A DNA stretch of 64,000 nt from Dyella sp. RRB7 (GTDB lineage Bacteria > Pseudomonadota > Gammaproteobacteria > Xanthomonadales > Rhodanobacteraceae). Numbering within the stretch: position 1 is the first letter of the stretch; each line of letters begins with the position of its first letter. The translations under genes were made by a program, and so were the position numbers. Shown here in pieces: positions 1 through 64,000 of the stretch. The notes below the pieces were generated by a model. It saw nothing but the letters and a program-made list of their open reading frames with translations, did not search any database and was not told where the DNA came from. The stretch lies in the NCBI RefSeq assembly GCF_022761115.1, contig NZ_JAKWJS010000010.1, positions 1 through 64,000 on the forward strand, read 5' to 3'.

Positions 1-314
1 TGCAAACTGCTCTTCGTCAACAGCCGCGGTCCTTGCAGACCGGGGGCGGACCATACATTTTTTCGAAGTGCCTCACGGGTCACCTCGATCTCCAGCATCG
101 ACTCGGCCAGCAGCTTCTTCAGCCGGGCGTTCTCGGTCTCCAGCTCCTTCAGCCGCTTGGCTTCGGGCACCGTCATCCCACCGAACTTGCTCCGCCACAG
201 GTAGTACGAGGCTTCACTGAAACCGTGCTTGCGGCAGAGGTCCTTCACCGCCACGCCGGCCTCTGCCTCGCGCAGGAAGCCAATGATCTGTTCTTCGGAA
301 AAGCGCTTCTTCAC
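1..314 (-). CDS. IS3-family transposase OrfA (partial)
   Basis: The frame opens with GTG at 314 and begins VKKRFSEEQIIGFLREAEAG, the usual start of IS3-family OrfA. A helix-turn-helix region (CRKHGFSEASYYLW) follows, then a leucine-zipper-like helix (LKELETENARLKKLLAE). OrfA binds the insertion-sequence ends and is usually joined to OrfB by a programmed -1 frameshift. A run of six A residues lies just after the EVTREALRK motif, where such a slip would be expected. Beyond it this frame stays open to base 1 but no longer looks like OrfA. The element may therefore be rearranged, or translation may switch frame there. The family assignment is firm; activity cannot be judged. Confidence 0.7.
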   Translation of the reverse strand, partial: MKKRFSEEQIIGFLREAEAGVAVKDLCRKHGFSEASYYLWRSKFGGMTVPEAKRLKELETENARLKKLLAESMLEIEVTREALRKNVWSAPGLQGPRLLTKSSL

Positions 315-381
315 GTCCAATCTCCGTCAGTTGTGGGATTGGACTCCAAATCGCTGCACTACTCAAAAGCGGGGGGACGTC
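1..381 (-). mobile_element. IS3-family insertion sequence, partial, leaving the left edge
   Basis: This block carries an OrfA-type reading frame on the minus strand. It sits inside a second IS3-type orfA that breaks off near base 380, so one insertion sequence appears to have landed in another. Only the orfA end is in the window; the catalytic DDE half (orfB) would lie left of base 1. The right boundary is approximate and was placed where the second orfA loses similarity. I could not define terminal inverted repeats or a target duplication with confidence. Confidence 0.55.
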
Positions 382-463
382 GCACGTCCTCGACGGGTGT
401 GCCCATCTCCGCCTGTTTCAGTGCGAACGCGATCTGCTCTTCGGTGAACTTTGACTTCTTCAT
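359..463 (-). pseudogene. Truncated IS3-family OrfA interrupted by another insertion
   Basis: An ATG at 463 with a strong ribosome site (AAGGAGG, 8-9 bases upstream) starts MKKSKFTEEQIAFALKQAEM, a typical IS3 OrfA N-terminus of a different subgroup from the neighbouring element. Similarity ends after about 27 residues, at GTPVEDV. The frame then runs into foreign sequence and stops at 34 codons. The break coincides with the edge of the other insertion sequence, so this is the stub of an element split by a later insertion. Confidence 0.7.
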
Positions 464-733
464 GGCGACGGGCCTCCTTGGGGCCGAAGTGTCGCCGAAT
501 TTTCTTGTTCTGGGCGAACCTGTTTAGCGGGAGGACGTCATTCGGGCAACAAGGCGACCAAGCGCCTCATGCCTCGGCCACAGCCATTACGAATGGGAGC
601 ACTCATTTGCCAGGCGAGGCGAACCTTCTCTTCACTGAGAGAAAAGTCCGCCTCGTGGCAGAGCCGGATGAGCTAACAACTCCGAAGCGGCGGGTTTTCT
701 CGCCATTGCACACCAAGATGGGAACGACTCCCT

Positions 734-2191
734 TCAGTCGCTGCGAGCTCCCGCAAGGAACGAATTGATCTCATGCGTGGCTCTACTGGCTAGCTGCCGC
801 TCAAGATCGCTTGCCTCGGCTCTTTTTTTCACCGAGTTGATCATCTTTCGGCCGATCTCAACCTCCAACTCTCTCTCCAGACGAACTATCGGAATGTCAG
901 CAACATCCGAAGGATCTAGATGGGGGATAGATGTTCCATAAGCATTGCGGATCACCAGCGGTCGGCCGAGATCGGGATGACCAAGGACGGTGAACAGATA
1001 CCCAGGATCAATCACTCGCTTGTCGGGGATGATGCGAACTAGGTCGTGAGAGAAGAAGGCTTGTTCATGCTCTTCCGTCATGAGCGCAACACTGCCATTC
1101 AAACCGTAGGTTTGCCCTGAGCACGCCATCACAATCCAACCAGCCTTCACGCGATAGTCGTCTGGATTATCCGCCTGCTCTACCAAGACTCGCTTGAGAC
1201 CCATGGTGTTAATTGAGAACAGCTCATCCGCACTCAGGTACGGCTCGCCGCCGTCGCCAAACACTCGCTTGAAGCGAGTTAGCCACCACACTGCTTCGGA
1301 TACCTCTGACAATGGCTGGGACTTCAGCTTTCGCTTGGTGAACTGACCGAGAATGGAAGTGGCAGCCGGCGTATGAAAGCTCGCTTCCAATCGCCTGCGT
1401 CTCTTAAAGAGCTCAGATGCAGCAACACTGAATCCGAGTTCCGCATCGGCGGTAGCGCGCACCTTTCCTACGGCGTTAGAAAGCAGGTCCTCGGCCTCCC
1501 GCTGAGACTCCCAAGCCTTGTTCCTGGCTTGGATGATCCTATTCCGCAGCTCGTCAAACTCGGACAGAATTGCCGGGTCTGGCAGCGGCACCGGCAATGA
1601 ACCGAGATGAGCTGGCTCCAGGTGTTTAATGACGTGGCCGTATTGCGCAGAAGTCATCATCGCGAGGGCTTGATCACTCCGCAGATAACCATATACCCAC
1701 CCCGCATACTTCTTCTCCAACGGATCCACACGCAAAAGGTCATCAGAAATGACTGCGCCCTCGTGAGGAGCATATGCGAGTATGCAGCGCCCGACGGTCC
1801 CGGAGCGGGTTACTAGCAGCTGACCAGCATTTACGAAGAGTTGCTCTGCATCCCGAGTCTTATCAAGCGCCAGATATTTTCGCGGGGTAGGACGTGAATC
1901 GAACACCTGTGTGGCAGCGAGGAATGGCCGACCATATTCCCGTGAAACCTGTATGCCCTTAAGGCGAGACGGCTGCCAAATGCGCGCAAGATCGTCTAGG
2001 CGAGCTCGTGAGCCAACCTGCGCCTCTAATGCCAGATGAATACCGTATCCGCCCGAAAGATAAGTTGCAGCCTCCATCCGTCTCTCACGTCCAAATAGAA
2101 CGGACGCAGGCAACGTCAACCAGCTCGGCTCATGCCATGTCTGCTTTTGTCGCTCCGGGCGCGGTGCGCTCAAGCGTGCTCGGATAGCCAT
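734..2191 (-). CDS. HsdS-like target-recognition subunit of a restriction-modification system
   Basis: This 485-residue protein has the two-fold layout of type I/IIB specificity subunits. A first target-recognition domain (about residues 50-205) ends in a helical spacer (roughly 210-245, LSEFDELRNRIIQARNKAWE). A second domain (about 255-440) is followed by a second helical spacer (about 445-475). In this family each domain reads one half of a split DNA site and the helices set the gap and bind the methylase. The start overlaps the end of the upstream nuclease-methylase gene by 22 bases, so the two are probably translated together. Downstream are about 270 bases of unassigned sequence, then IS3 debris. 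No HsdR helicase follows. Many codons end in A or T, unlike the core genes to the right. Confidence 0.8.
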   Translation of the reverse strand: MAIRARLSAPRPERQKQTWHEPSWLTLPASVLFGRERRMEAATYLSGGYGIHLALEAQVGSRARLDDLARIWQPSRLKGIQVSREYGRPFLAATQVFDSRPTPRKYLALDKTRDAEQLFVNAGQLLVTRSGTVGRCILAYAPHEGAVISDDLLRVDPLEKKYAGWVYGYLRSDQALAMMTSAQYGHVIKHLEPAHLGSLPVPLPDPAILSEFDELRNRIIQARNKAWESQREAEDLLSNAVGKVRATADAELGFSVAASELFKRRRRLEASFHTPAATSILGQFTKRKLKSQPLSEVSEAVWWLTRFKRVFGDGGEPYLSADELFSINTMGLKRVLVEQADNPDDYRVKAGWIVMACSGQTYGLNGSVALMTEEHEQAFFSHDLVRIIPDKRVIDPGYLFTVLGHPDLGRPLVIRNAYGTSIPHLDPSDVADIPIVRLERELEVEIGRKMINSVKKRAEASDLERQLASRATHEINSFLAGARSD

Positions 2192-4128
2192 TCCCTAAAT
2201 GCCTTCGCGATGTCCAGGGTATTGTCGTCAATGACCTTCTGAAGCGTCTTTTGAGTACGGTAGACGATTCGGCCGTTCTCGTACTCTTTCAGCTGCTCTT
2301 CGATCTCCTCAACGATCTCGTTGCCCTTCTTGTCTCTCACGTACGTCCTATTGCCCCGCTTATCGTGACCGATGTGATTTGCCACGGCCATGAACACTGG
2401 GTAGTTGGCTTGCGTACGCGCCGCACGCTCCAGAGCGATCTCTGCATCAGTTTTCCTCTCTAGCACGAGGAGGCTCGTTTGTACGCTGACGTTGGGTTGA
2501 AACGTATCAGGATGGAGATCAATAGAGGCCAAAACTCGCGTGTTCTCCAGAATCCATGCTCGGACGTACCCGAGCCCTGGAGACCCCAAAATGCCGTCGG
2601 GAAGGACCATTGCTACGCGACCGGTCCCTTGCTTCAGGAAGCGCACGCACCGTTCAATGAAGAGGATTTCCGGCGGCTGAGATTTCTGCACACCCTGAGT
2701 CTTCTCCCATCGGTCTTCACTTGAGTCGTAAGTCCAAATGTATCCAAGGTCGTACTTCTCCAAGATTGCGGGATCATCCACCGGAATCTTGGAGCCGAAG
2801 GGAGGGTTCGTGAAGATCAAATCGACCTTTCCCAGGAGCTCTCGATCGCGCAATGCATCAGGCCATATGGCGGGACTTGCCAGAGAGTTGGCCTGATAAA
2901 GTCCCCCGGCACCGTCATTGTTCATGACCATATTCATCTTGGTGGCTTTGACGAGTTCAGGATTGAAGTCAATACCAACGATAGATGCACCCGCATACTT
3001 CGCGATACGTGGAGCAACCTTTGGCTCCGCCCTGTTGTGGTTTCCCTTCCACTTTTCGAGCTCAGACGCCCTGATCTTTTCGATCACATGGTTCATTGCG
3101 GCAATGAGAAAACCGCCCGTACCGCATGCTGGATCCAAGACCAGCTGGTGCTCTTCCGGGTCGAGCATCGCAACAGCCATGTTGCAGACGTTGCGCGGCG
3201 TGAAGAACTCTCCCCGATCACCGCGGAGATTTGACCCTACGATCTCTTCGTACGCATGCCCCTTAACGTCCACATCGCTCTCAAGGAGCGAATACATCTG
3301 TAGTTGCGTGACGATGTACGCAAGTACAGGTGGATTCAAAGCAATGACGTCGTTGCCTTGAAAAATTGCAGGATATTCAGCTTTAACGACCTCAAAAAGC
3401 TTGTCGAGTCGTTTCTTGACCTTTAGCTGCCCATTTATGTTGGTCCGTTCGGACGCGCCCGCGAAAAATTCGACTTCAGTGCTGTCACGTTCGTCGTGAA
3501 TCTTGCAGAAGATAAGCTTAAGCAACTCCCAGAACGCTTGCGGCTTCTGCAGGCCCTGGTTTCCGGCGATGTAGTTATGACACCGACGAAAGGCGAACAG
3601 AAGAGCGTCTGAGGACGCTGGCTTGAGCTGATCGAATTTTGGCCGGTCAGAGTCATCAGGCGACTGTCCGAAGGTCGGTAGGTCGGGCACCTCCTCGAAG
3701 GTTACTCTTCCGCTACGAACAACTTTTCGGAAGCAGTGCCGCTCCAGGCCATTGGTCCACATTCCGAACTCAACATTTGGGCACGCCGCCATATAGCTCT
3801 GGAGTTGCCCAACACCTTCCTTACGGTCAGCAGCCTTGACCTTTTGCTCCTTGCACTCAACCACAATGTAGGCATTCGCCTGCTCGCGGCCGGATGATGG
3901 GTGAAAGACAACCAGGTCTGCCCGAGGCTTACGACTCCCTAGGCGAAGGGTAAATTCGACAGAGATGTCCGTGCGTGGATAGCCATACTCCCTAACGAGC
4001 GACTTCGAGATCTCTTGCCTTACATACTCTTCTGGCGTCTCAAGCCGCTGAGTAGAGCCGTCGATGAAATCGAGTACACGTCCCTGCTGGACAATGACTG
4101 CGACGTGCGACGCGGCGTTACCATGCAT
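2170..4128 (-). CDS. Fused PD-(D/E)XK nuclease and N6-adenine DNA methyltransferase
   Basis: The 652-residue protein joins two activities. Residues about 30-125 match the HsdR N-terminal nuclease fold (HSDR_N type), with Asp71 in PRADLVVF, Glu91 and Lys93 in VVECK, and a QxxxY motif (Gln108, Tyr112). Residues about 190-600 are an HsdM-type methylase with a GEFFTPR segment, the AdoMet motif DPACGTGG (332-339) and the catalytic NPPF (441-444). A nuclease-methylase subunit with a separate S subunit and no helicase is the layout of BcgI-like type IIB enzymes. Fused endonuclease activity here is inferred, not shown. The ATG at 4128 was chosen because GGGAG lies at the right distance. A longer GTG start at 4182 would add 18 residues. 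The neighbours are the S subunit (overlapping) and an integrase, so this is probably mobile-element cargo used for defence or self-maintenance. Confidence 0.8.
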   Translation of the reverse strand: MHGNAASHVAVIVQQGRVLDFIDGSTQRLETPEEYVRQEISKSLVREYGYPRTDISVEFTLRLGSRKPRADLVVFHPSSGREQANAYIVVECKEQKVKAADRKEGVGQLQSYMAACPNVEFGMWTNGLERHCFRKVVRSGRVTFEEVPDLPTFGQSPDDSDRPKFDQLKPASSDALLFAFRRCHNYIAGNQGLQKPQAFWELLKLIFCKIHDERDSTEVEFFAGASERTNINGQLKVKKRLDKLFEVVKAEYPAIFQGNDVIALNPPVLAYIVTQLQMYSLLESDVDVKGHAYEEIVGSNLRGDRGEFFTPRNVCNMAVAMLDPEEHQLVLDPACGTGGFLIAAMNHVIEKIRASELEKWKGNHNRAEPKVAPRIAKYAGASIVGIDFNPELVKATKMNMVMNNDGAGGLYQANSLASPAIWPDALRDRELLGKVDLIFTNPPFGSKIPVDDPAILEKYDLGYIWTYDSSEDRWEKTQGVQKSQPPEILFIERCVRFLKQGTGRVAMVLPDGILGSPGLGYVRAWILENTRVLASIDLHPDTFQPNVSVQTSLLVLERKTDAEIALERAARTQANYPVFMAVANHIGHDKRGNRTYVRDKKGNEIVEEIEEQLKEYENGRIVYRTQKTLQKVIDDNTLDIAKAFREWLSEHA

Positions 4129-4236
4129 TTTTTTGTTCTCCCAGTGCATGCTTTCGGCTAACCCCTCACTGTGCCACAGCACTCTTCGACAAACTACTGT
4201 AGGAAGAAAAATTCGAGTCTGGGCACATCACTTGCC

Positions 4237-4257
4237 CCTTTAGGTATTGCCTAAAGG
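4237..4257. promoter_or_regulatory. Perfect 8-bp inverted repeat upstream of the restriction-modification genes
   Basis: CCTTTAGG and CCTAAAGG are separated by five bases, about 110 bases upstream of the nuclease-methylase start. There is no U-tract, so an operator is more likely than a terminator. Restriction-modification genes are often timed by a controller or by the methylase itself, but no controller gene is visible here. Confidence 0.35.
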
Positions 4258-4353
4258 AGGTATACAGTTGCTTTTGCGGAAAATGCGAAGGTTCCGCCCA
4301 AACTCCACGACGCCCTCGAAGCGTCGGTACTGAGATCCTGATAGAAGGTCTCT

Positions 4354-5652
4354 CTAGCCAACCTTCAGCTGAAGCCTTTGCTCGTTGCTACCGATCTTCA
4401 GCTCTTCCAGATAGTCCGCCCAATCCTGCACGATTTCGCGGCGTTTATTGCGAAACTTCATACGCGCGTAGGCTGCCTCAGTCTCGTCTTTTGGAGCGTG
4501 CGCAAGCTGCGCCTCCAGGACATCAATTTCGATGCCTAATCGCTCACGTGCAATGGTTCGCAAGGTGGCTCGAAATCCGTGAGGCGTCTGCTCGCCACGA
4601 AACCCCATTTCGCGAAGAGCCTTGCTCAATGAATCTCTCGACAAGTGATTAGATTGCTGCCTAGCCTGCAGGGGAAAGGCATATTCCATCCCCTGGGTTC
4701 TCTGCAACATCTCCGCCAGAACCTCTTCAGCCTGCATGGGTAGCGATGTGCTGAAGTCCTTTCCCGTTTTCATACGATTCCGACCATCAGGCTCTTTGCC
4801 CGGAACATTCCATTCCCTGCTTTCCAAATTGATCTCTGACCAACGGGCACTAGCAACAACACCTGGACGCATCGCCGTCCATGCAGTCAGTAGGAGTGCC
4901 GCACGAACTACACGGTTCTCGTAAGCGTCAATGGCCCTCATTACATCACCCAGCCTGCTTTCGCTGTCCGTCACTGCCGGCATGTGACCAGCTTGACGAG
5001 TTGGCAGCAAGCGCTCCAACCTCAGAAGACTTTCCTCTCCACGCAGCCCCTCATCAATCGCCTGACCCACGATACGCCCGATGAACTGCTTTGCTTTGCG
5101 AGCAAGCTGGGGAGTACGCATGGCCATCTCCAAGAGAAGCGGCCGAACGTCACGGGTCGCCAAAGTACGCATATCCACATTACCGAGCCTCGGGATGAAA
5201 TAGGATTCCACGACAAGCTTAGCTTTGCGGTACGTTTGATCCGCCCACTGTGGCTGGCCAGCGACCAACCATCTCCGCGCCACAGCCCTCAGGGTGGCAT
5301 TCTCAGTCTCGGCGTCAGCCCGCTCCTTTTCGTCAATCCGCTCAGCGTCGAGCGAAGCGGCAATATGTCGTGCCTTGCGCACTCCAGGTGTTGCTATACC
5401 CTCTTTTGCGTCTCTCTGAATCTGGATGGCGCTGATCCGCGCTTCTGCGAGTGACATCGCCGAGTAGTAACCGATACTGGCTGGTGTGGCTGTTCTGCTA
5501 CCCGGGAGCCGATAGCGGACCACCCACGTCTTCAATCCAGCCTTGCTCACTTGCAGGTAGAGCCCTTTGCCGTCTGGGAGCGTGTAGGCCTTCTGCCTCG
5601 CTCTAGCATTGCGGACTTCCAACTCCGTTAGAGGCTTTGCGCGCTTAGGCAT
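4354..5652 (-). CDS. Tyrosine-type site-specific integrase of a tRNA-targeting element
   Basis: The 432-residue protein has an N-terminal arm-binding DUF4102-type domain (DGKGLYLQV, about 27-35). A core-binding region (about 118-215) and a C-terminal catalytic domain follow. The catalytic residues are visible as Arg262 (TAMRPG), His358-x-x-Arg361 (HGFR), His385 (LAHA) and Tyr395 (AYAR). It cuts and rejoins DNA at att sites. It starts 165 bases from the 3' end of a tRNA-Leu gene, the classic arrangement for elements that integrate in a tRNA 3' end. Its base composition matches the restriction genes rather than the core genome. All catalytic residues are present, so it is probably functional. 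Confidence 0.92.
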   Translation of the reverse strand: MPKRAKPLTELEVRNARARQKAYTLPDGKGLYLQVSKAGLKTWVVRYRLPGSRTATPASIGYYSAMSLAEARISAIQIQRDAKEGIATPGVRKARHIAASLDAERIDEKERADAETENATLRAVARRWLVAGQPQWADQTYRKAKLVVESYFIPRLGNVDMRTLATRDVRPLLLEMAMRTPQLARKAKQFIGRIVGQAIDEGLRGEESLLRLERLLPTRQAGHMPAVTDSESRLGDVMRAIDAYENRVVRAALLLTAWTAMRPGVVASARWSEINLESREWNVPGKEPDGRNRMKTGKDFSTSLPMQAEEVLAEMLQRTQGMEYAFPLQARQQSNHLSRDSLSKALREMGFRGEQTPHGFRATLRTIARERLGIEIDVLEAQLAHAPKDETEAAYARMKFRNKRREIVQDWADYLEELKIGSNEQRLQLKVG

Positions 5653-5722
5653 CAGCGGGGACCATCTTGTGTATGAAATCCATATTCATGCACAAGAGCA
5701 TACACAACATTCTGGGATCTAC

Positions 5723-5810
5723 TGAGACATCCTGAGAACAGCAGACACAAAAAACCCCGCAAAATGCGGGGTTTAGTGCGTTCCGTGGGACTCATTGAGA
5801 CTCCCTGAAA
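5723..5810. repeat. Two related 15-bp direct repeats between integrase and tRNA
   Basis: TGAGACATCCTGAGA (5723-5737) and TGAGACTCCCTGAAA (5796-5810) agree at 12 of 15 positions and lie 73 bases apart in the same orientation. They flank the tRNA terminator. Repeats like these beside an integrase can be arm-type binding sites; this is inference from position only. Confidence 0.35.
5748..5776 (-). terminator. Rho-independent terminator downstream of tRNA-Leu
   Basis: A 7-bp stem (CCCCGCA with TGCGGGG) closes a 3-base loop. On the minus strand it is followed by a run of six T. It lies 42 bases past the tRNA 3' end and would end the tpiA-secG-tRNA-Leu transcript before the integrase gene. An AT-rich flank on the other side means it could also work on the plus strand. 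Confidence 0.8.
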
Positions 5811-5817
5811 CTTCTAT

Positions 5818-5902
5818 TGGTGCCCAAGGGGGGACTCGAACCCCCACGCCTTACGGCGCTACCACCTCAAGGTAGTGCGTCTACCAATTCCGCCACCTGG
5901 GC
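5818..5902 (-). tRNA. tRNA-Leu (anticodon GAG)
   Basis: This is an 85-base cloverleaf with the long variable arm of class II tRNAs, a seven-base anticodon loop with GAG at its centre, a standard TTCGA T-loop and an encoded CCA end. The acceptor stem pairs GCCCAGG with CTTGGGC, with one weak pair. It follows secG by 11 bases on the same strand and is probably processed from the tpiA-secG transcript. Its 3' end is the likely attachment site of the adjacent element, whose insertion has left the gene intact. Confidence 0.97.
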
Positions 5903-5913
5903 AGGTGTCTTAC

Positions 5914-6366
5914 TTAGTTTTTCTTTGCCGGTTCCGTCGCGGCCGGGACATCGCCTGCAGGCTTGGCCGGGGCGGTGGCTGCCGGGACGTCGCCCTGGCT
6001 GGCCGTCGGCTTGGTGGCCTGCGGGATTTCCGGGTTGGCCGGCGCGGCGGGCTGCGCATTCTGCGTGGCCGCCGGCTTGTTGGCAAGACCCGCCATCACG
6101 CCAAGGCCGTTGCCATCACTGCCCTGCTCCGCACCATGGTGGCTCAGGTACATGCCCATGCCGAGGCTGAGGATGAAGAACAACGCGGCGAGCACTGCCG
6201 TGGAACGGGTCAGGAAGCTGGCCGAGCCGCGCGCCCCGAAAACGGTGGCGGAAGCACCGCCGCCGAAACCGGAACCCGCGTCCGCGCCGGCACCGCGCTG
6301 CATGAGGATCAGCACGATCATCGCCGCGGCGATCAGGATGTAAAAGACGCTGAAGATGACGAACAT
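5914..6366 (-). CDS. secG: Protein translocase subunit SecG
   Basis: SecG is the small third subunit of the inner-membrane SecYEG channel and assists SecA-driven export. The 150-residue product has two membrane helices (about 2-20 and 52-72) flanking the family's Gly/Ala-rich loop with FGGGASATVFGARGSA. After residue 80 it carries a Pro/Ala-rich tail with a repeated PAGDVPAAT-like motif. This tail is longer than in E. coli SecG (110 residues) but common in xanthomonads. The gene lies 24 bases after tpiA and 11 bases before tRNA-Leu, on the same strand. Confidence 0.95.
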   Translation of the reverse strand: MFVIFSVFYILIAAAMIVLILMQRGAGADAGSGFGGGASATVFGARGSASFLTRSTAVLAALFFILSLGMGMYLSHHGAEQGSDGNGLGVMAGLANKPAATQNAQPAAPANPEIPQATKPTASQGDVPAATAPAKPAGDVPAATEPAKKN

Positions 6367-6390
6367 GGTTCTCTAAAGAGTCCGTTGCGC

Positions 6391-7140
6391 TTAATGCGCC
6401 GCAGCGCAGATTCCCAGGAAGTCGGCTGCCACCAGCGAGGCGCCCCCGATCAGTCCTCCGTCAACGTCCGATTGCGCGAACAGGTCCGCTGCATTCGTCG
6501 CCTTGACGCTGCCGCCATAAAGCAGCCGGGTCAGACGGGCAATCATAGCATCTTCTTTTTCCAGTTGGCTACGGATGAACGCATGAACCTGTTGCGCCTG
6601 TTCCGGCGTGGCGGTGCAGCCGGTGCCGATGGCCCAGACCGGCTCATAGGCAATCACGGCGGTGTCGAAGCTGCCGATGCCATTCAACGCGATAACTGCC
6701 TGCAGCTGGCGTGCGATCACGGCCTCGGTCTGGCCCGCTTCGCGCTCGGCCAGCGTCTCGCCCACGCAGAGGATGGGAGTGAGGCCGCCGGCGCGCGCGG
6801 CGGCGAACTTGCGGGCCACCAGCGCGTCGCTTTCACCGTGGTACTGGCGACGCTCGGAATGTCCCACCAGCGTCCACTGCGCGCCGACGTCGGCCAGCAT
6901 GGCCGCGGATACTTCGCCGGTATAGGCACCCTGCCCGTCATGCTCGCTGACGTCCTGCGCGCCAAAGCCCAGGCCCGAGCCCACGTGCTGGCTGGCCAGT
7001 TCGCCCAGATAGGGGAACGGGGGAAACACCGCCACATCCATGGAGGAAGGCAAGGCGGCAATGATGTCGCCGACCAGCGCCGACGCCATACTGCGGCTGC
7101 CGTGCATCTTCCAGTTGCCTGCGACGAGTTTCTTTCGCAT
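6391..7140 (-). CDS. tpiA: Triosephosphate isomerase
   Basis: TpiA interconverts dihydroxyacetone phosphate and glyceraldehyde 3-phosphate in glycolysis and gluconeogenesis. The 249-residue barrel shows GNWKMHG at the N-terminus, catalytic His94 in GHSERR, catalytic Glu166 in YEPVWAIGTG, and the phosphate-binding LYGGSVK near the C-terminus. The ATG at 7140 gives the usual family length; the frame stays open upstream but that part has no similarity. It is the first gene of a tpiA-secG-tRNA-Leu unit and is divergent from a short-chain dehydrogenase gene. Confidence 0.97.
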   Translation of the reverse strand: MRKKLVAGNWKMHGSRSMASALVGDIIAALPSSMDVAVFPPFPYLGELASQHVGSGLGFGAQDVSEHDGQGAYTGEVSAAMLADVGAQWTLVGHSERRQYHGESDALVARKFAAARAGGLTPILCVGETLAEREAGQTEAVIARQLQAVIALNGIGSFDTAVIAYEPVWAIGTGCTATPEQAQQVHAFIRSQLEKEDAMIARLTRLLYGGSVKATNAADLFAQSDVDGGLIGGASLVAADFLGICAAAH

Positions 7141-7261
7141 GTCCCTATTCCATTGCAAATAAACGCAAAAGCTTAGCGAACGACCATGCCACTGGCAATG
7201 CATGACCGACAAGCCACTGTTGCCACGGCAAAAATCTGCAAAACCACAAAGAGACCACTTT

Positions 7262-8077
7262 ATGACCCCTGCCCGTCCGCTCACCCTGGTCACTGGCGCC
7301 TCTGCCGGCATCGGGGCCGCTTTTGCACGCGACCTCGCCGCACGCGGACATGATCTCGTGCTTACCGCGCGCCGCGTGGAGCGGCTGGAAGCCCTGGCCG
7401 ACGAGCTGCGTGCAGCACACGGCGCGACGGTGACGGTATGGCCGGCAGACCTGGCAGCCCCCGATGCCGTGCACCGTCTTTGCGACAGCCTCGCCGAACG
7501 TGGCCTTGAGGTGGACTGGTTGATCAACAACGCCGGCTATGGCGTCGCTGGCACCTTCGACGCCAATGAGTGGCCGGTGCATGAGGCCTTTATCCGCGTA
7601 CTGATGACGGCGCCGACCGAGCTGGCCTGGCGACTGCTGCCCGGCATGCGCCGGCGCGGCTATGGCCGCATCATCAATGTCGCCTCGCTCGCCGGCCACG
7701 TGCCGAGCTCGGCGGGGCATACGCTGTATGCGGCCAGCAAAGCCTACCTGATCAAGTTCTCGCAATCGCTGGCGCTGGAGAACCGCCACCTCGGCATTCA
7801 CGTGTGCGCGCTTTGTCCGGGCTTCACCTGGTCGGAATTCCACGACGTCACCGGCACGCGTGCACTGATGAACAAGTTGCCGGGCTTTATGTGGCAGACC
7901 GCCGAGGCCGTGGTCCGCGAGGGGCACGATGCGGTCGAGCGCGGTGACGTGGTGCATGTCACCGGCGGGGTGAACCGCTTTATCAAGGCGCTGATGAAGC
8001 TGCTGCCGGACCGGCTGACGCTGTGGCTGTCGGCGCGCGAGTCGAAGCGCTATCGGGATCTGGGGGAGCTGAGTTAA
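7262..8077 (+). CDS. Short-chain dehydrogenase/reductase (SDR family)
   Basis: This is a 271-residue NAD(P)-binding Rossmann protein. The cofactor motif TGASAGIG lies near the N-terminus, with NNAG in the middle and a catalytic Ser...YxxxK set (YAASKAY). The sequence resembles the DltE/YqjQ-like SDR group acting on unknown carbonyl or alcohol substrates. The ATG at 7262 was preferred because it places the Rossmann motif at the usual distance; an in-frame start at 7202 would add 20 unrelated residues. It stands alone, divergent from tpiA, and its substrate cannot be told from sequence. Confidence 0.85.
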   Translation: MTPARPLTLVTGASAGIGAAFARDLAARGHDLVLTARRVERLEALADELRAAHGATVTVWPADLAAPDAVHRLCDSLAERGLEVDWLINNAGYGVAGTFDANEWPVHEAFIRVLMTAPTELAWRLLPGMRRRGYGRIINVASLAGHVPSSAGHTLYAASKAYLIKFSQSLALENRHLGIHVCALCPGFTWSEFHDVTGTRALMNKLPGFMWQTAEAVVREGHDAVERGDVVHVTGGVNRFIKALMKLLPDRLTLWLSARESKRYRDLGELS

Positions 8078-8125
8078 CGGGCGAAAGCCGCTGGTATCCA
8101 GCAAGGGTTTCGCGGGCGCCTCCCA

Positions 8126-8151
8126 ACCCTCTCCCCCCAAGGGGAGAGGGT
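8126..8151. repeat. Intergenic palindrome CCCTCTCCCC/GGGGAGAGGG
   Basis: Two 11-base arms are separated by four bases. They lie between the convergent SDR and oxygenase genes. There is no T-run, so this is more likely a dispersed GC-rich palindrome of the kind common in xanthomonad intergenic DNA than a simple terminator, although it could stall both converging transcripts. Confidence 0.55.
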
Positions 8152-8161
8152 GCTGAAGGCT

Positions 8162-9097
8162 TTAGATCAGCTTGATTTCGCGTAGGCGCTGCAGCAGGTA
8201 CTCGTGCGAGGTGATGCTGGTGTCGTAGCGGCTCGGGTTGTCGGCCGTGACGGTCTGCGGCAACGGGTCGAGCACCACGTCCGGGTTCGGATGCAGGAAG
8301 TACGGCACCGAGTAGCGCGGCTTGCGGGCGTTGTCGTTCTGCGGGTTCACCACGCGATGCGAGGTGGACGGATACACGTGGTTGGTCAGGCGCTGCAGCA
8401 TGTCGCCGATGTTCACCACGATGGCGTCGCCTTCGGTGGTGATGGGCAGCCACTCGCCCTCGCGCGTCAACACTTCCAGGCCTTCGGCGCTGGCACCGAC
8501 CAGCAGTGTGATGAAGTTGATGTCCTCATGCGCGCCGGCGCGCACATTGGGGATGTTGTCTTCGGTGATCGGCGGGTAATGGATCGGGCGCAGGATGGAG
8601 TTGCCCTGGTCGATCTTGTCGTCGAAGTAATGCTCCGGCAGGTCGATATGCAGGGCCAGGGCACGCAGCACACGTGTGCCGAGCTGGTCCAGTGCCTCGA
8701 ACAGGCCGTAGCCATACTGCTGGAAATCCTGCACTTCCGCCGGCCAGATATTGGGCGGCATCACGTCGGCAAACTTCGAGTCGCGCGGAATCTCGCGGCC
8801 GATGTGCCAGAACTCCTTGAGGTCGGCGTACTTGCTGTCCTTGGCGGTTTCCACCTTGAACGGCGTATAGCCGCGGGCACCGCCGCTGCCGACGACGTGG
8901 TACTTCATCTTGGTGTCGGTGGGCAGCGCGAAGAAGCGCTGGAACGTGTCGTAGGCGCCGTCGATCAGCTCGCGCGGAATGCCGTGCCCGCTGATGCAGC
9001 AGAAGCCGTATTCGCGATAAGCGGCACCCAGCTCGGCGACGAAAGCGGCACGGTCGGTGTCATAACGACGGATGTCGAGGGTCGGAACTTTCTTCAT
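8162..9097 (-). CDS. Isopenicillin N synthase-like 2-oxoglutarate/Fe(II) oxygenase
   Basis: The 311-residue protein has the DIOX_N region at its N-terminus (PTLDIRRY, FVAELGAAYREYGFCCISGHG) and a 2OG-FeII jelly roll behind it. The iron ligands are visible as the His and Asp of AGAHEDINFITLL and the His of STSHRVVN, followed by the arginine-containing RYSVPYFLHPN that binds the co-substrate. Such enzymes hydroxylate or oxidise small molecules. Bacterial members of this group are widespread and mostly uncharacterised, so the substrate is unknown. The start at ATG 9097 gives the normal family N-terminus. It lies 93 bases downstream of glmM and may be co-transcribed. Confidence 0.88.
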   Translation of the reverse strand: MKKVPTLDIRRYDTDRAAFVAELGAAYREYGFCCISGHGIPRELIDGAYDTFQRFFALPTDTKMKYHVVGSGGARGYTPFKVETAKDSKYADLKEFWHIGREIPRDSKFADVMPPNIWPAEVQDFQQYGYGLFEALDQLGTRVLRALALHIDLPEHYFDDKIDQGNSILRPIHYPPITEDNIPNVRAGAHEDINFITLLVGASAEGLEVLTREGEWLPITTEGDAIVVNIGDMLQRLTNHVYPSTSHRVVNPQNDNARKPRYSVPYFLHPNPDVVLDPLPQTVTADNPSRYDTSITSHEYLLQRLREIKLI

Positions 9098-9190
9098 GGC
9101 TTGTCCACAGGTTGTGCGTGCGGTCCACTTGAATCCGCCACCGCAGGGGCGGGGCACGTCGGGCCAATCCTTGGCGACCTGCTTACAGGC

Positions 9191-10543
9191 TCACGAACGT
9201 TCTGCGGCCGATTTTACGACATCGGCCAGCTTTCCCGCCAACTGCCGCACTTCGGCCTCGTCGGCGGCTTCCACCGTCACGCGCACCAGCGGCTCGGTGC
9301 CCGAGGCGCGCAGCACCACCCGGCCGCGGCCGGCCAGCGCCTGCTCGGTTTCCACCAGCGCCGCTTTCACGGCCTCGCTGTGCAGCGCCTCGCGCGCGCC
9401 CTCGGCACGCACATTGATCATCACTTGCGGCATCTTGTGCAGCCCCTGGCGCGCCTGGGCCAGATCCTGGCCGGCATAGACCAGCGCCTCCAGCACCGCG
9501 AGCGCCGAGACGATGCCGTCGCCGGTGGTAGCCCGGTCGAGGCACAGGATATGGCCCGAGGTCTCGCCACCGAGATTGCCGCCGTGCTCTTTCATCTGCT
9601 GCAGCACGTAACGGTCGCCCACGTTGGCGCGAATCAGCTTTACGTCCAGCGTCGCCAGGGCCAGTTGCAAGCCGTAGTTGCTCATCAAGGTGCCGACCAC
9701 CGGCCCCAGCAACAGCCCCTGCGCATGCCAGGCGTTGGCCAGCACATAGAGAATGTCATCGCCATCGCATAGCTTGCCGTGGCGATCGACCAGCTGCACG
9801 CGATCGCCGTCACCGTCGAACGCAATGCCGATATCCGCACCCTGCTCCACCACCGCGCGCTGCAGGGCCTGCGGATGGGTGGAGCCTACGTCGCGATTGA
9901 TATTGAAGCCGTCGGGCTTGTCGCCGATGGCGATGACCTCGGCGCCCAGCTCGGAAAACACCTTGGGCGCGACCTGGTAAGTGGCGCCGTTGGCGCAATC
10001 GAGCACGATCTTCATGCCGCGCAGGCTGAAATCCTCGGCCACGGTGGCCTTGCAGAACTCGGCGTAGCGCGCCACCGCATCGCTGACGCGAATGGCCTTG
10101 CCCAGCTGCTCCGACGGCACGGTGGTGAACTCGAGTTCGAGTTCATGCTCGATGGCTAGCTCCACCTCGTCGGACAGCTTCTCGCCGTTGGCGGAGAAGA
10201 ACTTGATGCCGTTGTCGTGATGCGGATTGTGCGAGGCGCTGATGACGATGCCGGCATCGGCGCGCAGCGAACGCGTCAGAAAGGCCACGGCCGGCGTGGG
10301 CATGGGGCCGAGCAGCGCCACGTCGGCACCGGCGGCCACCAGGCCCGCTTCCAGCGCCGATTCGAACATGTAGCCGGACACGCGGGTGTCCTTGCCGATC
10401 AGCACCCGGGGCCGCGACTTGCCGTCGCGCGCCAGCACCACGCCTACGGCGCGCCCCAGGCGCAGCATGAAGTCGGCGCTGATCGGCCACTGACCCACCA
10501 AGCCGCGAATGCCATCGGTTCCAAAATACTTGCGTTGTGTCAT
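9191..10543 (-). CDS. glmM: Phosphoglucosamine mutase
   Basis: GlmM converts glucosamine 6-phosphate to glucosamine 1-phosphate on the way to UDP-GlcNAc for peptidoglycan and LPS. The 450 residues match the family length. Motifs include FGTDGIRG at the N-terminus, the phosphoserine loop ISASHNP (serine near residue 104), the metal loop DGDGDR (about 240-245), the sugar-binding GGETSGH and the C-terminal phosphate loop [11 protein letters not shown]. It lies 57 bases after folP on the same strand, the conserved folP-glmM pairing. Confidence 0.97.
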
Positions 10544-10600
10544 CGCTTAACTCCAAGGTTGCGCGGGCCCATGGGCCGCGCAACGTCCATCACTAACTAT

Positions 10601-11512
10601 TCACTCGTCATCCGGCCAGCGCGGCGCGGTGGGCTTGCTGTCGCGCCGCACCGGCGTATCGCCGGCCTGCACCGCATGCCATACGGCCAGCGCATCGACG
10701 GTGGCGGCGACATCGTGCACGCGCACCATGCGCGCGCCACGCTGCACCGCGATCAGCGCGGCGGCGACCGAGCCGGTGGCACGCTCGGCCGGCAACTGCC
10801 GGCCGGTCATCGCCCCGATCATCGATTTGCGCGACAAGCCCACATAGACGCCGCTGCCGAGCTTGGCGAAGCGCTCCAGCGCGCGCAGCAGCGCAAGATT
10901 GTGTTCCAGCGTCTTGCCGAAGCCGAAGCCCGGATCAACCATCACCTTGCGGCGGTCGATGCCAGCCAGCTCACAGGCGAACAGGCGATCGGTAAGAAAG
11001 CGGTGCACCTCGCCCACGACATCGTCGTAATGCGGTTCGGCCTGCATGCTGCGCGGCTCGCCCTGCATATGCATCAGGCACACCGGCACGCCGAGTTCCG
11101 CCACGGCCTCCATCGCACCGTCGCGACGCAAGGCGTAGACGTCATTGATCATGCCCGCACCGGCGGCCACCGCCGCGCGCATCACTTCGGGCTTGGAGGT
11201 ATCGATGGCCAGCGGCACCGTCGTGCGCGCCGCCAGTTGCTCGATCACCGGCAGCACGCGGCGCAGTTCTTCCTCCACCGGGACATCGTCGGCGCCGGGG
11301 CGGGTGGATTCGCCGCCGATATCGAGCATGTCGGCGCCCTCTTCCACCAGGCGCAGGCCATGCGCCACGGCGTCTTCCACGCCGACGTGGCTGCCGCCGT
11401 CGGAGAACGAGTCGGGCGTGACGTTGAGAATGCCCACGACGCGGGGCCGGTCCAGCCGCAGCGGCCGGCCGGCGCAATCGAGCACGGGAGCGAACAGATC
11501 ATCAAGGGACAT
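10601..11512 (-). CDS. folP: Dihydropteroate synthase
   Basis: FolP condenses p-aminobenzoate with dihydropterin pyrophosphate in folate synthesis and is the sulfonamide target. The product is 303 residues, slightly longer than E. coli FolP (282). It shows GILNVTPDSFSDGG, the pterin loop GGESTRPGA, the NDVYALR segment and YVGLSRKSMIG with the substrate-binding Lys and Ser. The ATG at 11512 has GGGAG at a good distance. The gene sits between orn (23 bases upstream) and glmM (57 bases downstream), all on the minus strand. Confidence 0.97.
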   Translation of the reverse strand: MSLDDLFAPVLDCAGRPLRLDRPRVVGILNVTPDSFSDGGSHVGVEDAVAHGLRLVEEGADMLDIGGESTRPGADDVPVEEELRRVLPVIEQLAARTTVPLAIDTSKPEVMRAAVAAGAGMINDVYALRRDGAMEAVAELGVPVCLMHMQGEPRSMQAEPHYDDVVGEVHRFLTDRLFACELAGIDRRKVMVDPGFGFGKTLEHNLALLRALERFAKLGSGVYVGLSRKSMIGAMTGRQLPAERATGSVAAALIAVQRGARMVRVHDVAATVDALAVWHAVQAGDTPVRRDSKPTAPRWPDDE

Positions 11513-11535
11513 GCGGTCTCCCGGGGGGCTTAGCG

Positions 11536-12096
11536 TCAGGATTCGCCGCCCAGCGGCCCCATGAACTGGCGGTAATAACGCAGCTCGTCGATGGAATCGC
11601 GGATATCGGAGAGCGCCGTATGCGCCGACTCCTTGGCGAAGCCCTTGCCGATCGCCGGCGCCCAGCGCCGCGCCAGCTCCTTGAGCGTGGACACGTCGAG
11701 GTTGCGATAGTGGAAGTAGCGCTCCAGGCGCGGCATTTCCCGATGCAGGAAGCGCCGGTCCTGGCAGATCGAGTTGCCGCACATGGGCGACTTGCCCTGC
11801 GGCACCCAGGCCTTGAGGAAATCCAGCGTGGCCCGCTCGGCGGCGGCATGGTCATCGGCCGAGGCGACCACCTGGTCCCACAGGCCCGACCGGCGATGCT
11901 GGTTGCGGTTCCAGGCATCCATGCTTTCCAGCCGCTCCAACGGGTGCCGGATGGCGAACACCGGGCCTTCGGCCAGTATGCGAAGGTCCTTGTCAGTGAC
12001 GATGGTGGCGATCTCGAGGATGGAATCGTTGTCCGTATCGAGCCCGGTCATCTCCAGATCGATCCAGATCAGGTTGTCGTCGTTCACTTGGCTCAT
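11536..12096 (-). CDS. orn: Oligoribonuclease
   Basis: Orn is a 3'-5' exoribonuclease that degrades dinucleotides, including pGpG from cyclic di-GMP breakdown. The 186-residue protein is a DEDDh exonuclease with IDLEMTGLD at the N-terminus, a central [12 protein letters not shown] segment and the [14 protein letters not shown] motif with catalytic His and Asp. The length matches E. coli Orn (181). It is first in the orn-folP-glmM run and divergent from sbcB. Confidence 0.97.
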
Positions 12097-12197
12097 GCGC
12101 CCTCCTGGACGCGAAGTCTAGCAGCAGCTTGCGCGCTTACGGGCCGGATCGTGTCCGGGCGGGTGAAGCATGCGCGATGGCATGCGATGATCCGGGA

Positions 12198-13646
12198 ATG
12201 CAGACCTTCTTCTGGCACGACTACGAGACCTTCGGTGCCGATCCGTGGCGCGACCGGCCGGTGCAGTTCGCAGGCATCCGCACCAATCTGGAACTGGAGA
12301 TCGTCGGCGAGCCGATCATGTTTTTCGGCAAGCCGCCGCATGAGATGCCGCCGCACCCCGAGGCCTGCCTGATCACCGGCATCACGCCACAGCAGGCCGA
12401 GCGCGAGGGCGTGATCGAGGCGGACTTCGCCGCGCGCGTGCACGAGCAACTGGCCCAGCCCGGTACCTGCGGCGTGGGCTACAACTCGCTGCGCTTCGAT
12501 GACGAGGTGAGCCGCCAGCTGTTCTACCGCAATTTCTACGAGCCTTATGGGCGCGAGTGGGAGAACGGCAACTCGCGCTGGGACCTCATCGACCTCGTGC
12601 GCATGTGCCAGGCCCTGCGCCCCGAAGGCATCGAATGGCCGCTGCGCGAGGACGGCACGCCCAGCTTCAAGCTCGAACACCTAGCCAAGGCCAACCACCT
12701 GCAGCAGGAACGCGCCCATGACGCCCTCTCGGACGTCCATGCGCTGATCGACCTGGCGCGGCTCCTGCGCGTGCGGCAGCCGCGACTGTGGGACTGGTAC
12801 CTGGGCCTGCGCCGCAAGCAGCGCGTGTTCGAACTGCTCGATGTGGCCGCCATGACGCCAGTGGTGCACGTGTCATCGCGTTATCCGTCCAGCCGGCACT
12901 GCCTGGCCGTGGTCGCGCCGCTGGCGGCGCATCCGAGCCGGCCGGCCGAGATCATCGTCTATGACCTGGCCAGCGATCCCTCCGAATGGCTGGCGCTGGA
13001 CGAGGAAGCCATCGCGGACCGCATATTCACCGCGCGCGCGGACCTGCCCGAAGGCGTCTCGCGCATTCCCCTGCGCACCGTGCGCGCCAACCGTGCGCCT
13101 GCCCTGGCACCGCTTTCCGTGCTCAAGGGCGTGGACCTGGCGCGCCTGCAGATCGACCTGGAGCGCGTGCAGGCACATCGCGACATGCTGGCCAGCGCCG
13201 AAGGCCTCACCGAAAAGCTGCGCCGGGTGTTCCAGCGCGCCGCCGAACTGCCGCCCGCGAAGGACCCGGAACTGGCGCTCTACGGCGGCTTCCTGCCCGA
13301 TGCTGACAAGCGCCTGCTGGCCCAGGTGCGGGCCACGCCGCCCGACCAGCTGGGACAGCACGCGTTCCCGTTCCGCGATCCGCGCTATCCGGAACTGCTG
13401 TTCCGCTACCGCGCGCGCAACTGGCCCGAGACACTCGATGCCGAGGAACAGGCGCGCTGGCACGCGTTCTGCCGCGAGCGCCTGTTCAAGCACACGCCGC
13501 TGACCAACCTGACCCTGGACGAATACTTCCAGCGCATCGCCGAGTTGCGCAGCGACCCGGCCCAGCACGGCAAACTTGCCATCCTCGACCAGCTGCAGCT
13601 CTGGGGCGAACAACTGGCTGCCGAGTTCACTCCTCTATCCGCCTGA
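12198..13646 (+). CDS. sbcB: Exodeoxyribonuclease I
   Basis: SbcB digests single-stranded DNA 3'-5' in recombination and mismatch repair. The 482 residues are close to E. coli ExoI (475). The N-terminal DEDDh exonuclease domain shows FFWHDYETFGADP and ERAHDALSDVHALI with the catalytic acid residues. The SH3-like and C-terminal regions follow, ending in LDEYFQRIAEL. The ATG at 12198 gives the standard ExoI N-terminus; longer in-frame starts have no family support. It is divergent from orn, with the next gene seven bases downstream. Confidence 0.95.
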   Translation: MQTFFWHDYETFGADPWRDRPVQFAGIRTNLELEIVGEPIMFFGKPPHEMPPHPEACLITGITPQQAEREGVIEADFAARVHEQLAQPGTCGVGYNSLRFDDEVSRQLFYRNFYEPYGREWENGNSRWDLIDLVRMCQALRPEGIEWPLREDGTPSFKLEHLAKANHLQQERAHDALSDVHALIDLARLLRVRQPRLWDWYLGLRRKQRVFELLDVAAMTPVVHVSSRYPSSRHCLAVVAPLAAHPSRPAEIIVYDLASDPSEWLALDEEAIADRIFTARADLPEGVSRIPLRTVRANRAPALAPLSVLKGVDLARLQIDLERVQAHRDMLASAEGLTEKLRRVFQRAAELPPAKDPELALYGGFLPDADKRLLAQVRATPPDQLGQHAFPFRDPRYPELLFRYRARNWPETLDAEEQARWHAFCRERLFKHTPLTNLTLDEYFQRIAELRSDPAQHGKLAILDQLQLWGEQLAAEFTPLSA

Positions 13647-13653
13647 CGCCGAC

Positions 13654-14340
13654 ATGCCGACCGCCTACTTCACACCCGCCACCTTCCGCTTCCTGCGCTC
13701 GCTGGCCCGCAACAACAGCCGCGAATGGTTCCAGTCGCACAAGGACGATTACGAGCGCCATGTACGCGAACCGTTCCTGGCGCTGATCACCGACCTGCAG
13801 GCGCCGCTGGCCAAGATCAGCCCGCACTACCGGGCCGATCCGCGCAAGAACGGCGGCTCGCTGTTCCGCATCTACCGCGACACGCGCTTCTCCAACGACA
13901 AGCAGCCATACAAGCCGTGGCAGGGCGCGCGGTTCTTTCACGAGCGCCGGCATGAGATTCCGGCGCCTTCGTTCTATGTGCATATCCAGCCGGGCGATTG
14001 CTTTGCCGGCGGCGGCATGTGGCATCCGGAGAAAGATGCGCTCAAGCACATCCGCGATTTTCTGGCGGACAATCCCGAGGCATGGAAGCGCGCCACGCGC
14101 AGCAAGGCGTTCCGCGAGCACTTCACGTTCTGGGGCGAGACGCTGAGCCGCCCGCCGCGCGGGTTCGATCCCACGCATGAACTGATCGACGACATCAAGC
14201 GCAAGGATTTCGCCTGTGGCGAAGGCTTCGACGAGAAGCTGGCCTGCTCTACCGAGCTGCTGCCCTGGCTCACGGACACGTACAAGCGCGTGGCGCCGAT
14301 GATCGATTACCTGTGCGCGGCGCAGGAGCTGGATTTCTAG
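13654..14340 (+). CDS. DUF2461 family protein
   Basis: This 228-residue protein carries the DUF2461 (TIGR02453) signature from residue 4 to about 220. The motifs are FLRSLARNNSREWFQSHK, an acidic-arginine region with FRIYRDTRFSNDKQPYK, and GGGMWHPEKDALKHIR. Members are common in bacteria and fungi, with no established biochemical role. It starts seven bases after sbcB on the same strand, so the two are almost certainly one transcript. That link to DNA repair is suggestive only. Confidence 0.9.
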   Translation: MPTAYFTPATFRFLRSLARNNSREWFQSHKDDYERHVREPFLALITDLQAPLAKISPHYRADPRKNGGSLFRIYRDTRFSNDKQPYKPWQGARFFHERRHEIPAPSFYVHIQPGDCFAGGGMWHPEKDALKHIRDFLADNPEAWKRATRSKAFREHFTFWGETLSRPPRGFDPTHELIDDIKRKDFACGEGFDEKLACSTELLPWLTDTYKRVAPMIDYLCAAQELDF

Positions 14341-14387
14341 GCACGCCGTCAACGCCAGGGCCGTTCCCCTTGCGGGAGCGTGGCCCG

Positions 14388-15299
14388 CTAGCCGGCTTCG
14401 TCAAGCAAGCGCAGGCCTGGCCGCTGTTTCGCCAGCTTGCGCAGCAGCGTCGCGAACGCCTGCAGGTCGCTGCGCCACGGCGAGGCTTCGCGCCAGTACA
14501 GCGCGATCTCGCGTCCCGGCGCCTGCCCCTTGAACTTGGACAGCACGATGTCGGGCATCGAGGCGAGCCGGTCATGGGCCAGCGCCGGCACCAGTGCGTA
14601 GCCGCCGCGCAGCCCCACCAGCGCGGCGAGGCTTTCCAGGCTCACGTCTTGCACATGGCCGCCACCGAGCACGTCGTCGGCGTGGCTTTCGGTCATCAGC
14701 GTGGCATCGCATGCCTCGAGCTGTTCAAGCGCCACGCTGCGCTTGCCGGCGAGCGCGTGATCCGCACGCAACATCACTTCCCACGGCTCGAAGAACAACG
14801 GCCGCATGGCGACGCCGCTGACCGGCGCCACGCGCGGCGCCAGCACGGCGTCCAGCTCGCCTTCGTTCAACCGGCGCAACAGGCCGCGCGGCTTGCCTTC
14901 GGAGAGGCTCAGCCGTGTGCCGGGAAAATGCTGGGGAAACGGCTCGATCAGATGCGGCAGCAGGTACGGCCCCAACGAGGCCGGCACGCCCAGCCGCAAT
15001 TCGCCGCCAAACGCGACCTCGCCCGCACGCGCCACCTGCTGCAGATGCTCGGCCGCGGCCAGCACGGCATCGATCTGTTGCAGCAAGCGTTGCCCGCCCG
15101 CCGTCGGCACCACGCGACGGCCGCCGCGCTCGAACAACGGCGCGCCCAGTGCCTGCTCCACCTTCTGCACCTGGTGCGAGAGCCCGGAGGGACTGATGTG
15201 CATCGCCCGCGCCGCGCTGTTGAAGCTGCCGTGGCGGCTCACCGCCTGCACCAGCATGAGGTCGCGCAGCGAAACTACCGAGAGGTGGGTGGAGATCAT
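14388..15299 (-). CDS. LysR-family transcriptional regulator
   Basis: The 303-residue protein has an N-terminal winged helix-turn-helix (about 10-70, with HGSFNSAARAMHISPSGLSH). A substrate-binding-type effector domain (about 95-295) follows. The DNA-binding half and the LRDL start resemble OxyR and CysB-like regulators, but no redox cysteine pair of OxyR type is evident. It lies alone between the sbcB-DUF2461 unit and acnB, with no divergent partner, so its target cannot be guessed from context. No clear ribosome site precedes the start. Confidence 0.9.
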   Translation of the reverse strand: MISTHLSVVSLRDLMLVQAVSRHGSFNSAARAMHISPSGLSHQVQKVEQALGAPLFERGGRRVVPTAGGQRLLQQIDAVLAAAEHLQQVARAGEVAFGGELRLGVPASLGPYLLPHLIEPFPQHFPGTRLSLSEGKPRGLLRRLNEGELDAVLAPRVAPVSGVAMRPLFFEPWEVMLRADHALAGKRSVALEQLEACDATLMTESHADDVLGGGHVQDVSLESLAALVGLRGGYALVPALAHDRLASMPDIVLSKFKGQAPGREIALYWREASPWRSDLQAFATLLRKLAKQRPGLRLLDEAG

Positions 15300-15371
15300 G
15301 CGCTGGGGATGGGCCCTGGCCGGTGACGTGGCGACAGCATAAACGAGGGCGCGCCTGTCCGCCGTCCTTCA

Positions 15372-15399
15372 CGTCATTCCTGCGCAAGCGGGAATGACG
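15372..15399. repeat. REP-like palindrome (CGTCATTCC family)
   Basis: CGTCATTCC and GGAATGACG pair around a GC-rich centre containing GCGCAAGCG. Two related copies occur at 21290-21317 and 46681-46708 in this window. Such CGTCATTCCCGC-type palindromes are dispersed in intergenic DNA of many gammaproteobacteria. Confidence 0.75.
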
Positions 15400-15439
15400 A
15401 AGGCGTGCGGATACCGTCGAACGGATAAAGGAACTTGCC

Positions 15440-15468
15440 CAAAAAGAAGGGCGGCTTGCGCCGCCCTT
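15440..15468 (-). terminator. Rho-independent terminator of acnB
   Basis: AAGGGCGGC and GCCGCCCTT form a 9-bp stem with a 4-base loop, followed on the minus strand by a CTTTTT tract. It starts about 30 bases after the acnB stop codon. Confidence 0.88.
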
Positions 15469-15498
15469 CCCTTGCTATCACCGGATGATCTGCCTGGC

Positions 15499-18090
15499 TC
15501 AGGCAGTAACCGTATCGGCTACTTCCTGGTAATCGGCGATCTGGTCGAAGTTCATGTACTTGTAGATCTTCTCGCCGTTGGCGTTGATCACGCCGATGTC
15601 CGCCATGTACTCCTGCTTGGTCGGGATGCGACCCAGGCGCGAGCAGATCGCGGCCAGCTCGGCCGAACCCAGGTACACGTTGGAGTTCTTGCCCAGGCGG
15701 TTGGGGAAGTTGCGGGTGGAGGTGGAGAACACCGTGGCGCCCTCGCGCACCTGTGCCTGGTTGCCCATGCACAGCGAGCAACCCGGCATTTCCATGCGGG
15801 CGCCGGCGGTGCCGAGCACGCCGTAGTGGCCTTCCTCGGTCAGCTGCTGCTGGTCCATCTTGGTCGGCGGTGCCACCCACAGCTTGGTCGGGATGTCGCG
15901 CTTGCCTTCCAGCAACTTGGAGGCGGCACGGAAGTGGCCGATGTTGGTCATGCACGAACCGATGAACACTTCATCGATCTTGGCGCCGGCCACGTCGGAC
16001 AGGGTCTTCACGTCGTCCGGGTCGTTCGGGCAGGCCACGATGGGCTCGTGCACGTCGGCCAGGTCGATCTCGATGACGGCCGCGTATTCCGCGTCGGCAT
16101 CGCGCTGCAGCAGCTGCGGGTTGGCCAGCCATGCTTCCATCGCCTTGATGCGGCGCTGCAGGCTGCGCGGGTCCTTGTAGCCCTGGGCGATCATGACCTT
16201 CAGCAGCGTGATGTTGCTGTGGATGTATTCGATGATCGGCGCCTTGTCCAGGTGCACCGTGCAGCCGGCCGCGGAACGTTCGGCCGAGGCGTCGGACAGC
16301 TCGAACGCCTGCTCCACCTTGAGGTTCGGCAGGCCTTCGATCTCCAGGATGCGACCGGAGAAGATGTTCTTCTTGCCCTGCTTGGCGACGGTGAGCAGGC
16401 CGCTCTTGATCGCGTACAGCGGGATCGCGTTGACCAGGTCACGCAGGGTGACGCCCGGCTGCAGCTCGCCCTTGAAGCGCACCAGTACGGATTCGGGCAT
16501 GTCCAGCGGCATCACGCCGGTAGCGGCGGCGAACGCCACCAGGCCGGAGCCGGCCGGGAACGAGATGCCGATCGGGAAGCGCGTGTGGCTGTCGCCGCCG
16601 GTGCCGACGGTGTCGGGCAGCAGCATGCGGTTGAGCCAGGAGTGGATCACGCCGTCGCCCGGACGCAGCGAGATGCCGCCACGGGTGCTGATGAATTCCG
16701 GCAGCGTGTGGTGGGTCTTCACGTCCACCGGTTTCGGATAGGCGGCGGTGTGGCAGAACGACTGCATCACCAGGTCGGCCGAGAAACCCAGGCAGGCCAG
16801 GTCCTTCAGCTCGTCGCGGGTCATCGGGCCGGTGGTGTCCTGCGAACCCACCGAGGTCATCTTCGGCTCGCAATAGGTGCCCGGGCGCACGCCCTGGCCT
16901 TCGGGCAGGCCGCAGGCGCGGCCGACCATCTTCTGCGCCAGGGTGAAGCCCTTGCCGGTATCGGCCGGCTGCTGCGGCAGGCGGAACAGGGTCGACACCG
17001 GCAGGCCCAGCGCCTCGCGCGCCTTGGCGGTGAGGCCACGCCCCACGATCAGCGGAATGCGGCCACCGGCGCGCACTTCGTCGAACAGCACGTCGGACTT
17101 CACCTGGAATTCGGCGATCACCTCGCCGTTCTTCAGCGCCTTGCCCTCATAGGGACGCAGCTCGACCACGTCGCCCATCTCCATCTTGGAGACATCGAGT
17201 TCGATCGGCAGCGCGCCGGCGTCTTCCATGGTGTTGTAGAAGATCGGGGCGATCTTGCTGCCCAGGCACACGCCGCCGAAGCGCTTGTTCGGGATGAACG
17301 GGATGTCCTCGCCGGTGAACCACAGCACCGAGTTGGTGGCGGACTTGCGGCTGGAACCGGTGCCGACCACGTCGCCCACGTAGGCAATCAGGTGGCCCTT
17401 GGCCTTGAGCGATTCGATGAAGGCGATCGGGCCGCGCTTGCCGTCTTCTTCCGGCTCGAACGGCGCGCCGTCGCGCTTGTTCTTCAGCATGGCCAGCGCG
17501 TGCAGCGGGATGTCCGGGCGGGTGGTGGCATCCGGGGCCGGCGACAGGTCGTCGGTGTTGGTCTCGCCCGGCACCTTGAACACGGTGACGGTGAGGCTCT
17601 CGGGCACTTCCGGACGGCTGGTGAACCATTCGGCGTCGGCCCAGCTCTGCAGCACCGACTTGGCGTTGGCATTGCCCTGGTCCGCCTTCTCCTTCACGTC
17701 GTGGAAGGCGTCGAACATCAGCAGGGTCTTCTTCAGCGCCTCGGCGGCGATGGTGCCGACCTGCGCGTCGTCCAGCAGTTCGATCAGCGGATGGATGTTG
17801 TAGCCGCCCAGCATGGTGCCGAGCAGCTCGGTGGCCTTCGCGCGGGAGATCAGCGTGCATTGCTCGGTGCCGAACGCCACCGCCGCCAGATACGACGCCT
17901 TGACCTTGGCCGCATCGTCCACGCCGGCCGGCACGCGATGGCTGATCAGCTCGACCAGGAAGGCTTCCTCGCCAGCCGGCGGGTTCTTCAGCAGCTCGAT
18001 CACGTCGGCGGTCTGCTGGGCCGACAGCGGCAGCGGCGGGATACCCAGCGCGGCGCGCTCGGCAACATGTTGGCGGTAGGCGTTAAGCAT
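15499..18090 (-). CDS. acnB: Aconitate hydratase B
   Basis: AcnB isomerises citrate to isocitrate in the TCA cycle and often also handles 2-methylisocitrate. The 863-residue protein matches E. coli AcnB (865). It has the helical HEAT-like N-terminal domain, the swivel domain ([18 protein letters not shown]) and the Fe-S core with cysteine motifs [12 protein letters not shown] and CSLCMGNQ. The ATG at 18090 is preceded by GGACGAGA. It is divergent from acnA across 384 bases. A hairpin in its leader is listed separately, since AcnB proteins can bind RNA when iron is short. Confidence 0.97.
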
Positions 18091-18474
18091 GTGATCTCGT
18101 CCGATGAACTACGTGGGAGGCAACGCTCGACAAGGCGCAAAACCTTGTCTCCATGCCACTTTGCAGCGGCATACAAGCCGCTTATTTTGCCAGCCGGGGG
18201 GCAACTGCCGCAATGCAAGGCAACGCTTCCGGCAGCGTTCGAAATCTTGCAATGACCGTATGGCGGAATAACCGAACGGGTAGCTTGCACGTCCCGGCTT
18301 TTGCCCCAAACTGATCGACAGTGCCGATGGAGAGGAACCATTCCTTGGAATGGCTTGAGCGCAGGACCGTCATGCCGATGCCCGTCTTTGCAATTCCTCT
18401 CACGTTTCGTGCCGTAGGATCCCCTAGCTGCGCCCCGCGCGTCCGCCAGACTCAAAGCAACAGGAGTTAGCCCC
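18091..18474. other. Divergent acnB/acnA intergenic region
   Basis: These 384 bases must hold the promoters of both aconitase genes. I see a 7-bp hairpin (18129-18149) near acnB and a weaker dyad, AACGCT...AGCGTT (18222-18239). The acnA ribosome site AGGAG lies eight bases before its ATG. No clear -35/-10 pair with standard spacing stands out, and no open frame here looks coding. Confidence 0.5.
18129..18149 (-). promoter_or_regulatory. Hairpin in the acnB leader
   Basis: GACAAGG and CCTTGTC form a perfect 7-bp stem closing a 7-base loop, about 40 bases upstream of the acnB start codon. It has no T-run on the minus strand. It could be a protein- or RNA-binding element in the messenger leader; this is inference. 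Confidence 0.35.
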
Positions 18475-21225
<2,751 letters not shown>

Positions 21226-21232
21226 GCCCGAT

Positions 21233-21264
21233 GGAAACGCCGCCATGGAGCGGCGTTTCCTTTT
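21233..21264 (+). terminator. Rho-independent terminator of acnA
   Basis: GGAAACGCCGC and GCGGCGTTTCC form a perfect 11-bp stem with a 6-base loop, followed by TTTT. It starts eight bases after the acnA stop. Confidence 0.9.
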
Positions 21265-21289
21265 ACCCGCTCGTCATCCCAGCCTGGCT

Positions 21290-21317
21290 CGTCGTCCCAG
21301 CTTTCGCTGGGATAACG
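21290..21317. repeat. REP-like palindrome, diverged copy
   Basis: CGTCGTCCCAGC and GCTGGGATAACG pair imperfectly around TTTC. It keeps the layout of the CGTCATTCCCGC-type repeats at 15372 and 46681 but has drifted. A partial half-copy (CGTCATCCCAGCC) lies immediately upstream. Confidence 0.6.
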
Positions 21318-21343
21318 GTGAGGGCATGAGTGGCTGTGGGGAG

Positions 21344-21781
21344 CTACAACTGCCGCGTCCAGCTCGCCGAATAGCAGCGCCATGCGCTCCCCTCCTTCCG
21401 CCATGCCGTCTCCACCTTGTACATCCCCATCTGCGCCGGTAGCAGTTTCCCGCCACTGGTGAGGGTGATGCTGAAGCTCGCGACGTAGCGCTCGCCATGC
21501 GGCTCGACGGTGATCGGTCCGGTCAGTGCGTGAAGGGTCTCGCCACGGAAATGCGCCACGCGCAACAGGTCCACCAGTTGCTGGCGATCGAGTTCGCCGC
21601 CATTGCCATCGAAGTCATCAGCGAGCGGATCGCCCAGCGCCGAGGCATCGGTTCGCTCCGCCGCCGTCGTGGCATGCTCGATGGCCCGCCGGATCAGCAA
21701 CTCGTCCGGCGCCCGATGGCACCCGACCATGGTCGATATTGCGGCGCCGCAAAACAGCGCCCAGATCAGAGTTTTCGCCAT
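21344..21781 (-). CDS. Putative lipoprotein of unknown function
   Basis: The 145-residue protein starts with a short signal peptide ending in a lipobox-like TMVGC, so it is probably lipidated and membrane anchored. The mature part (about residues 22-145) begins with a helix ([15 protein letters not shown]). It then has alternating strands and a helix, a pattern seen in NTF2-like folds, but I do not recognise the family. It is convergent with acnA and divergent from fadD. A GTG nine bases further upstream is an alternative start. No function is proposed. Confidence 0.65.
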
Positions 21782-21918
21782 CTCGCGCACGCTCGCATCT
21801 CGTTGCAGCGCGGCTTGCTGCTATACGCGAGCGTATGCTCCAATGCCGCGTCATCATCTTGCCCTACCCGTGGGATCACCACCAACGGGCCGTTACATAC
21901 AGGAGCTTTGGATCCAAC

Positions 21919-23607
21919 ATGAGCAACGAGCGTCCGTGGCTGGCCCATTATCCGGAAGGCGTTCCGGCACAGATCGATAGCAACCAATACGCCTCCGTGG
22001 CCGCCGTCGTGGAAGAGGCTTTCGAGCGTTTCCGCCAGCGCCCCGCGTTCGCCAGTTTCGGCAAGAAGCTCAGCTACGGCCAGATCGACGAGATGAGCCG
22101 GCAGTTCGCCGGTTACCTCACCGGCGTGCTCAAGCTCGGCAAGGGCGATCGCATCGCGATCATGATGCCCAACGTGCTGCAGTACCCCATCGCCCTGTTC
22201 GGCGCGCTGCGCGCCGGCCTGGTGGTGGTCAATACCAACCCGATGTATACCGCGCGCGAACTCAAGCACCAGCTGGAGGACGCCGGCGCCAAGGCCATCG
22301 TGGTGCTCGACAATTTCGCCGCCACGCTGCAGCAGGTGGTGGAGGAGACCGCGGTCAAGCACATCATCACCACCGGCATCGGCGACCTGCTGGGCGCCAA
22401 GGGCGTGCTGATCAACTTCGCGCTCAAGCACGTCAAGAAGATGGTGCCGCCGTATCACCTGCCGCATGCCGTGCGCTTCAACGATGCGCTGGCCAAGGGC
22501 GCCAGCCACCCGCTGGTCAAGGTGCCGCTGGGCCACGACGATATCGCCTTCCTGCAATACACCGGTGGCACCACCGGCGTGGCCAAGGGCGCCATGCTCA
22601 CCCACGGCAACATGGTGGCCAACATGATGCAGGCGGGCGCCTGGATCGGCACCAACGCCAAGCCGGGTGAAGAGGTCATCATCACCGCGCTGCCGCTGTA
22701 CCACATCTTTTCGCTCACTGCGAACGGCCTGGTGTTCATGCGCCTGGGCGGCCTCAACTGGCTGATCACCAACCCGCGCGACATGCCCGGCTTCGTCAAG
22801 GAGCTCAAGCAGTCCCACTTCACCGCACTCACCGGCGTCAACACGCTGTTCAACGGCCTGCTCAACACGCCGGGCTTCGCCGAACTCGATTTCTCGCGCC
22901 TGCACCTGACCCTGGGCGGCGGCATGGCCGTGCAGCGCGCGGTCGCCGAGCGCTGGAAGAAGGTCACCGGCTGCACGCTGGTCGAGGCCTACGGCCTTAC
23001 CGAAACCTCGCCGGCGGCCTGCATCAATCCGCTGGATCTCCCGGCCTACAACGGCTCCATCGGCTTGCCGATTCCTTCCACCGACGTGGCGATCTGGTCC
23101 GAAGATGGCCAGCCGCTGCCGCAAGGTGAAGTCGGCGAATTGATGGTGCGCGGCCCGCAGGTGATGAAGGGCTACTGGCAGCGCCCGGACGAAACCGCCA
23201 AGGTGCTTTCGGCCGATGGCTGGTTGCACACCGGCGATGTCGCGCGGATGGACGAAAAGGGCTATTTCTACATCGTCGACCGCAAGAAAGACATGATCCT
23301 GGTGTCCGGCTTCAATGTGTATCCGAACGAAGTCGAAGACGTGGTGATGCAGCACCCGGGCGTGGCCGAAGTGGCTGCCGTGGGCGTGCCCGACGAGCAC
23401 TCGGGCGAGGTGGTCAAGCTGTTCGTGGTGCGCAAGGACCCGAACCTCACGGTGGAGGAACTCAAGAAGTTCTGCCACGACAATCTCACCGGCTACAAGC
23501 GTCCGAAGATCATCGAGTTCCGCGACTCGCTGCCCAAGAGCAACGTGGGCAAGATCCTGCGTCGCGAGCTGCGTGACGAGAAGACGGCCGCCGTCGCCCA
23601 CAGCTGA
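21919..23607 (+). CDS. fadD: Long-chain fatty acid-CoA ligase (FadD/RpfB-like)
   Basis: FadD activates fatty acids to acyl-CoA at the inner membrane using ATP. The 562-residue protein is an ANL-superfamily adenylating enzyme with the P-loop-like [13 protein letters not shown], the A5 motif YGLTETSP, the ATP/AMP motif GWLHTGDVA and the C-terminal catalytic lysine region ([12 protein letters not shown]). The start at ATG 21919 gives the standard N-terminus. In Xanthomonas the equivalent gene next to aconitase is rpfB, involved in turnover of DSF-family fatty-acid signals. No rpfF, rpfC or rpfG follows here; a strong terminator ends the unit. Confidence 0.95.
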
Positions 23608-23631
23608 CGCTGCCGCTATGTACAAACAAAG

Positions 23632-23655
23632 CGCCCGCCGAAAGGCGGGCGTTTT
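23632..23655 (+). terminator. Rho-independent terminator of fadD
   Basis: CGCCCGCC and GGCGGGCG form a perfect 8-bp stem around a GAAA tetraloop, followed by TTTT. It also lies just past the end of the convergent PilZ gene. Confidence 0.9.
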
Positions 23656-23680
23656 CGTTGAGGAGCGCTGTCGCCAGCGC

Positions 23681-24052
23681 TCACTCGTCGTGCCACAGCT
23701 CCAGGATGTCGGCGTAGCCACCCAGCAGGTTCCACAGCGGCACCTGCTTGTCCTCGGGGATGCGCGTATAGGCAAAGCCCAGGTGACGATCCGAGACGCG
23801 GGCCACCTGGGCCTCCAGGTGGATGTGCAGGTCGTGGCCGAAGATCATGTCCAGGATCCAGCTTTGCCCCACCTCGCCCCGCCAGCCCAGCGGGCGACGC
23901 AACAAGACCCCGGTCGCGGAGATATCCACCAGCTCGGTGGGATGCGACTCGTCGCCACGGCTCATCAGCACCGTGGTCTCGATCCGCATGCGCGCCGGTC
24001 GCAACTGCTCCGGGTCGGAGCTGTTCCTGGTGTTGTCTTCCGCTCTGCTCAT
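23681..24052 (-). CDS. PilZ-domain protein
   Basis: The 123-residue protein is essentially one PilZ domain, the fold that binds cyclic di-GMP. The second signature, DISATGVLL (DxSxxG), is clear at about residues 43-51. The first, an arginine motif, reads RPARMR at 18-23. Its arginines are three and two apart rather than in the exact RxxxR spacing, so ligand binding is uncertain. A WNLLGGYADILELW tail closes the domain. The ATG at 24052 was chosen as the start of the domain-length product. It lies between fadD (convergent) and dinB (same strand, 98 bases upstream). Confidence 0.8.
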   Translation of the reverse strand: MSRAEDNTRNSSDPEQLRPARMRIETTVLMSRGDESHPTELVDISATGVLLRRPLGWRGEVGQSWILDMIFGHDLHIHLEAQVARVSDRHLGFAYTRIPEDKQVPLWNLLGGYADILELWHDE

Positions 24053-24150
24053 CCTGCCTGGTCTCCTCGCGCCACATTCTCCGTGGCGCTGATGGCTTCG
24101 TCCTGAAAGCACTACCGCATCACCTCGATGTGGAGTGCCTCCGCTCAACT

Positions 24151-25326
24151 TCAATCCTGGCTGCGCGTTCGCAAAACGCCCGCGCGCACCAAGCTTCCCG
24201 ACCCGAAACGACTGTTGATCCGATCCTGCAACTGGTCGGTGATGCCCTCTGCTTGAGCACTCTCGAACAGTTCCTGCTGATGCCGCTCCGCGAAACCCGA
24301 CAGACTGACGCCCAGCAAGCGCAAACGCGGCCTGGGCTGGGCTTGCCACCACGTGCGAAGCAAGCCTCGTGCCACCTCGTAAATCTCGCTGACCGATGCG
24401 CTGGGCACGCCCAATTGCGCCTGTCGCGTATGCGTGACAAACGGAGGCTCACGCAGCTTGACGGTCACCGTGCTCCCCTTGAGCCCGCGCTGGCGCGCAC
24501 GTGCAGCGATACGCTCACCGTGGCGCAGCAGCCAGGATTCCGCCAACTCGTACTCCACCAGATCAACGTCGAACGTATGCTCGGCGCCGATCGATTGCTC
24601 GGCCTGTTCCGGCTCTACGCAGCGCTCGTCCTCGCCCCGGGCCAAGGCCTGTATGACGCCAACCTGACGCCCCAGCGCACTGGCCAGACGCGCCGTGTCA
24701 CATGCTGCCAATTCGCCGATGGTGCGGATGCCCAGTCGGTGCAGGGCCTGCTCGGTAACCTTTCCCACCGTCCACAGGCGCCCCACCGGCAAGGGGGCCA
24801 GCTCCGCCGCCGCCCGCTCCGGAACGATGCGATGGAATCCATTGGGCTTGGAGATCTCGCTCGCCAGCTTGGCCAGCAGTTTGTTGGGCCCCATGCCCAC
24901 TGAGGCCACCAGGCGGGTACGCTCGAAAATCGCGTTCTTCACCCGCCGACCAATCACCTCGATCGATCCCAGCAACCGAAGACTGGCACTGACGTCGAGG
25001 AAAGCCTCATCCAGCGATAGGCCCTCGACCAGGGGCGTCACTTCATGGAATACCTCGAACACCTGCGCCGATACTTCTTCGTAGCGGGCCATACGAGGCC
25101 ACAGGTAGACCCCATCCGGGCATAGGCGCCGCGCCTGCGCCGTGGGCATGGCCGAACGCACGCCGAAGCGGCGTGCCTCATAACTGCAGGTGGATACGAC
25201 CCCACGCGGGCCCAGCCCGGCGACGATCACCGGTACGCCACGCAGATCCGGCTGGTCGAGCTGCTCCACGGACGCGTAGAAGGCGTCCATGTCGACATGG
25301 ATGATTGAGCGTTCGTCGGGTGGCAT
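24151..25326 (-). CDS. dinB: DNA polymerase IV (Y-family)
   Basis: DinB is an error-prone polymerase that bypasses damaged template bases. The 391-residue protein shows IIHVDMDAFYASVEQ with the first catalytic Asp, the nucleotide-binding YEARRFGVRSAMP, the second acidic motif LSLDEAFLDVS, and the thumb with GMGPNKLLAKLAS and a helix-hairpin-helix (ELAACDTARLASALG). The little-finger domain fills residues about 240-345. The C-terminus lacks an obvious QLxLF-type clamp motif; the nearest hydrophobic stretch is near RHQQELF. I saw no recognisable LexA box upstream. Confidence 0.95.
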   Translation of the reverse strand: MPPDERSIIHVDMDAFYASVEQLDQPDLRGVPVIVAGLGPRGVVSTCSYEARRFGVRSAMPTAQARRLCPDGVYLWPRMARYEEVSAQVFEVFHEVTPLVEGLSLDEAFLDVSASLRLLGSIEVIGRRVKNAIFERTRLVASVGMGPNKLLAKLASEISKPNGFHRIVPERAAAELAPLPVGRLWTVGKVTEQALHRLGIRTIGELAACDTARLASALGRQVGVIQALARGEDERCVEPEQAEQSIGAEHTFDVDLVEYELAESWLLRHGERIAARARQRGLKGSTVTVKLREPPFVTHTRQAQLGVPSASVSEIYEVARGLLRTWWQAQPRPRLRLLGVSLSGFAERHQQELFESAQAEGITDQLQDRINSRFGSGSLVRAGVLRTRSQD

Positions 25327-25798
25327 GAATCACTATTTTGCCGCGAGACGGATGAACACGTGCACTGGACTTGGCGGCGTCCAGCGGCTAATCTTGGCCA
25401 TGCGTGGGTCCAAGGGTGCACGCACGATCGGCCAGGATCGACCGCTACGGCACCCATCCCGATGCACTCAGCCGACCGATTGAACAGTCAGTGACGCAGG
25501 CTGCGTCACCTTCGGACTTGCGTTTTTGCCGTGCCCGACAGGCACGCCAAGGTCGCTCAAGGGTCGCTCATGGCCAGCCTGATCGAAACGCCATACGCGC
25601 GATTTCATCATGCATGCCCATGACGGTGGCGCAAGGCGCACCGGCTAGGCATCGTGCAAGACAGTTTCAACCGGTTGCTAGCCCAAGGGCGCTATCCGGG
25701 CGGGGGCATTCCGTAATGCGAATGCCGGTGGGACAGAACGTTTCCTAACGTGTTGAATACTACGCAAGCCGTCGTGGACGGCCATACGACAGGTATTG
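25327..25798. other. Gene-free interval between dinB and scpA
   Basis: These 472 bases separate divergent dinB and scpA. No open frame here has a ribosome site or convincing composition. The one clear structure is a perfect dyad at 25491-25509. The interval must carry both genes' promoters, but I see no confident -35/-10 pair. Confidence 0.5.
25491..25509. promoter_or_regulatory. Perfect 8-bp dyad (GTGACGCA/TGCGTCAC)
   Basis: GTGACGCA and TGCGTCAC are separated by GGC. It lies about 165 bases from dinB and 290 from scpA, with no T-run beside it. The symmetry and size suit a dimeric regulator's operator or a small hairpin; its role is unknown. Confidence 0.4.
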
Positions 25799-26707
25799 AT
25801 GAGCACTGAGCCAGTCGAGCCTCAGCCGGTCGCAGCACCGCAGGATGCGTTTGCCTCGGTACCGCAACAGCAGGAAATGCCGCTCGCCATCGTCCGTGGC
25901 GAGCCGATGCTGCAGATGCCGCAGGACCTGTACATCCCGCCGGACGCGCTGGAAGTCATCCTGGAGGCATTCGAGGGACCGCTGGACCTGTTGCTTTACC
26001 TGATCCGGCGGCAAAACCTGGACATTCTGGACATCCCTGTCGCCGAGATCACCCGGCAGTACATGGATTACATCGAGATGATGCGCGATGTGATGCGCCT
26101 TGAGCTGGCGGCCGAGTACCTGCTGATGGCCGCCATCCTCGGTGAGATCAAGTCGCGGCTGCTGCTGCCGCGACCGCCGGCCGAGGAGGGCGTGGAGGAA
26201 GACCCCCGCGCCGAACTGGTCCGGCGGCTGCAGGAATACGAGCGCTTCAAGCGAGCCGCGGAGGACATCGACACCCTGCCCCGGATGGAACGCGACTTCG
26301 CGCCGGCCCATGCCGACGTGGGCGAACGCAACGTGGTCAAGTTGCCGCCGCCGCTGGAGCTGAAAGAGCTGCTGCTGGCGCTCAAGGACGTGATGCACCG
26401 CGCCGAGCTGTTCGGGCACCACGCCATCAAGCGCGAGGCGCTCAGCGTGCGCCAGCGCATGGGCGAGCTGCTGAGCAAGCTGGGCGACACCAGCTTCCAC
26501 CGCTTCGAGACGCTGTTCGATGTCACCGAGGGGCGCCTGGGCGTGGTCGTAACCTTCCTGGCCATGCTGGAGCTGGCCAAGGAAATGCTGGTGGAAATCG
26601 TGCAGGAAGAACCGCTTGCCGCGATCTATGTAAGGGCCAGGACGGGCCACGCCGAGGAACCCGTCGAAGAGCCTAGCGCCGATGAACCGGCCGCCGCCGC
26701 CGAATAA
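25799..26707 (+). CDS. scpA: Segregation and condensation protein A
   Basis: ScpA is the kleisin that bridges SMC heads in the bacterial condensin and works with ScpB in chromosome segregation. The 302-residue product has a disordered N-terminus (about 1-50), then the kleisin core with FEGPLDLLLYLIRRQNLDIL and an ITRQYMDYIE helix. The C-terminal winged-helix region contains VTFLAMLELAKE. The last 25 residues are Ala/Glu/Pro-rich. The ATG at 25799 directly follows an in-frame TTG. scpB begins 50 bases downstream. Confidence 0.95.
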   Translation: MSTEPVEPQPVAAPQDAFASVPQQQEMPLAIVRGEPMLQMPQDLYIPPDALEVILEAFEGPLDLLLYLIRRQNLDILDIPVAEITRQYMDYIEMMRDVMRLELAAEYLLMAAILGEIKSRLLLPRPPAEEGVEEDPRAELVRRLQEYERFKRAAEDIDTLPRMERDFAPAHADVGERNVVKLPPPLELKELLLALKDVMHRAELFGHHAIKREALSVRQRMGELLSKLGDTSFHRFETLFDVTEGRLGVVVTFLAMLELAKEMLVEIVQEEPLAAIYVRARTGHAEEPVEEPSADEPAAAAE

Positions 26708-26757
26708 GCGGCAACGCGCCGTCGGCATCCACTTCCAACCTCATCCGAATTGAGGCC

Positions 26758-27582
26758 ATGCAGATCGAACAACTCAAACCCATCATCGAGGCGGCATTGC
26801 TGGCATCCACCCAGCCGATGACCATCCCTCAACTGCTGGAACTGTTCGGCGAAGAGGACGAGGTCGGCCGCGAACAGGTGGCCAAGGCGCTGGAAGCGCT
26901 GGCCGAGGACTGCGGCACCGGTCGCGGCGTGGAACTGCAAGAGGTGGCCTCCGGCTTCCGCTACCAGGTGCGGCAGGACGTACATCCCTGGCTCTCCCGG
27001 CTGTGGACCGAGAAACCCAGCCGCTACTCGCGCGCCCTGCTGGAAACGCTGGCCCTGATCGCCTACCGCCAGCCGATCACCCGCCCCGAGATCGAGCAGA
27101 TCCGCGGCGTGGTGGTGTCCTCCAACATCATCAAGACGATGGAGGAGCGCGAATGGATCCGCGTGGTGGGTTATCGCGACGTGCCCGGCAGGCCCGCCCT
27201 GTTCGGCACCACCCGCGCCTTCCTCGACTACTTCAACCTCAAGTCGCTGGACGAACTGCCGCCGCTGTCCGAAATCCGCGACATGGAAGACCCGCAGATG
27301 CGTATCGACCAGGAACCGCTGCCCGCCCGCGTGGTGCGCGACCTGCCGATCGATCCGGACGAAGCGAACGAAACCCTGGTGGTGGCCGGTGAAGACACCG
27401 AGGCCGTCACCGACGCACCGATCGACGAACCACCGCTGGCGATGGAAGTCGCCGGCACCCCATCCGAACCCGGCGCGGCATCCCACGCCGAGGCACCGAT
27501 AAACACTGCCGACGAGGCAGCGAACCGCGCGGACGCCGATGACGGCGACGCCACGCAAGACACCAAGGAGTACCGCGCATGA
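26758..27582 (+). CDS. scpB: Segregation and condensation protein B
   Basis: ScpB dimers bind ScpA in the SMC complex. The 274-residue protein holds two winged-helix domains (residues about 5-80 and 90-165), with the conserved LETLALIAYRQPITRPEIE and a PALFGTTRAFLDYFNLKSL segment. After residue 185 comes an acidic, low-complexity tail of about 90 residues, longer than in many ScpB proteins. Its stop codon overlaps the rluB start by four bases (ATGA), so translation is probably coupled. Confidence 0.95.
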   Translation: MQIEQLKPIIEAALLASTQPMTIPQLLELFGEEDEVGREQVAKALEALAEDCGTGRGVELQEVASGFRYQVRQDVHPWLSRLWTEKPSRYSRALLETLALIAYRQPITRPEIEQIRGVVVSSNIIKTMEEREWIRVVGYRDVPGRPALFGTTRAFLDYFNLKSLDELPPLSEIRDMEDPQMRIDQEPLPARVVRDLPIDPDEANETLVVAGEDTEAVTDAPIDEPPLAMEVAGTPSEPGAASHAEAPINTADEAANRADADDGDATQDTKEYRA

Positions 27583-29072
27583 CTGCGCCGCAGAAATCCG
27601 TTTTGACCCTCAAGCGCACCCCGCGCGACGAAACCACCCCCGCCATCGAAGAGCGCCTGCACAAGGTGCTGGCCAATGCAGGCCTCGGCTCTCGCCGCAT
27701 GCTGGAGCAGCGCATCCAGGCCGGCGAAGTCGAATTGAACGGCGCCCCCGCCGGCATCGGCGCCAGCGTGCATGCGGGTGACCGCGTGGTGCTCGATGGC
27801 AAGCAGTTCATCGTGGCCACCGACAACCGCGACGAAACCGAAGTGCTGGTCTACCACAAGCCCGAAGGCGTGGTGACCACCCGCGAAGATCCCGAAGGCC
27901 GCCCCACCGTGTTCGAACAGCTGCCGCGCCTGAAGGGTGCGCGCTGGGTCGCCGTGGGCCGCCTGGACATCAACACCACCGGCCTGCTGCTGCTCACCAC
28001 CGACGGCGAGCTGGCCAACGCGCTGATGCACCCCAAGAGCGGCCTGGAGCGCGAGTACCTGTGCCGCGTGCACGGCGAAGTGCCCGACGAGATCATCGAA
28101 AAGCTCAAGGCCGGCGTGGAGCTGGAAGACGGCCCGGCCCGCTTCGACGAGATCGGCGTGATCAGCCGTGGCGGCAGCCATAGCTGGTTCCGCGTGGTGA
28201 TCCGCGAAGGCCGCAACCGCGAAGTGCGCCGCCTGTGGGACTCGCAGGGCTTCCTGGTCAGCCGCCTCAAGCGCATCCGCTACGGCAGCATCGAGCTGCC
28301 GCGCGCCCTGCGTCGCGGCGATTGCGAAGCGCTGGGCGAAGAGGCAGTGAAGGATCTGCGCAAGACCACCGGCCTCGGCGCCCCGCAGCCGGTGCTCACG
28401 CTGAGCCCGGTGCTGCACCAGCGCCGCGCCGCGCGCAACGTCACCGAGTATCGCCCCGAACGCGGTGTCACCGGCGGCTGGAGCAGCGCGCATCAGGACG
28501 AGGCCCGCGAGTTGCGCGCCTATGACCGCATCCGCGAAGAACCGGTACGCGGCAAGCAGCGCCGCCGCCCGGGCGGCAAGGAAGTGAACGGCAACGTCGC
28601 GCGCCCCGAGCGCTCGGGCAACGCCATGCCGCGCAAGAACAAGCGTGGCGTGGCCCCGGGCCAGGAGCTGCCGTCGGTACGCACCTGGTTCGCTGGCGAA
28701 ACCCGCGAGGGCGGCGCCCGTGGCGGCGCAGCCGGCGCAGGCAATCGTCGCGGCCCGGGCGCCGGCAAGCCGTTCGGGGCACGCTCCGCGGAAGGCGGCG
28801 CCAAGCCGTTCGGCAATCGCGGCGGCGAAGGTCGCAGCGGCAACGCCTATGGCGGCTTCGGCGGCGGCAACGTTGGCGGTGGTCGTGCCGGCGGCGCCGG
28901 CGGCAACCGTGGCGGCAAGCCTGGCGGGCGTCCCGGCCAGGGCCAGGGACAAGGCCAGGGTGGTCGCCCGCAAGGTCGTGGCGGCAACCGTCCGCAGGGC
29001 CATGGTGGCGGCACCGGTGGCGGCCGTCCGCAGGGCGGCGGCCGTGGTGGTAACCGGCACGGCAATCGCTGA
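27579..29072 (+). CDS. rluB: 23S rRNA pseudouridine synthase B with a Gly/Arg-rich tail
   Basis: RluB makes pseudouridine 2605 in 23S rRNA. The 497-residue protein has an S4 RNA-binding domain (about 25-70, HKVLANAGLGSRRMLEQRIQ) and an RsuA-type catalytic domain (about 85-260) with Asp130 in GRLDINTTGLLLLT and the REGRNREVRRLW motif. From about residue 300 it is basic. From about 370 to the end it is almost entirely Gly, Arg, Gln and Pro with GRGGNR-like repeats, far beyond E. coli RluB (291 residues). That tail is probably a disordered RNA-contacting region. The gene is coupled to scpB in the conserved scpA-scpB-rluB order. Confidence 0.95.
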   Translation: MTAPQKSVLTLKRTPRDETTPAIEERLHKVLANAGLGSRRMLEQRIQAGEVELNGAPAGIGASVHAGDRVVLDGKQFIVATDNRDETEVLVYHKPEGVVTTREDPEGRPTVFEQLPRLKGARWVAVGRLDINTTGLLLLTTDGELANALMHPKSGLEREYLCRVHGEVPDEIIEKLKAGVELEDGPARFDEIGVISRGGSHSWFRVVIREGRNREVRRLWDSQGFLVSRLKRIRYGSIELPRALRRGDCEALGEEAVKDLRKTTGLGAPQPVLTLSPVLHQRRAARNVTEYRPERGVTGGWSSAHQDEARELRAYDRIREEPVRGKQRRRPGGKEVNGNVARPERSGNAMPRKNKRGVAPGQELPSVRTWFAGETREGGARGGAAGAGNRRGPGAGKPFGARSAEGGAKPFGNRGGEGRSGNAYGGFGGGNVGGGRAGGAGGNRGGKPGGRPGQGQGQGQGGRPQGRGGNRPQGHGGGTGGGRPQGGGRGGNRHGNR

Positions 29073-29086
29073 GCCGGTATCCGTCG

Positions 29087-29434
29087 ATGACGGTACGCAT
29101 CTACCACAACCACCGCTGCTCGAAATCGCGCGCCACCCTGGCGTTACTGGAAGCGCGCGGCGAAGCGTGCGAGGTGGTCAATTACCTCGAAACGCCACCC
29201 AGCATCGACGAGCTGACCGGGCTGCTGGACCTGCTCGGCATGACGCCGCGTGAATTGATGCGCAAGGGCGAGCCGGAATACGGCGAGCTGGGATTGGACG
29301 ATCCCGCGCTCGACGACACCGCCTTGATCGCGGCGATGGCCAGCCATCCCCGCCTGATCGAGCGGCCCATCGTGGTCGCCAACGGCAAGGCTGCGATCGG
29401 GCGTCCACCGGAAGCGGTGCTGTCGATTCTCTAG
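29087..29434 (+). CDS. ArsC-family reductase (YfgD-like)
   Basis: This 115-residue thioredoxin-fold protein has the ArsC active-site segment HNHRCSKSR (Cys12) and the family's C-terminal ERPIVVANGKAAIGRPPE. Family members reduce arsenate with glutaredoxin or, in the YfgD branch, have unknown targets. The lack of any arsenic-resistance neighbour favours the housekeeping YfgD branch. It starts 14 bases after rluB on the same strand and ends before paired hairpins. Confidence 0.85.
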   Translation: MTVRIYHNHRCSKSRATLALLEARGEACEVVNYLETPPSIDELTGLLDLLGMTPRELMRKGEPEYGELGLDDPALDDTALIAAMASHPRLIERPIVVANGKAAIGRPPEAVLSIL

Positions 29435-29442
29435 CATCGCCA

Positions 29443-29500
29443 TGGCCAAGGCTGGGTGAGCCCATCCTTGGCCAGGCAGAATCAGCAAGCGGGCTGATTC
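29443..29500. terminator. Tandem hairpins between convergent genes
   Basis: TGGCCAAGG and CCTTGGCCA (29443-29474) form a 9-bp stem with a smaller GGG/CCC stem inside. GAATCAGC and GCTGATTC (29479-29500) form a second 8-bp stem that overlaps the last codons of the sigma-54 activator gene. A T-rich stretch follows on the plus side further on. They probably limit read-through between converging transcripts. Confidence 0.55.
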
Positions 29501-31397
29501 AAACGCCCGCTGTTTTTCCCGCACCCTGCAATGGCAACCGTCGATACAGGGTGCTGCGGTTGACGCCCAGTAGCCGCGCAGCGCGACTCACGTTACCTCC
29601 GCAGGCCTGCAGCGCCTCGCGCATCGCGTGGTCCGTGATGGCCTGCAGATCGTTGATCGCGCCCTGTCCCTCGGATGCCCGCGGCGCGGAAGCAGGCGTC
29701 GCCGGCACATAGGCCGGCAACGATGGCATGCCGATCACCGCGCCCTCATCGTGCAACGCCACCAGGGTACGCAGGCACGCCGACAACTGACGCAGGTTGC
29801 CCGGCCACGCATAGTCGGCGAGTGCGGCAAGCGCTTCGGTGGTCAGATGACGTCCCTGCCCCAGCCGCGCCCACAATTCGCGCACCAGCTGTTCGCGATC
29901 GCGATGTTCGCGCACGGCGGGTATCTGCACGGCGTGATGGGCGATGCGGTAGTAAAGGTCGGCGCGAAAACGCCCCGCGCCGATCGCCTCGTTCAAGTCG
30001 CGATGGGTGGCGCAGACCAGCGCGAAATCCAGCTTGATCGGCTTGCCGCCGCCCAGTGGTGACAATTCACGCTCCTGCAAGACGCGCAGTAGCCGCGGCT
30101 GCAACGCCAACGGCATGTCGCCGATCTCGTCCAGGAACAACACCCCACCATCGGCCTGCCGCAGCAAACCGGTATTGCCGTTGCGGCGCGCGCCGGTAAA
30201 GGCGCCGTCCTCGTAGCCGAACAGTTCGGCCTCGATCAGCCCTTCCGGCAGCGCGGCGCAGTTGATCGCCACGAACGGCTTGCCGGCACGCGCACTGCGA
30301 CGATGCAGTTCGCGCGCGAAAACCTCCTTGCCGCAACCGGTTTCGCCTTGCACCAGCACCGGCAGGTCGGCATCGAGCACGCGCCGTGCGCGCTCCAGCT
30401 CGGTTTCCAGCGCGCGGTCGAACAACACCGCCTCGCCGACGCGAGGGTGCCGCGCACTGCTGGAAACGGTGATCGGTTGCCGCGATGCCAACGGCCGCGG
30501 TCGCGCATCACCAGCATCGACGCGTCCGTGCAGCGGATGGCCATGCCGGTCGAGCAGCACGCCATCGCGGCGCAACGCGCTCAAGGGTTCATCGAACAAG
30601 GCGTCGTATGACACGCGCCCGATCTCGCTGCGATCCAGTCCAAGCAAGGTCAGCCCGACCTGGTTGGCCGCGACCAGCTTGCCGCTGCGAAATGCCAGCA
30701 GGCCCTCGCGCGCCGTGCCCAGCAAGGTCGGATCGAGATGCACGCGCAGCAATTCGCAGCCGTCGATGCCGGCGTCGAAATAGCGATGCTCGATGTGCGT
30801 CACCGCCAGGCGAACCAGGCCCAGCGCGTGGATATGCGGCACGTTGGCATCACCGGAAATATCCAGCACGCCGACCAGCTGGCCATAGGGATCGAAGATC
30901 GGCGACGACGCGCAGCTGAGAATGCCGTGCGGCGCGAAATAGTGCTCGCCGCCGCGCACTTCCACCGAGGCGCCTTCGACGATGGCGGTACCGATGGCAT
31001 TGGTGCCCAGATGGGCTTCGCTCCAGCAGGCGCCCGGCATCAATGCCACGCGGCCAGCCTTGTCCAGGAACGCAGGGTTGCCCTCGGCGTCGAGGATCCA
31101 ACCCTTTTCGTCGGTGAGGATGACGATGCTGCCCGTCGCCGCGACGTCGCCCGACAGCAATTCCAGCTCGGCCCGCGCCAACCGCCACAAGGTTTCATGT
31201 CGTTCGCGCATTTCGCGCAGGCGCGCTCCCGGCACCGGCTCGACCAGGGGCTTGCTCTGCGCCTGCAGCCCCTGCCGCTGGCAACGGCGCCATGAACGCA
31301 GGATGGTTTCCGGCACGGATCCCGCCGGCTCGCCGCCGACTTCGAAAAAGGTGCGACGCGCCTGGCCGAGGCGACGCTGCGATTGCATGAAAGTCAT
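29499..31397 (-). CDS. Sigma-54-dependent transcriptional activator (AcoR-like)
   Basis: The 632-residue protein has three parts. A sensory GAF region spans about residues 60-205 (ILTDEKGWILDAEG, ACWSEAHLGTNAIGTA) and a PAS-like segment about 215-290. The AAA+ domain has Walker A GETGCGKE (351-358), the sigma-54 contact loop GAFTGA (398-403) and Walker B-type GVLFLDEIGD. A Fis-type helix-turn-helix closes it (about 595-625, NVSRAARLLGVNRSTLYRRL). AcoR-like activators respond to acetoin, alcohols or aldehydes and switch on neighbouring dehydrogenase genes. It is divergent from the aldehyde dehydrogenase, with a dyad and a -24/-12 promoter between them. It carries the family's intact GAFTGA, so activation by sigma-54 is expected. 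Confidence 0.93.
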   Translation of the reverse strand: MTFMQSQRRLGQARRTFFEVGGEPAGSVPETILRSWRRCQRQGLQAQSKPLVEPVPGARLREMRERHETLWRLARAELELLSGDVAATGSIVILTDEKGWILDAEGNPAFLDKAGRVALMPGACWSEAHLGTNAIGTAIVEGASVEVRGGEHYFAPHGILSCASSPIFDPYGQLVGVLDISGDANVPHIHALGLVRLAVTHIEHRYFDAGIDGCELLRVHLDPTLLGTAREGLLAFRSGKLVAANQVGLTLLGLDRSEIGRVSYDALFDEPLSALRRDGVLLDRHGHPLHGRVDAGDARPRPLASRQPITVSSSARHPRVGEAVLFDRALETELERARRVLDADLPVLVQGETGCGKEVFARELHRRSARAGKPFVAINCAALPEGLIEAELFGYEDGAFTGARRNGNTGLLRQADGGVLFLDEIGDMPLALQPRLLRVLQERELSPLGGGKPIKLDFALVCATHRDLNEAIGAGRFRADLYYRIAHHAVQIPAVREHRDREQLVRELWARLGQGRHLTTEALAALADYAWPGNLRQLSACLRTLVALHDEGAVIGMPSLPAYVPATPASAPRASEGQGAINDLQAITDHAMREALQACGGNVSRAARLLGVNRSTLYRRLPLQGAGKTAGV

Positions 31398-31418
31398 GAC
31401 GATGCCACCTCACCTATG

Positions 31419-31435
31419 TGTCGCAATTTGCAACA
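31419..31435. promoter_or_regulatory. Candidate activator-binding dyad (TGTCGCAA-T-TTGCAACA)
   Basis: The 17-base element is nearly symmetric (TGTnGCAA/TTGCnACA). It lies about 140 bases upstream of the -24/-12 promoter, where sigma-54 activators bind. A second, weaker symmetric block (ACACA-GT-TGTGT) follows about 35 bases downstream. Binding by the adjacent activator is inferred. Confidence 0.5.
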
Positions 31436-31575
31436 GCTGCCGGGAATGCTGTTCCGATAAACAACACAGTTGTGTGAACAACGCAATCGTCGCCGCTGCT
31501 GCAATGCGAAAGATTTGAACGCGCTATTGCATCCATGGACGTGGACAGCGTTGCCGCAGCGCGGCATCGATGACT

Positions 31576-31590
31576 TGGCACTGCAATTGC
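31576..31590 (+). promoter_or_regulatory. Sigma-54 (-24/-12) promoter of the dehydrogenase operon
   Basis: TGGCAC, five bases, then TTGC: this matches the sigma-54 consensus and spacing exactly. The expected start of transcription is near 31602, about 50 bases before the aldehyde dehydrogenase ATG. It faces away from the sigma-54 activator gene that presumably controls it. Confidence 0.85.
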
Positions 31591-31652
31591 GTACACCAGG
31601 ACACCGTCAGCGATGCCTGACTACGTCGTGATGCAAGCCAAGGAGATATTCG

Positions 31653-33182
31653 ATGAATGCCGTTGTTGCCACCAAGCCTTACGCCACCGATCCGCAGTCC
31701 ATCTTCAAGCAGCGCTACGCCAACTTCATCGGAGGCCAATGGGTGGCGCCCAAGAGCGGCCAGTATTTCGCCAACGTCACGCCGATCACCGGCAAGGTGT
31801 TCACCGAAGTGGCGCGCTCCAACACCGACGACATCGATGCCGCGCTGGACGCCGCCCACGCGGCGAAAGACGCCTGGGGCAAGACCTCCGCCACGGAGCG
31901 GGCCAACCTGCTCAATCGCATCGCCGACCGCATCGAGCAGAATCTCGAACGGCTCGCCTATGCCGAAACCTGGGACAACGGCAAGCCGATCCGCGAAACC
32001 TTGAATGCCGACATCCCGCTGGCAGCCGACCATTTCCGCTATTTCGCCGGCGCCATTCGCGCCCAGGAAGGCGGCCTCAGCGAGATCGATCACGACACCG
32101 TCGCCTACCACTTCCATGAACCGCTGGGCGTGGTGGGGCAAATCATTCCCTGGAATTTCCCGTTGCTGATGGCGGCGTGGAAGCTGGCCCCCGCGCTGGC
32201 CGCCGGCAATTGCGTGGTGCTCAAGCCCGCCGAACAAACGCCCGCCAGCATCCTGGTACTGATGGAAGTGATCGGCGACCTGTTGCCGCCGGGTGTGCTC
32301 AACGTCGTCAACGGCTTCGGCCTGGAGGCCGGCAAGCCGCTCGCCTCCAGCCCCCGCATCGCCAAGATCGCCTTCACCGGCGAAACCACCACCGGCCGGC
32401 TGATCATGCAGTACGCCAGCCAGAACCTGATCCCCGTGACGCTGGAACTGGGCGGCAAGTCGCCGAACATTTTCTTCGCCGACGTGATGGCCGAGGACGA
32501 CGATTTCCTCGACAAGGCGGTGGAAGGTTTCGTGATGTTCGCCTTCAACCAGGGCGAGGTCTGCACCTGCCCGTCGCGCGCATTGGTGCAGGAGTCGATC
32601 TACGACAAGTTCATGCAGCGCGTGCTGGAACGCGTCGCCGCGATCAAGCAGGGCAATCCGCTCGATCCCAACACCATGGTCGGCGCGCAGGCTTCCGGCG
32701 AGCAGTTGGAGAAGATCCTCTCCTACATCGACATCGGCAAGCAGGAAGGCGCCCAGGTGCTGAGCGGCGGCGCGCGCAACGAACTACCGGGCGAGCTGGC
32801 CGGCGGCTATTACGTGAAGCCGACGGTGTTCAAGGGCCACAACCGCATGCGCATCTTCCAGGAGGAAATCTTCGGCCCGGTGGTCTCGGTGACGACGTTC
32901 AGGGACGAGGCCGAAGCCCTGCAGATCGCCAACGACACGCTGTACGGCCTCGGCGCGGGCGTGTGGAGCCGCGACGCCGGCCGCCTCTACCGCATGGGCC
33001 GTGCGATCCAGGCCGGGCGTGTGTGGACCAATTGCTATCACGCCTATCCGGCGCACGCCGCGTTCGGCGGCTACAAGCAATCGGGTATCGGCCGCGAGAA
33101 CCACAAGATGATGCTCAATCATTATCAGCAGACCAAGAATCTGCTGGTCAGCTACTCGCCCAAGGCGCTGGGCTTCTTCTGA
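31653..33182 (+). CDS. NAD-dependent aldehyde dehydrogenase (AldB/ExaC type)
   Basis: This enzyme oxidises aldehydes such as acetaldehyde to acids. The 509-residue protein has IPWNFP (about 165), the cofactor motif FTGETTTGR, the general base Glu265 in LELGGKSPN and the nucleophile Cys304 in GEVCTCPSR. The GEVCTCPSR form is typical of the AldB/ExaC/AcoD branch. AAGGAG lies upstream of the ATG. It is first in a sigma-54-driven operon with a zinc alcohol dehydrogenase and a DUF779 gene, so the module probably carries alcohol to acid. The exact substrate (ethanol, longer alcohols or an acetoin-derived aldehyde) is not shown by the sequence. Confidence 0.93.
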
Positions 33183-33291
33183 TCCCATACCTGCAGCCAT
33201 GGGCTGAAGCATATTCACTCCCTCTCCGCCGGTGCGTGGCCAAAACCACGCACCGGCGGCAACCATGGAAGACACGCAGCAAGGAGATGTC

Positions 33292-34320
33292 ATGAACAAG
33301 ACGATGAAAGCCGCCGTGGTGCGGGCATTCGGCAAGCCGCTGGTGATCGAGGAGGTGCAGGTGCCGCGTCCGGCTGCCGGCGACATCCTGGTCAAGATCG
33401 AGGCGTGCGGCGTCTGCCACACCGATCTGCACGCCGCCGAAGGCGACTGGCCGGTCAAGCCCAATCCGCCGTTCATTCCCGGCCACGAAGGCGTCGGCCA
33501 TGTGGTCGCGGTCGGCGCCGGCGTCAGCCACGTCAAGGAAGGCGACCGGGTGGGCATTCCCTGGCTGTATTCGGCCTGTGGCCACTGCGAGCACTGCCTG
33601 GGCGGCTGGGAAACGCTGTGCGAGGCGCAGCAGAACAGCGGCTATTCGGTTAACGGCGGCTTCGCCGAATACGCGCTGGCCAATGCCGACTATGTCGGAC
33701 ATCTTCCGAATGGCATCGGCTTCGTCGAGATCGCGCCCCTGTTGTGCGCCGGCGTCACCGTCTACAAGGGGCTGAAGGTCACCGACACCAAGCCCGGCGA
33801 CTGGGTGGTGATCTCGGGCATCGGCGGGCTCGGCCATATGGCGGTGCAATACGCCAAGGCCATGGGCCGCAATGTCGCCGCCGTGGACATCGACGACGAC
33901 AAGCTGGCATTGGCGCGGCGGCTTGGCGCCACCGTGACGGTCAACGCGCGCGATACGGACCCGGCGGCTTACCTGAAGCGCGAGATCGGCGGCGCCCACG
34001 GCGCGCTGGTCACCGCGGTATCGCCCAAGGCCTTCGAACAGGCGCTGGGCATGGTTCGTCGAGGCGGCACGGTGTCCCTCAATGGCTTGCCGCCGGGGCA
34101 ATTCCCGCTCGACATCTTCGGCATGGTGCTCAACGGGGTGACGGTGCGCGGATCGATCGTCGGCACCCGCCTGGACCTGCAGGAAGCGCTGGACTTCGCC
34201 GCACAGGGCAAGGTCGCCGCCACCGTCAGCGCGGACAAGCTGGAGAACATCAACGACGTCTTCGCGCGCATGCACGCCGGCAAGATCGAGGGGCGCGTGG
34301 TGCTGGACATGGCGCTTTGA
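33292..34320 (+). CDS. adhP: Zinc-dependent alcohol dehydrogenase (AdhP-like)
   Basis: It oxidises primary alcohols to aldehydes with NAD. The 342-residue protein has the catalytic-zinc residues in CGVCHTDLH and GHEGVGHV, and a structural-zinc cluster in [15 protein letters not shown]. The Rossmann motif [17 protein letters not shown] lies near residue 180, with Asp after the second strand favouring NAD. The ATG at 33292 has AAGGAG at a good distance; an earlier in-frame start adds 20 unrelated residues. It follows the aldehyde dehydrogenase by about 110 bases, and its stop overlaps the DUF779 start. Confidence 0.93.
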
Positions 34321-34706
34321 TGACCCAGGCACCGCCCGTGCCGCCGCAGGTGCTGGCCACGCCGGCCGCGCTGCGGCTGATCGCCGAACTGCGCAACCGG
34401 CACGGGCCGGTTCTGTTCCATCAATCCGGCGGTTGCTGCGATGGTTCCTCGCCGATGTGCTTTGCGGTCGCCGACTTCATCGTCGGCGACCGGGACGTGC
34501 ACCTGGGCGATATCGGCGGCGCGGCGTTCTACATCAGCGCGCCGCAATTCGCTTATTGGAAGCACACGCAGCTGATCATCGACGTGGTGCCCGGCCGGGG
34601 CGGCATGTTCTCGCTGGAGAATGGCGGCGGCCAGCGTTTCCTGCTGCGCTCGCGCCTGTTCGACGACGAGGAATTCACCCTGCTGCAACAGGCCGGCAAG
34701 GTGTAA
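34320..34706 (+). CDS. DUF779 protein of the aldehyde dehydrogenase operon
   Basis: The 128-residue protein has the DUF779 signature with LFHQSGGCCDGSSPMC near residue 30 and a C-terminal GRGGMFSLENGGGQRFLLR. This small family travels with AldB-type aldehyde dehydrogenases in many proteobacteria. Its role is not established; the conserved cysteine pair suggests metal binding or redox function. The start ATG shares its first base with the stop codon of the alcohol dehydrogenase (TGATG), a strong sign of coupled translation. Confidence 0.88.
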   Translation: MTQAPPVPPQVLATPAALRLIAELRNRHGPVLFHQSGGCCDGSSPMCFAVADFIVGDRDVHLGDIGGAAFYISAPQFAYWKHTQLIIDVVPGRGGMFSLENGGGQRFLLRSRLFDDEEFTLLQQAGKV

Positions 34707-34721
34707 TGCCTGGCCTGGCGA

Positions 34722-35525
34722 TCAATCCCTTTCGAGCTGGAAGCGGTCCGCATCCATCCAGGCCGGGAAACGCTCGCGGTGCGCAAGCAGCGGCGCGGGA
34801 TCGATGGTCACCGTCACCACCTGCTCCTGCTGCCCCAGCTCGACCAACGGCTCACCGACCGGATCGAGCACGGCGCTGTCGCCCGCGTAAGGCAGGTCGT
34901 TGCCGTCCACGCCCACGCGGTTGAGTCCCACCACGTAGCTCAGGTTCTCGATGGCGCGGGCGCGCAACAGCGTGCGCCACGGCTGCCGGCGCGGTGCCGG
35001 CCAGTTCGCCACGAAGATGGCCAGGTCGTAGTCCATGCCGCCCGCCGCCTCTTCGCGCCGACCATTGCGCAACCACACCGGGAAACGCAGGTCGTAGCAA
35101 ACCTGCGGCAGGATGCGCCAGCCTTTCAGTTCCACGATCACGCGTTCATTGCCGCCGCCGTAGCGCGTGTGCTCGCCCGCCATGCGGAACAGGTGGCGCT
35201 TGTCGTACTGCGCATAGCTGCCGTCCGGGCGCGCCCAGATGAGACGGTTGTAGACCGTGTCGCCTTCGCGAATGGCCAGGCTGCCGCACAGCACCGCGTC
35301 CACTTCGCCTGCCAGCGCGCGCATCCAGGCCACGCCTTCGCCATCCATCGTCTCGGCGCTGGCACGGGTGTCGTTGCTGAAGCCGGACAGGAAGGTTTCC
35401 GGCAGCACCACCAGATCGGTCTGGCCGGCCACGCGGCGCACCAGCTCGCCGTAATAGGCGCGATTGGCGGGCGCGTCGTGCCAGCGCGTGGCGCCCTGGA
35501 TCAGGCTTACCCTTAGAGCTTGCAT
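34722..35525 (-). CDS. Omega-amidase (nitrilase superfamily, YafV-like)
   Basis: The enzyme hydrolyses omega-amides of alpha-keto acids such as alpha-ketoglutaramate, clearing the product of glutamine-dependent transamination. The 267-residue protein has the nitrilase triad: Glu43 (LPETFLSGF), Lys109 (QYDKRHLF) and Cys143 (PQVCYDLRFP). The ATG at 35525 gives the family length. Its first 13 bases overlap the end of an aminotransferase gene on the same strand, the conserved aminotransferase/omega-amidase pairing. Confidence 0.9.
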   Translation of the reverse strand: MQALRVSLIQGATRWHDAPANRAYYGELVRRVAGQTDLVVLPETFLSGFSNDTRASAETMDGEGVAWMRALAGEVDAVLCGSLAIREGDTVYNRLIWARPDGSYAQYDKRHLFRMAGEHTRYGGGNERVIVELKGWRILPQVCYDLRFPVWLRNGRREEAAGGMDYDLAIFVANWPAPRRQPWRTLLRARAIENLSYVVGLNRVGVDGNDLPYAGDSAVLDPVGEPLVELGQQEQVVTVTIDPAPLLAHRERFPAWMDADRFQLERD

Positions 35526-36658
35526 AGACGTTCCGCGGCGGCTTCCATGGTGGCATCGCTCTTGGCGAAGCACAGACGCAGCAGGTGCGTGCCCGGCGCC
35601 TGGTCGTAGAACGGTGTCAGCGGGATCGCCGCCACGCCAGCTTCCTTCACCAGCCATTCGCTGAAGGCCACGTCGTCCTTGTCGCTGACGGCCGAATAGT
35701 CGACCAGTTGGAAGTAGCCACCGGGAACATCGAGCAGCTTGAAGCGCGAAGGCTGGATCAGCTCGCGGAAACGGTCGCGCTTGGCCTGGTAGAACGCCGG
35801 CAGTTCCAGGTAATGCTCCGGCGTGCTCGCCATGAACTCGGCGAACGCCACCTGGGCCGGATGGAAGGTGCAAAAGGTGAGGTACTGGTGCACCTTGCGG
35901 AACTCGGCCGAAAGCGCCTTGGGCGCCACCGCATAGCCCAGCTTCCAGCCCGTGCAGTGATAGGTCTTGCCGAACGAGGACACCACGATGCTGCGCTCGG
36001 CCAGTTCCGCATGGCGCAACACGCTCTGGTGCTGCGCACCGTCATACACGATGTGCTCGTACACCTCGTCGGACAGCACCACGATTTCGGTGTCGCGCAC
36101 GATCGCGGCCAGCGCGTCCAGGTCGGCGGCGGACAACACCGCGCCCGTGGGGTTATGCGGGCTGTTGATAAGGATCATGCGCGTCTTCGGCGTAACGGCA
36201 TCACGCACGCGCTGCCAGTCGACCGCGAACGTCGGCGCCACCAGCGGAATATGCACCGCGCGCGCGCCCTGCAGGTCGATGGCCGGCTCGTAGCTGTCGT
36301 AGGCCGGATCGAACACGATCACCTCGTCGCCCGCGCGCACCACCGCGGCGATGGCGGCGAACAACGCCTCGGTGGCACCGGAAGTGACGGTGACCTCGCT
36401 ATCGGCGCTGATGCGGTGGCCATACATGCGCTCGGTCTTCAGCGCGATCTGCTCGCGCAGGCTCGGCAGGCCGATGCCCGGCGCGTACTGGTTGCGGCCT
36501 TCGCCCATCGCGCGGGTGATCGCGTCGCGCAGGGGCTGCGGCGGCTCAAAATCCGGAAAGCCCTGGCCAAGATTGACGGCCTTGTATTCCAGCGCCAGCT
36601 GACTCATGACGCTGAAGATGGTGGTACCGACTTTGGGAAGCTTGGTTTCGATCTGCAT
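35513..36658 (-). CDS. Methionine/glutamine aminotransferase (YbdL-like)
   Basis: This PLP enzyme transfers amino groups between methionine, glutamine or aromatic acids and keto acids, and serves the last step of methionine salvage in many bacteria. The 381-residue fold-type I protein shows NLGQGFPDF, the PLP contacts NSPHNPTG and SDEVYEHI, and the Schiff-base Lys231 in SSFGKTYHCTGWKLGY. The ATG at 36658 fits the family N-terminus. A 13-base overlap with the omega-amidase gene supports a joint pathway that pulls the reaction forward by removing the keto-amide. Confidence 0.92.
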   Translation of the reverse strand: MQIETKLPKVGTTIFSVMSQLALEYKAVNLGQGFPDFEPPQPLRDAITRAMGEGRNQYAPGIGLPSLREQIALKTERMYGHRISADSEVTVTSGATEALFAAIAAVVRAGDEVIVFDPAYDSYEPAIDLQGARAVHIPLVAPTFAVDWQRVRDAVTPKTRMILINSPHNPTGAVLSAADLDALAAIVRDTEIVVLSDEVYEHIVYDGAQHQSVLRHAELAERSIVVSSFGKTYHCTGWKLGYAVAPKALSAEFRKVHQYLTFCTFHPAQVAFAEFMASTPEHYLELPAFYQAKRDRFRELIQPSRFKLLDVPGGYFQLVDYSAVSDKDDVAFSEWLVKEAGVAAIPLTPFYDQAPGTHLLRLCFAKSDATMEAAAERLCKL

Positions 36659-36718
36659 GGTCCGGATGTCTGGATGGCTAAACGTGAATGCTAGCATGAG
36701 CCTTGCGGCACGCTGCGG

Positions 36719-37672
36719 TTAGACGTACTTGCTGCACTCCGCGTGTTTCTGGCGCACGGCATCGGGCAGGGTCTCGGCCAGGAAGTCGACGAATGCGCGC
36801 ACGCCGGGCAACAGGCCACGCCGGCTGGGATAGACGAAGTGCATGGTGCCCTGGGGCACGCTCCACTCGGGCAGCACCACCTCCAGCTCGCCGCGCGCTA
36901 CCGCCGGCCCGCACACGAATTCAGGCAGCAGGGTGACGCCGATGCCGCGCTTGGCGCATTCCAGCAGCGCGGCGAAATCGCCGCAGATCAGGCGCGGCTG
37001 GATATCGACCAGCACTTTTTCGCCTTGCGCATCGAGCAACTCCCAGCTCTGCGCACCCTCGTGCTCGTTCATGGTCAGGGCCGGCAGGCCGGACAGGTCG
37101 GCAGGCAGCTTGGGGTGGCCGTAGCGCTTGAGCAGGTCGGGGCTGGCCACGGGCAGTACCCGCGACTGGCCGAAGGTGCGCATGACCAGGGTGGCATCGG
37201 TATCGAGCTTGCTGCGCACGCGAATGGCCACGTCGAAGCCTTCGCCAATCACATCGACGCGCCGGTCGGTGGCCTGCAGGCGCACCTGCATCTTGGGATG
37301 CTGCGCCAGGAAATCAGGCAGCACATGCCTCAGCACCGACTGCACCAGCGAGACGGGACAACTCACGCGCACCACCCCGCGCGGCTCGGAGCGCAGCTCA
37401 TCCACTGCGTCCTGGGCTGCCCTCGCCTCTTCCAGCACGGCGCGGCAGTGCCCGTAGAAGCGCTCGCCGACCTCGGTGACCACGAAGCGGCGCGTGGTCC
37501 GCTGCAACAGCCTTACGCCCAGGCGCTCCTCCAATTGGGCGATGCGCTTGCTCAAGCGGGACTTAGGGATGCCCAGGGCCCTGCCGGCCGAGGAAAAACC
37601 GCCGTGTTCCACCACGGCCGCGAAGAAATACAGGTCGTTGAGATCCTGCAGGGCGCCGTCCAACACCGTCAT
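36719..37672 (-). CDS. LysR-family regulator divergent from azoR
   Basis: The 317-residue protein has an N-terminal winged helix (about 8-68, HGGFSSAGRALGIPKSRLSK) of the AaeR/YhjC-like branch, then an effector-binding domain (about 95-300). It is transcribed away from the azoreductase gene with 115 bases between the starts. This is the usual layout of a LysR regulator and its target, and in proteobacteria this branch often controls quinone or azo reductases. The effector is probably an electrophile or aromatic compound, but that is inference. Confidence 0.92.
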   Translation of the reverse strand: MTVLDGALQDLNDLYFFAAVVEHGGFSSAGRALGIPKSRLSKRIAQLEERLGVRLLQRTTRRFVVTEVGERFYGHCRAVLEEARAAQDAVDELRSEPRGVVRVSCPVSLVQSVLRHVLPDFLAQHPKMQVRLQATDRRVDVIGEGFDVAIRVRSKLDTDATLVMRTFGQSRVLPVASPDLLKRYGHPKLPADLSGLPALTMNEHEGAQSWELLDAQGEKVLVDIQPRLICGDFAALLECAKRGIGVTLLPEFVCGPAVARGELEVVLPEWSVPQGTMHFVYPSRRGLLPGVRAFVDFLAETLPDAVRQKHAECSKYV

Positions 37673-37787
37673 CGCCGTTTCCTTGAGGGAACAATACGTT
37701 CGAGTTTACCCGGCTTATCAGCCCATTGTCCGACGCGTACCTTGGCCAAGTCGCCGGTCGATCCGGTCCGTCACTTGAGGAAATACC

Positions 37788-38372
37788 ATGAAACTGCTGC
37801 ACATCGACGCCAGCGCCCTGGGTAGCCACTCTGTCTCGCGCGGGCTGACCGCGGCCATCGTAGCCGAACTGGTACGCAACACGCCTGAAACTGAAGTCAT
37901 CTACCACGATCTGGTAGCTAAGCCGCTACCGCACTGGACCCCGGTGGCCGATGCAAGCGACCCGGCCGCCGTGCTGGGCAACCAGATGCTCGAGGAATTC
38001 CTGGCCGCCGACGTGGTGGTGATTGGCGCCCCGATGTACAACTTCTCGATCCCCAGCCAGCTCAAGGCCTGGATCGACCGCATCACCGTGGCCGGCAAGT
38101 CGTTCCGCTACACCGCCAATGGCCCGGAAGGCCTCGCCGCTGGCAAGCGCGTGATCATTGCCTCGACCCGTGGCGGCATCTACAGCGAAGGCAGCGCCGC
38201 CGCGCCGATGGACTTCCAGGAAACCTACCTGCGCGCCCTGTTCGGCTTCCTCGGCGTGACGGACATCGAGTTCGTGCGCGCCGAAGGCGTGGCGATCAGC
38301 GAGGACAACAAGGCGGAATCGCTGAAGTCCGCCCACGCGACGATCGGCGTGGTGGCCCGAAAGGCGGCTTAA
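37788..38372 (+). CDS. azoR: FMN-dependent NADH:quinone/azo reductase
   Basis: AzoR reduces quinones and azo dyes by two electrons and protects against thiol stress. The 194-residue flavodoxin-like protein shows the FMN motif HIDASALGSHSVSRGL at the N-terminus, the loop PMYNFSIPSQLKAWIDR and the second FMN loop STRGGIYSEG. The length matches E. coli AzoR (201). It is divergent from a LysR regulator, its likely controller. Confidence 0.93.
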   Translation: MKLLHIDASALGSHSVSRGLTAAIVAELVRNTPETEVIYHDLVAKPLPHWTPVADASDPAAVLGNQMLEEFLAADVVVIGAPMYNFSIPSQLKAWIDRITVAGKSFRYTANGPEGLAAGKRVIIASTRGGIYSEGSAAAPMDFQETYLRALFGFLGVTDIEFVRAEGVAISEDNKAESLKSAHATIGVVARKAA

Positions 38373-38408
38373 GCTCGCCCCCCTCTACGCAGGGCAGAGG
38401 CAGCAAGA

Positions 38409-38438
38409 CCAACGCCGCGCATTAATGCGCGGCGTTGG
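38409..38438. terminator. Perfect 30-base palindrome between azoR and a pseudogene
   Basis: The 15-base half CCAACGCCGCGCATT is mirrored exactly, giving a long stem without a free loop. No T-run follows on the plus strand. The left half also encodes the last codons and TAA stop of the decayed amidohydrolase on the minus strand. It may have been a bidirectional terminator. Confidence 0.6.
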
Positions 38439-38957
38439 TGTGTTCAGCGCGATAAACCGCCTTGCCGTCCAGGTGCTCAGCGGCTTGAGTTCGGCGATCT
38501 AGCGTGGCGGCACAGTCGTCAGGTCGCCTTCGAGTATCACGAAGTCCGCGCGCATGCCGGGCTTGAGGAAGTCATCGAGGCTGACACCGGGATCGTGCAC
38601 ACCCGTGAATACGGCTGACACGGCTTCGGCAAACGCCGCCTTGTGGGCCTCCCGCGTCTGCTCATGGGTGAGCGGTGGAATGGCGTTGGCGACCAGCCCC
38701 ATCGCACCATCCGCCAGCACGGCACTCGCACGCTGGCCGACGCGCATGATGTAGCCACTGTCCGGCTGCCAGTCGCCATCGAGTAGTTGGGTGGCAAGCC
38801 GCATCGCGGCCGAATTCACCCAGGCTGCATGGCCGTCGATACGCGGCGCGGGATCCATGGCGTGGACATGCGCGTTGACCAGCCGCGTGGCCGCCTGCAA
38901 CGGCAACACGCGGAGCGCCAGCAAGGCGGGCGGGAAGCAGCGGAACGACAGACGCAT
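38422..38957 (-). pseudogene. Decayed YtcJ-like amidohydrolase
   Basis: Scattered pieces of an amidohydrolase of the YtcJ/Amidohydro_3 type appear in order. A signal-peptide-like start is followed by LVNAHVHAMDP, GHAAWVNSAAM, GLVANAIPPLTHEQ, VFTGVHDPGVSLDDF and then KPGMRADFVILEGDL. The intact family has about 550 residues. Here long internal stretches are missing, including most of the metal-binding core. The frame is broken by a TAG at 38501, and the remaining tail (LDGKAVYRA) lies in another frame. The original stop is probably at 38422. Several independent deletions indicate old inactivation. Confidence 0.75.
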
Positions 38958-39183
38958 GACGGGTTCCGACCAAAGGGTCCGGCGACCTTGCCTAGCCACC
39001 CGGCGCATACAAGCCATCTACATGGCGCAACATCTGTTTCACGCCAGATGCACGCCCCGTCGCTTTCCCTGAACAGCGCCGCCGCAAAATCTGAATCACG
39101 GCGCCCGCTCAACATCGGCGTATCACCCGGGATTAACCGCATGGCCCGCAGTTTCGACGCACCCCACGACGGAGCCATGCCCC

Positions 39184-39420
39184 ATGTCTCACGAAATGGA
39201 AGACCCGCGGATACACCTAATCCAGGCGTTCGACGAGCTGCTGCACCTGTACCGTCTGCTGGAACAAGAGAACGAACTGCTGCGCGGGCAACTGCGCAGG
39301 CATACCGCCGGCGAGCTGCAGATTCGCGAAACCGAACGCAGGATGACGCAGCTCAGGGGCGCCACGCAGGCCTCCATGCAGGAGCGCCTGCATGCGCTGC
39401 TGGCGTTGCGGCCACGTTGA
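39184..39420 (+). CDS. Small coiled-coil protein of unknown function
   Basis: The 78-residue product is predicted to be mostly helical, with heptad-like leucines in LLHLYRLLEQENELLRGQLR and a second charged helix. There is no signal peptide and no cysteine. A GGAG lies about ten bases before the ATG. It is 51 bases upstream of the LigD-type polymerase gene on the same strand, so the two may be co-transcribed. I do not recognise a family. It could be a spurious frame, but composition and ribosome site favour a real gene. Confidence 0.5.
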   Translation: MSHEMEDPRIHLIQAFDELLHLYRLLEQENELLRGQLRRHTAGELQIRETERRMTQLRGATQASMQERLHALLALRPR

Positions 39421-39471
39421 CGGGTGCGCGACTTTCGATGATTCCAATGATCCGCACAGGCATGCCCCATC

Positions 39472-40365
39472 ATGAAAGAGCACCGCATCGACGGCATCGT
39501 CATCACCCATCCCGAGCGCGTCGTCTATCCCGACGACGACATCACCAAGCAGGATATCGCCGACTACTATGCCGCCGTCATGGACTGGTTTCTGGCCGGC
39601 GTCAGCCAGCGGCCGACCTCCGTGTTGCGCTATCCCGAAGGCATCGGCGAGAAGGGATTTTTCCAGAAGCATCCCATCCGCGGCCTGCAGCACACCGAAC
39701 ACGTCAGGCTGCGTGAGGAAAGCGGCGAACTGGACGACTACATCTGCCCACGCAGCGCTGCTTCGATCATCGAACTGGTGCAATTCGGCGCGATCGAATT
39801 CCACCCGTGGGCGGCCCGCGCCGACAGCCTGGATGAGGCGGACTACCTGGTGTTCGACCTGGACCCGGCGCCCGGCCTGGGCTGGAGCGAGGTGGTGGAA
39901 GCGGCGCGCCTGGTGAAGAGCCGGCTCGCCGAGCTGGCGCTGCAAAGCTTCGTGCGCACCACCGGCGGCAAGGGACTGCATGTCGTGGTGCCGCTCCACT
40001 CGTCCTGCGGCTGGGACGTTGCCAAGCGCTTTGCCCAGGGCTTCGCCCATCGGCTGGAGGAGGCACAACCGCATGCCTTCGTCGCCCACGCCTCGCGAAG
40101 CGAACGCGAGGGAAAAATTTTCATCGACTATTTGCGCAACAGTCGAGGCGCCACCAGCGTGGCGTCCTATTCGCTACGTGCACGCACCGGTGCCACGGTG
40201 GCCATGCCGCTGCGCTGGACCGAGCTGGGCAAGTGCCAGGGTGCGCAGGACTTCACCATTCGCACCGCCCGCCGCCGATTGGCCGGTTTACGCAGCTCGC
40301 CCTGGGAGGGCTTCGATACCCTGCGCCAAAGCCTGCATGAGGCCTTGCCCGCCGTAGACACCTGA
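39472..40365 (+). CDS. Stand-alone LigD-type polymerase domain
   Basis: The 297-residue protein is a full LigD polymerase domain (archaeo-eukaryotic primase fold) without the ligase or phosphoesterase parts. It shows THPERVVYP at the N-terminus, the metal-binding FDLDP (Asp129, Asp131), the nucleotide-binding TTGGKGLHVVVPL and a C-terminal SLRARTGATVAMPLRW. In bacterial end joining this domain fills gaps with ribonucleotides and partners with Ku and a ligase. Neither is encoded nearby. Members of this solo group may act in end joining with partners elsewhere in the genome, or in another repair role. Confidence 0.88.
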   Translation: MKEHRIDGIVITHPERVVYPDDDITKQDIADYYAAVMDWFLAGVSQRPTSVLRYPEGIGEKGFFQKHPIRGLQHTEHVRLREESGELDDYICPRSAASIIELVQFGAIEFHPWAARADSLDEADYLVFDLDPAPGLGWSEVVEAARLVKSRLAELALQSFVRTTGGKGLHVVVPLHSSCGWDVAKRFAQGFAHRLEEAQPHAFVAHASRSEREGKIFIDYLRNSRGATSVASYSLRARTGATVAMPLRWTELGKCQGAQDFTIRTARRRLAGLRSSPWEGFDTLRQSLHEALPAVDT

Positions 40366-40417
40366 CCCGTGCGGTGCGCAGCACACGTCGCTTGCTCACC
40401 CGATCTGACCGGACGCG

Positions 40418-42133
40418 TTACGACGCGTCGATATGCCTTAGCAGCAGGCGCGCACTCTCCCGCCCCTGCCAGTCGTTGATCACCAGTTCGTAGACGGCAC
40501 GGAACGCGGACGGCGGCGGCGTGCCGGTGTAGGCATTGAACATCACCGCGTCATGCACCGAGCCATCGCGCGGATCACGCAGGCTCAAACGCAGATGGCG
40601 CTGCCCCATCACGCGCCAGCTCGCGCATTCGAACAGGTTGTCGAACACCGGCTCGGGAAACGCCTGCCCCCACGGGCCTGCCGCGCGCAGCTGGCGTGCG
40701 AGTTCCAGCGTGGCGGCGCCCGGCGGCAATTCGCCATCGGTCAGCTGCACCGCCTGCAGCTGATCCTCGTCGAGCCACTCACGGGCGATGGTGTCGAAGG
40801 CGGCGGCGAAACGCGGGTAGTCGTCGGTCTTGAGGCTGAGGCCCGCCGCCATGGCGTGCCCGCCGAAGCGCAGGATCAGGCCAGGATGACGTGCATCGAT
40901 CATCGCCAGCGCGTCGCGCACATGGAAACCCGCGATGGAACGCGCCGAGCCGCGCAGCTCGTCCTGCATGTCGTCACTGGCGGGCGCGAAGGCAATCACC
41001 GGGCGATGCAGGCGCTCCTTCAGCTTGGACGCCACCAGTCCCACCACGCCGGCATGCCAGCTCGGCTCGAACAACGCCACGCCCACCGCATCGGTATCGG
41101 CCGCGCGGGCCACCATGATTTCCGCCTCGGCGACCATGGCCTCCTGCAGTTCGCGGCGTTCCTGGTTGATCGAGCTGAGCAGCTCGGCATAGTGACGCGC
41201 CTGTGCCACATCATCGGTCAGCAGGCATTCGACGCCGATGCGCATGTCTTCCAGGCGACCGGCCGCGTTCAAGCGCGGGCCAATGGCGTAGCCCAGATCG
41301 CTGGCGCCCAGCGTGGCCAGATCCCGCTTGCTCGCTTCCACCAGCGCCACCACGCCCGGGCAGCCACGGCCCGCGCGCAAACGCTTCAAGCCCGCCTCGA
41401 CCAGCACGCGATTGTTGAAATCCAGCGGCACCAGGTCGGCCACGGTGCCCACCGCCACCAGGTCGAGCAGCACCGAAAGGTCGGGCTCACTGCTCGTCGC
41501 AAAAGCGCCCCGCTCGCGCAGCGCGGCACGCAAGGCCAGCAGCAGGTAGAACATCACGCCAACGCCAGCCAACGCCTTGCTGGGAAAGTTGTCGCCTTCC
41601 AGGTTGGGGTTGACCATGGCATCAGCGGCGGGCAACTGCTCGCCGGGCAGATGGTGATCGGTGACGATCACGCGCATGCCCTGCGCCTGCGCCGCCGCCA
41701 CGCCCGCGATGCTCGCCACGCCGTTGTCCACGGTGACGATCAGCTGCGGCTTGGGCTGCAGCGAATCGACCAGCGCGGGGCTGAGGCCATAGCCATGGAT
41801 AAAACGATTCGGCACTGCGTAACTGACCTGCCGCGCGCCCAGCATGCGCAATCCGCGCACGGCCACGGCGGTACCGGTGGCGCCGTCGCAGTCGTAATCG
41901 CCCGCGATCAGGATGGACCAGTCGTTGCCGATGGCCTCGACCAGCAACGCCACCGCCTGATCGAGGCCGCCCAGCTGTTGCGGCGCCAGCAATCGCGCCA
42001 GGCGATATTCGACTTGTGCAGGGCTCAGCACGCCACGCGCGGCGTAGATCTGCTGCAGTACCGGATGGACGCTTGCGCTCCAGCCGTTCGGCTCGCCTTG
42101 CGGCACGCGGCGACGCAGGCGCAATGGCCTCAC
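40418..42133 (-). CDS. recJ: Single-stranded-DNA-specific exonuclease RecJ
   Basis: RecJ degrades single-stranded DNA 5'-3' in recombination and repair. The 571-residue protein has the DHH phosphoesterase motifs IAGDYDCDGATGTA, VTDHHLPGE and the DHHA1-side GGHAMAAG, followed by an OB fold. The GTG at 42133 was chosen over a longer frame because GGAGG sits six bases upstream and the length then matches E. coli RecJ (577). The GTG overlaps the stop of the upstream rpfE-like gene by four bases. Confidence 0.95.
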   Translation of the reverse strand: MRPLRLRRRVPQGEPNGWSASVHPVLQQIYAARGVLSPAQVEYRLARLLAPQQLGGLDQAVALLVEAIGNDWSILIAGDYDCDGATGTAVAVRGLRMLGARQVSYAVPNRFIHGYGLSPALVDSLQPKPQLIVTVDNGVASIAGVAAAQAQGMRVIVTDHHLPGEQLPAADAMVNPNLEGDNFPSKALAGVGVMFYLLLALRAALRERGAFATSSEPDLSVLLDLVAVGTVADLVPLDFNNRVLVEAGLKRLRAGRGCPGVVALVEASKRDLATLGASDLGYAIGPRLNAAGRLEDMRIGVECLLTDDVAQARHYAELLSSINQERRELQEAMVAEAEIMVARAADTDAVGVALFEPSWHAGVVGLVASKLKERLHRPVIAFAPASDDMQDELRGSARSIAGFHVRDALAMIDARHPGLILRFGGHAMAAGLSLKTDDYPRFAAAFDTIAREWLDEDQLQAVQLTDGELPPGAATLELARQLRAAGPWGQAFPEPVFDNLFECASWRVMGQRHLRLSLRDPRDGSVHDAVMFNAYTGTPPPSAFRAVYELVINDWQGRESARLLLRHIDAS

Positions 42134-43047
42134 TTGCCGCCTCCACGCCAGAAACGCAGCCGATGCCAGGGGCGGATCACCCAACGCTCGCCGCTGGCAA
42201 AACTCAGCTGCAACGGTTGCTTCTGCGCCAAGGCCTGCACGCTGGGCCACCAAAGGGTGGCGATGTCGTCGACGGGCAGATCCTGCAGGTCGATCAGCCA
42301 TCCCGGCGGCGCCGTCTCGATGGCGGCGGCCGTGCGCGGGACCGTGGCGATGCCCGCATGTCTGGCCAACGCGCCCAACAGCACGTCATCGCCGATCACG
42401 CCCTGCAGCGAGGTGCGCACGATGTTCGGCAAGGCGCCACCGCCCCACAACCACAGGCTGTTGATCGGCGGCACGCCACGTGTACGGCGTTCGGCATTGA
42501 GCGGGTGCTGATGCAGCAACACCTGCACCTCGTTGAGCAGCACGCGCCAGCGGCGGCCATCCGCGCCCTGCGGCAAGTGCTCGAACAAGTCCTCGCCCAA
42601 GGCCTGCTCGGGCGACGCGAACGAAGGTATCGGCGCGCCGCTGGGCAGGCGCACATGCCAGTGGTCGGGCGAGGACACTTCCAGGATCATGCCGGCATCG
42701 CCGAATACGGGCTTCAGCGGCCGCGCCAATGCCTGCGCTTCCTCCATGCCCAGCTGCATCTGTCCGCAAGCGAGCAGGCGCGCGCCGTTGAGATCGGGCT
42801 GCACCCAGGCGGGATCGGCGCACAACCAACTGGCGTCAGCGGCATCGCCAGCCATCAACTCGCGCGTCAGTGCCGCGGCAGGCAAACCGCCATGGACCAC
42901 GAAACGCTCGGCCAGCCCGGCGAGATACCCCCTGGCGCCCGGCGCCAGCCGATCGGCCTTGTGCAACAAGGCGCGCAATGGATGCGCGGGATCGAAACGC
43001 GCCAGGTCAGGCAGCCACAGCTCCAGTGAATCCGGCGACGCACTCAT
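42130..43047 (-). CDS. rpfE: RpfE-like protein, related to phosphoglycerate-mutase-type regulators
   Basis: The 305-residue protein resembles the xanthomonad RpfE family, a member of the cofactor-independent phosphoglycerate mutase/alkaline phosphatase-like group that has lost most catalytic features. The clearest conserved stretch is INSLWLWGGGALP near residue 205. There is no signal peptide or membrane segment. The assignment rests on this motif and on the position directly before recJ, as in Xanthomonas rpf regions, where rpfE affects extracellular enzyme and polysaccharide output. The ATG at 43047 has GAGG upstream; a GTG at 43059 overlapping the previous stop is an alternative. Its stop overlaps the recJ start by four bases. 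Confidence 0.65.
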   Translation of the reverse strand: MSASPDSLELWLPDLARFDPAHPLRALLHKADRLAPGARGYLAGLAERFVVHGGLPAAALTRELMAGDAADASWLCADPAWVQPDLNGARLLACGQMQLGMEEAQALARPLKPVFGDAGMILEVSSPDHWHVRLPSGAPIPSFASPEQALGEDLFEHLPQGADGRRWRVLLNEVQVLLHQHPLNAERRTRGVPPINSLWLWGGGALPNIVRTSLQGVIGDDVLLGALARHAGIATVPRTAAAIETAPPGWLIDLQDLPVDDIATLWWPSVQALAQKQPLQLSFASGERWVIRPWHRLRFWRGGGK

Positions 43048-43055
43048 CGACTGCC

Positions 43056-44963
43056 TCACGCTTCGAGTTGTTCGTACAGTTCAAGCCACTCCACTTCGAG
43101 GGCTTCCTTCTCACGGCGCAGCTCGGTCTGGCGCTGCCCCAGGCGCATCATCTCGGCGGTGGGGCCATTGTAGGTAGCCGGATCGGCCAGCTTGCCTTCC
43201 AGTTCGGTCAGCTCGCCTTCGATGGTGGCCACTCGCGTCTCGATCTTCTTGACGCGCTGACGCGTGGCCTTTTCGTTCTCGCGCTGGGCGGCCGCACGCT
43301 GGCGACGCTCCTCGGGCGACTCGACCACCACGACCGGCTTCACCTCGGCCGCCTTCTTGTTCTTTTTGTTGGTGGCGCCACGGCTGCGCAGCCAGCGTGC
43401 GTAATCGTCCAGGTCGCCATCGAAGCCTTCGACCACGCCGTCGGCCACGCGCCAGAAGCTGTCGCAGACCAGGCCCAGCAAGTGGCGGTCATGCGATACC
43501 AGCACCAGCGCGCCATCGAACTCGGCCAGTGCATCGGCCAGCGCCTCGCGCATGTCCAGATCGAGATGGTTGGTGGGCTCGTCGAGCAGCAGCAGGTTGG
43601 GCTTGTCCCAGGCGATCAGCGCCAGCGCCAGGCGCGCGCGCTCGCCACCGGAGAATCCGTCGATGGATTCGAATGCGCGGTCGCCGGCGAAATTCCAGGT
43701 GCCCAGGAAATCGCGGATCGCCTGCGCGCCCACGCCGGGCGCCTTGTCCTGCAGATGATCGAATGGCGAAGCGCCTTCACGCAGGCTCTCCACCGTGTGC
43801 TGGGCGAAGTAGCCGATCTTGAGGTCCTTGTGTGCCTTGCGCTCGCCGCCGAGCGGATCGAGTTCGCCCACCAGCGTCTTCACCAGGGTGGATTTACCCG
43901 CGCCATTGGGACCGAGCAGGCCGATGCGCTCGCCGGCCTCAAGGCGAAACCGCACGTCCTGCAGGATGGTGGCTGGCGGCGCGCCATGCTCACCCGGGTA
44001 ACCGGCCGTAATCTCCTCCAGCTGGATCATGGAGTCGGGCAAACGCTCGGGCACCGCGAACTGAAAACGGAACGGCCGTTCCGCGCGCACGGCCTCGGTG
44101 CCGGCCAGTTTCTCCAGTCGCTTCACGCGCGACTGTGCCTGCTTGGCCTTGCTCGCCTTGGCCTTGAAGCGATCCACGAACGATTGCAGGTGCGCACGCT
44201 CGGCCTGCTCGCGCTCGTGCGCGATCTGCTGCTGGCGCAGCTGCTCGGCGCGCAGGCGCTCGAAGGCGCTGTAGTTGCCGGTATACAGCTTGCCGCCCCC
44301 CTCATTGAGGTGCAGCGTGTGGGTGATGACGCCATCGAGGAACTCGCGGTCATGCGAGATCACCAGCAGCGTGCCCTGGTAGCGGCGCAGCCATTCTTCC
44401 AGCCACAGCACGGCATCGAGGTCGAGATGGTTGGTGGGCTCGTCGAGCAGCAACAGTTCGGACGGCGACATCAGCGCGCGGGCCAGGTTCAGGCGCACAC
44501 GCCAGCCACCGGAGAAAGCCTTCACCGGCGTCTCGTGCGTTTCGGCGGCAAAGCCCAGGCCGTGCAGCAGGCGTCCGGCGCGGGCGCGGGCATCGTAGCC
44601 GTTCAACTCCTCGATGCGGTGATGGGCCCGGGCCATCGCCTCGGTGTCACCGCGCGCCTGGGCGTCGAGTTCGTCGCGCAACACGGCGGCCAGTTCTTCG
44701 TCACCCCCCATCACGTATTCGATGGCCGGGTCGGGCAGCGCGGGGGTCTCCTGCGCCACCGAGGCCATGCGCAGCCGGGCGGGCATATCCAGGTCGCCCG
44801 CATCGGGATCGACCTGCCCCTGCAGCGCGGCGAACAGGCTGGACTTGCCGCAACCGTTGCGCCCGACCACACCGAGCCGCCAGCCGCTCTGGATGACCAG
44901 GTCGATATCGGAAAGCAGCAACCGGCTACCGCGACGTAGGGCGAAATGACGAAAGGAAATCAT
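43056..44963 (-). CDS. ABC-F ATPase (YheS/Uup-like)
   Basis: ABC-F proteins are soluble twin ATPases that act on ribosomes. The 635-residue protein has two nucleotide-binding domains. Their Walker A motifs are GRNGCGKSS and GPNGAGKST, the signatures are FSGGWRVRL and FSGGERARL, and each has LLLDEPTNHLDL. A charged P-site-tRNA-interaction linker lies between them (about 235-300). A C-terminal coiled coil (about 540-630) follows, as in YheS. The start at ATG 44963 gives the usual MISFRHFALRRG beginning. No membrane domain is linked. It heads a tight minus-strand run with the rpfE-like gene and recJ. Confidence 0.93.
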   Translation of the reverse strand: MISFRHFALRRGSRLLLSDIDLVIQSGWRLGVVGRNGCGKSSLFAALQGQVDPDAGDLDMPARLRMASVAQETPALPDPAIEYVMGGDEELAAVLRDELDAQARGDTEAMARAHHRIEELNGYDARARAGRLLHGLGFAAETHETPVKAFSGGWRVRLNLARALMSPSELLLLDEPTNHLDLDAVLWLEEWLRRYQGTLLVISHDREFLDGVITHTLHLNEGGGKLYTGNYSAFERLRAEQLRQQQIAHEREQAERAHLQSFVDRFKAKASKAKQAQSRVKRLEKLAGTEAVRAERPFRFQFAVPERLPDSMIQLEEITAGYPGEHGAPPATILQDVRFRLEAGERIGLLGPNGAGKSTLVKTLVGELDPLGGERKAHKDLKIGYFAQHTVESLREGASPFDHLQDKAPGVGAQAIRDFLGTWNFAGDRAFESIDGFSGGERARLALALIAWDKPNLLLLDEPTNHLDLDMREALADALAEFDGALVLVSHDRHLLGLVCDSFWRVADGVVEGFDGDLDDYARWLRSRGATNKKNKKAAEVKPVVVVESPEERRQRAAAQRENEKATRQRVKKIETRVATIEGELTELEGKLADPATYNGPTAEMMRLGQRQTELRREKEALEVEWLELYEQLEA

Positions 44964-45122
44964 GAAGGAAAGCTTATCCGGACCGGGCATGCTGTCGCCC
45001 GCAGCCGCCCATCATACCGGGAGCGAATGCCCACCCGATCGCATTGCCCGCAGGTGCTCGTGGAATAGCCGGTGGGCTTCTGCTAAAACGGCGGGGTAAC
45101 GCCTTGTGCGGAGAGGGGACCC

Positions 45123-45473
45123 GTGAACAAGTACAGCATCAGCAAGTTCAGTATCGGCCTGTCCATGATCGCGCTGCTGGCCGGGGCCTCCGCGCCCGCC
45201 ATGGCGCGCGCGGAAGACGTGCTCATCAACCGCGTGCAGCAGGAAAAGGGCATGGACCTGCCCGCCCGCGGCCTGAGCATGGACCAGGTCGAAAAGAAGT
45301 ACGGCGCACCGCAGCGCAAGTTGGCGCCTCGCGGCGGCGACAGCGCCAAGCATCCGGTGATCAACCGCTGGGATTACTCGAACTTCATCGTGTACTTCGA
45401 GAACAGCCACGTGATCCACGCCGTGCTCAATACGCCGGCGGGCAACAACACCAACCCGGGCTCGGCCAACTGA
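45123..45473 (+). CDS. Small exported protein of unknown function
   Basis: The 116-residue product starts at GTG 45123 with GGAGAGGGG upstream. It has a clear Sec signal peptide (KFSIGLSMIALLAGASAPAMA, about residues 8-28). The mature part is about 87 residues and includes a helix followed by GLSMDQVEKKYGAP, a motif reminiscent of SmpA/BamE-like folds, and WDYSNFIVYFENSHVIHAV. It is probably periplasmic. Similar small proteins occur in xanthomonads without assigned roles. It stands between the ABC-F gene (divergent) and aguA. Confidence 0.75.
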   Translation: MNKYSISKFSIGLSMIALLAGASAPAMARAEDVLINRVQQEKGMDLPARGLSMDQVEKKYGAPQRKLAPRGGDSAKHPVINRWDYSNFIVYFENSHVIHAVLNTPAGNNTNPGSAN

Positions 45474-45621
45474 TCCAGCGCCATCCGCCAGCGCGGCCCG
45501 TGGCGACACGGGCCGCGCTGGCGTTTCCGGCTCCCTGACGCCGCATCGTTTACACTTCGCATCCCACGCGGCACGCCACTGGCGACGGGCCGCTTTCCCC
45601 GATGCAAGAGAACTGCCTACG

Positions 45622-46656
45622 ATGACCGACCATAGCCTGCGCCTGCCCGCGGAATGGGAGCCGCAATCGGCCGTACTGATCGCCTGGCCGCACGCCGGCA
45701 CCGACTGGGCCGCGCGCCTGGCCGAGGTGGAAACCACCTACGTGGCGCTGGCCGCCGCGGTCACCCGCTTCCAGCCACTGATTATCGTGGTGGCCAGCAA
45801 CGAGCTGCGTCTTCGCGTGCAGGCCCTGCTGACCGGCGAAGGGGTGGACCTGTCCAAGATCCGCTTCGTCGAACTTCCCTATGACGACACCTGGCTGCGC
45901 GATTCGGGCCCCATCACGCTCAAGGCCGACGACGGCGCCTTCCAGCTCACCGATTTCCGCTTCACCGGCTGGGGCGGCAAATTCGGCGCCGAGCAGGATG
46001 ATGCGCTGGTCGCCGGGCTGGTCCATGAGGGCGTGTTCGGCAAGGCCGCGCACCAGCGCATCGACTGGGCCCTGGAAGGCGGCGGCATCGAGAGCGACGG
46101 CGCCGGTACCGTGCTGACCACCTGGCGCTGCCTGGTCCAGCGTCATCCCGAGCAATCGCGCGCGGACATGAGCAAGATCCTCGCCGACAGCCTGCATGCC
46201 AAGCGCGTGCTGTGGCTGGACTACGGCTACCTCGAAGGCGACGACACCGACGCGCACATCGACACGCTGGCCCGCTTCGCCCCGGGCGACCGCATCGTGT
46301 ACCAGGCCTGTGACGATGCCAGCGATGCGCACCATGAGGAACTCACCCGCATGGGCGAAGAACTGGCCGCGCTGCGCACGCCGGATGGCCGCCCCTACCA
46401 GCTCTATCCGCTGCCGTGGGCACGCCCGATCATCGACGAGGGGCGCCGCCTGGCCGCCTCCTACGCCAATTACCTGATCGTCAACGGCGCCGTGCTGGTG
46501 CCGGCCTATGGCGACATGGCCGACGACGAAGCCGCACGCATCATCGGCGAGGCGCACCCGGGCCGCGAAATCGTGCAGGTGCCCTGCCGCCCGCTGATCT
46601 GGCAGAACGGCAGCCTGCACTGCATCACCATGCAGTTGCCGGCAGGCATCGTCTAA
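45622..46656 (+). CDS. aguA: Agmatine deiminase
   Basis: AguA converts agmatine to N-carbamoylputrescine plus ammonia. The 344-residue peptidylarginine-deiminase-type protein shows AVLIAWPHAGTDW at the N-terminus, the catalytic acid region DDTWLRDSGP, the ALEGGGIESDG loop and the nucleophile Cys334 in NGSLHCITMQ. It is followed by aguB on the same strand after 140 bases, giving the full agmatine route to putrescine that replaces agmatinase. Confidence 0.95.
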   Translation: MTDHSLRLPAEWEPQSAVLIAWPHAGTDWAARLAEVETTYVALAAAVTRFQPLIIVVASNELRLRVQALLTGEGVDLSKIRFVELPYDDTWLRDSGPITLKADDGAFQLTDFRFTGWGGKFGAEQDDALVAGLVHEGVFGKAAHQRIDWALEGGGIESDGAGTVLTTWRCLVQRHPEQSRADMSKILADSLHAKRVLWLDYGYLEGDDTDAHIDTLARFAPGDRIVYQACDDASDAHHEELTRMGEELAALRTPDGRPYQLYPLPWARPIIDEGRRLAASYANYLIVNGAVLVPAYGDMADDEAARIIGEAHPGREIVQVPCRPLIWQNGSLHCITMQLPAGIV

Positions 46657-46680
46657 GGAAAGTCTGAATAAGTGCCTGCC

Positions 46681-46708
46681 CGTCATTCCCGCGAAAGCGG
46701 GGCTGACG
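46681..46708. repeat. REP-like palindrome (CGTCATTCCCGC family)
   Basis: CGTCATTCCCGC and GCGGGGCTGACG pair around GAAA, with one mismatch. It lies between aguA and aguB and matches the copies at 15372 and 21290 in layout. Confidence 0.7.
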
Positions 46709-46796
46709 GACTCGGACCGCCAAGGTCCTCTTCATAGAGCATCCGCTAGACTTCGCGTCCTGCCTTCGCCGGCAGCCGCCATCAGAGAACACGCCG

Positions 46797-47687
46797 ATGA
46801 CCCGCAAGACCCTCAAAGTCGCCCTGCTGCAGGAAACCGATCGCGGCAGCCGCGACGCCAACCTCGATGCCATCGAAGCCGGCCTGCGCGAGGCTGCCGC
46901 CAAGGGCGCGGAGCTGGTACTGCTGCAGGAGCTGCACAACGGCCCGTATTTCTGCCAGCGCGAGTCGGTGGACGAGTTCGAGCTGGCCGAGACCATCCCC
47001 GGCTATAGCACCGCGCGCATCGGCAAGCTGGCCGAAGAGCTGAAGCTGGTGATCGTCGCCTCGCTGTTCGAAAAGCGCGCCACCGGCCTGTATCACAACA
47101 CCGCGGTGGTGTTCGACCGCTCCGCGGCGATCGCCGGCAAGTACCGCAAGATGCACATCCCCGACGATCCGGCGTTCTATGAGAAGTTCTACTTCACCCC
47201 GGGCGACCTCGGCTTCGATCCCATCGACACCTCGGTGGGTCGCTTGGGCGTACTGGTGTGCTGGGACCAGTGGTACCCGGAGGCCGCGCGCCTGATGGCG
47301 CTGGCCGGTGCCGAGCTGCTGCTTTATCCCACCGCCATCGGCTGGGACCCGCAGGACGACCAGGCCGAGAAAGACCGCCAGCGCGAGGCCTGGATCACCG
47401 TGCAGCGCGGCCATGCCGTGGCCAACGGCCTGCCGCTGCTGTCGTGCAACCGCACCGGCTATGAAGCCGACGCCGCCGGCGTGGGCAACGGTATCCGGTT
47501 CTGGGGCACCAGCTTCGTGGCCGGGCCGCAGGGTGAATTCCTGGCCCAGGCCGGCACCGACCAGCGCGAACTGCTGGTGGTGGATGTCGACATGGCGCGC
47601 AGCGAACACGTGCGCCGCATCTGGCCGTTCCTGCGTGACCGCCGCATCGATGCCTATGGCGACCTGCTCAAGCGCTTCCGCGACTGA
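46797..47687 (+). CDS. aguB: N-carbamoylputrescine amidase
   Basis: AguB splits N-carbamoylputrescine into putrescine, CO2 and ammonia. The 296-residue nitrilase-superfamily protein has the triad Glu45 (LLQELHNGPYF), Lys118 (GKYRKMHIPD) and Cys155 (VLVCWDQWYPE). The CWDQWYPEAAR segment is typical of this enzyme. It follows aguA on the same strand, so the pair probably makes putrescine from arginine-derived agmatine. Confidence 0.95.
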   Translation: MTRKTLKVALLQETDRGSRDANLDAIEAGLREAAAKGAELVLLQELHNGPYFCQRESVDEFELAETIPGYSTARIGKLAEELKLVIVASLFEKRATGLYHNTAVVFDRSAAIAGKYRKMHIPDDPAFYEKFYFTPGDLGFDPIDTSVGRLGVLVCWDQWYPEAARLMALAGAELLLYPTAIGWDPQDDQAEKDRQREAWITVQRGHAVANGLPLLSCNRTGYEADAAGVGNGIRFWGTSFVAGPQGEFLAQAGTDQRELLVVDVDMARSEHVRRIWPFLRDRRIDAYGDLLKRFRD

Positions 47688-47781
47688 GGCCTGACGCTTC
47701 GCCCCGCGGTCGGCGACGCGGCTTGTGCTGCGCCCCTGCCATCCCCATGCAGTGATTTACTCCGCCAGACCGACGCCACGC

Positions 47782-49014
47782 ATGAGCCTGCCCGATATCG
47801 CCGATTCCCTGCCCCCCGTGCTGCGCGACCAGCCCATTGAACGCGTGACGCGGGACGGCGTGGAATACGTCGTGCTGGGCACGGCCCACGTCTCACGCGC
47901 CAGCGTGGAGGCGGTGGAGGCGCTGCTGGCGCATGAGACTTTCGATGCCGTCGCGGTGGAATTGTGCGACAGCCGCGCGCAGGGCATGCGCGATCCGGAT
48001 GCGTTCAAGCAGATGGACCTGTTCCAGGTGATCCGCCAGGGCAAGGCCGGCATGGTAGCGGCCAGCCTGGTGCTGTCCTCGTTCCAGAAACGACTGGCCG
48101 AGCAATACGGCATCCAGCCCGGCGCCGAGATGAAGGCGGCGATGGATGGCGCCGACCAGCGCGCGCTGCCCACCTGGCTGGTGGACCGCGAAGTCGGCAC
48201 CACCTTGCGGCGCGCCTGGCACAGCGTGGGCTTCTGGCAACGCTTCGGCCTGCTCGGCGGCCTCATTGCCAGCGTGTTCGAACGTCAGGCGATCGAAGAA
48301 TCGGAAATCGAAAAGCTCAAGCAAGGCGACATGCTGGAGAGCGCCTTCAGCGAATTCGCCACCAACTCGGCGCCGCTCTACCGCAGCCTGATCGGCGAAC
48401 GCGATGCCTACATGGCCGCGCGCCTGCGCGAACAAGCCACCCGGGCCGGCTTTGGCGAAGGCCGCCGCGTGCTGGTAGTGATCGGCGCCGGCCACCTCAA
48501 GGGCCTGTGCGAACTGCTGCGCACCCAGCAGCGCGATCCATCCGTCGAGGCGGCCGAGCTGGCCGCGCTGCCACCCAAGGCGCGCTGGCCCAAATGGCTG
48601 GCCCTCGGCCTGGTGCTGGCCGTGTTTGTCGCCATCGGCTTCGCCTTCCATCGCGATACCTCGCTGGGCACGGCCGCCTTGCGTGACTGGATTCTCTACA
48701 CCGGCTGCTTCTCGGCGCTGGGCGCCATCATCGCCGGCGCGCATCCGCTCAGCATCCTGGCCGCGTTTATCGCTGCGCCCATCAAGCCCTTCCGCCCCGG
48801 CATTCCTTCCGGCGGCATCAGCGCCATGGTCGAGGCGTGGGTGCGCCGTCCGCGCGTGGCCGACTTCGAGACGCTACGCGACGACATCGGCCACTGGAGC
48901 GGCTGGTGGAAGAACCGCGTGGCGCGCACGCTGCTCAACTTCTTCCTGGTCAGCTTCGGCACCATCATCGGCGAGTACACCGCCGGCATTCATATCTTCA
49001 AGAGCCTGTTCTGA
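47782..49014 (+). CDS. TraB/PrgY-family membrane protein
   Basis: The 410-residue protein has the TraB domain (about 20-240) with VVLGTAHVSRASVEAV, a DAVAVELCDSR motif and the GAGHLKGLCELL motif. Three or so membrane helices follow at the C-terminus (about 275-410, WLALGLVLAVFVAIGFAF and others). Enterococcal TraB/PrgY removes pheromone peptides and the fold is related to metalloproteases of the Tiki group. The substrate of proteobacterial members is unknown. The ATG at 47782 places the domain at the usual distance. It is convergent with the chitinase gene. Confidence 0.9.
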   Translation: MSLPDIADSLPPVLRDQPIERVTRDGVEYVVLGTAHVSRASVEAVEALLAHETFDAVAVELCDSRAQGMRDPDAFKQMDLFQVIRQGKAGMVAASLVLSSFQKRLAEQYGIQPGAEMKAAMDGADQRALPTWLVDREVGTTLRRAWHSVGFWQRFGLLGGLIASVFERQAIEESEIEKLKQGDMLESAFSEFATNSAPLYRSLIGERDAYMAARLREQATRAGFGEGRRVLVVIGAGHLKGLCELLRTQQRDPSVEAAELAALPPKARWPKWLALGLVLAVFVAIGFAFHRDTSLGTAALRDWILYTGCFSALGAIIAGAHPLSILAAFIAAPIKPFRPGIPSGGISAMVEAWVRRPRVADFETLRDDIGHWSGWWKNRVARTLLNFFLVSFGTIIGEYTAGIHIFKSLF

Positions 49015-49021
49015 AGACACG

Positions 49022-49053
49022 GCCATCGCCCCGGCTTTCACCAGGGCGATGGC
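49022..49053. terminator. Hairpin between TraB and chitinase genes
   Basis: GCCATCGCCC and GGGCGATGGC form a 10-bp stem with a 12-base loop. It lies in the 48-base gap between converging genes. There is no T-run, so termination is probable but not certain. Confidence 0.5.
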
Positions 49054-49062
49054 AAGCGGCTT

Positions 49063-50226
49063 TCAGTGCGCCCGCAACGACTGATCGAGCACGTCCAGCA
49101 GTTCCTCGTTGCGGTCCAGGCTGTGCTCCCAATACATCACTCCACCCAGGCCCTTCGCCTTGACGAAGGCCGCCTTGGCGCGCAGTGACTGGGGATCTTC
49201 ATAGGTGATGAAGGTGTGGGTGGCGGCATTCCACAAATACGGCGCCTGCGCCCGTGCATCCCAGTGCCGCACATAGCCGTTCTTGTCGATGTCGTTGGCG
49301 ACCAGTTCGCTCCATGACGGCGAGCCCTCGTACTTGGCGTACTTCTGTTGCAAGCCATCGTGCTGCGGATCGACGCCGGTGAAGGCACGCCCATAGAACG
49401 CGACACCGAGATTGAGCTTCTTCGCCGGCACGCCCGCCGCCAGGAATTGCGCGACGGCCTTGTCGCCCGCACGGTCATCTCCTGGGGCAAGCGTCGACAG
49501 GTGCAGTCCCGCGTGATGGCCCGTGGTGGGCGTGAGGCTGTTGTGGAAGTCGTAGGTCATCAGGTTGATCCAGTCGAGCGAGCGCCCCACCCGCTCCAGC
49601 TCGATGCCCTGCACGAACTCGCCATCGGCTGCGGCAATGGTCAACAGGTAATGGCGACCGCCATGGGCGGCACCGAACTGGTCCAGCCGCGCACGCAGGG
49701 TTTCCAGCAGCAGGCTGAAATTGCGCCGGTCTTCCGGCCGGTGGCTGATGCCGGCACCCGGCAGCGTGGGGTATTCCCAATCGAGATCGACGCCGTCGAC
49801 ATCGTATTTGTCGATCAACGCGGCGGCGCTGTCGGCCATGCGCTGGCGGGTGGCATCGGTCAGCGCCACGTCGGAAAAATAATCCGCGCCCCAGCCACCG
49901 ATGGACACCACCACTTTCAGGTTCGGGTTGCTCTTGCGCAGGCCCACCAAGGCGGCCAACGTTTGATCCGCCGTGGGACTGGGCAAAACCACATCGCCCT
50001 TGGGCTCGAGTCGCGCGAAGGCGTAATTGACGACGTCGAGCTTGTTCGCGCTCACCGTCGGCAGGGGCTTGGCATCGGCCACGTATCCGACGATGCGATA
50101 GTGCGCCGAGGCATCGGCCGCGAAAGCCGGTGTGCCGCTCCCGAACATGCCCAGTACCAGCAGCGGCAAGGCAAGCCCGCGCCATCTGCTACGGCCGCGC
50201 GGCCACCCATGATTCCCCTTCGACAT
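49063..50226 (-). CDS. Secreted GH18 chitinase
   Basis: The 387-residue protein is a family 18 glycoside hydrolase that cleaves chitin. A signal peptide (about 1-36, ending GTPAFAADA) exports it. The catalytic motif DGVDLDWEYP lies at 144-153 with Glu151 as proton donor. Upstream is KVVVSIGGWG (about 104-113), and the substrate-binding MTYDFHN and MYWEHSLD near the C-terminus complete the barrel. There is no separate chitin-binding domain. The ATG at 50226 was chosen because GGGAGAGGG lies just upstream. It is a single gene between TraB and the divergent cytochrome genes. Confidence 0.93.
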   Translation of the reverse strand: MSKGNHGWPRGRSRWRGLALPLLVLGMFGSGTPAFAADASAHYRIVGYVADAKPLPTVSANKLDVVNYAFARLEPKGDVVLPSPTADQTLAALVGLRKSNPNLKVVVSIGGWGADYFSDVALTDATRQRMADSAAALIDKYDVDGVDLDWEYPTLPGAGISHRPEDRRNFSLLLETLRARLDQFGAAHGGRHYLLTIAAADGEFVQGIELERVGRSLDWINLMTYDFHNSLTPTTGHHAGLHLSTLAPGDDRAGDKAVAQFLAAGVPAKKLNLGVAFYGRAFTGVDPQHDGLQQKYAKYEGSPSWSELVANDIDKNGYVRHWDARAQAPYLWNAATHTFITYEDPQSLRAKAAFVKAKGLGGVMYWEHSLDRNEELLDVLDQSLRAH

Positions 50227-50333
50227 ACCCTCTCCCTTTCGTTTGTATCCGGCACGGCCAAGCCGCGCATCCGAGTGCATCTAGCGACCATCGTGAACCC
50301 GCTTACCGATGCAGATCAGTGGCTTGCGACATG

Positions 50334-50363
50334 TTGTCCGTTTGTGAATGCAACCACTATACT
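50334..50363 (+). promoter_or_regulatory. Candidate sigma-70 promoter of the cytochrome genes
   Basis: TTGTCC and TATACT are separated by 18 bases, matching the consensus at four and five positions. Transcription would start near 50370, about 42 bases before the first cytochrome start codon. Confidence 0.55.
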
Positions 50364-50411
50364 TTTGAGACTATTCACCATGTACCAGCCGGAATCGTGG
50401 GGACAAACTTG

Positions 50412-50735
50412 ATGACTCGACTGCAACTGCTTGGCCTGACCGTGGCCGCAGCTCTTCTCGCCACTGCCAGTGTGCATGCCGAGGGCGACAAGAGTGCCGG
50501 ACGCAAGTTGATCTACACCTGCAATGGCTGCCACGGCGTACCGGGCTATGCCAATGCGTACCCGAACTATCCGGTGCCGCGCATCGCAGGCCAGAACGAG
50601 CAGTACATCGTCAATGCCTTGCACGAGTACAAGAGCGGCGAGCGCAGCCACCCGACGATGACCGCGCAGGCGCAGAGTCTGTCCGACAAGGACATCGACG
50701 ATATCGCCGCCTATCTCTCCAGCCTCGCCAAGTAA
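50412..50735 (+). CDS. Periplasmic class I cytochrome c (small)
   Basis: The 107-residue protein has a Sec signal peptide (about 1-24, LLGLTVAAALLATASVHAEG) and one heme-binding motif CNGCH near residue 36. The axial methionine is probably in HPTMTAQAQSL. The class I fold ends in DIAAYLSSL. The ATG at 50412 has GGGGA about ten bases upstream. A second cytochrome follows 18 bases downstream on the same strand. Such pairs shuttle electrons in the periplasm to terminal oxidases or peroxidases; the partner is not evident. Confidence 0.9.
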   Translation: MTRLQLLGLTVAAALLATASVHAEGDKSAGRKLIYTCNGCHGVPGYANAYPNYPVPRIAGQNEQYIVNALHEYKSGERSHPTMTAQAQSLSDKDIDDIAAYLSSLAK

Positions 50736-50753
50736 GCCAAGGACCTCTAACGC

Positions 50754-51107
50754 ATGAAACGTGCGCTCACCCTGCTTTCATTCGGCGCCGTGCTGGCGTT
50801 CGCTTCCACCCAGCTGCTGGCCGCCGGCAACATCGAGAACGGCAAGCAAAAGGCCGCCACCTGCTTCGCCTGCCACGGCACCGACGGCAATGCGGTCGAT
50901 CCGCAGTACCCGCGCCTGGCCGGCCAGTACAACGAGTACATCCAGCAGGCCTTGCACGAATACAAGACCGGCCAGCGCGACAACGCGATCATGAAGGGCT
51001 TCGTCGCCACACTGTCCGACCAGGACATCCAGGATGTCGCCGCCTACTTCTCGAGCCTGCCGACCAAGCTCGATACCCTGCAAGGCCACATCCAGGGCGA
51101 CAAGTAA
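50754..51107 (+). CDS. Periplasmic class I cytochrome c (small)
   Basis: The 117-residue product has a signal peptide (about 1-23, ending LLAAGN) and a single CFACH heme site near residue 37. A probable axial methionine lies in NAIMKGFVATL. It resembles the preceding cytochrome in size, motif order and the final DVAAYFSSL helix, so the pair probably arose by duplication. It lies 18 bases downstream of its partner and ends before a terminator. Confidence 0.92.
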   Translation: MKRALTLLSFGAVLAFASTQLLAAGNIENGKQKAATCFACHGTDGNAVDPQYPRLAGQYNEYIQQALHEYKTGQRDNAIMKGFVATLSDQDIQDVAAYFSSLPTKLDTLQGHIQGDK

Positions 51108-51133
51108 TCGCCTTCGCTGTTCCGGCATGAGCA

Positions 51134-51165
51134 AGAAGGCGCGCTTGAAGCGGGCCTTCTTTTTG
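51134..51165 (+). terminator. Rho-independent terminator of the cytochrome genes
   Basis: AAGAAGGC and GCCTTCTT form an 8-bp outer stem with an inner CGCTT/AAGCG stem, followed by a T-run. It lies 27 bases after the second cytochrome stop and also faces the end of nfuA. Confidence 0.85.
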
Positions 51166-51182
51166 ACCGAGGGCCGAGCCGC

Positions 51183-51791
51183 CTAACCTAGCGCCGACTG
51201 CCCTTCGTGCTTCTTGTAGTACGGATTGCTGCCGCCGCTGTGATCGGTGGCATCGCGCACCTCGGTGATCTCGGGCACGCGCTCACGCAGCGTCTTCTCC
51301 ACGCCGTTCTTCAAGGTGACGTCGACCATGCCGCAGCCATGGCAGCCGCCACCGAACTGCAGCAGCACCACGCCGTTGGCGTCCACTTCCAGCAGGCTCA
51401 CGCGCCCGCCATGCGAGGCGATCTTGGGATTGACCTCCGCCTCCAGCACGTAGCGCACCCGTTCGATCAGGCCGGCTTCCTGCCCCGGGATCTCGCCCTT
51501 GATGCGCGGTGCACGAATATTGAGCTGGCCACCCGTAGCGTTCGTCTCGAAATCGATGGTGGCATCTTCCAGCCAGCGGGCGCTGTCGCCTTCGACGTGG
51601 AATTCAAAGCCGTCGCAAACGATGGTCCATTCCTGGCCGGTCAGTTCATCCGGCTCCACGAACTCCAGTTCGCAATTGGCCGCGGGGGTGCCCGGGGCGG
51701 TCACGCGCAAACGGATGCCCAGCCCGTCAATGCCTTGCTGGGACAGCAGCCGCAGGAAATGCCGCTGTGCGCGCTCTGAAATATCAATCAT
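51183..51791 (-). CDS. nfuA: Fe-S biogenesis protein NfuA
   Basis: NfuA carries and delivers 4Fe-4S clusters under stress. The 202-residue protein has an A-type-like N-terminal domain that has lost the cluster cysteines (about 5-95) and a C-terminal Nfu domain with FGGGCHGCGMVD, where Cys150 and Cys153 bind the cluster. The ATG at 51791 has GGAG five bases upstream. It is divergent from phhB and convergent with the cytochromes. Confidence 0.95.
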   Translation of the reverse strand: MIDISERAQRHFLRLLSQQGIDGLGIRLRVTAPGTPAANCELEFVEPDELTGQEWTIVCDGFEFHVEGDSARWLEDATIDFETNATGGQLNIRAPRIKGEIPGQEAGLIERVRYVLEAEVNPKIASHGGRVSLLEVDANGVVLLQFGGGCHGCGMVDVTLKNGVEKTLRERVPEITEVRDATDHSGGSNPYYKKHEGQSALG

Positions 51792-51930
51792 GTCTACTCC
51801 AACTAAACCCCGGCCAGGCCGGGAATACAGCACCATTTTAGTCCTGTTTCGTCTTCGCTGCTTGCTTTTGACTTTTGCGCGCCAAGCTTCGACGCTTCGC
51901 ACCTTTCTCTTCAGCACGGAATCCTTCGCC

Positions 51931-52272
51931 ATGAGCCTCAGCCAACTCGCCAGTCAGCACTGCACGCCGCGCAAGGGCAAGGAACACGCGCTGGATGCGT
52001 CCAAGGTCACCGAGCTGCTCGGGTCGCTGCCGGGCTGGCAGGTCAGCCATGACGGCAAGGCCATCATCAAGGACTTCACGTTCCACGACTTCCACCATAC
52101 GCTCGGCTTTATCAATGCGGTGGGCTTCATGGCCAACCAAGAAGACCATCATCCGGACCTGGAAGCCGGCTACGGTCATTGCCAGGTGCTATGGTCGACC
52201 CACGACGTCGGCGGGCTCTCGCTCAATGACTTCATCTGCGCTGCGCGTGTCGAGGCCTTGCTCGAGCGTTGA
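51931..52272 (+). CDS. phhB: 4a-hydroxytetrahydrobiopterin dehydratase
   Basis: PhhB regenerates the pterin cofactor of aromatic amino acid hydroxylases and is sometimes called PCD/DCoH. The 113-residue product has FTFHDFHHTLGFINAVG and the histidine pair of QEDHHPDLEAGYG, followed by LSLNDFICAARVE. Residues 1-20 are a short N-terminal extension. The ATG at 51931 gives the family length. No phenylalanine hydroxylase gene is nearby. Its last four bases overlap the TTG start of the downstream membrane protein. Confidence 0.93.
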   Translation: MSLSQLASQHCTPRKGKEHALDASKVTELLGSLPGWQVSHDGKAIIKDFTFHDFHHTLGFINAVGFMANQEDHHPDLEAGYGHCQVLWSTHDVGGLSLNDFICAARVEALLER

Positions 52273-53798
52273 GCACGCCGCACGCCATCCGCCGCATCGC
52301 CACCGCCGTGGGCTTTTTGCTCGCGGCGGCCGTGCTGTTCTGGGCGATGGCGGCCCTGTCGGCCTGGATCACCCGCGGTCAGCTGCTGCGCGATGCCCGC
52401 CATCAATGGGCAACCCTGCGCGAAGGCCAGCCGCTGTGGCAATGGTCCCTGCGCTATCCCAGCGATCTGGTGGCGGGCCGCGTTTTTGGTCAGGCCGATG
52501 TCGCCCGCGACGGCAGTGGCCTGCGCTTCACCAGCCGTGATGGCTCCCCGTTCGAACTGGGCCTGCCGCTAACCGGACCGGTGGATCTTCGTCACTGGCC
52601 CCTGCTCCGCCTGCAACTGCAAAGCAGCACCGATGGCCTGCTGGGCCTGAGTTACCAGGCGGACGAATCCAGCGACGCCTGCGTCGCCACCGATGCGCGG
52701 CGGATCTCCCCGGGTGTGACCGAACTCTTGATCGATCTGCGTGCGCTGAATTGGCACTCCGCCCAAGGAGCGGGCTGCCAGCCCCCGGACGTCGTCACTT
52801 ATATGTTGCGCCTGCGCCCGCAACTGCCGGCGCACGCCACGCTGCATCTCGCACAGGCCACCCTTGTCGCCAGCCAGCCGCCTTCGCCACCGGCCGCTAT
52901 CGATGCCGATGCCGCCGACATCCGGCTGCCGGCCACGCACAGCGTCGCCGACACGCTGGCCACCGTCGCCGCCCCGCCTGGCACGCCACTGGTACGCCTG
53001 CCGGCCGATGCCTCGGCCGAGTCCATGCTGTCCCTGCGCGACCGGGTGCGCCAGCATTGGCCGGCCGCCCTGATCGTGCCCTGGGGGCAGCCGCTATCCG
53101 CGATCCGCACCGACGCCATGCCAGCCTGGCTGGACGGGGCGGTCTGCGGCATCTACCTGGCCTGCTTGCTGTGGCTTGCCTGGCGGCAGACCCGCGAAGT
53201 CAGCCATCCCTGGATCGAGGTGGCCGCCATCGCCGCCGGCCCGCTATGGCTGATCGCCGGTCTGCGTTGGGGGCCTCACGTTTCTATTCCCGGCGTCATC
53301 GCCTTCATCGCCGCGCTCGTCTATGCCGGCCAGGGCGAATGGCGACGACGGCCGGTCGCCTGGTCCTGGTGGGGGCGAAGCTGGGCCGACTGGCTGTGGC
53401 CACTGGTGCCGCTGCCGGTCGCCGCCGCCCTGACCCTGGCCGACGGCCACCGCCTGGTTCGACTCGACACCGGCCACATACTGGCCTATCTGGCCTGGGC
53501 TCTGCTGCAGCAGTGGGCGATGCTGGCCGTGGTAATGGGGCGGCTACAGCATACGCGGCTGCCACAGCCGGTGATCGTGCTGATCACCGCCGGGCTATTC
53601 GGGTTGCTGCATACCCCCAACGGATCGTTGATGCAGCTGTGCCTGGCGGCCGAACTATGGTGGGCGTGGCGCTTCCTGCGTTCGCCCCGACTGGTGCCGA
53701 TTGCCCTGGCCCACGCGGCCAGCGCGCTGCTGGTCGAGAGCGGGCTGACCGGCCACCTGCTGCGCTCACTTGAGGTCAGTGCGCGCTTTTTCCAGTAG
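52269..53798 (+). CDS. CPBP-like membrane protein with altered active site
   Basis: The 509-residue protein has one N-terminal membrane helix (about 10-32) and a periplasmic beta-rich region (about 40-215) of unknown type. The C-terminal membrane half (about 290-509) resembles CPBP/CAAX intramembrane proteases. The second and third motifs are present as FGLLH (444-448) and a His at 482 (ALAHAAS). The first motif, normally Glu-Glu-x-x-x-Arg, reads QQWAML (414-419). If the alignment is right, the catalytic Glu is lost and the protein may be inactive or repurposed. It starts at TTG overlapping the phhB stop by four bases, and its end overlaps convergent rluC by 33 bases. The family call is moderate. 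Confidence 0.6.
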   Translation: MSTPHAIRRIATAVGFLLAAAVLFWAMAALSAWITRGQLLRDARHQWATLREGQPLWQWSLRYPSDLVAGRVFGQADVARDGSGLRFTSRDGSPFELGLPLTGPVDLRHWPLLRLQLQSSTDGLLGLSYQADESSDACVATDARRISPGVTELLIDLRALNWHSAQGAGCQPPDVVTYMLRLRPQLPAHATLHLAQATLVASQPPSPPAAIDADAADIRLPATHSVADTLATVAAPPGTPLVRLPADASAESMLSLRDRVRQHWPAALIVPWGQPLSAIRTDAMPAWLDGAVCGIYLACLLWLAWRQTREVSHPWIEVAAIAAGPLWLIAGLRWGPHVSIPGVIAFIAALVYAGQGEWRRRPVAWSWWGRSWADWLWPLVPLPVAAALTLADGHRLVRLDTGHILAYLAWALLQQWAMLAVVMGRLQHTRLPQPVIVLITAGLFGLLHTPNGSLMQLCLAAELWWAWRFLRSPRLVPIALAHAASALLVESGLTGHLLRSLEVSARFFQ

Positions 53799-54779
53799 AT
53801 ATTCCTGCAGGCGTCGAATCTTTTTTCCTTTTACAGCAAGTACATCCAGGAAGCTCTTCAAGTCATCTGGCAGTGGCGCGGAGAAGCTGTAGGCGCGATC
53901 ATCCAGCTCGAAGCTCATGTGCGAGGCATGCAGGAACATCCGCTGCAGGCCCAGCTCCTTGAACAGCTTGTTCATCTCCTTGTCGCCGTATTTCGGGTCG
54001 CCCGCCAGCGGGTGACCGATATGCGCGGCGTGCACGCGGATCTGGTGCGTGCGCCCGGTACCCAATGTGGCCTGCATCAGGCGAGCCGCCGGATACTGCT
54101 CCATCTCCTGGAAAAAAGTGAGCGATGGCTTGCCGTTATCGGACACTCTTACCATGCGTTCTCCGCCCTGGAGCACCGACTTGAGCAGCGGCGCATTGAC
54201 GTTGAACTTGGCCTTGGAGGGGTGGCCGACCATCAGGCAGAGGTACTGCTTGGTCACCGAGCCCTCGCGGATGGCCGCCTGCAGGCCGGTCAGGCCGGCG
54301 CGGGTCTTGGCGAACACCAGCACGCCGCTGGTATCGCGGTCGAGGCGATGGACCAGCTCCAGGTGCTCGTTCGGGCGGGCGGCCCGCAGCAACTCGATGG
54401 CGCCGTGGCTGATGCCGCTGCCGCCGTGGCTGGCAATGCCGGCAGGCTTGTCGATCGCCAGAAAGTGCTTGTCCTCGAAAATGATCGCATCGGCCACCGC
54501 CGTCACCATGCCGGCCGCCGGTGCCCGGTCGTCGGCCTTTTCGGCCGTGCGCACCGGCGGAATCCGCAAGGTATCGCCGGCCGCGAGACGGGTATCGGGC
54601 TTGGCCCGCTTGCCGTTCACCCTTACCTGGCCGGTACGCAGCAGGCGGTAAATCATGCTCTTGGGCACCCCCTTGAGCAGGGTCATCAGCGCATTGTCGA
54701 TGCGCTGACCGTCCCGCTCGGGGCCAATCGCGACTTGACGCACACCTTGAGGTGCGTCTGGGGAAGTTGCCGTCTGCAT
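53766..54779 (-). CDS. rluC: 23S rRNA pseudouridine synthase C
   Basis: RluC makes pseudouridines 955, 2504 and 2580 in 23S rRNA. The 337-residue protein has an S4 domain (about 22-75, SMIYRLLRTGQVRVNGKR) and a RluA-type catalytic domain with HRLDRDTSG carrying the catalytic Asp. GRTHQIRVHAAHIGHPLAGD follows. It is divergent from rne across 341 bases, the same order as in E. coli. Its end overlaps the CPBP-like gene by 33 bases in convergent orientation. Confidence 0.95.
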   Translation of the reverse strand: MQTATSPDAPQGVRQVAIGPERDGQRIDNALMTLLKGVPKSMIYRLLRTGQVRVNGKRAKPDTRLAAGDTLRIPPVRTAEKADDRAPAAGMVTAVADAIIFEDKHFLAIDKPAGIASHGGSGISHGAIELLRAARPNEHLELVHRLDRDTSGVLVFAKTRAGLTGLQAAIREGSVTKQYLCLMVGHPSKAKFNVNAPLLKSVLQGGERMVRVSDNGKPSLTFFQEMEQYPAARLMQATLGTGRTHQIRVHAAHIGHPLAGDPKYGDKEMNKLFKELGLQRMFLHASHMSFELDDRAYSFSAPLPDDLKSFLDVLAVKGKKIRRLQEYLLEKARTDLK

Positions 54780-54807
54780 TGAAAAAAACCTGGCGAAATA
54801 GGATACT
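54779..54807 (+). promoter_or_regulatory. Candidate sigma-70 promoter of rne
   Basis: TTGAAA and GATACT are separated by 17 bases and match the consensus at five and four positions. It lies directly at the divergent rluC start. Transcription from it would give a leader of about 305 bases, comparable to the long autoregulatory leader of E. coli rne. Confidence 0.55.
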
Positions 54808-55120
54808 CGGCGGGCGCTACGTCCCGCCCTGCCGAAGTTTCGGAGTGGAGTCGGGGCGCCCGCCCGTGACGTCGGCGAGGATAGCGCCGGTCGCCTTCTC
54901 TGGCAGCCGGTCGCTGCTCCCTTTCATCGTAACGGTTCGGGTGGTCGTTGTCCGGTTCCATGGGGTTCCGGGGCGACTGGCGTATTGCCACGAATCATCC
55001 CGGGACCGGAAACGGTACCGTCATGTTGCCGCTTAACCGCTGCGGCGCGATCCCCGGCAGGCCGCCGACAACCGGCGCCACCAGGGCACGCGACGCGCGG
55101 CAAGCCGAGGAAAAATTACA
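54808..55120 (+). promoter_or_regulatory. Long rne messenger leader
   Basis: About 310 bases lie between the candidate promoter and the rne start with no coding frame. GC-rich inverted repeats are visible, for example GGCGGGC/GCCCGCC and ACCGG/CCGGT blocks. In E. coli a structured leader lets RNase E cut its own messenger to set its level. A similar role here is inferred from position and length. AGGAAAAA precedes the start codon. Confidence 0.45.
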
Positions 55121-58100
55121 ATGAAACGTATGCTGATCAACGCAACTCAGCGTGAAGAGTTGCGTGTGGCCATCGTCGATGGCCAGACCCTTTACGATCT
55201 CGACATCGAAATCCCGTCCCGCGAGCAAAAAAAGGCCAATATCTACAAGGGCCGCATCACTCGCGTCGAACCCTCCCTTGAAGCCTGCTTCGTCGACTAC
55301 GGCGCCGAACGCCACGGCTTTCTTCCCCTCAAGGAAATCGCCCGCGAGTACTTCACGGCGGGCCTCGATCCCAACAAGTCCAACATCCGCGACCTTCTGA
55401 AGGAAGGCCAGGAAGTGGTCGTGCAGGTCGAGAAGGAAGAGCGCGGCAACAAGGGTGCGGCGCTCACCACCTTCATCAGCCTGGCCGGCCGCTACATGGT
55501 GCTGATGCCCAACAACCCGAAGGCCGGCGGTGTCTCGCGCCGGATCGAGGGCGAGGATCGCCAGGCCCTGAAGGAAGCCCTGGAACACCTCACGGTGCCC
55601 GACGATGTCGGCCTGATCGTGCGTACCGCCGGCATGGGCCGCGACGCCGAGGAGCTGCAGTGGGACCTGGACTACCTGCTGCAATTGTGGAAATCCATCT
55701 CCACCGCGGCCGGCTCCCAGAAGGCGCCGTTCCTGATCTACCAGGAATCGAAGCTGTTCATCCGCGCCCTGCGCGACTACCTGCGCAACGATATCGGCGA
55801 GATCCTCATCGACGAGGAATCGCTGTACAACGACGCCCGCGAATTCGTGCAGCAGGTCATGCCGACCGCGCTGCGCAAGCTCAAGCTGTACCGCGACGAC
55901 ACCCCGCTGTTCTCGCGCTACCAGATCGAGACGCAGATCGAGAGCGCATTTGACCGCCAGGTGCGCCTGCCGTCCGGCGGCTCCATCGTGATCGACCAGA
56001 CCGAAGCGCTGACCGCCATCGACATCAACTCGTCGAAGGCCACCAAGGGCAGCGACATCGAGGAAACGGCGTTCAACACCAACTGCGAAGCGGCGGTGGA
56101 AATCGCCCGCCAGCTGCGCATCCGCGACGCCGGCGGCCTGATCGTGATCGACTTCATCGACATGGACAGTCCCAAGCACCAGCGCGAGGTGGAAGAGCGC
56201 CTCAAGGACGCGCTGAAGCTGGACCGCGCCCGCGTGCAGATCGGTCGCATCAGCCGCTTTGGCCTGCTGGAGATGTCCCGCCAGCGCCTGCGCCCGAGCC
56301 TGGGCGAAGCCACCCAGATCGTCTGCCCGCGCTGCGAAGGCCACGGCCATATCCGCGGCGTGGAATCGCTGTCGCTGTCGACGCTGCGACTGATCGAAGA
56401 ACACGCCATGAAGGACAACACCGGCCAGGTGCTGGTGCAGGCGCCGCCGGCGGTCGCCAACTTCATGCTCAACGAAAAGCGTGCCAGCGTGGTCGAGATC
56501 GAACTGCGCAACAAAGTGCACGTGGTGATCGTGGCGGACGACAAGCTCGAAACGCCGCACATCGAAATCCAGCGCATCCGCGAAGCGGACATGGGCGAGC
56601 ACAGCAAGCCCAGCTACGAGCGCCTTACCGCCGTCGAAGCCTCGGCCATACCGAAGATGGGGCAGACGCTGGGTAGCAGCGAGCAGCCGGCCGTCAGCGG
56701 CATCGTGCCCGCCACGCCCGCCCCCATCCGCGAAGAAGTACCCGATGCGCCCGCGCCGGCAGCACCGCAGGCCAAGCCGGCTCGCCAGCCCGCCGCCGCT
56801 CCGGCGCCCACCGGCGGCGTGATCTCGCGCCTGCTCGGCTGGTTCCGTAGCGGCGCCGCCCCTGCCGCACCGGCCCCCGCAGCCAAGCCCGAGCCGGCTC
56901 CAGCCCAGGCCCGCGGCAATCGTCGCGACGAGCGCGGCCGTCCGGCCCAGGGTGGTCAGCCGGGCAATCGTCAGCAGCCGCAGCAACCGCGTCGCGAGCC
57001 CGGCCAGCAGGGTCAGAAGGGTCAGCCGCAAGCCAAGGGCAACCGCCAGCAGCGCGGTGGCGACCAGGCCCAGCAGCGTCAGCAGCAGGCCCAGGGTCCC
57101 AAGCAGGAGCCGCGTCAGCAGCAGGCCAAGGCCGAAGGCGCCCAGCCGCAGAACGAACGCAAGCAGGGCACGCCACAGCAGCGCCAGGAACCGCGCCAGC
57201 CGCGCCCCGCCCCTGCTCCGCAGCAGCAGCCTGCGGCAGAACAGCCGCTGCCCGCCGCGCAGACCGCCGAGCGCCCTGTCGTCGTGGCCCCCACGGCCGA
57301 CATCGCCAAGGAAGTCATTGCCACGCCAACCGTCGTCGAGACCGCTGTAACGCCCGAGATTGCCGCCAACACGACGCCGGAAACCGAAGGCAGCCAGTCG
57401 CGCCGCCGTCGCGGCCGTCGTGGTGGCCGCCGCCGCCGCCGTCACGAAGACACCGCCCAGGGCGGCAGCCCGTCGCCGGAAGGCGCGGACGAGCACTTCG
57501 ACCTGGACGACGAAGATCGCAATGAAGGTGCCGCCCCTGCAGCTCCGGCCGCCAAGCCAGCCGTTGCTGCGGTCGCCACCGTCGGTGCGGCAGCGGCTGT
57601 CGCCCATGCCATCGACGAGACGCCGGCCGCGCCGATCACATCGGTCGAGGCACCCGTGGCCGCACCACGCGCACAGCCCGCCGAGCACGCACCGGAGCAG
57701 GTGTTGAGTGCTGTGGCGCCGACCTCTTTCAATCTGCCGACCCTTCCCCCTATTCCGGAAGGCCTGGCAGCGGAAGTCGAGGCCCAGGTGGTCAAGGTCG
57801 AGGCACCCGTGGAACCCGTGGTCGTTCACGATGCGATCGCAGCCAGCGAACCGCAGGCTTCCATCCCGGCCTCGCTCACCACCGATGCCGCCGCCAGCAC
57901 CACGCATGAAGTGCCGCCCCCCCGCATCGCCGTGGTTGAACCTGCTCCGGTCACTGCCAGCACCACCGTCGATTTCCAGAAACACCTGGAAACCTCGGCC
58001 CATGTCGAACCGGCCGCCCCGCTGGCGGCCACGGCTGCCGAGCTGGTAAGCGTCCAGCCTGAGCATCAGCATGTGGCGGCACCGGAACCGGCCGCCCCCG

Positions 58101-58231
58101 TCCTGCCGACGCAGGGCGACCTGCTGGCCCACGCAGGACATCCGCCTGCACCGGTAGCGACACCATCGGTCGTGGTCGAGCCTGTCGCCGGCGAAAACGA
58201 CGACGCCAAGAAGGATGCCTCGCACGGCTGA
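55121..58231 (+). CDS. rne: Ribonuclease E
   Basis: RNase E is the main endonuclease of mRNA decay and of rRNA and tRNA processing, and scaffolds the degradosome. The 1036-residue protein has the catalytic half at about 1-510. This includes the S1 domain ([20 protein letters not shown], about 42-61), the DNase I-like domain with [11 protein letters not shown] and DKxxxN-type metal ligands, and the zinc link at Cys402 and Cys405 (CPRCEGHG). From about 520 to the end it is low-complexity Pro/Ala/Gln/Arg, with an arginine-rich RNA-binding block [17 protein letters not shown] near 760. This tail presumably binds partners but has little fixed sequence. A terminator follows. Confidence 0.97.
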
Positions 58232-58253
58232 TGGCCATGCCTCCTTCAGGTAT

Positions 58254-58285
58254 AAAAAAAGCCGGACTCACGTCCGGCTTTTTTT
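58254..58285. terminator. Bidirectional terminator between rne and the response regulator
   Basis: GCCGGAC and GTCCGGC form a 7-bp stem with a TCAC loop, flanked by seven A on one side and seven T on the other. It therefore works on both strands and separates converging rne and the response regulator gene. Confidence 0.93.
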
Positions 58286-58306
58286 ATGTGCTATCCGCAA
58301 TCCGGG

Positions 58307-58960
58307 TCAGTTGCCCACCTGGTTGTTATGCGTATCAAGCAGCCCGTGGATGGTCATCAGGTGCGCCAGGCTGATCACGTGATCCACCTGCAACTTTTCC
58401 ATCAGCCGCTGCTTGTAAGTGGAAACCGTCTTGGGGCTGAGATTGAGCTGCTCGCCGATCATGGTGAGCGCCTTGCCACGCACCAGCATCATGGCCACTT
58501 CAAGCTCACGGCTGGAAAGCGCATCGAACGGCGAGCCCTCGCCATCGAGCGTGGCCAGCGCCAATTGCTGCGCCACCGCCGGCGCCAGGTAGCGCCGGCC
58601 GGTCGAGACCTGGCGCACTGCATCCAGCAGCTCCTCGGCGGTGCAACCCTTGGTGAGATAGCCCAGCGCCCCCGCATCGAGCAGGCGCTTGGGGAAGCGG
58701 GCATCGTCCACCACGGTGACGATGATGATGTGCGTCGGCAGCTTGGAACGCGCCACCCGTTCCGTCAGCTCGATGCCGCTCATGCCCGGCATGTGCACGT
58801 CGACCAGCGCGATATCGGGCGTCTTCGAACGGATGAGCCGCAGCCCGTCCTCGGCCGTGCCTGCTTCACCACTGATGTGAATATCCGGCTGCTGCTGCAG
58901 GATCATCCTGAATCCTGTACGCACCAGCTCGTGATCGTCGATCAAAACCACCTTGATCAC
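58307..58960 (-). CDS. gacA: GacA/UvrY-like response regulator
   Basis: The 217-residue NarL/LuxR-type regulator has a receiver domain with acidic pair DD at 8-9, phospho-acceptor Asp54 (ALVDVHMPG) and the conserved Lys in GYLTKG. A helix-turn-helix follows at about 150-205 (LSSRELEVAMMLVRGK, LNLSPKTVSTYKQRLMEKL). Length and the RYLAPAVAQQLALA segment match UvrY/GacA, which control small regulatory RNAs and secondary metabolism. The GTG at 58960 has AAGGAGG seven bases upstream. Its sensor kinase is not in the window, and the usual neighbours uvrC and pgsA are absent. Confidence 0.85.
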   Translation of the reverse strand: MIKVVLIDDHELVRTGFRMILQQQPDIHISGEAGTAEDGLRLIRSKTPDIALVDVHMPGMSGIELTERVARSKLPTHIIIVTVVDDARFPKRLLDAGALGYLTKGCTAEELLDAVRQVSTGRRYLAPAVAQQLALATLDGEGSPFDALSSRELEVAMMLVRGKALTMIGEQLNLSPKTVSTYKQRLMEKLQVDHVISLAHLMTIHGLLDTHNNQVGN

Positions 58961-59112
58961 CAGGCGCCCTCCTTGGGTTAATTCACCTGAACATAGGCTG
59001 CGATTTCGCTTTATGCAAGCGATAAGCATGGGTGGAAAACGTATTACCCGATCTGCCTACGGAACGTTATGACATTCCCCTACAAGAACTTATTGGCGCC
59101 GTTTTCTTCCGG

Positions 59113-59358
59113 CTACTCTACGCCGGTGGACCAGTTCCTGAGCCCGGCAGCATCGAGGTCGAAATCCTCGACAAGAACGGTCAGCGTGTTGCCACTCTCA
59201 TCCGACCACTGCTGCTCCCCGGTGCGTCGAAGGACCCCGGCAACGGTGGCGCCGTGAACGATCGCGCAGTCGTCCACGCAGGTGCCCACGACATAGCCCT
59301 CGGCCAGTTCGGCCGCGACGCGGTCTTCATAGGGACCAAGAAACCGGATGACGCTCAT
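59113..59358 (-). CDS. Unknown 81-residue protein
   Basis: The product begins MSVIRFLGPYEDRVAAELAE and ends DLDAAGLRNWSTGVE. It is acidic and has two cysteines in GTCVDDCAIV. It has no signal peptide or membrane segment. A GGGGAG ribosome site lies three bases before the ATG, which supports translation. It is 45 bases downstream of tRNA-Leu(TAA) on the same strand and about 150 bases upstream of the gacA-like start, so it may be read from the tRNA transcript. I do not recognise a family. Confidence 0.55.
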   Translation of the reverse strand: MSVIRFLGPYEDRVAAELAEGYVVGTCVDDCAIVHGATVAGVLRRTGEQQWSDESGNTLTVLVEDFDLDAAGLRNWSTGVE

Positions 59359-59402
59359 GACTCTCCCCGGATGCACTGACCGTCCGCAACGCTTTTCATC
59401 GA

Positions 59403-59489
59403 TGGTGCCCGGAGCGGGAATCGAACCCGCATAACCTTTCGGTTGAGGGATTTTAAGTCCCTTGCGTCTACCAGTTTCGCCATCCGGGC
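59403..59489 (-). tRNA. tRNA-Leu (anticodon TAA)
   Basis: This is an 87-base class II cloverleaf with a long variable arm, a seven-base loop carrying TAA, a GGTTCGATTCC T-arm and an encoded CCA. It is the last of a Gly-Cys-Leu trio on the minus strand, the same order as glyW-cysT-leuZ in E. coli. Confidence 0.97.
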
Positions 59490-59562
59490 GGGTCGCGGAA
59501 GCCCTGCATCCTAACATGCGCCTACCCGGCTCCCGAGCCTGTTGGCGAAGGAGTGGCAGCCA

Positions 59563-59588
59563 CAAAAAACCCGCCGGGAGGCGGGTTT
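59563..59588 (-). terminator. Hairpin terminator between tRNA-Cys and tRNA-Leu
   Basis: AAACCCGCC and GGCGGGTTT form a 9-bp stem around GGGA, followed on the minus strand by a T-run. It would end or attenuate transcription after tRNA-Cys, so tRNA-Leu may receive only read-through or have its own promoter. Confidence 0.75.
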
Positions 59589-59604
59589 GATGCTTGGTGC
59601 GCAA

Positions 59605-59678
59605 TGGAGGCCTGGGTCGGAATCGAACCGGCGTACACGGCTTTGCAGGCCGCTGCATGACCACTCTGCCACCAGGCC
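59605..59678 (-). tRNA. tRNA-Cys (anticodon GCA)
   Basis: This is a 74-base cloverleaf with acceptor GGCCTGG, a seven-base loop with GCA, a GTTCGATTCC T-arm and an encoded CCA. It is the middle gene of the Gly-Cys-Leu trio. Confidence 0.97.
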
Positions 59679-59726
59679 ATTGCGCACGAATCGTAACCTG
59701 GATCAGATCACAACCCGCTTAAAAAA

Positions 59727-59751
59727 CAAAACCCCGGGAGTCCGAGGTTTG
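59727..59751 (-). terminator. Weak hairpin between tRNA-Gly and tRNA-Cys
   Basis: An imperfect stem (CAAACC.CGG with CCGGGGTTTTG-type pairing) is followed by a run of T on the minus strand. It may attenuate the tRNA transcript; pairing is poor, so confidence is low. Confidence 0.35.
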
Positions 59752-59759
59752 CTTGAAAC

Positions 59760-59835
<76 letters not shown>

Positions 59836-59848
59836 ATCAGAGTCAGAA

Positions 59849-59876
59849 ATAGTAACAGAACGGCGGCATTTGTGAA
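59849..59876 (-). promoter_or_regulatory. Candidate sigma-70 promoter of the tRNA trio
   Basis: On the minus strand TTCACA and TACTAT are separated by 16 bases, matching the consensus at five and four positions. The -10 box ends 14 bases before tRNA-Gly, close spacing that is normal for tRNA genes. Confidence 0.55.
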
Positions 59877-60116
59877 GAGTCTCGGCCGACTTTTTTTATT
59901 GGCAGGAGACCGGGCACATCGAAACACACCGGGGAACCCGGGCCCAGGGCTTAGGGATAGCCGCCCATTCACGGTGTCATCGCGGCACCTGGATAACCTC
60001 GCCCAAGGAGCCTTTTGGCAACAGTCCGTTCGTCAAGTCACGACTGGTGTCGCTCGCCGATCGTCCTATCTTAGCTGGCAGGCCATTTCGGCACAGTCCA
60101 TTCAAGGGAGTACCAC

Positions 60117-60818
60117 ATGATCGAACGTCGACCTTTCGATGCTCTGGGCGGGGCCAACCACGGTTGGCTCGATGCCAAGCACCACTTCTCCTTTGCCAAT
60201 TACCACGATGCCTCCCGCATGGGCTGGGGCGCGCTGCGCGTGTGGAATGACGACACCATCGCGCCGCAGACCGGGTTTCCGCCGCATCCCCATGGCGACA
60301 TGGAAATCATCACCTATGTGCGCGAAGGCGCGATCACGCACCAGGACAACCTTGGCAACAAGGGCCGCACGGTGGCAGGCGATGTGCAGGTGATGAGCGC
60401 CGGCACCGGTATCACGCATGCGGAGTACAACCTGGAGCCGGGCACCACACGCATCTTCCAGATCTGGATCATCCCGAACCAGCAAGGCAACCCGCCGTCC
60501 TGGGGCACCAAGCCGTTCCCCGTGGGCGATCGTTCGGGCCGCTTCGTGGCACTGGCCAGCGGCTTCAAGGAAGACACCGATGCGCTGCCCTTGCGCACCG
60601 ATGCACGCGTGCTCGGCGCATCGCTGAAGGCCGGTGAAACGGCGTCGTACGAGTTGGGCCCGCAGCGCTTTGCCTATCTGGTGCCGGCCAAGGGCAAGGT
60701 GGAAGTCAACGGCGTGACGCTCGATGCACGCGACGGCGTGGCCATCCGCGACGAACCGAAGTTCACCGTTACCGCGCTGGAAGATGCGGAGCTGGTGCTG
60801 GTCGACGCCTCGCCCTGA
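60117..60818 (+). CDS. Pirin-family protein
   Basis: The 233-residue bicupin has the pirin N-terminal domain with metal-binding residues in PHPHGDMEIITYVREG and the later histidine in GTGITHAEYN. GTTRIFQIWIIPNQQG and a second cupin follow. Bacterial pirins include YhhW-type quercetin 2,3-dioxygenases and redox-sensing proteins; which applies here is unknown. GGGAG lies nine bases before the ATG. The gene is alone, divergent from the tRNA cluster across about 280 bases in which I find no other gene. Confidence 0.92.
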   Translation: MIERRPFDALGGANHGWLDAKHHFSFANYHDASRMGWGALRVWNDDTIAPQTGFPPHPHGDMEIITYVREGAITHQDNLGNKGRTVAGDVQVMSAGTGITHAEYNLEPGTTRIFQIWIIPNQQGNPPSWGTKPFPVGDRSGRFVALASGFKEDTDALPLRTDARVLGASLKAGETASYELGPQRFAYLVPAKGKVEVNGVTLDARDGVAIRDEPKFTVTALEDAELVLVDASP

Positions 60819-60933
60819 GCATCGCCGTACGCGCGGCGGCAGGCACTGGCCTTGCCGCCGCTCGACCATGGTGGGAGTGATCGTCCACGCATGCCTTGCT
60901 ACCCTCGCATGATCCGTCCACACGAGATTGGTC

Positions 60934-61878
60934 ATGAACCACGGCATTCACACCATTGATACCGGTTTTGTACGCCCGCGCTTCGATGCGGCCTATCTCG
61001 TGGTGCAAAACGGTCGCGCCGCGTTTATCGATTGCGGAACCAACTACGCGGTGCCACGCATGCTCGATGCACTGGCCGCGGCCAAGCTCACACCTGCCGA
61101 TGTCGACTGGTTGATCCTCACCCACGTGCACCTGGACCATGCCGGCGGCGCGGGCGAATTGATGGCGCGCTTGCCCAATGCCCACCTCGTGGTGCATCCA
61201 CGCGGCGCACGTCACATGATCGATCCCAGCCAGCTTTGGGCGGGTGCAAGCGCGGTCTACGGCGAGACCGTGATGGCGGCGACTTATGGCAAGTTGCGGC
61301 CCGTTCCCGCCGAGCGCGTCGTCGAGGCGCCCGATGGCCATGTCGTGGCATTGGACGGCCGCGAGCTGCGCTGCCTGGATACCCCGGGACATGCGCGTCA
61401 TCACCTGTGCGTGTACGACGAGCGCGCGAATGTCTGTTTTACCGGCGACACGTTCGGCTTGTCGTATCGCGAGCTCGACACGGCTCAAGGCCCTTTTATC
61501 CTGCCTACGACATCGCCGGTGCAGTTCGACCCCGAGGCGTTGCACGCCTCCATCAAGCGCCTGCTCGCCTTGCAACCCGAGGCCATGTACCTCACCCACT
61601 ACGATCGCGTCAGCGACGTCGCCCGACTGGCTGCCGATCTGCATGTACAGATCGATGCCATGGTGCATATCGCGCAAGCCGCGAACCAGGCCCACTCGGA
61701 TGCAGCGCAACGCCACGAGGCGATGAAACAGGCACTGACGGAACTCTACGAGACTCGTGCACGCGCCCATGGCTGGCCGGGAGACCACGCCCAGTTGCTC
61801 GACCTCCTGGGCATGGATATCGAGCTCAATGCGCAGGGCCTTGGCGTATGGCTGGACAGCCGACGGCAGGCTTCCTAG
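60934..61878 (+). CDS. Metallo-beta-lactamase-fold hydrolase
   Basis: The 314-residue protein has the metal motif THVHLDHAGG (about 67-76), a second histidine in VHPRGARHMID, and later Asp and His ligands in CFTGDTFG and LTHYDRVSD. The fold is that of glyoxalase II-like hydrolases. The C-terminal half from about 235 is helical and not found in plain glyoxalase II. The substrate may be a thioester, lactone or other ester. The ATG at 60934 was preferred over a TTG six bases upstream. It is convergent with the CsaA-like gene. Confidence 0.88.
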   Translation: MNHGIHTIDTGFVRPRFDAAYLVVQNGRAAFIDCGTNYAVPRMLDALAAAKLTPADVDWLILTHVHLDHAGGAGELMARLPNAHLVVHPRGARHMIDPSQLWAGASAVYGETVMAATYGKLRPVPAERVVEAPDGHVVALDGRELRCLDTPGHARHHLCVYDERANVCFTGDTFGLSYRELDTAQGPFILPTTSPVQFDPEALHASIKRLLALQPEAMYLTHYDRVSDVARLAADLHVQIDAMVHIAQAANQAHSDAAQRHEAMKQALTELYETRARAHGWPGDHAQLLDLLGMDIELNAQGLGVWLDSRRQAS

Positions 61879-61909
61879 CCACGTATACGGGCACGCTTGA
61901 CGATGCCTC

Positions 61910-62266
61910 TCAGGCAAGCCTGGTGCCGTTGGGAACGCGACGCTCGATGGTGGTAATCACCACGCCCTCTTCGGTCGGGAAGCCGGTGAGCAGAAACTGC
62001 GAGCGGAACGGGCCGATCTGCTTTTCGGGAAAATTGATCACGCCCACGATCTGCCGGCCCAGCAGGTCCTCGGCCTGGTAGAGCCGCGCGATCTGCGCGC
62101 TGGTCTTCTTCTCGCCATAGGGGCCGAAATCCGCCCACACCTTCCATGCCGGCTTGCGCGCCTCGGGGAATGCTTCCACCCGGGTCACCGTACCGGCCAC
62201 CATCAGCACCTTCTCGAACTCGGCCCAGCTGATGTCCGCCAGGTCTGCCATCTTCGTCTCGCTCAT
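61910..62266 (-). CDS. CsaA-like tRNA-binding domain protein
   Basis: The 118-residue protein is a single oligonucleotide-binding fold of the tRNA_bind type. It has [20 protein letters not shown], the [11 protein letters not shown] strand and [20 protein letters not shown] in the middle. CsaA-type proteins bind tRNA-like RNA and help protein export or folding in Bacillus; in proteobacteria the role is unclear. The ATG at 62266 overlaps the stop of the upstream FAD oxidase by four bases (ATGA), so the two are coupled. Confidence 0.88.
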
Positions 62267-63552
62267 CCTTCCAACCTCGTCTTGAACCAGTCTTTGCCCT
62301 GCTGCCACCAGTAACTGGCCTGCGCACCAAGATAACCCCAGGGGCGATAGGTGCGTGCCAAGCCATAACCACTGAACTGCCTCCAGCGATCATCGCCCTC
62401 GGCGAGCGCCGATGCCAGCAGCTCACCCGCTGCGCACGTGGGTGCCAGGCCGTGCCCGCCAAACGCCTGCGCCCACCACAGCCCGTCGCCCGAGCCGCCG
62501 ATCTGTGGCATCTGGTGACGCGCATAGCTCATCAGGCCCGACCACGCATAGTCGATGCGTACACCCTTGAGCTGGGGAAATACGCGCAGCAGGTCCTGCG
62601 TAAGCAAGCGTTGCACGGCGCGTGGCGAGCGGTCGCGGATGGAAATGCGCCCGCCCCACAACAGCCGCGTATCCGGCAGTGGGCGGTAGTAGTCGAAGGC
62701 AAAGCGCGAATCGTAGATGGCCGAACGCGTATGCAGGCATTCGGCCAGGCGATCACCCAGCGGCTCGGTCACCATCACATAGGTGGCGATGGGCAGGATC
62801 GCCCGGTCGACCTGACGACGCAGTCCGGCGAGGTAGCCACCGCAAGCCAAGACCACCTGGTCGGCATGTACTGCGCCATGTGCGGTTTCGATGCGCCAGC
62901 GCGTGCCATCACGACGAAGCTGCCAGGCGTCGGTGTTCTCGTGGATGCGAACACCCTGCCCGGCTGCTGCACCTGCCAAGCCAATCGCCAGGTTGAGTGG
63001 ATGCAGGTGCAGTGCATTACGTTCGTAGAGGCCGTCGAAATAGCGCTGGGTACGGATGCGCTCGCGCAGCTCGCCCTGCGGCACCCATTCCCATTCGATG
63101 CCGTAATGTTTCGCCAGCAGCGCTTGCCGCTGCCGCAGCACGGCGGGGTCACGAAACCAGTTGGCCCAGACGACGCCCTCGTCTACCACATCGCAGGGAA
63201 TCGCATAGCGCGCCACCTGCTGGCGAATACGCTCCACCGCCTCGGTAGTTAGGCCGAACAAGGTCCTGGCAGCGGCCTCACCCAGCTGATCAAGCAAGGA
63301 TTGCTCACCCAGCGAGTAGCCCGCAAATACGAAGCCGCCATTGCGACCGGATGCACCAAAGCCAACCTGCTCGCGCTCCAGCAGCACAACATCGGCCACA
63401 CCGCGCTCGGCGAGGCCAAGCGCCGTATGCAAACCGGCGAAGCCGCCACCGATGATCGCCACCCGCGCGTCGATGCGCTCCTGCAGCGGCGCATAGGGCG
63501 CGTAGGGCGTAGCCGTGGCGCGGTAATAGGAAACTGCCGGTGACGAGCTCAT
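62263..63552 (-). CDS. FAD-dependent amine/amino acid oxidase (DAO family)
   Basis: The 429-residue protein has the FAD motif [21 protein letters not shown] near residue 33 and [12 protein letters not shown] behind it. The C-terminal FAD contact is in [14 protein letters not shown]. It is closest in layout to PuuB-like gamma-glutamylputrescine oxidases and glycine/D-amino acid oxidases. Substrate cannot be fixed. No puu genes are adjacent, although putrescine genes (aguAB) lie 15 kb away. It is coupled to the CsaA-like gene by a four-base overlap. Confidence 0.88.
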
Positions 63553-63643
63553 GCGCTATGCGTGCGGTTGTCTCGGTGACGACAAGTAAGCATAACGCAG
63601 GGTTACCACGTCTCTGCGACATGACTCACGACACGGGGCCGAA

Positions 63644-64000
63644 CTACTCGACCAGGCTGACCCCGAGCGGTCGCTCGTCGCTGCGGCCATGGTCGTCCAC
63701 CACGCGAACGGTGTAGTTACCCGCCGCCGGTGGCTGCCAGAAGAACGCCTCGCCCGGCGTCGTGCGTCCGACATACGCATCGTTGACGAACCAGTACATC
63801 TCGCGCACCGAGGCATCGGCATTGGCGCTGAAGGCGATGCGATCCTCCCCTGCCCGCTTCAAGCGCATCGCGTAGATGCTGCCGCGCAAGGGCGATGTCA
63901 TCGCCGGCGGTTCGCCATCGATGCTCGCACCGGTACTACCGCAGGCATCGTTGCGCGGCGGCATGCGTCGGGGAATGCCCGCCTGCACGAACACGCGTTG
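63644..64000 (-). CDS. pbpC: C-terminus of a penicillin-binding protein 1C-like protein (partial)
   Basis: Only the last 118 codons are in the window; the reading frame is open to base 64000. The segment matches the C-terminal BiPBP_C domain of PbpC, with FVQAGIPRRMPP, IAFSANADASVREMYWFVN, a FFWQPPAAGNYTVRVVDDHG strand pair and a final SLVE. PbpC is a periplasmic transglycosylase/transpeptidase of peptidoglycan. The catalytic domains would be to the right of the window. The call rests on this domain and is moderate. Confidence 0.7.
   Translation of the reverse strand, partial: QRVFVQAGIPRRMPPRNDACGSTGASIDGEPPAMTSPLRGSIYAMRLKRAGEDRIAFSANADASVREMYWFVNDAYVGRTTPGEAFFWQPPAAGNYTVRVVDDHGRSDERPLGVSLVE

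Follow-up and report, generated by a model that had tools for sequence, protein, structure and literature searches.

A two-gene cassette of Dyella sp. RRB7 probably encodes a stand-alone enzyme, built from a fused nuclease-methylase (RM) chain and a specificity (S) chain in the type IIB layout of BcgI and BsaXI, and represents the armed two-gene sister of the MAD2-MAD5 core of MADS. MADS is the methylation-associated defence system, a multi-gene system for defence against phages, reportedly first described by Maestri in 2024. The DNA analysed, referred to as the window, is a stretch of 64,000 nt (contig NZ_JAKWJS010000010.1, positions 1-64,000; assembly GCF_022761115.1). The cassette found there is real, intact and widespread; the most fitting description is that of a new branch of type IIB-like RM+S enzymes, whose activity is putative. 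The features on which the analysis is based are the following.

1..530, minus strand: IS3-like orfA at the contig end, inside an apparent second orfA remnant (labels assigned by eye)
734..2191, minus strand: S (specificity) gene with two homologous target-recognition halves, starting with the ATG at 2191
2170..4182, minus strand: RM gene, coding for an HSDR_N_2 nuclease, a helical connector and an N6-adenine methylase
2287..3273, minus strand: N6_Mtase domain of RM, residues 304-632, with NPPF at 459-462 (coordinates derived from residue numbers)
3676..4035, minus strand: HSDR_N_2 nuclease domain of RM, residues 50-169 in GTG numbering (coordinates derived from residue numbers)
4354..5652, minus strand: tyrosine integrase (Arm-DNA-bind_3 and Phage_integrase) of the carrying island
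5818..5902, minus strand: tRNA-Leu(gag), its 3' end facing the integrase

The RM frame ends with the stop codon at 2170-2172 and its longest version starts from the GTG at 4182; the alternative ATG at 4128, corresponding to residue 19, is the likelier start, because a GGGAG run sits just upstream. The protein is accordingly 652 aa (ATG) to 670 aa (GTG) long. Comparison with Pfam revealed an HSDR_N_2 match (8e-27) and an N6_Mtase match (3e-33) within this single chain, in agreement with the first-pass annotation, where a PD-(D/E)XK nuclease fused to an N6-adenine methylase had been described. The nuclease residues are D89, E109 and K111 in GTG numbering, corresponding to the Asp71, Glu91 and Lys93 originally indicated, together with a QxxxY motif formed by Q126 and Y130.

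The S protein is 485 aa long, and its gene has a 22-nt overlap with the RM gene. The window S protein itself has no Pfam match; Methylase_S matches 21 of the 46 members of the S protein alignment, and solved S subunits of type I systems are among the matches of the family profile. The two halves of this profile align to each other with 100% probability (E 2e-51), so that the overlapping HsdS-like gene with two recognition halves, initially predicted, is confirmed. The pairing of the two genes is not due to chance, because an S-like gene adjoins the RM gene on the same strand in 93 of 96 related loci (L049-L144); in 83 of these 93 paired loci the two genes overlap by 4-97 nt. The three loci where no S-like gene is found (L060, L070, L095) are located at a contig edge or are broken.

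The best PDB match of the RM protein is BsaXI (PDB 8w0p/8w2p/8w2q), by sequence and, among the matches listed, also by fold, in a VIA-align listing that barely covers the nuclease part. BsaXI shares with the window pair the combination of an HSDR_N_2 nuclease, a helical connector and an N6-adenine methylase in one chain, as well as a separate S subunit with two TRD-CR halves. Its N-terminus matches HSDR_N_2 with 39.7 bits (cut-off 25), and its residues D90, E105 and K107, whose mutation abolishes cutting, align with D89, E109 and K111 of the window RM; taken alone, the nuclease stretch is weakly similar to BsaXI in sequence (11.4 bits, i-Evalue 0.63). Differences are also evident. BsaXI is 916 aa long, compared with 670 aa for the window RM, and identity is about 25% over the structural alignment; the BsaXI knob and paddle extensions, the latter needed for cutting, are absent from the window RM, as judged by length. 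In a register counted by hand, E73, essential for cutting by BsaXI, aligns with S74 of the window RM and is thus unmatched, and the nearly invariant E76 of the window family falls on BsaXI E75, a residue at which mutation is tolerated.

BcgI-type enzymes are described as an RM chain combined with an S chain carrying two recognition halves, in a 2RM:1S ratio (PMC3874165), and as having a short C-terminal tail, without knob or paddle (PMC11997821). The window pair resembles these enzymes, known here by description only, in its RM+S layout, in the two recognition halves and in lacking both extensions. Features of type IIB enzymes of the RM+S kind found here thus include the fused nuclease-methylase, the two-half S protein, a DEK triad as in BsaXI, and no motor detected in the searched contigs. 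The BcgI-like type IIB layout noticed at first sight is consequently supported. The HsdR-N-type nuclease, on the other hand, had been taken to set the cassette apart from type IIB enzymes and to indicate an intermediate between type I and type IIB systems. This interpretation was abandoned once the N-terminus of BsaXI was found to match the same nuclease family; since the literature in addition already portrays type IIB enzymes as 'motor-less' type I systems (PMC6158711), the layout of the window cassette is type IIB-like and not intermediate.

Comparison with NCBIfam models revealed the kinship with MADS. The best model is MAD2 for the RM protein (1.1e-202, 674.9 bits versus a curated cut-off of 720) and MAD5 for the S protein (8.9e-79, 265.4 bits versus 400), both covering nearly the entire length of the two proteins. 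This relationship is absent from the first-pass annotation. The MADS cut-off does not divide the two groups cleanly, because the MAD2 protein of a true MADS locus (L173, in genome G090) scores 696.4, also below 720. MAD2 and MAD5 genes also overlap in the MADS loci of Hymenobacter and Bacteroides. The window pair differs from MADS in its intact nuclease triad and in that no MAD3, MAD4, MAD6, MAD7 or MAD8 gene was found with it. Classification of the window pair as a MADS locus was therefore rejected, on the basis of scores below the cut-offs (a weak criterion), of the effector genes not being found, and of the DEK triad.

The distribution of the triad was evaluated on an alignment of 123 methylase proteins, 109 from loci without detected MADS genes (window included), 11 from MADS loci and 3 from MADS-like loci; proteins shorter than 430 aa (L045, L095, L154, L177) had been dropped before the count. 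Two of the 109 rows (L067, L077) have no letters at the triad sites. DEK is present in 105 of the 107 readable ones; these 105 are not all independent of one another, as they include more distant kin (L037, L038, L175, L176, L181, L182) and repeated loci (e.g. L042/L138, L037/L175). The catalytic lysine, whose mutation in close relatives had been proposed as the sign of a vestigial nuclease, is thus kept throughout these 105 rows. The two exceptions are L150, directly flanked by the end of its contig, and L180, which stands alone on a plasmid of Streptomyces, no S gene having been found there. None of the 11 MADS MAD2 rows carries DEK, nor does any of the three MADS-like rows (L147, L149, L152), which lie on contigs ending beside the gene and were counted separately. 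Of the three triad positions, the MADS rows retain the first Asp in seven of 11 cases, and Glu and Lys in none; the resulting triads (DVE, EVN, AQA, DLR, GLA, DIA, DQR, DID, PAE, DIF) vary among themselves, as expected of sites freed from selection. QxxxY shows the same split as the triad, and the NPPF methylase motif is kept in all readable rows of both groups. An EPK sequence near the site in two MADS rows (L043, L171) was not accepted as an intact motif, as their kin have EPN and EPQ.

Conservation of the whole nuclease domain was also compared; of the 109 rows in which MADS genes were not detected, 97 were used. At 45-55% methylase identity, nuclease domain identity is 0.28 for MADS pairs versus 0.45 for stand-alone pairs, and the difference has the same direction in three other bins of methylase identity. 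In a tree of the methylase part including an outgroup (48 rows), a single change of triad state is observed, the MADS fork has a support of 82, and the outgroup is armed. When four long rows are removed (44 rows), the free tree contains two changes of MADS label; a tree with MADS held together is equally good (lnL 0.45 higher, AU p 0.54), and a single loss is therefore compatible with the data, not proved. As read from these sequences, the simplest history would have the RM+S ancestor armed and its nuclease disarmed once, at the base of MADS, here represented by 11 loci, some closely related. The MAD2 and MAD5 kinship, the failure to find MADS genes in the examined flanks of related pairs and the triad split together identify the two-gene cassette as a relative of the MADS core that is still armed; MADS, for its part, retained the methylase and specificity parts but not the nuclease residues.

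Three other readings were weighed against that of a stand-alone type IIB-like enzyme. As the S and M parts resemble HsdS and HsdM (EcoKI, StySJI and others), by sequence for both and for the methylase also by fold, the pair could belong to a type I system, with an auxiliary N-terminal nuclease and with a motor supplied by an hsdR gene at another genomic site. Type I systems differ from the window cassette, however, in which the nuclease is fused to the methylase and no HsdR was found. The draft genome comprises 4.08 Mb in 19 contigs, with completeness rated at 100%. It was searched with the exception of five small, wholly masked contigs, 4.5 kb together, and no match was obtained for either hsdR (TIGR00348) or the SWI2_SNF2 motor (PF18766); each model has matches in 10 of 14 control genomes. 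The helicase missing from the cassette in the first-pass annotation, which also considered a distant hsdR gene, was hence not found elsewhere in the searched contigs. EcoKI-like HsdR was likewise not found in the examined flanks of the 96 related loci, of which 82 have 4 kb or more of sequence to one side and 47 to both, and no HsdR family occurs among the first 25 of the 107 Pfam families matched by 47 large flanking ORFs (out of 50 of at least 700 codons, the three longest being left out). A type I system is, on these grounds, very unlikely.

The best family models, MAD2 and MAD5, would also fit a remnant broken off from a full MADS locus, whose effector genes were removed or displaced by an insertion sequence, leaving a pair that only methylates; in three MADS loci a kinase gene directly follows MAD5, and in the window IS-like sequence is reached about 200 nt past the S gene. 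Such an origin is very unlikely. MAD7, whose model finds matches in other genomes, has none in the draft genome, MAD6 was only matched far below its cut-off (best 90.7 versus 460 bits) and MAD8 was not found in the contig ends; none of MAD3, MAD4, MAD6, MAD7 and MAD8 was found in the examined flanks of any of the 96 loci carrying pairs of the same kind. Both window proteins score below the MADS cut-offs, although one true MADS MAD2 does likewise, the methylase-part trees place the window RM inside the stand-alone group, and its triad is intact, unlike that of all 11 MADS rows. It is finally unlikely, to a lesser degree, that the cassette acts as a methylase for modification or regulation, with a nuclease domain that only binds DNA. 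The best PADLOC model for the RM chain is indeed named type II methyltransferase, and the MADS relatives with lost nuclease residues make a non-cutting role possible; against this, the DEK triad is maintained across many phyla, in the same rows as QxxxY, and the nuclease domain is more constrained than in MADS.

For a stand-alone type IIB-like enzyme, a working scheme may be proposed. One S chain would read a split sequence, each of its two halves probably serving as the docking site of one RM chain; each RM would then methylate an adenine in its half-site, with SAM as the donor. Where both strands are unmethylated, the N-terminal PD-(D/E)XK domains would cut near the site, with no need for an ATP motor. 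From these features we infer for the window pair its stoichiometry, a methylated motif, cleavage and phage restriction. MAD2-MAD5 would be this RM-S core in a form whose nuclease has been disarmed.

There is a reasonable likelihood that MADS arose in this way, by nuclease disarming of a self-sufficient two-gene type IIB-like enzyme. The core would have been kept as reader and writer of methylation, with destruction passed to newly joined genes (the C-terminal ATPase of MAD6, MAD7, MAD8 and, later, a NERD-kinase), and the armed branch would survive in the window cassette and the related ones (96 loci). If true, this origin accounts for the presence of a nuclease fold in MAD2 alongside a restriction mechanism that is listed as unknown in a 2026 review on the subject (PMC12904381), and predicts that MAD2-MAD5 alone methylate and never cut. 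No title or abstract on a dead MAD2 nuclease or on an armed stand-alone relative was found in a literature search whose coverage leaves out most subscription journals and all preprints. MADS would gain a simple relative, with just two genes for recognition, marking and, judging by the residues, cutting, and the origin and work of its core become testable by comparing armed and disarmed pairs. A broad group of putative type IIB-like enzymes is also added, members of which could serve as site-specific cutters.

The MAD6 proteins of nine MADS loci start with a NERD-like stretch, in which ExD and (D/E)xK are invariant (Pfam NERD was tested on one of the nine). Replacement of the MAD2 nuclease by the NERD part of MAD6 was considered as the sole cause of the disarming and rejected: in L145 and L173, with the arrangement ATPase-MAD7-MAD2-MAD5-MAD8, the MAD6 match is limited to the C-terminal part and the MAD2 triad is nonetheless lost. 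Loss of the MAD2 nuclease therefore came without, or before, the gain of NERD.

The location of the cassette on an integrative element, previously suggested, agrees with the foreign-looking GC content of the cassette-bearing DNA (0.54 versus 0.66 in the rest of the window) and with the integrase and tRNA-Leu(gag) alongside, the latter being the likely insertion site of the island. The contig ends and the first 88 kb of contig C1 were searched for a repeat of the tRNA 3' end, and none was found apart from short, chance-like matches. The window starts at a contig end, within the IS3-like element, and the island beyond therefore lies on another contig.

RM-chain matches at 1e-40 were detected in 3 of 61 genomes (the own one and 60 relatives), namely the own genome and two others at 32-36% identity; in the genus, the other 19 genomes gave no match at this threshold. 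Within the class, the own genome is the only one of 369 with a MAD2 match, and MAD7 is matched in 7 of 398 genomes of the phylum, in 3 of them over its cut-off. Two scans of viral contigs with MADS queries yielded no additional contigs. At larger scale, a scan of species genomes identified at least 80 related loci in organisms of many phyla, and 26 are found on viral contigs. One of the related pairs, that of Fulvimonas sp. R45 (L050), shares about 75% identity with the window cassette in RM. Close relatives, at about 50-62% identity, are located on plasmids and in a prophage, consist of the same two-gene pair and also score below the MADS cut-offs; MADS loci with MAD2 and MAD5 above the cut-offs are present on Piscinibacter and Hymenobacter plasmids. 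One relative, from Arthrobacter, is devoid of the nuclease end.

The armed pair, composed of the RM gene (nuclease plus N6-adenine methylase) and the S gene, was found in the Mycobacterium abscessus prophage prophiGD51-2 (L042:7962-11305), flanked by the terminase side and by primase/polymerase genes; phages are therefore also carriers of the RM+S cassette. A gene akin to the RM chain, in which the nuclease triad is lost, is located on a Streptomyces plasmid (L180:9875-12091). Neither an adjacent S gene nor MADS genes were found at this locus, and the gene possibly represents a further disarmed branch.

Features of the MADS phage defence loci and of the window's own genome are listed below, with positions within each locus, contig or window.

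L043:15360-19535 and L044:13347-17486, MAD6 with NERD-like start, also present in seven other MADS loci
L145:4561-16551 and L173:8907-20000, compact MADS-like loci
Window 1-530, IS3-like orfA at the contig end, inside an apparent second orfA remnant
G000 C1:4250-8579 (L006, L198), UvrD-type helicase ORF and adjacent AAA_15 ATPase ORF, at the low-GC contig start

In nine MADS loci MAD6 opens with a NERD-like (nuclease-related) stretch, followed by the kinase and ATPase parts. The ExD and (D/E)xK motifs of this stretch are invariant in all nine aligned sequences, which make it a candidate for the nuclease of MADS. The compact loci contain the MAD6 C-terminal part, MAD7, a nuclease-dead MAD2, MAD5 and MAD8, in an order differing from that of other MADS loci; no kinase or NERD match was detected in either. 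In one MADS locus, two tandem MAD2-like methylase genes precede MAD5 (L146:7797-12004). MAD7 of L044 (17499-19088) also fits the PADLOC SspG model (8.8e-12), a hint that MADS effectors may be connected with the Ssp phosphorothioate system.

Window 1-450, part of the stretch with the IS3-like orfA, has no other complete copy in the same genome, where only three partial matches (70-81%) were detected. The helicase and ATPase ORFs on C1 resemble, by eye, a Gabija-like pair, and the low-GC start of this contig possibly belongs to the opposite end of the window's island.
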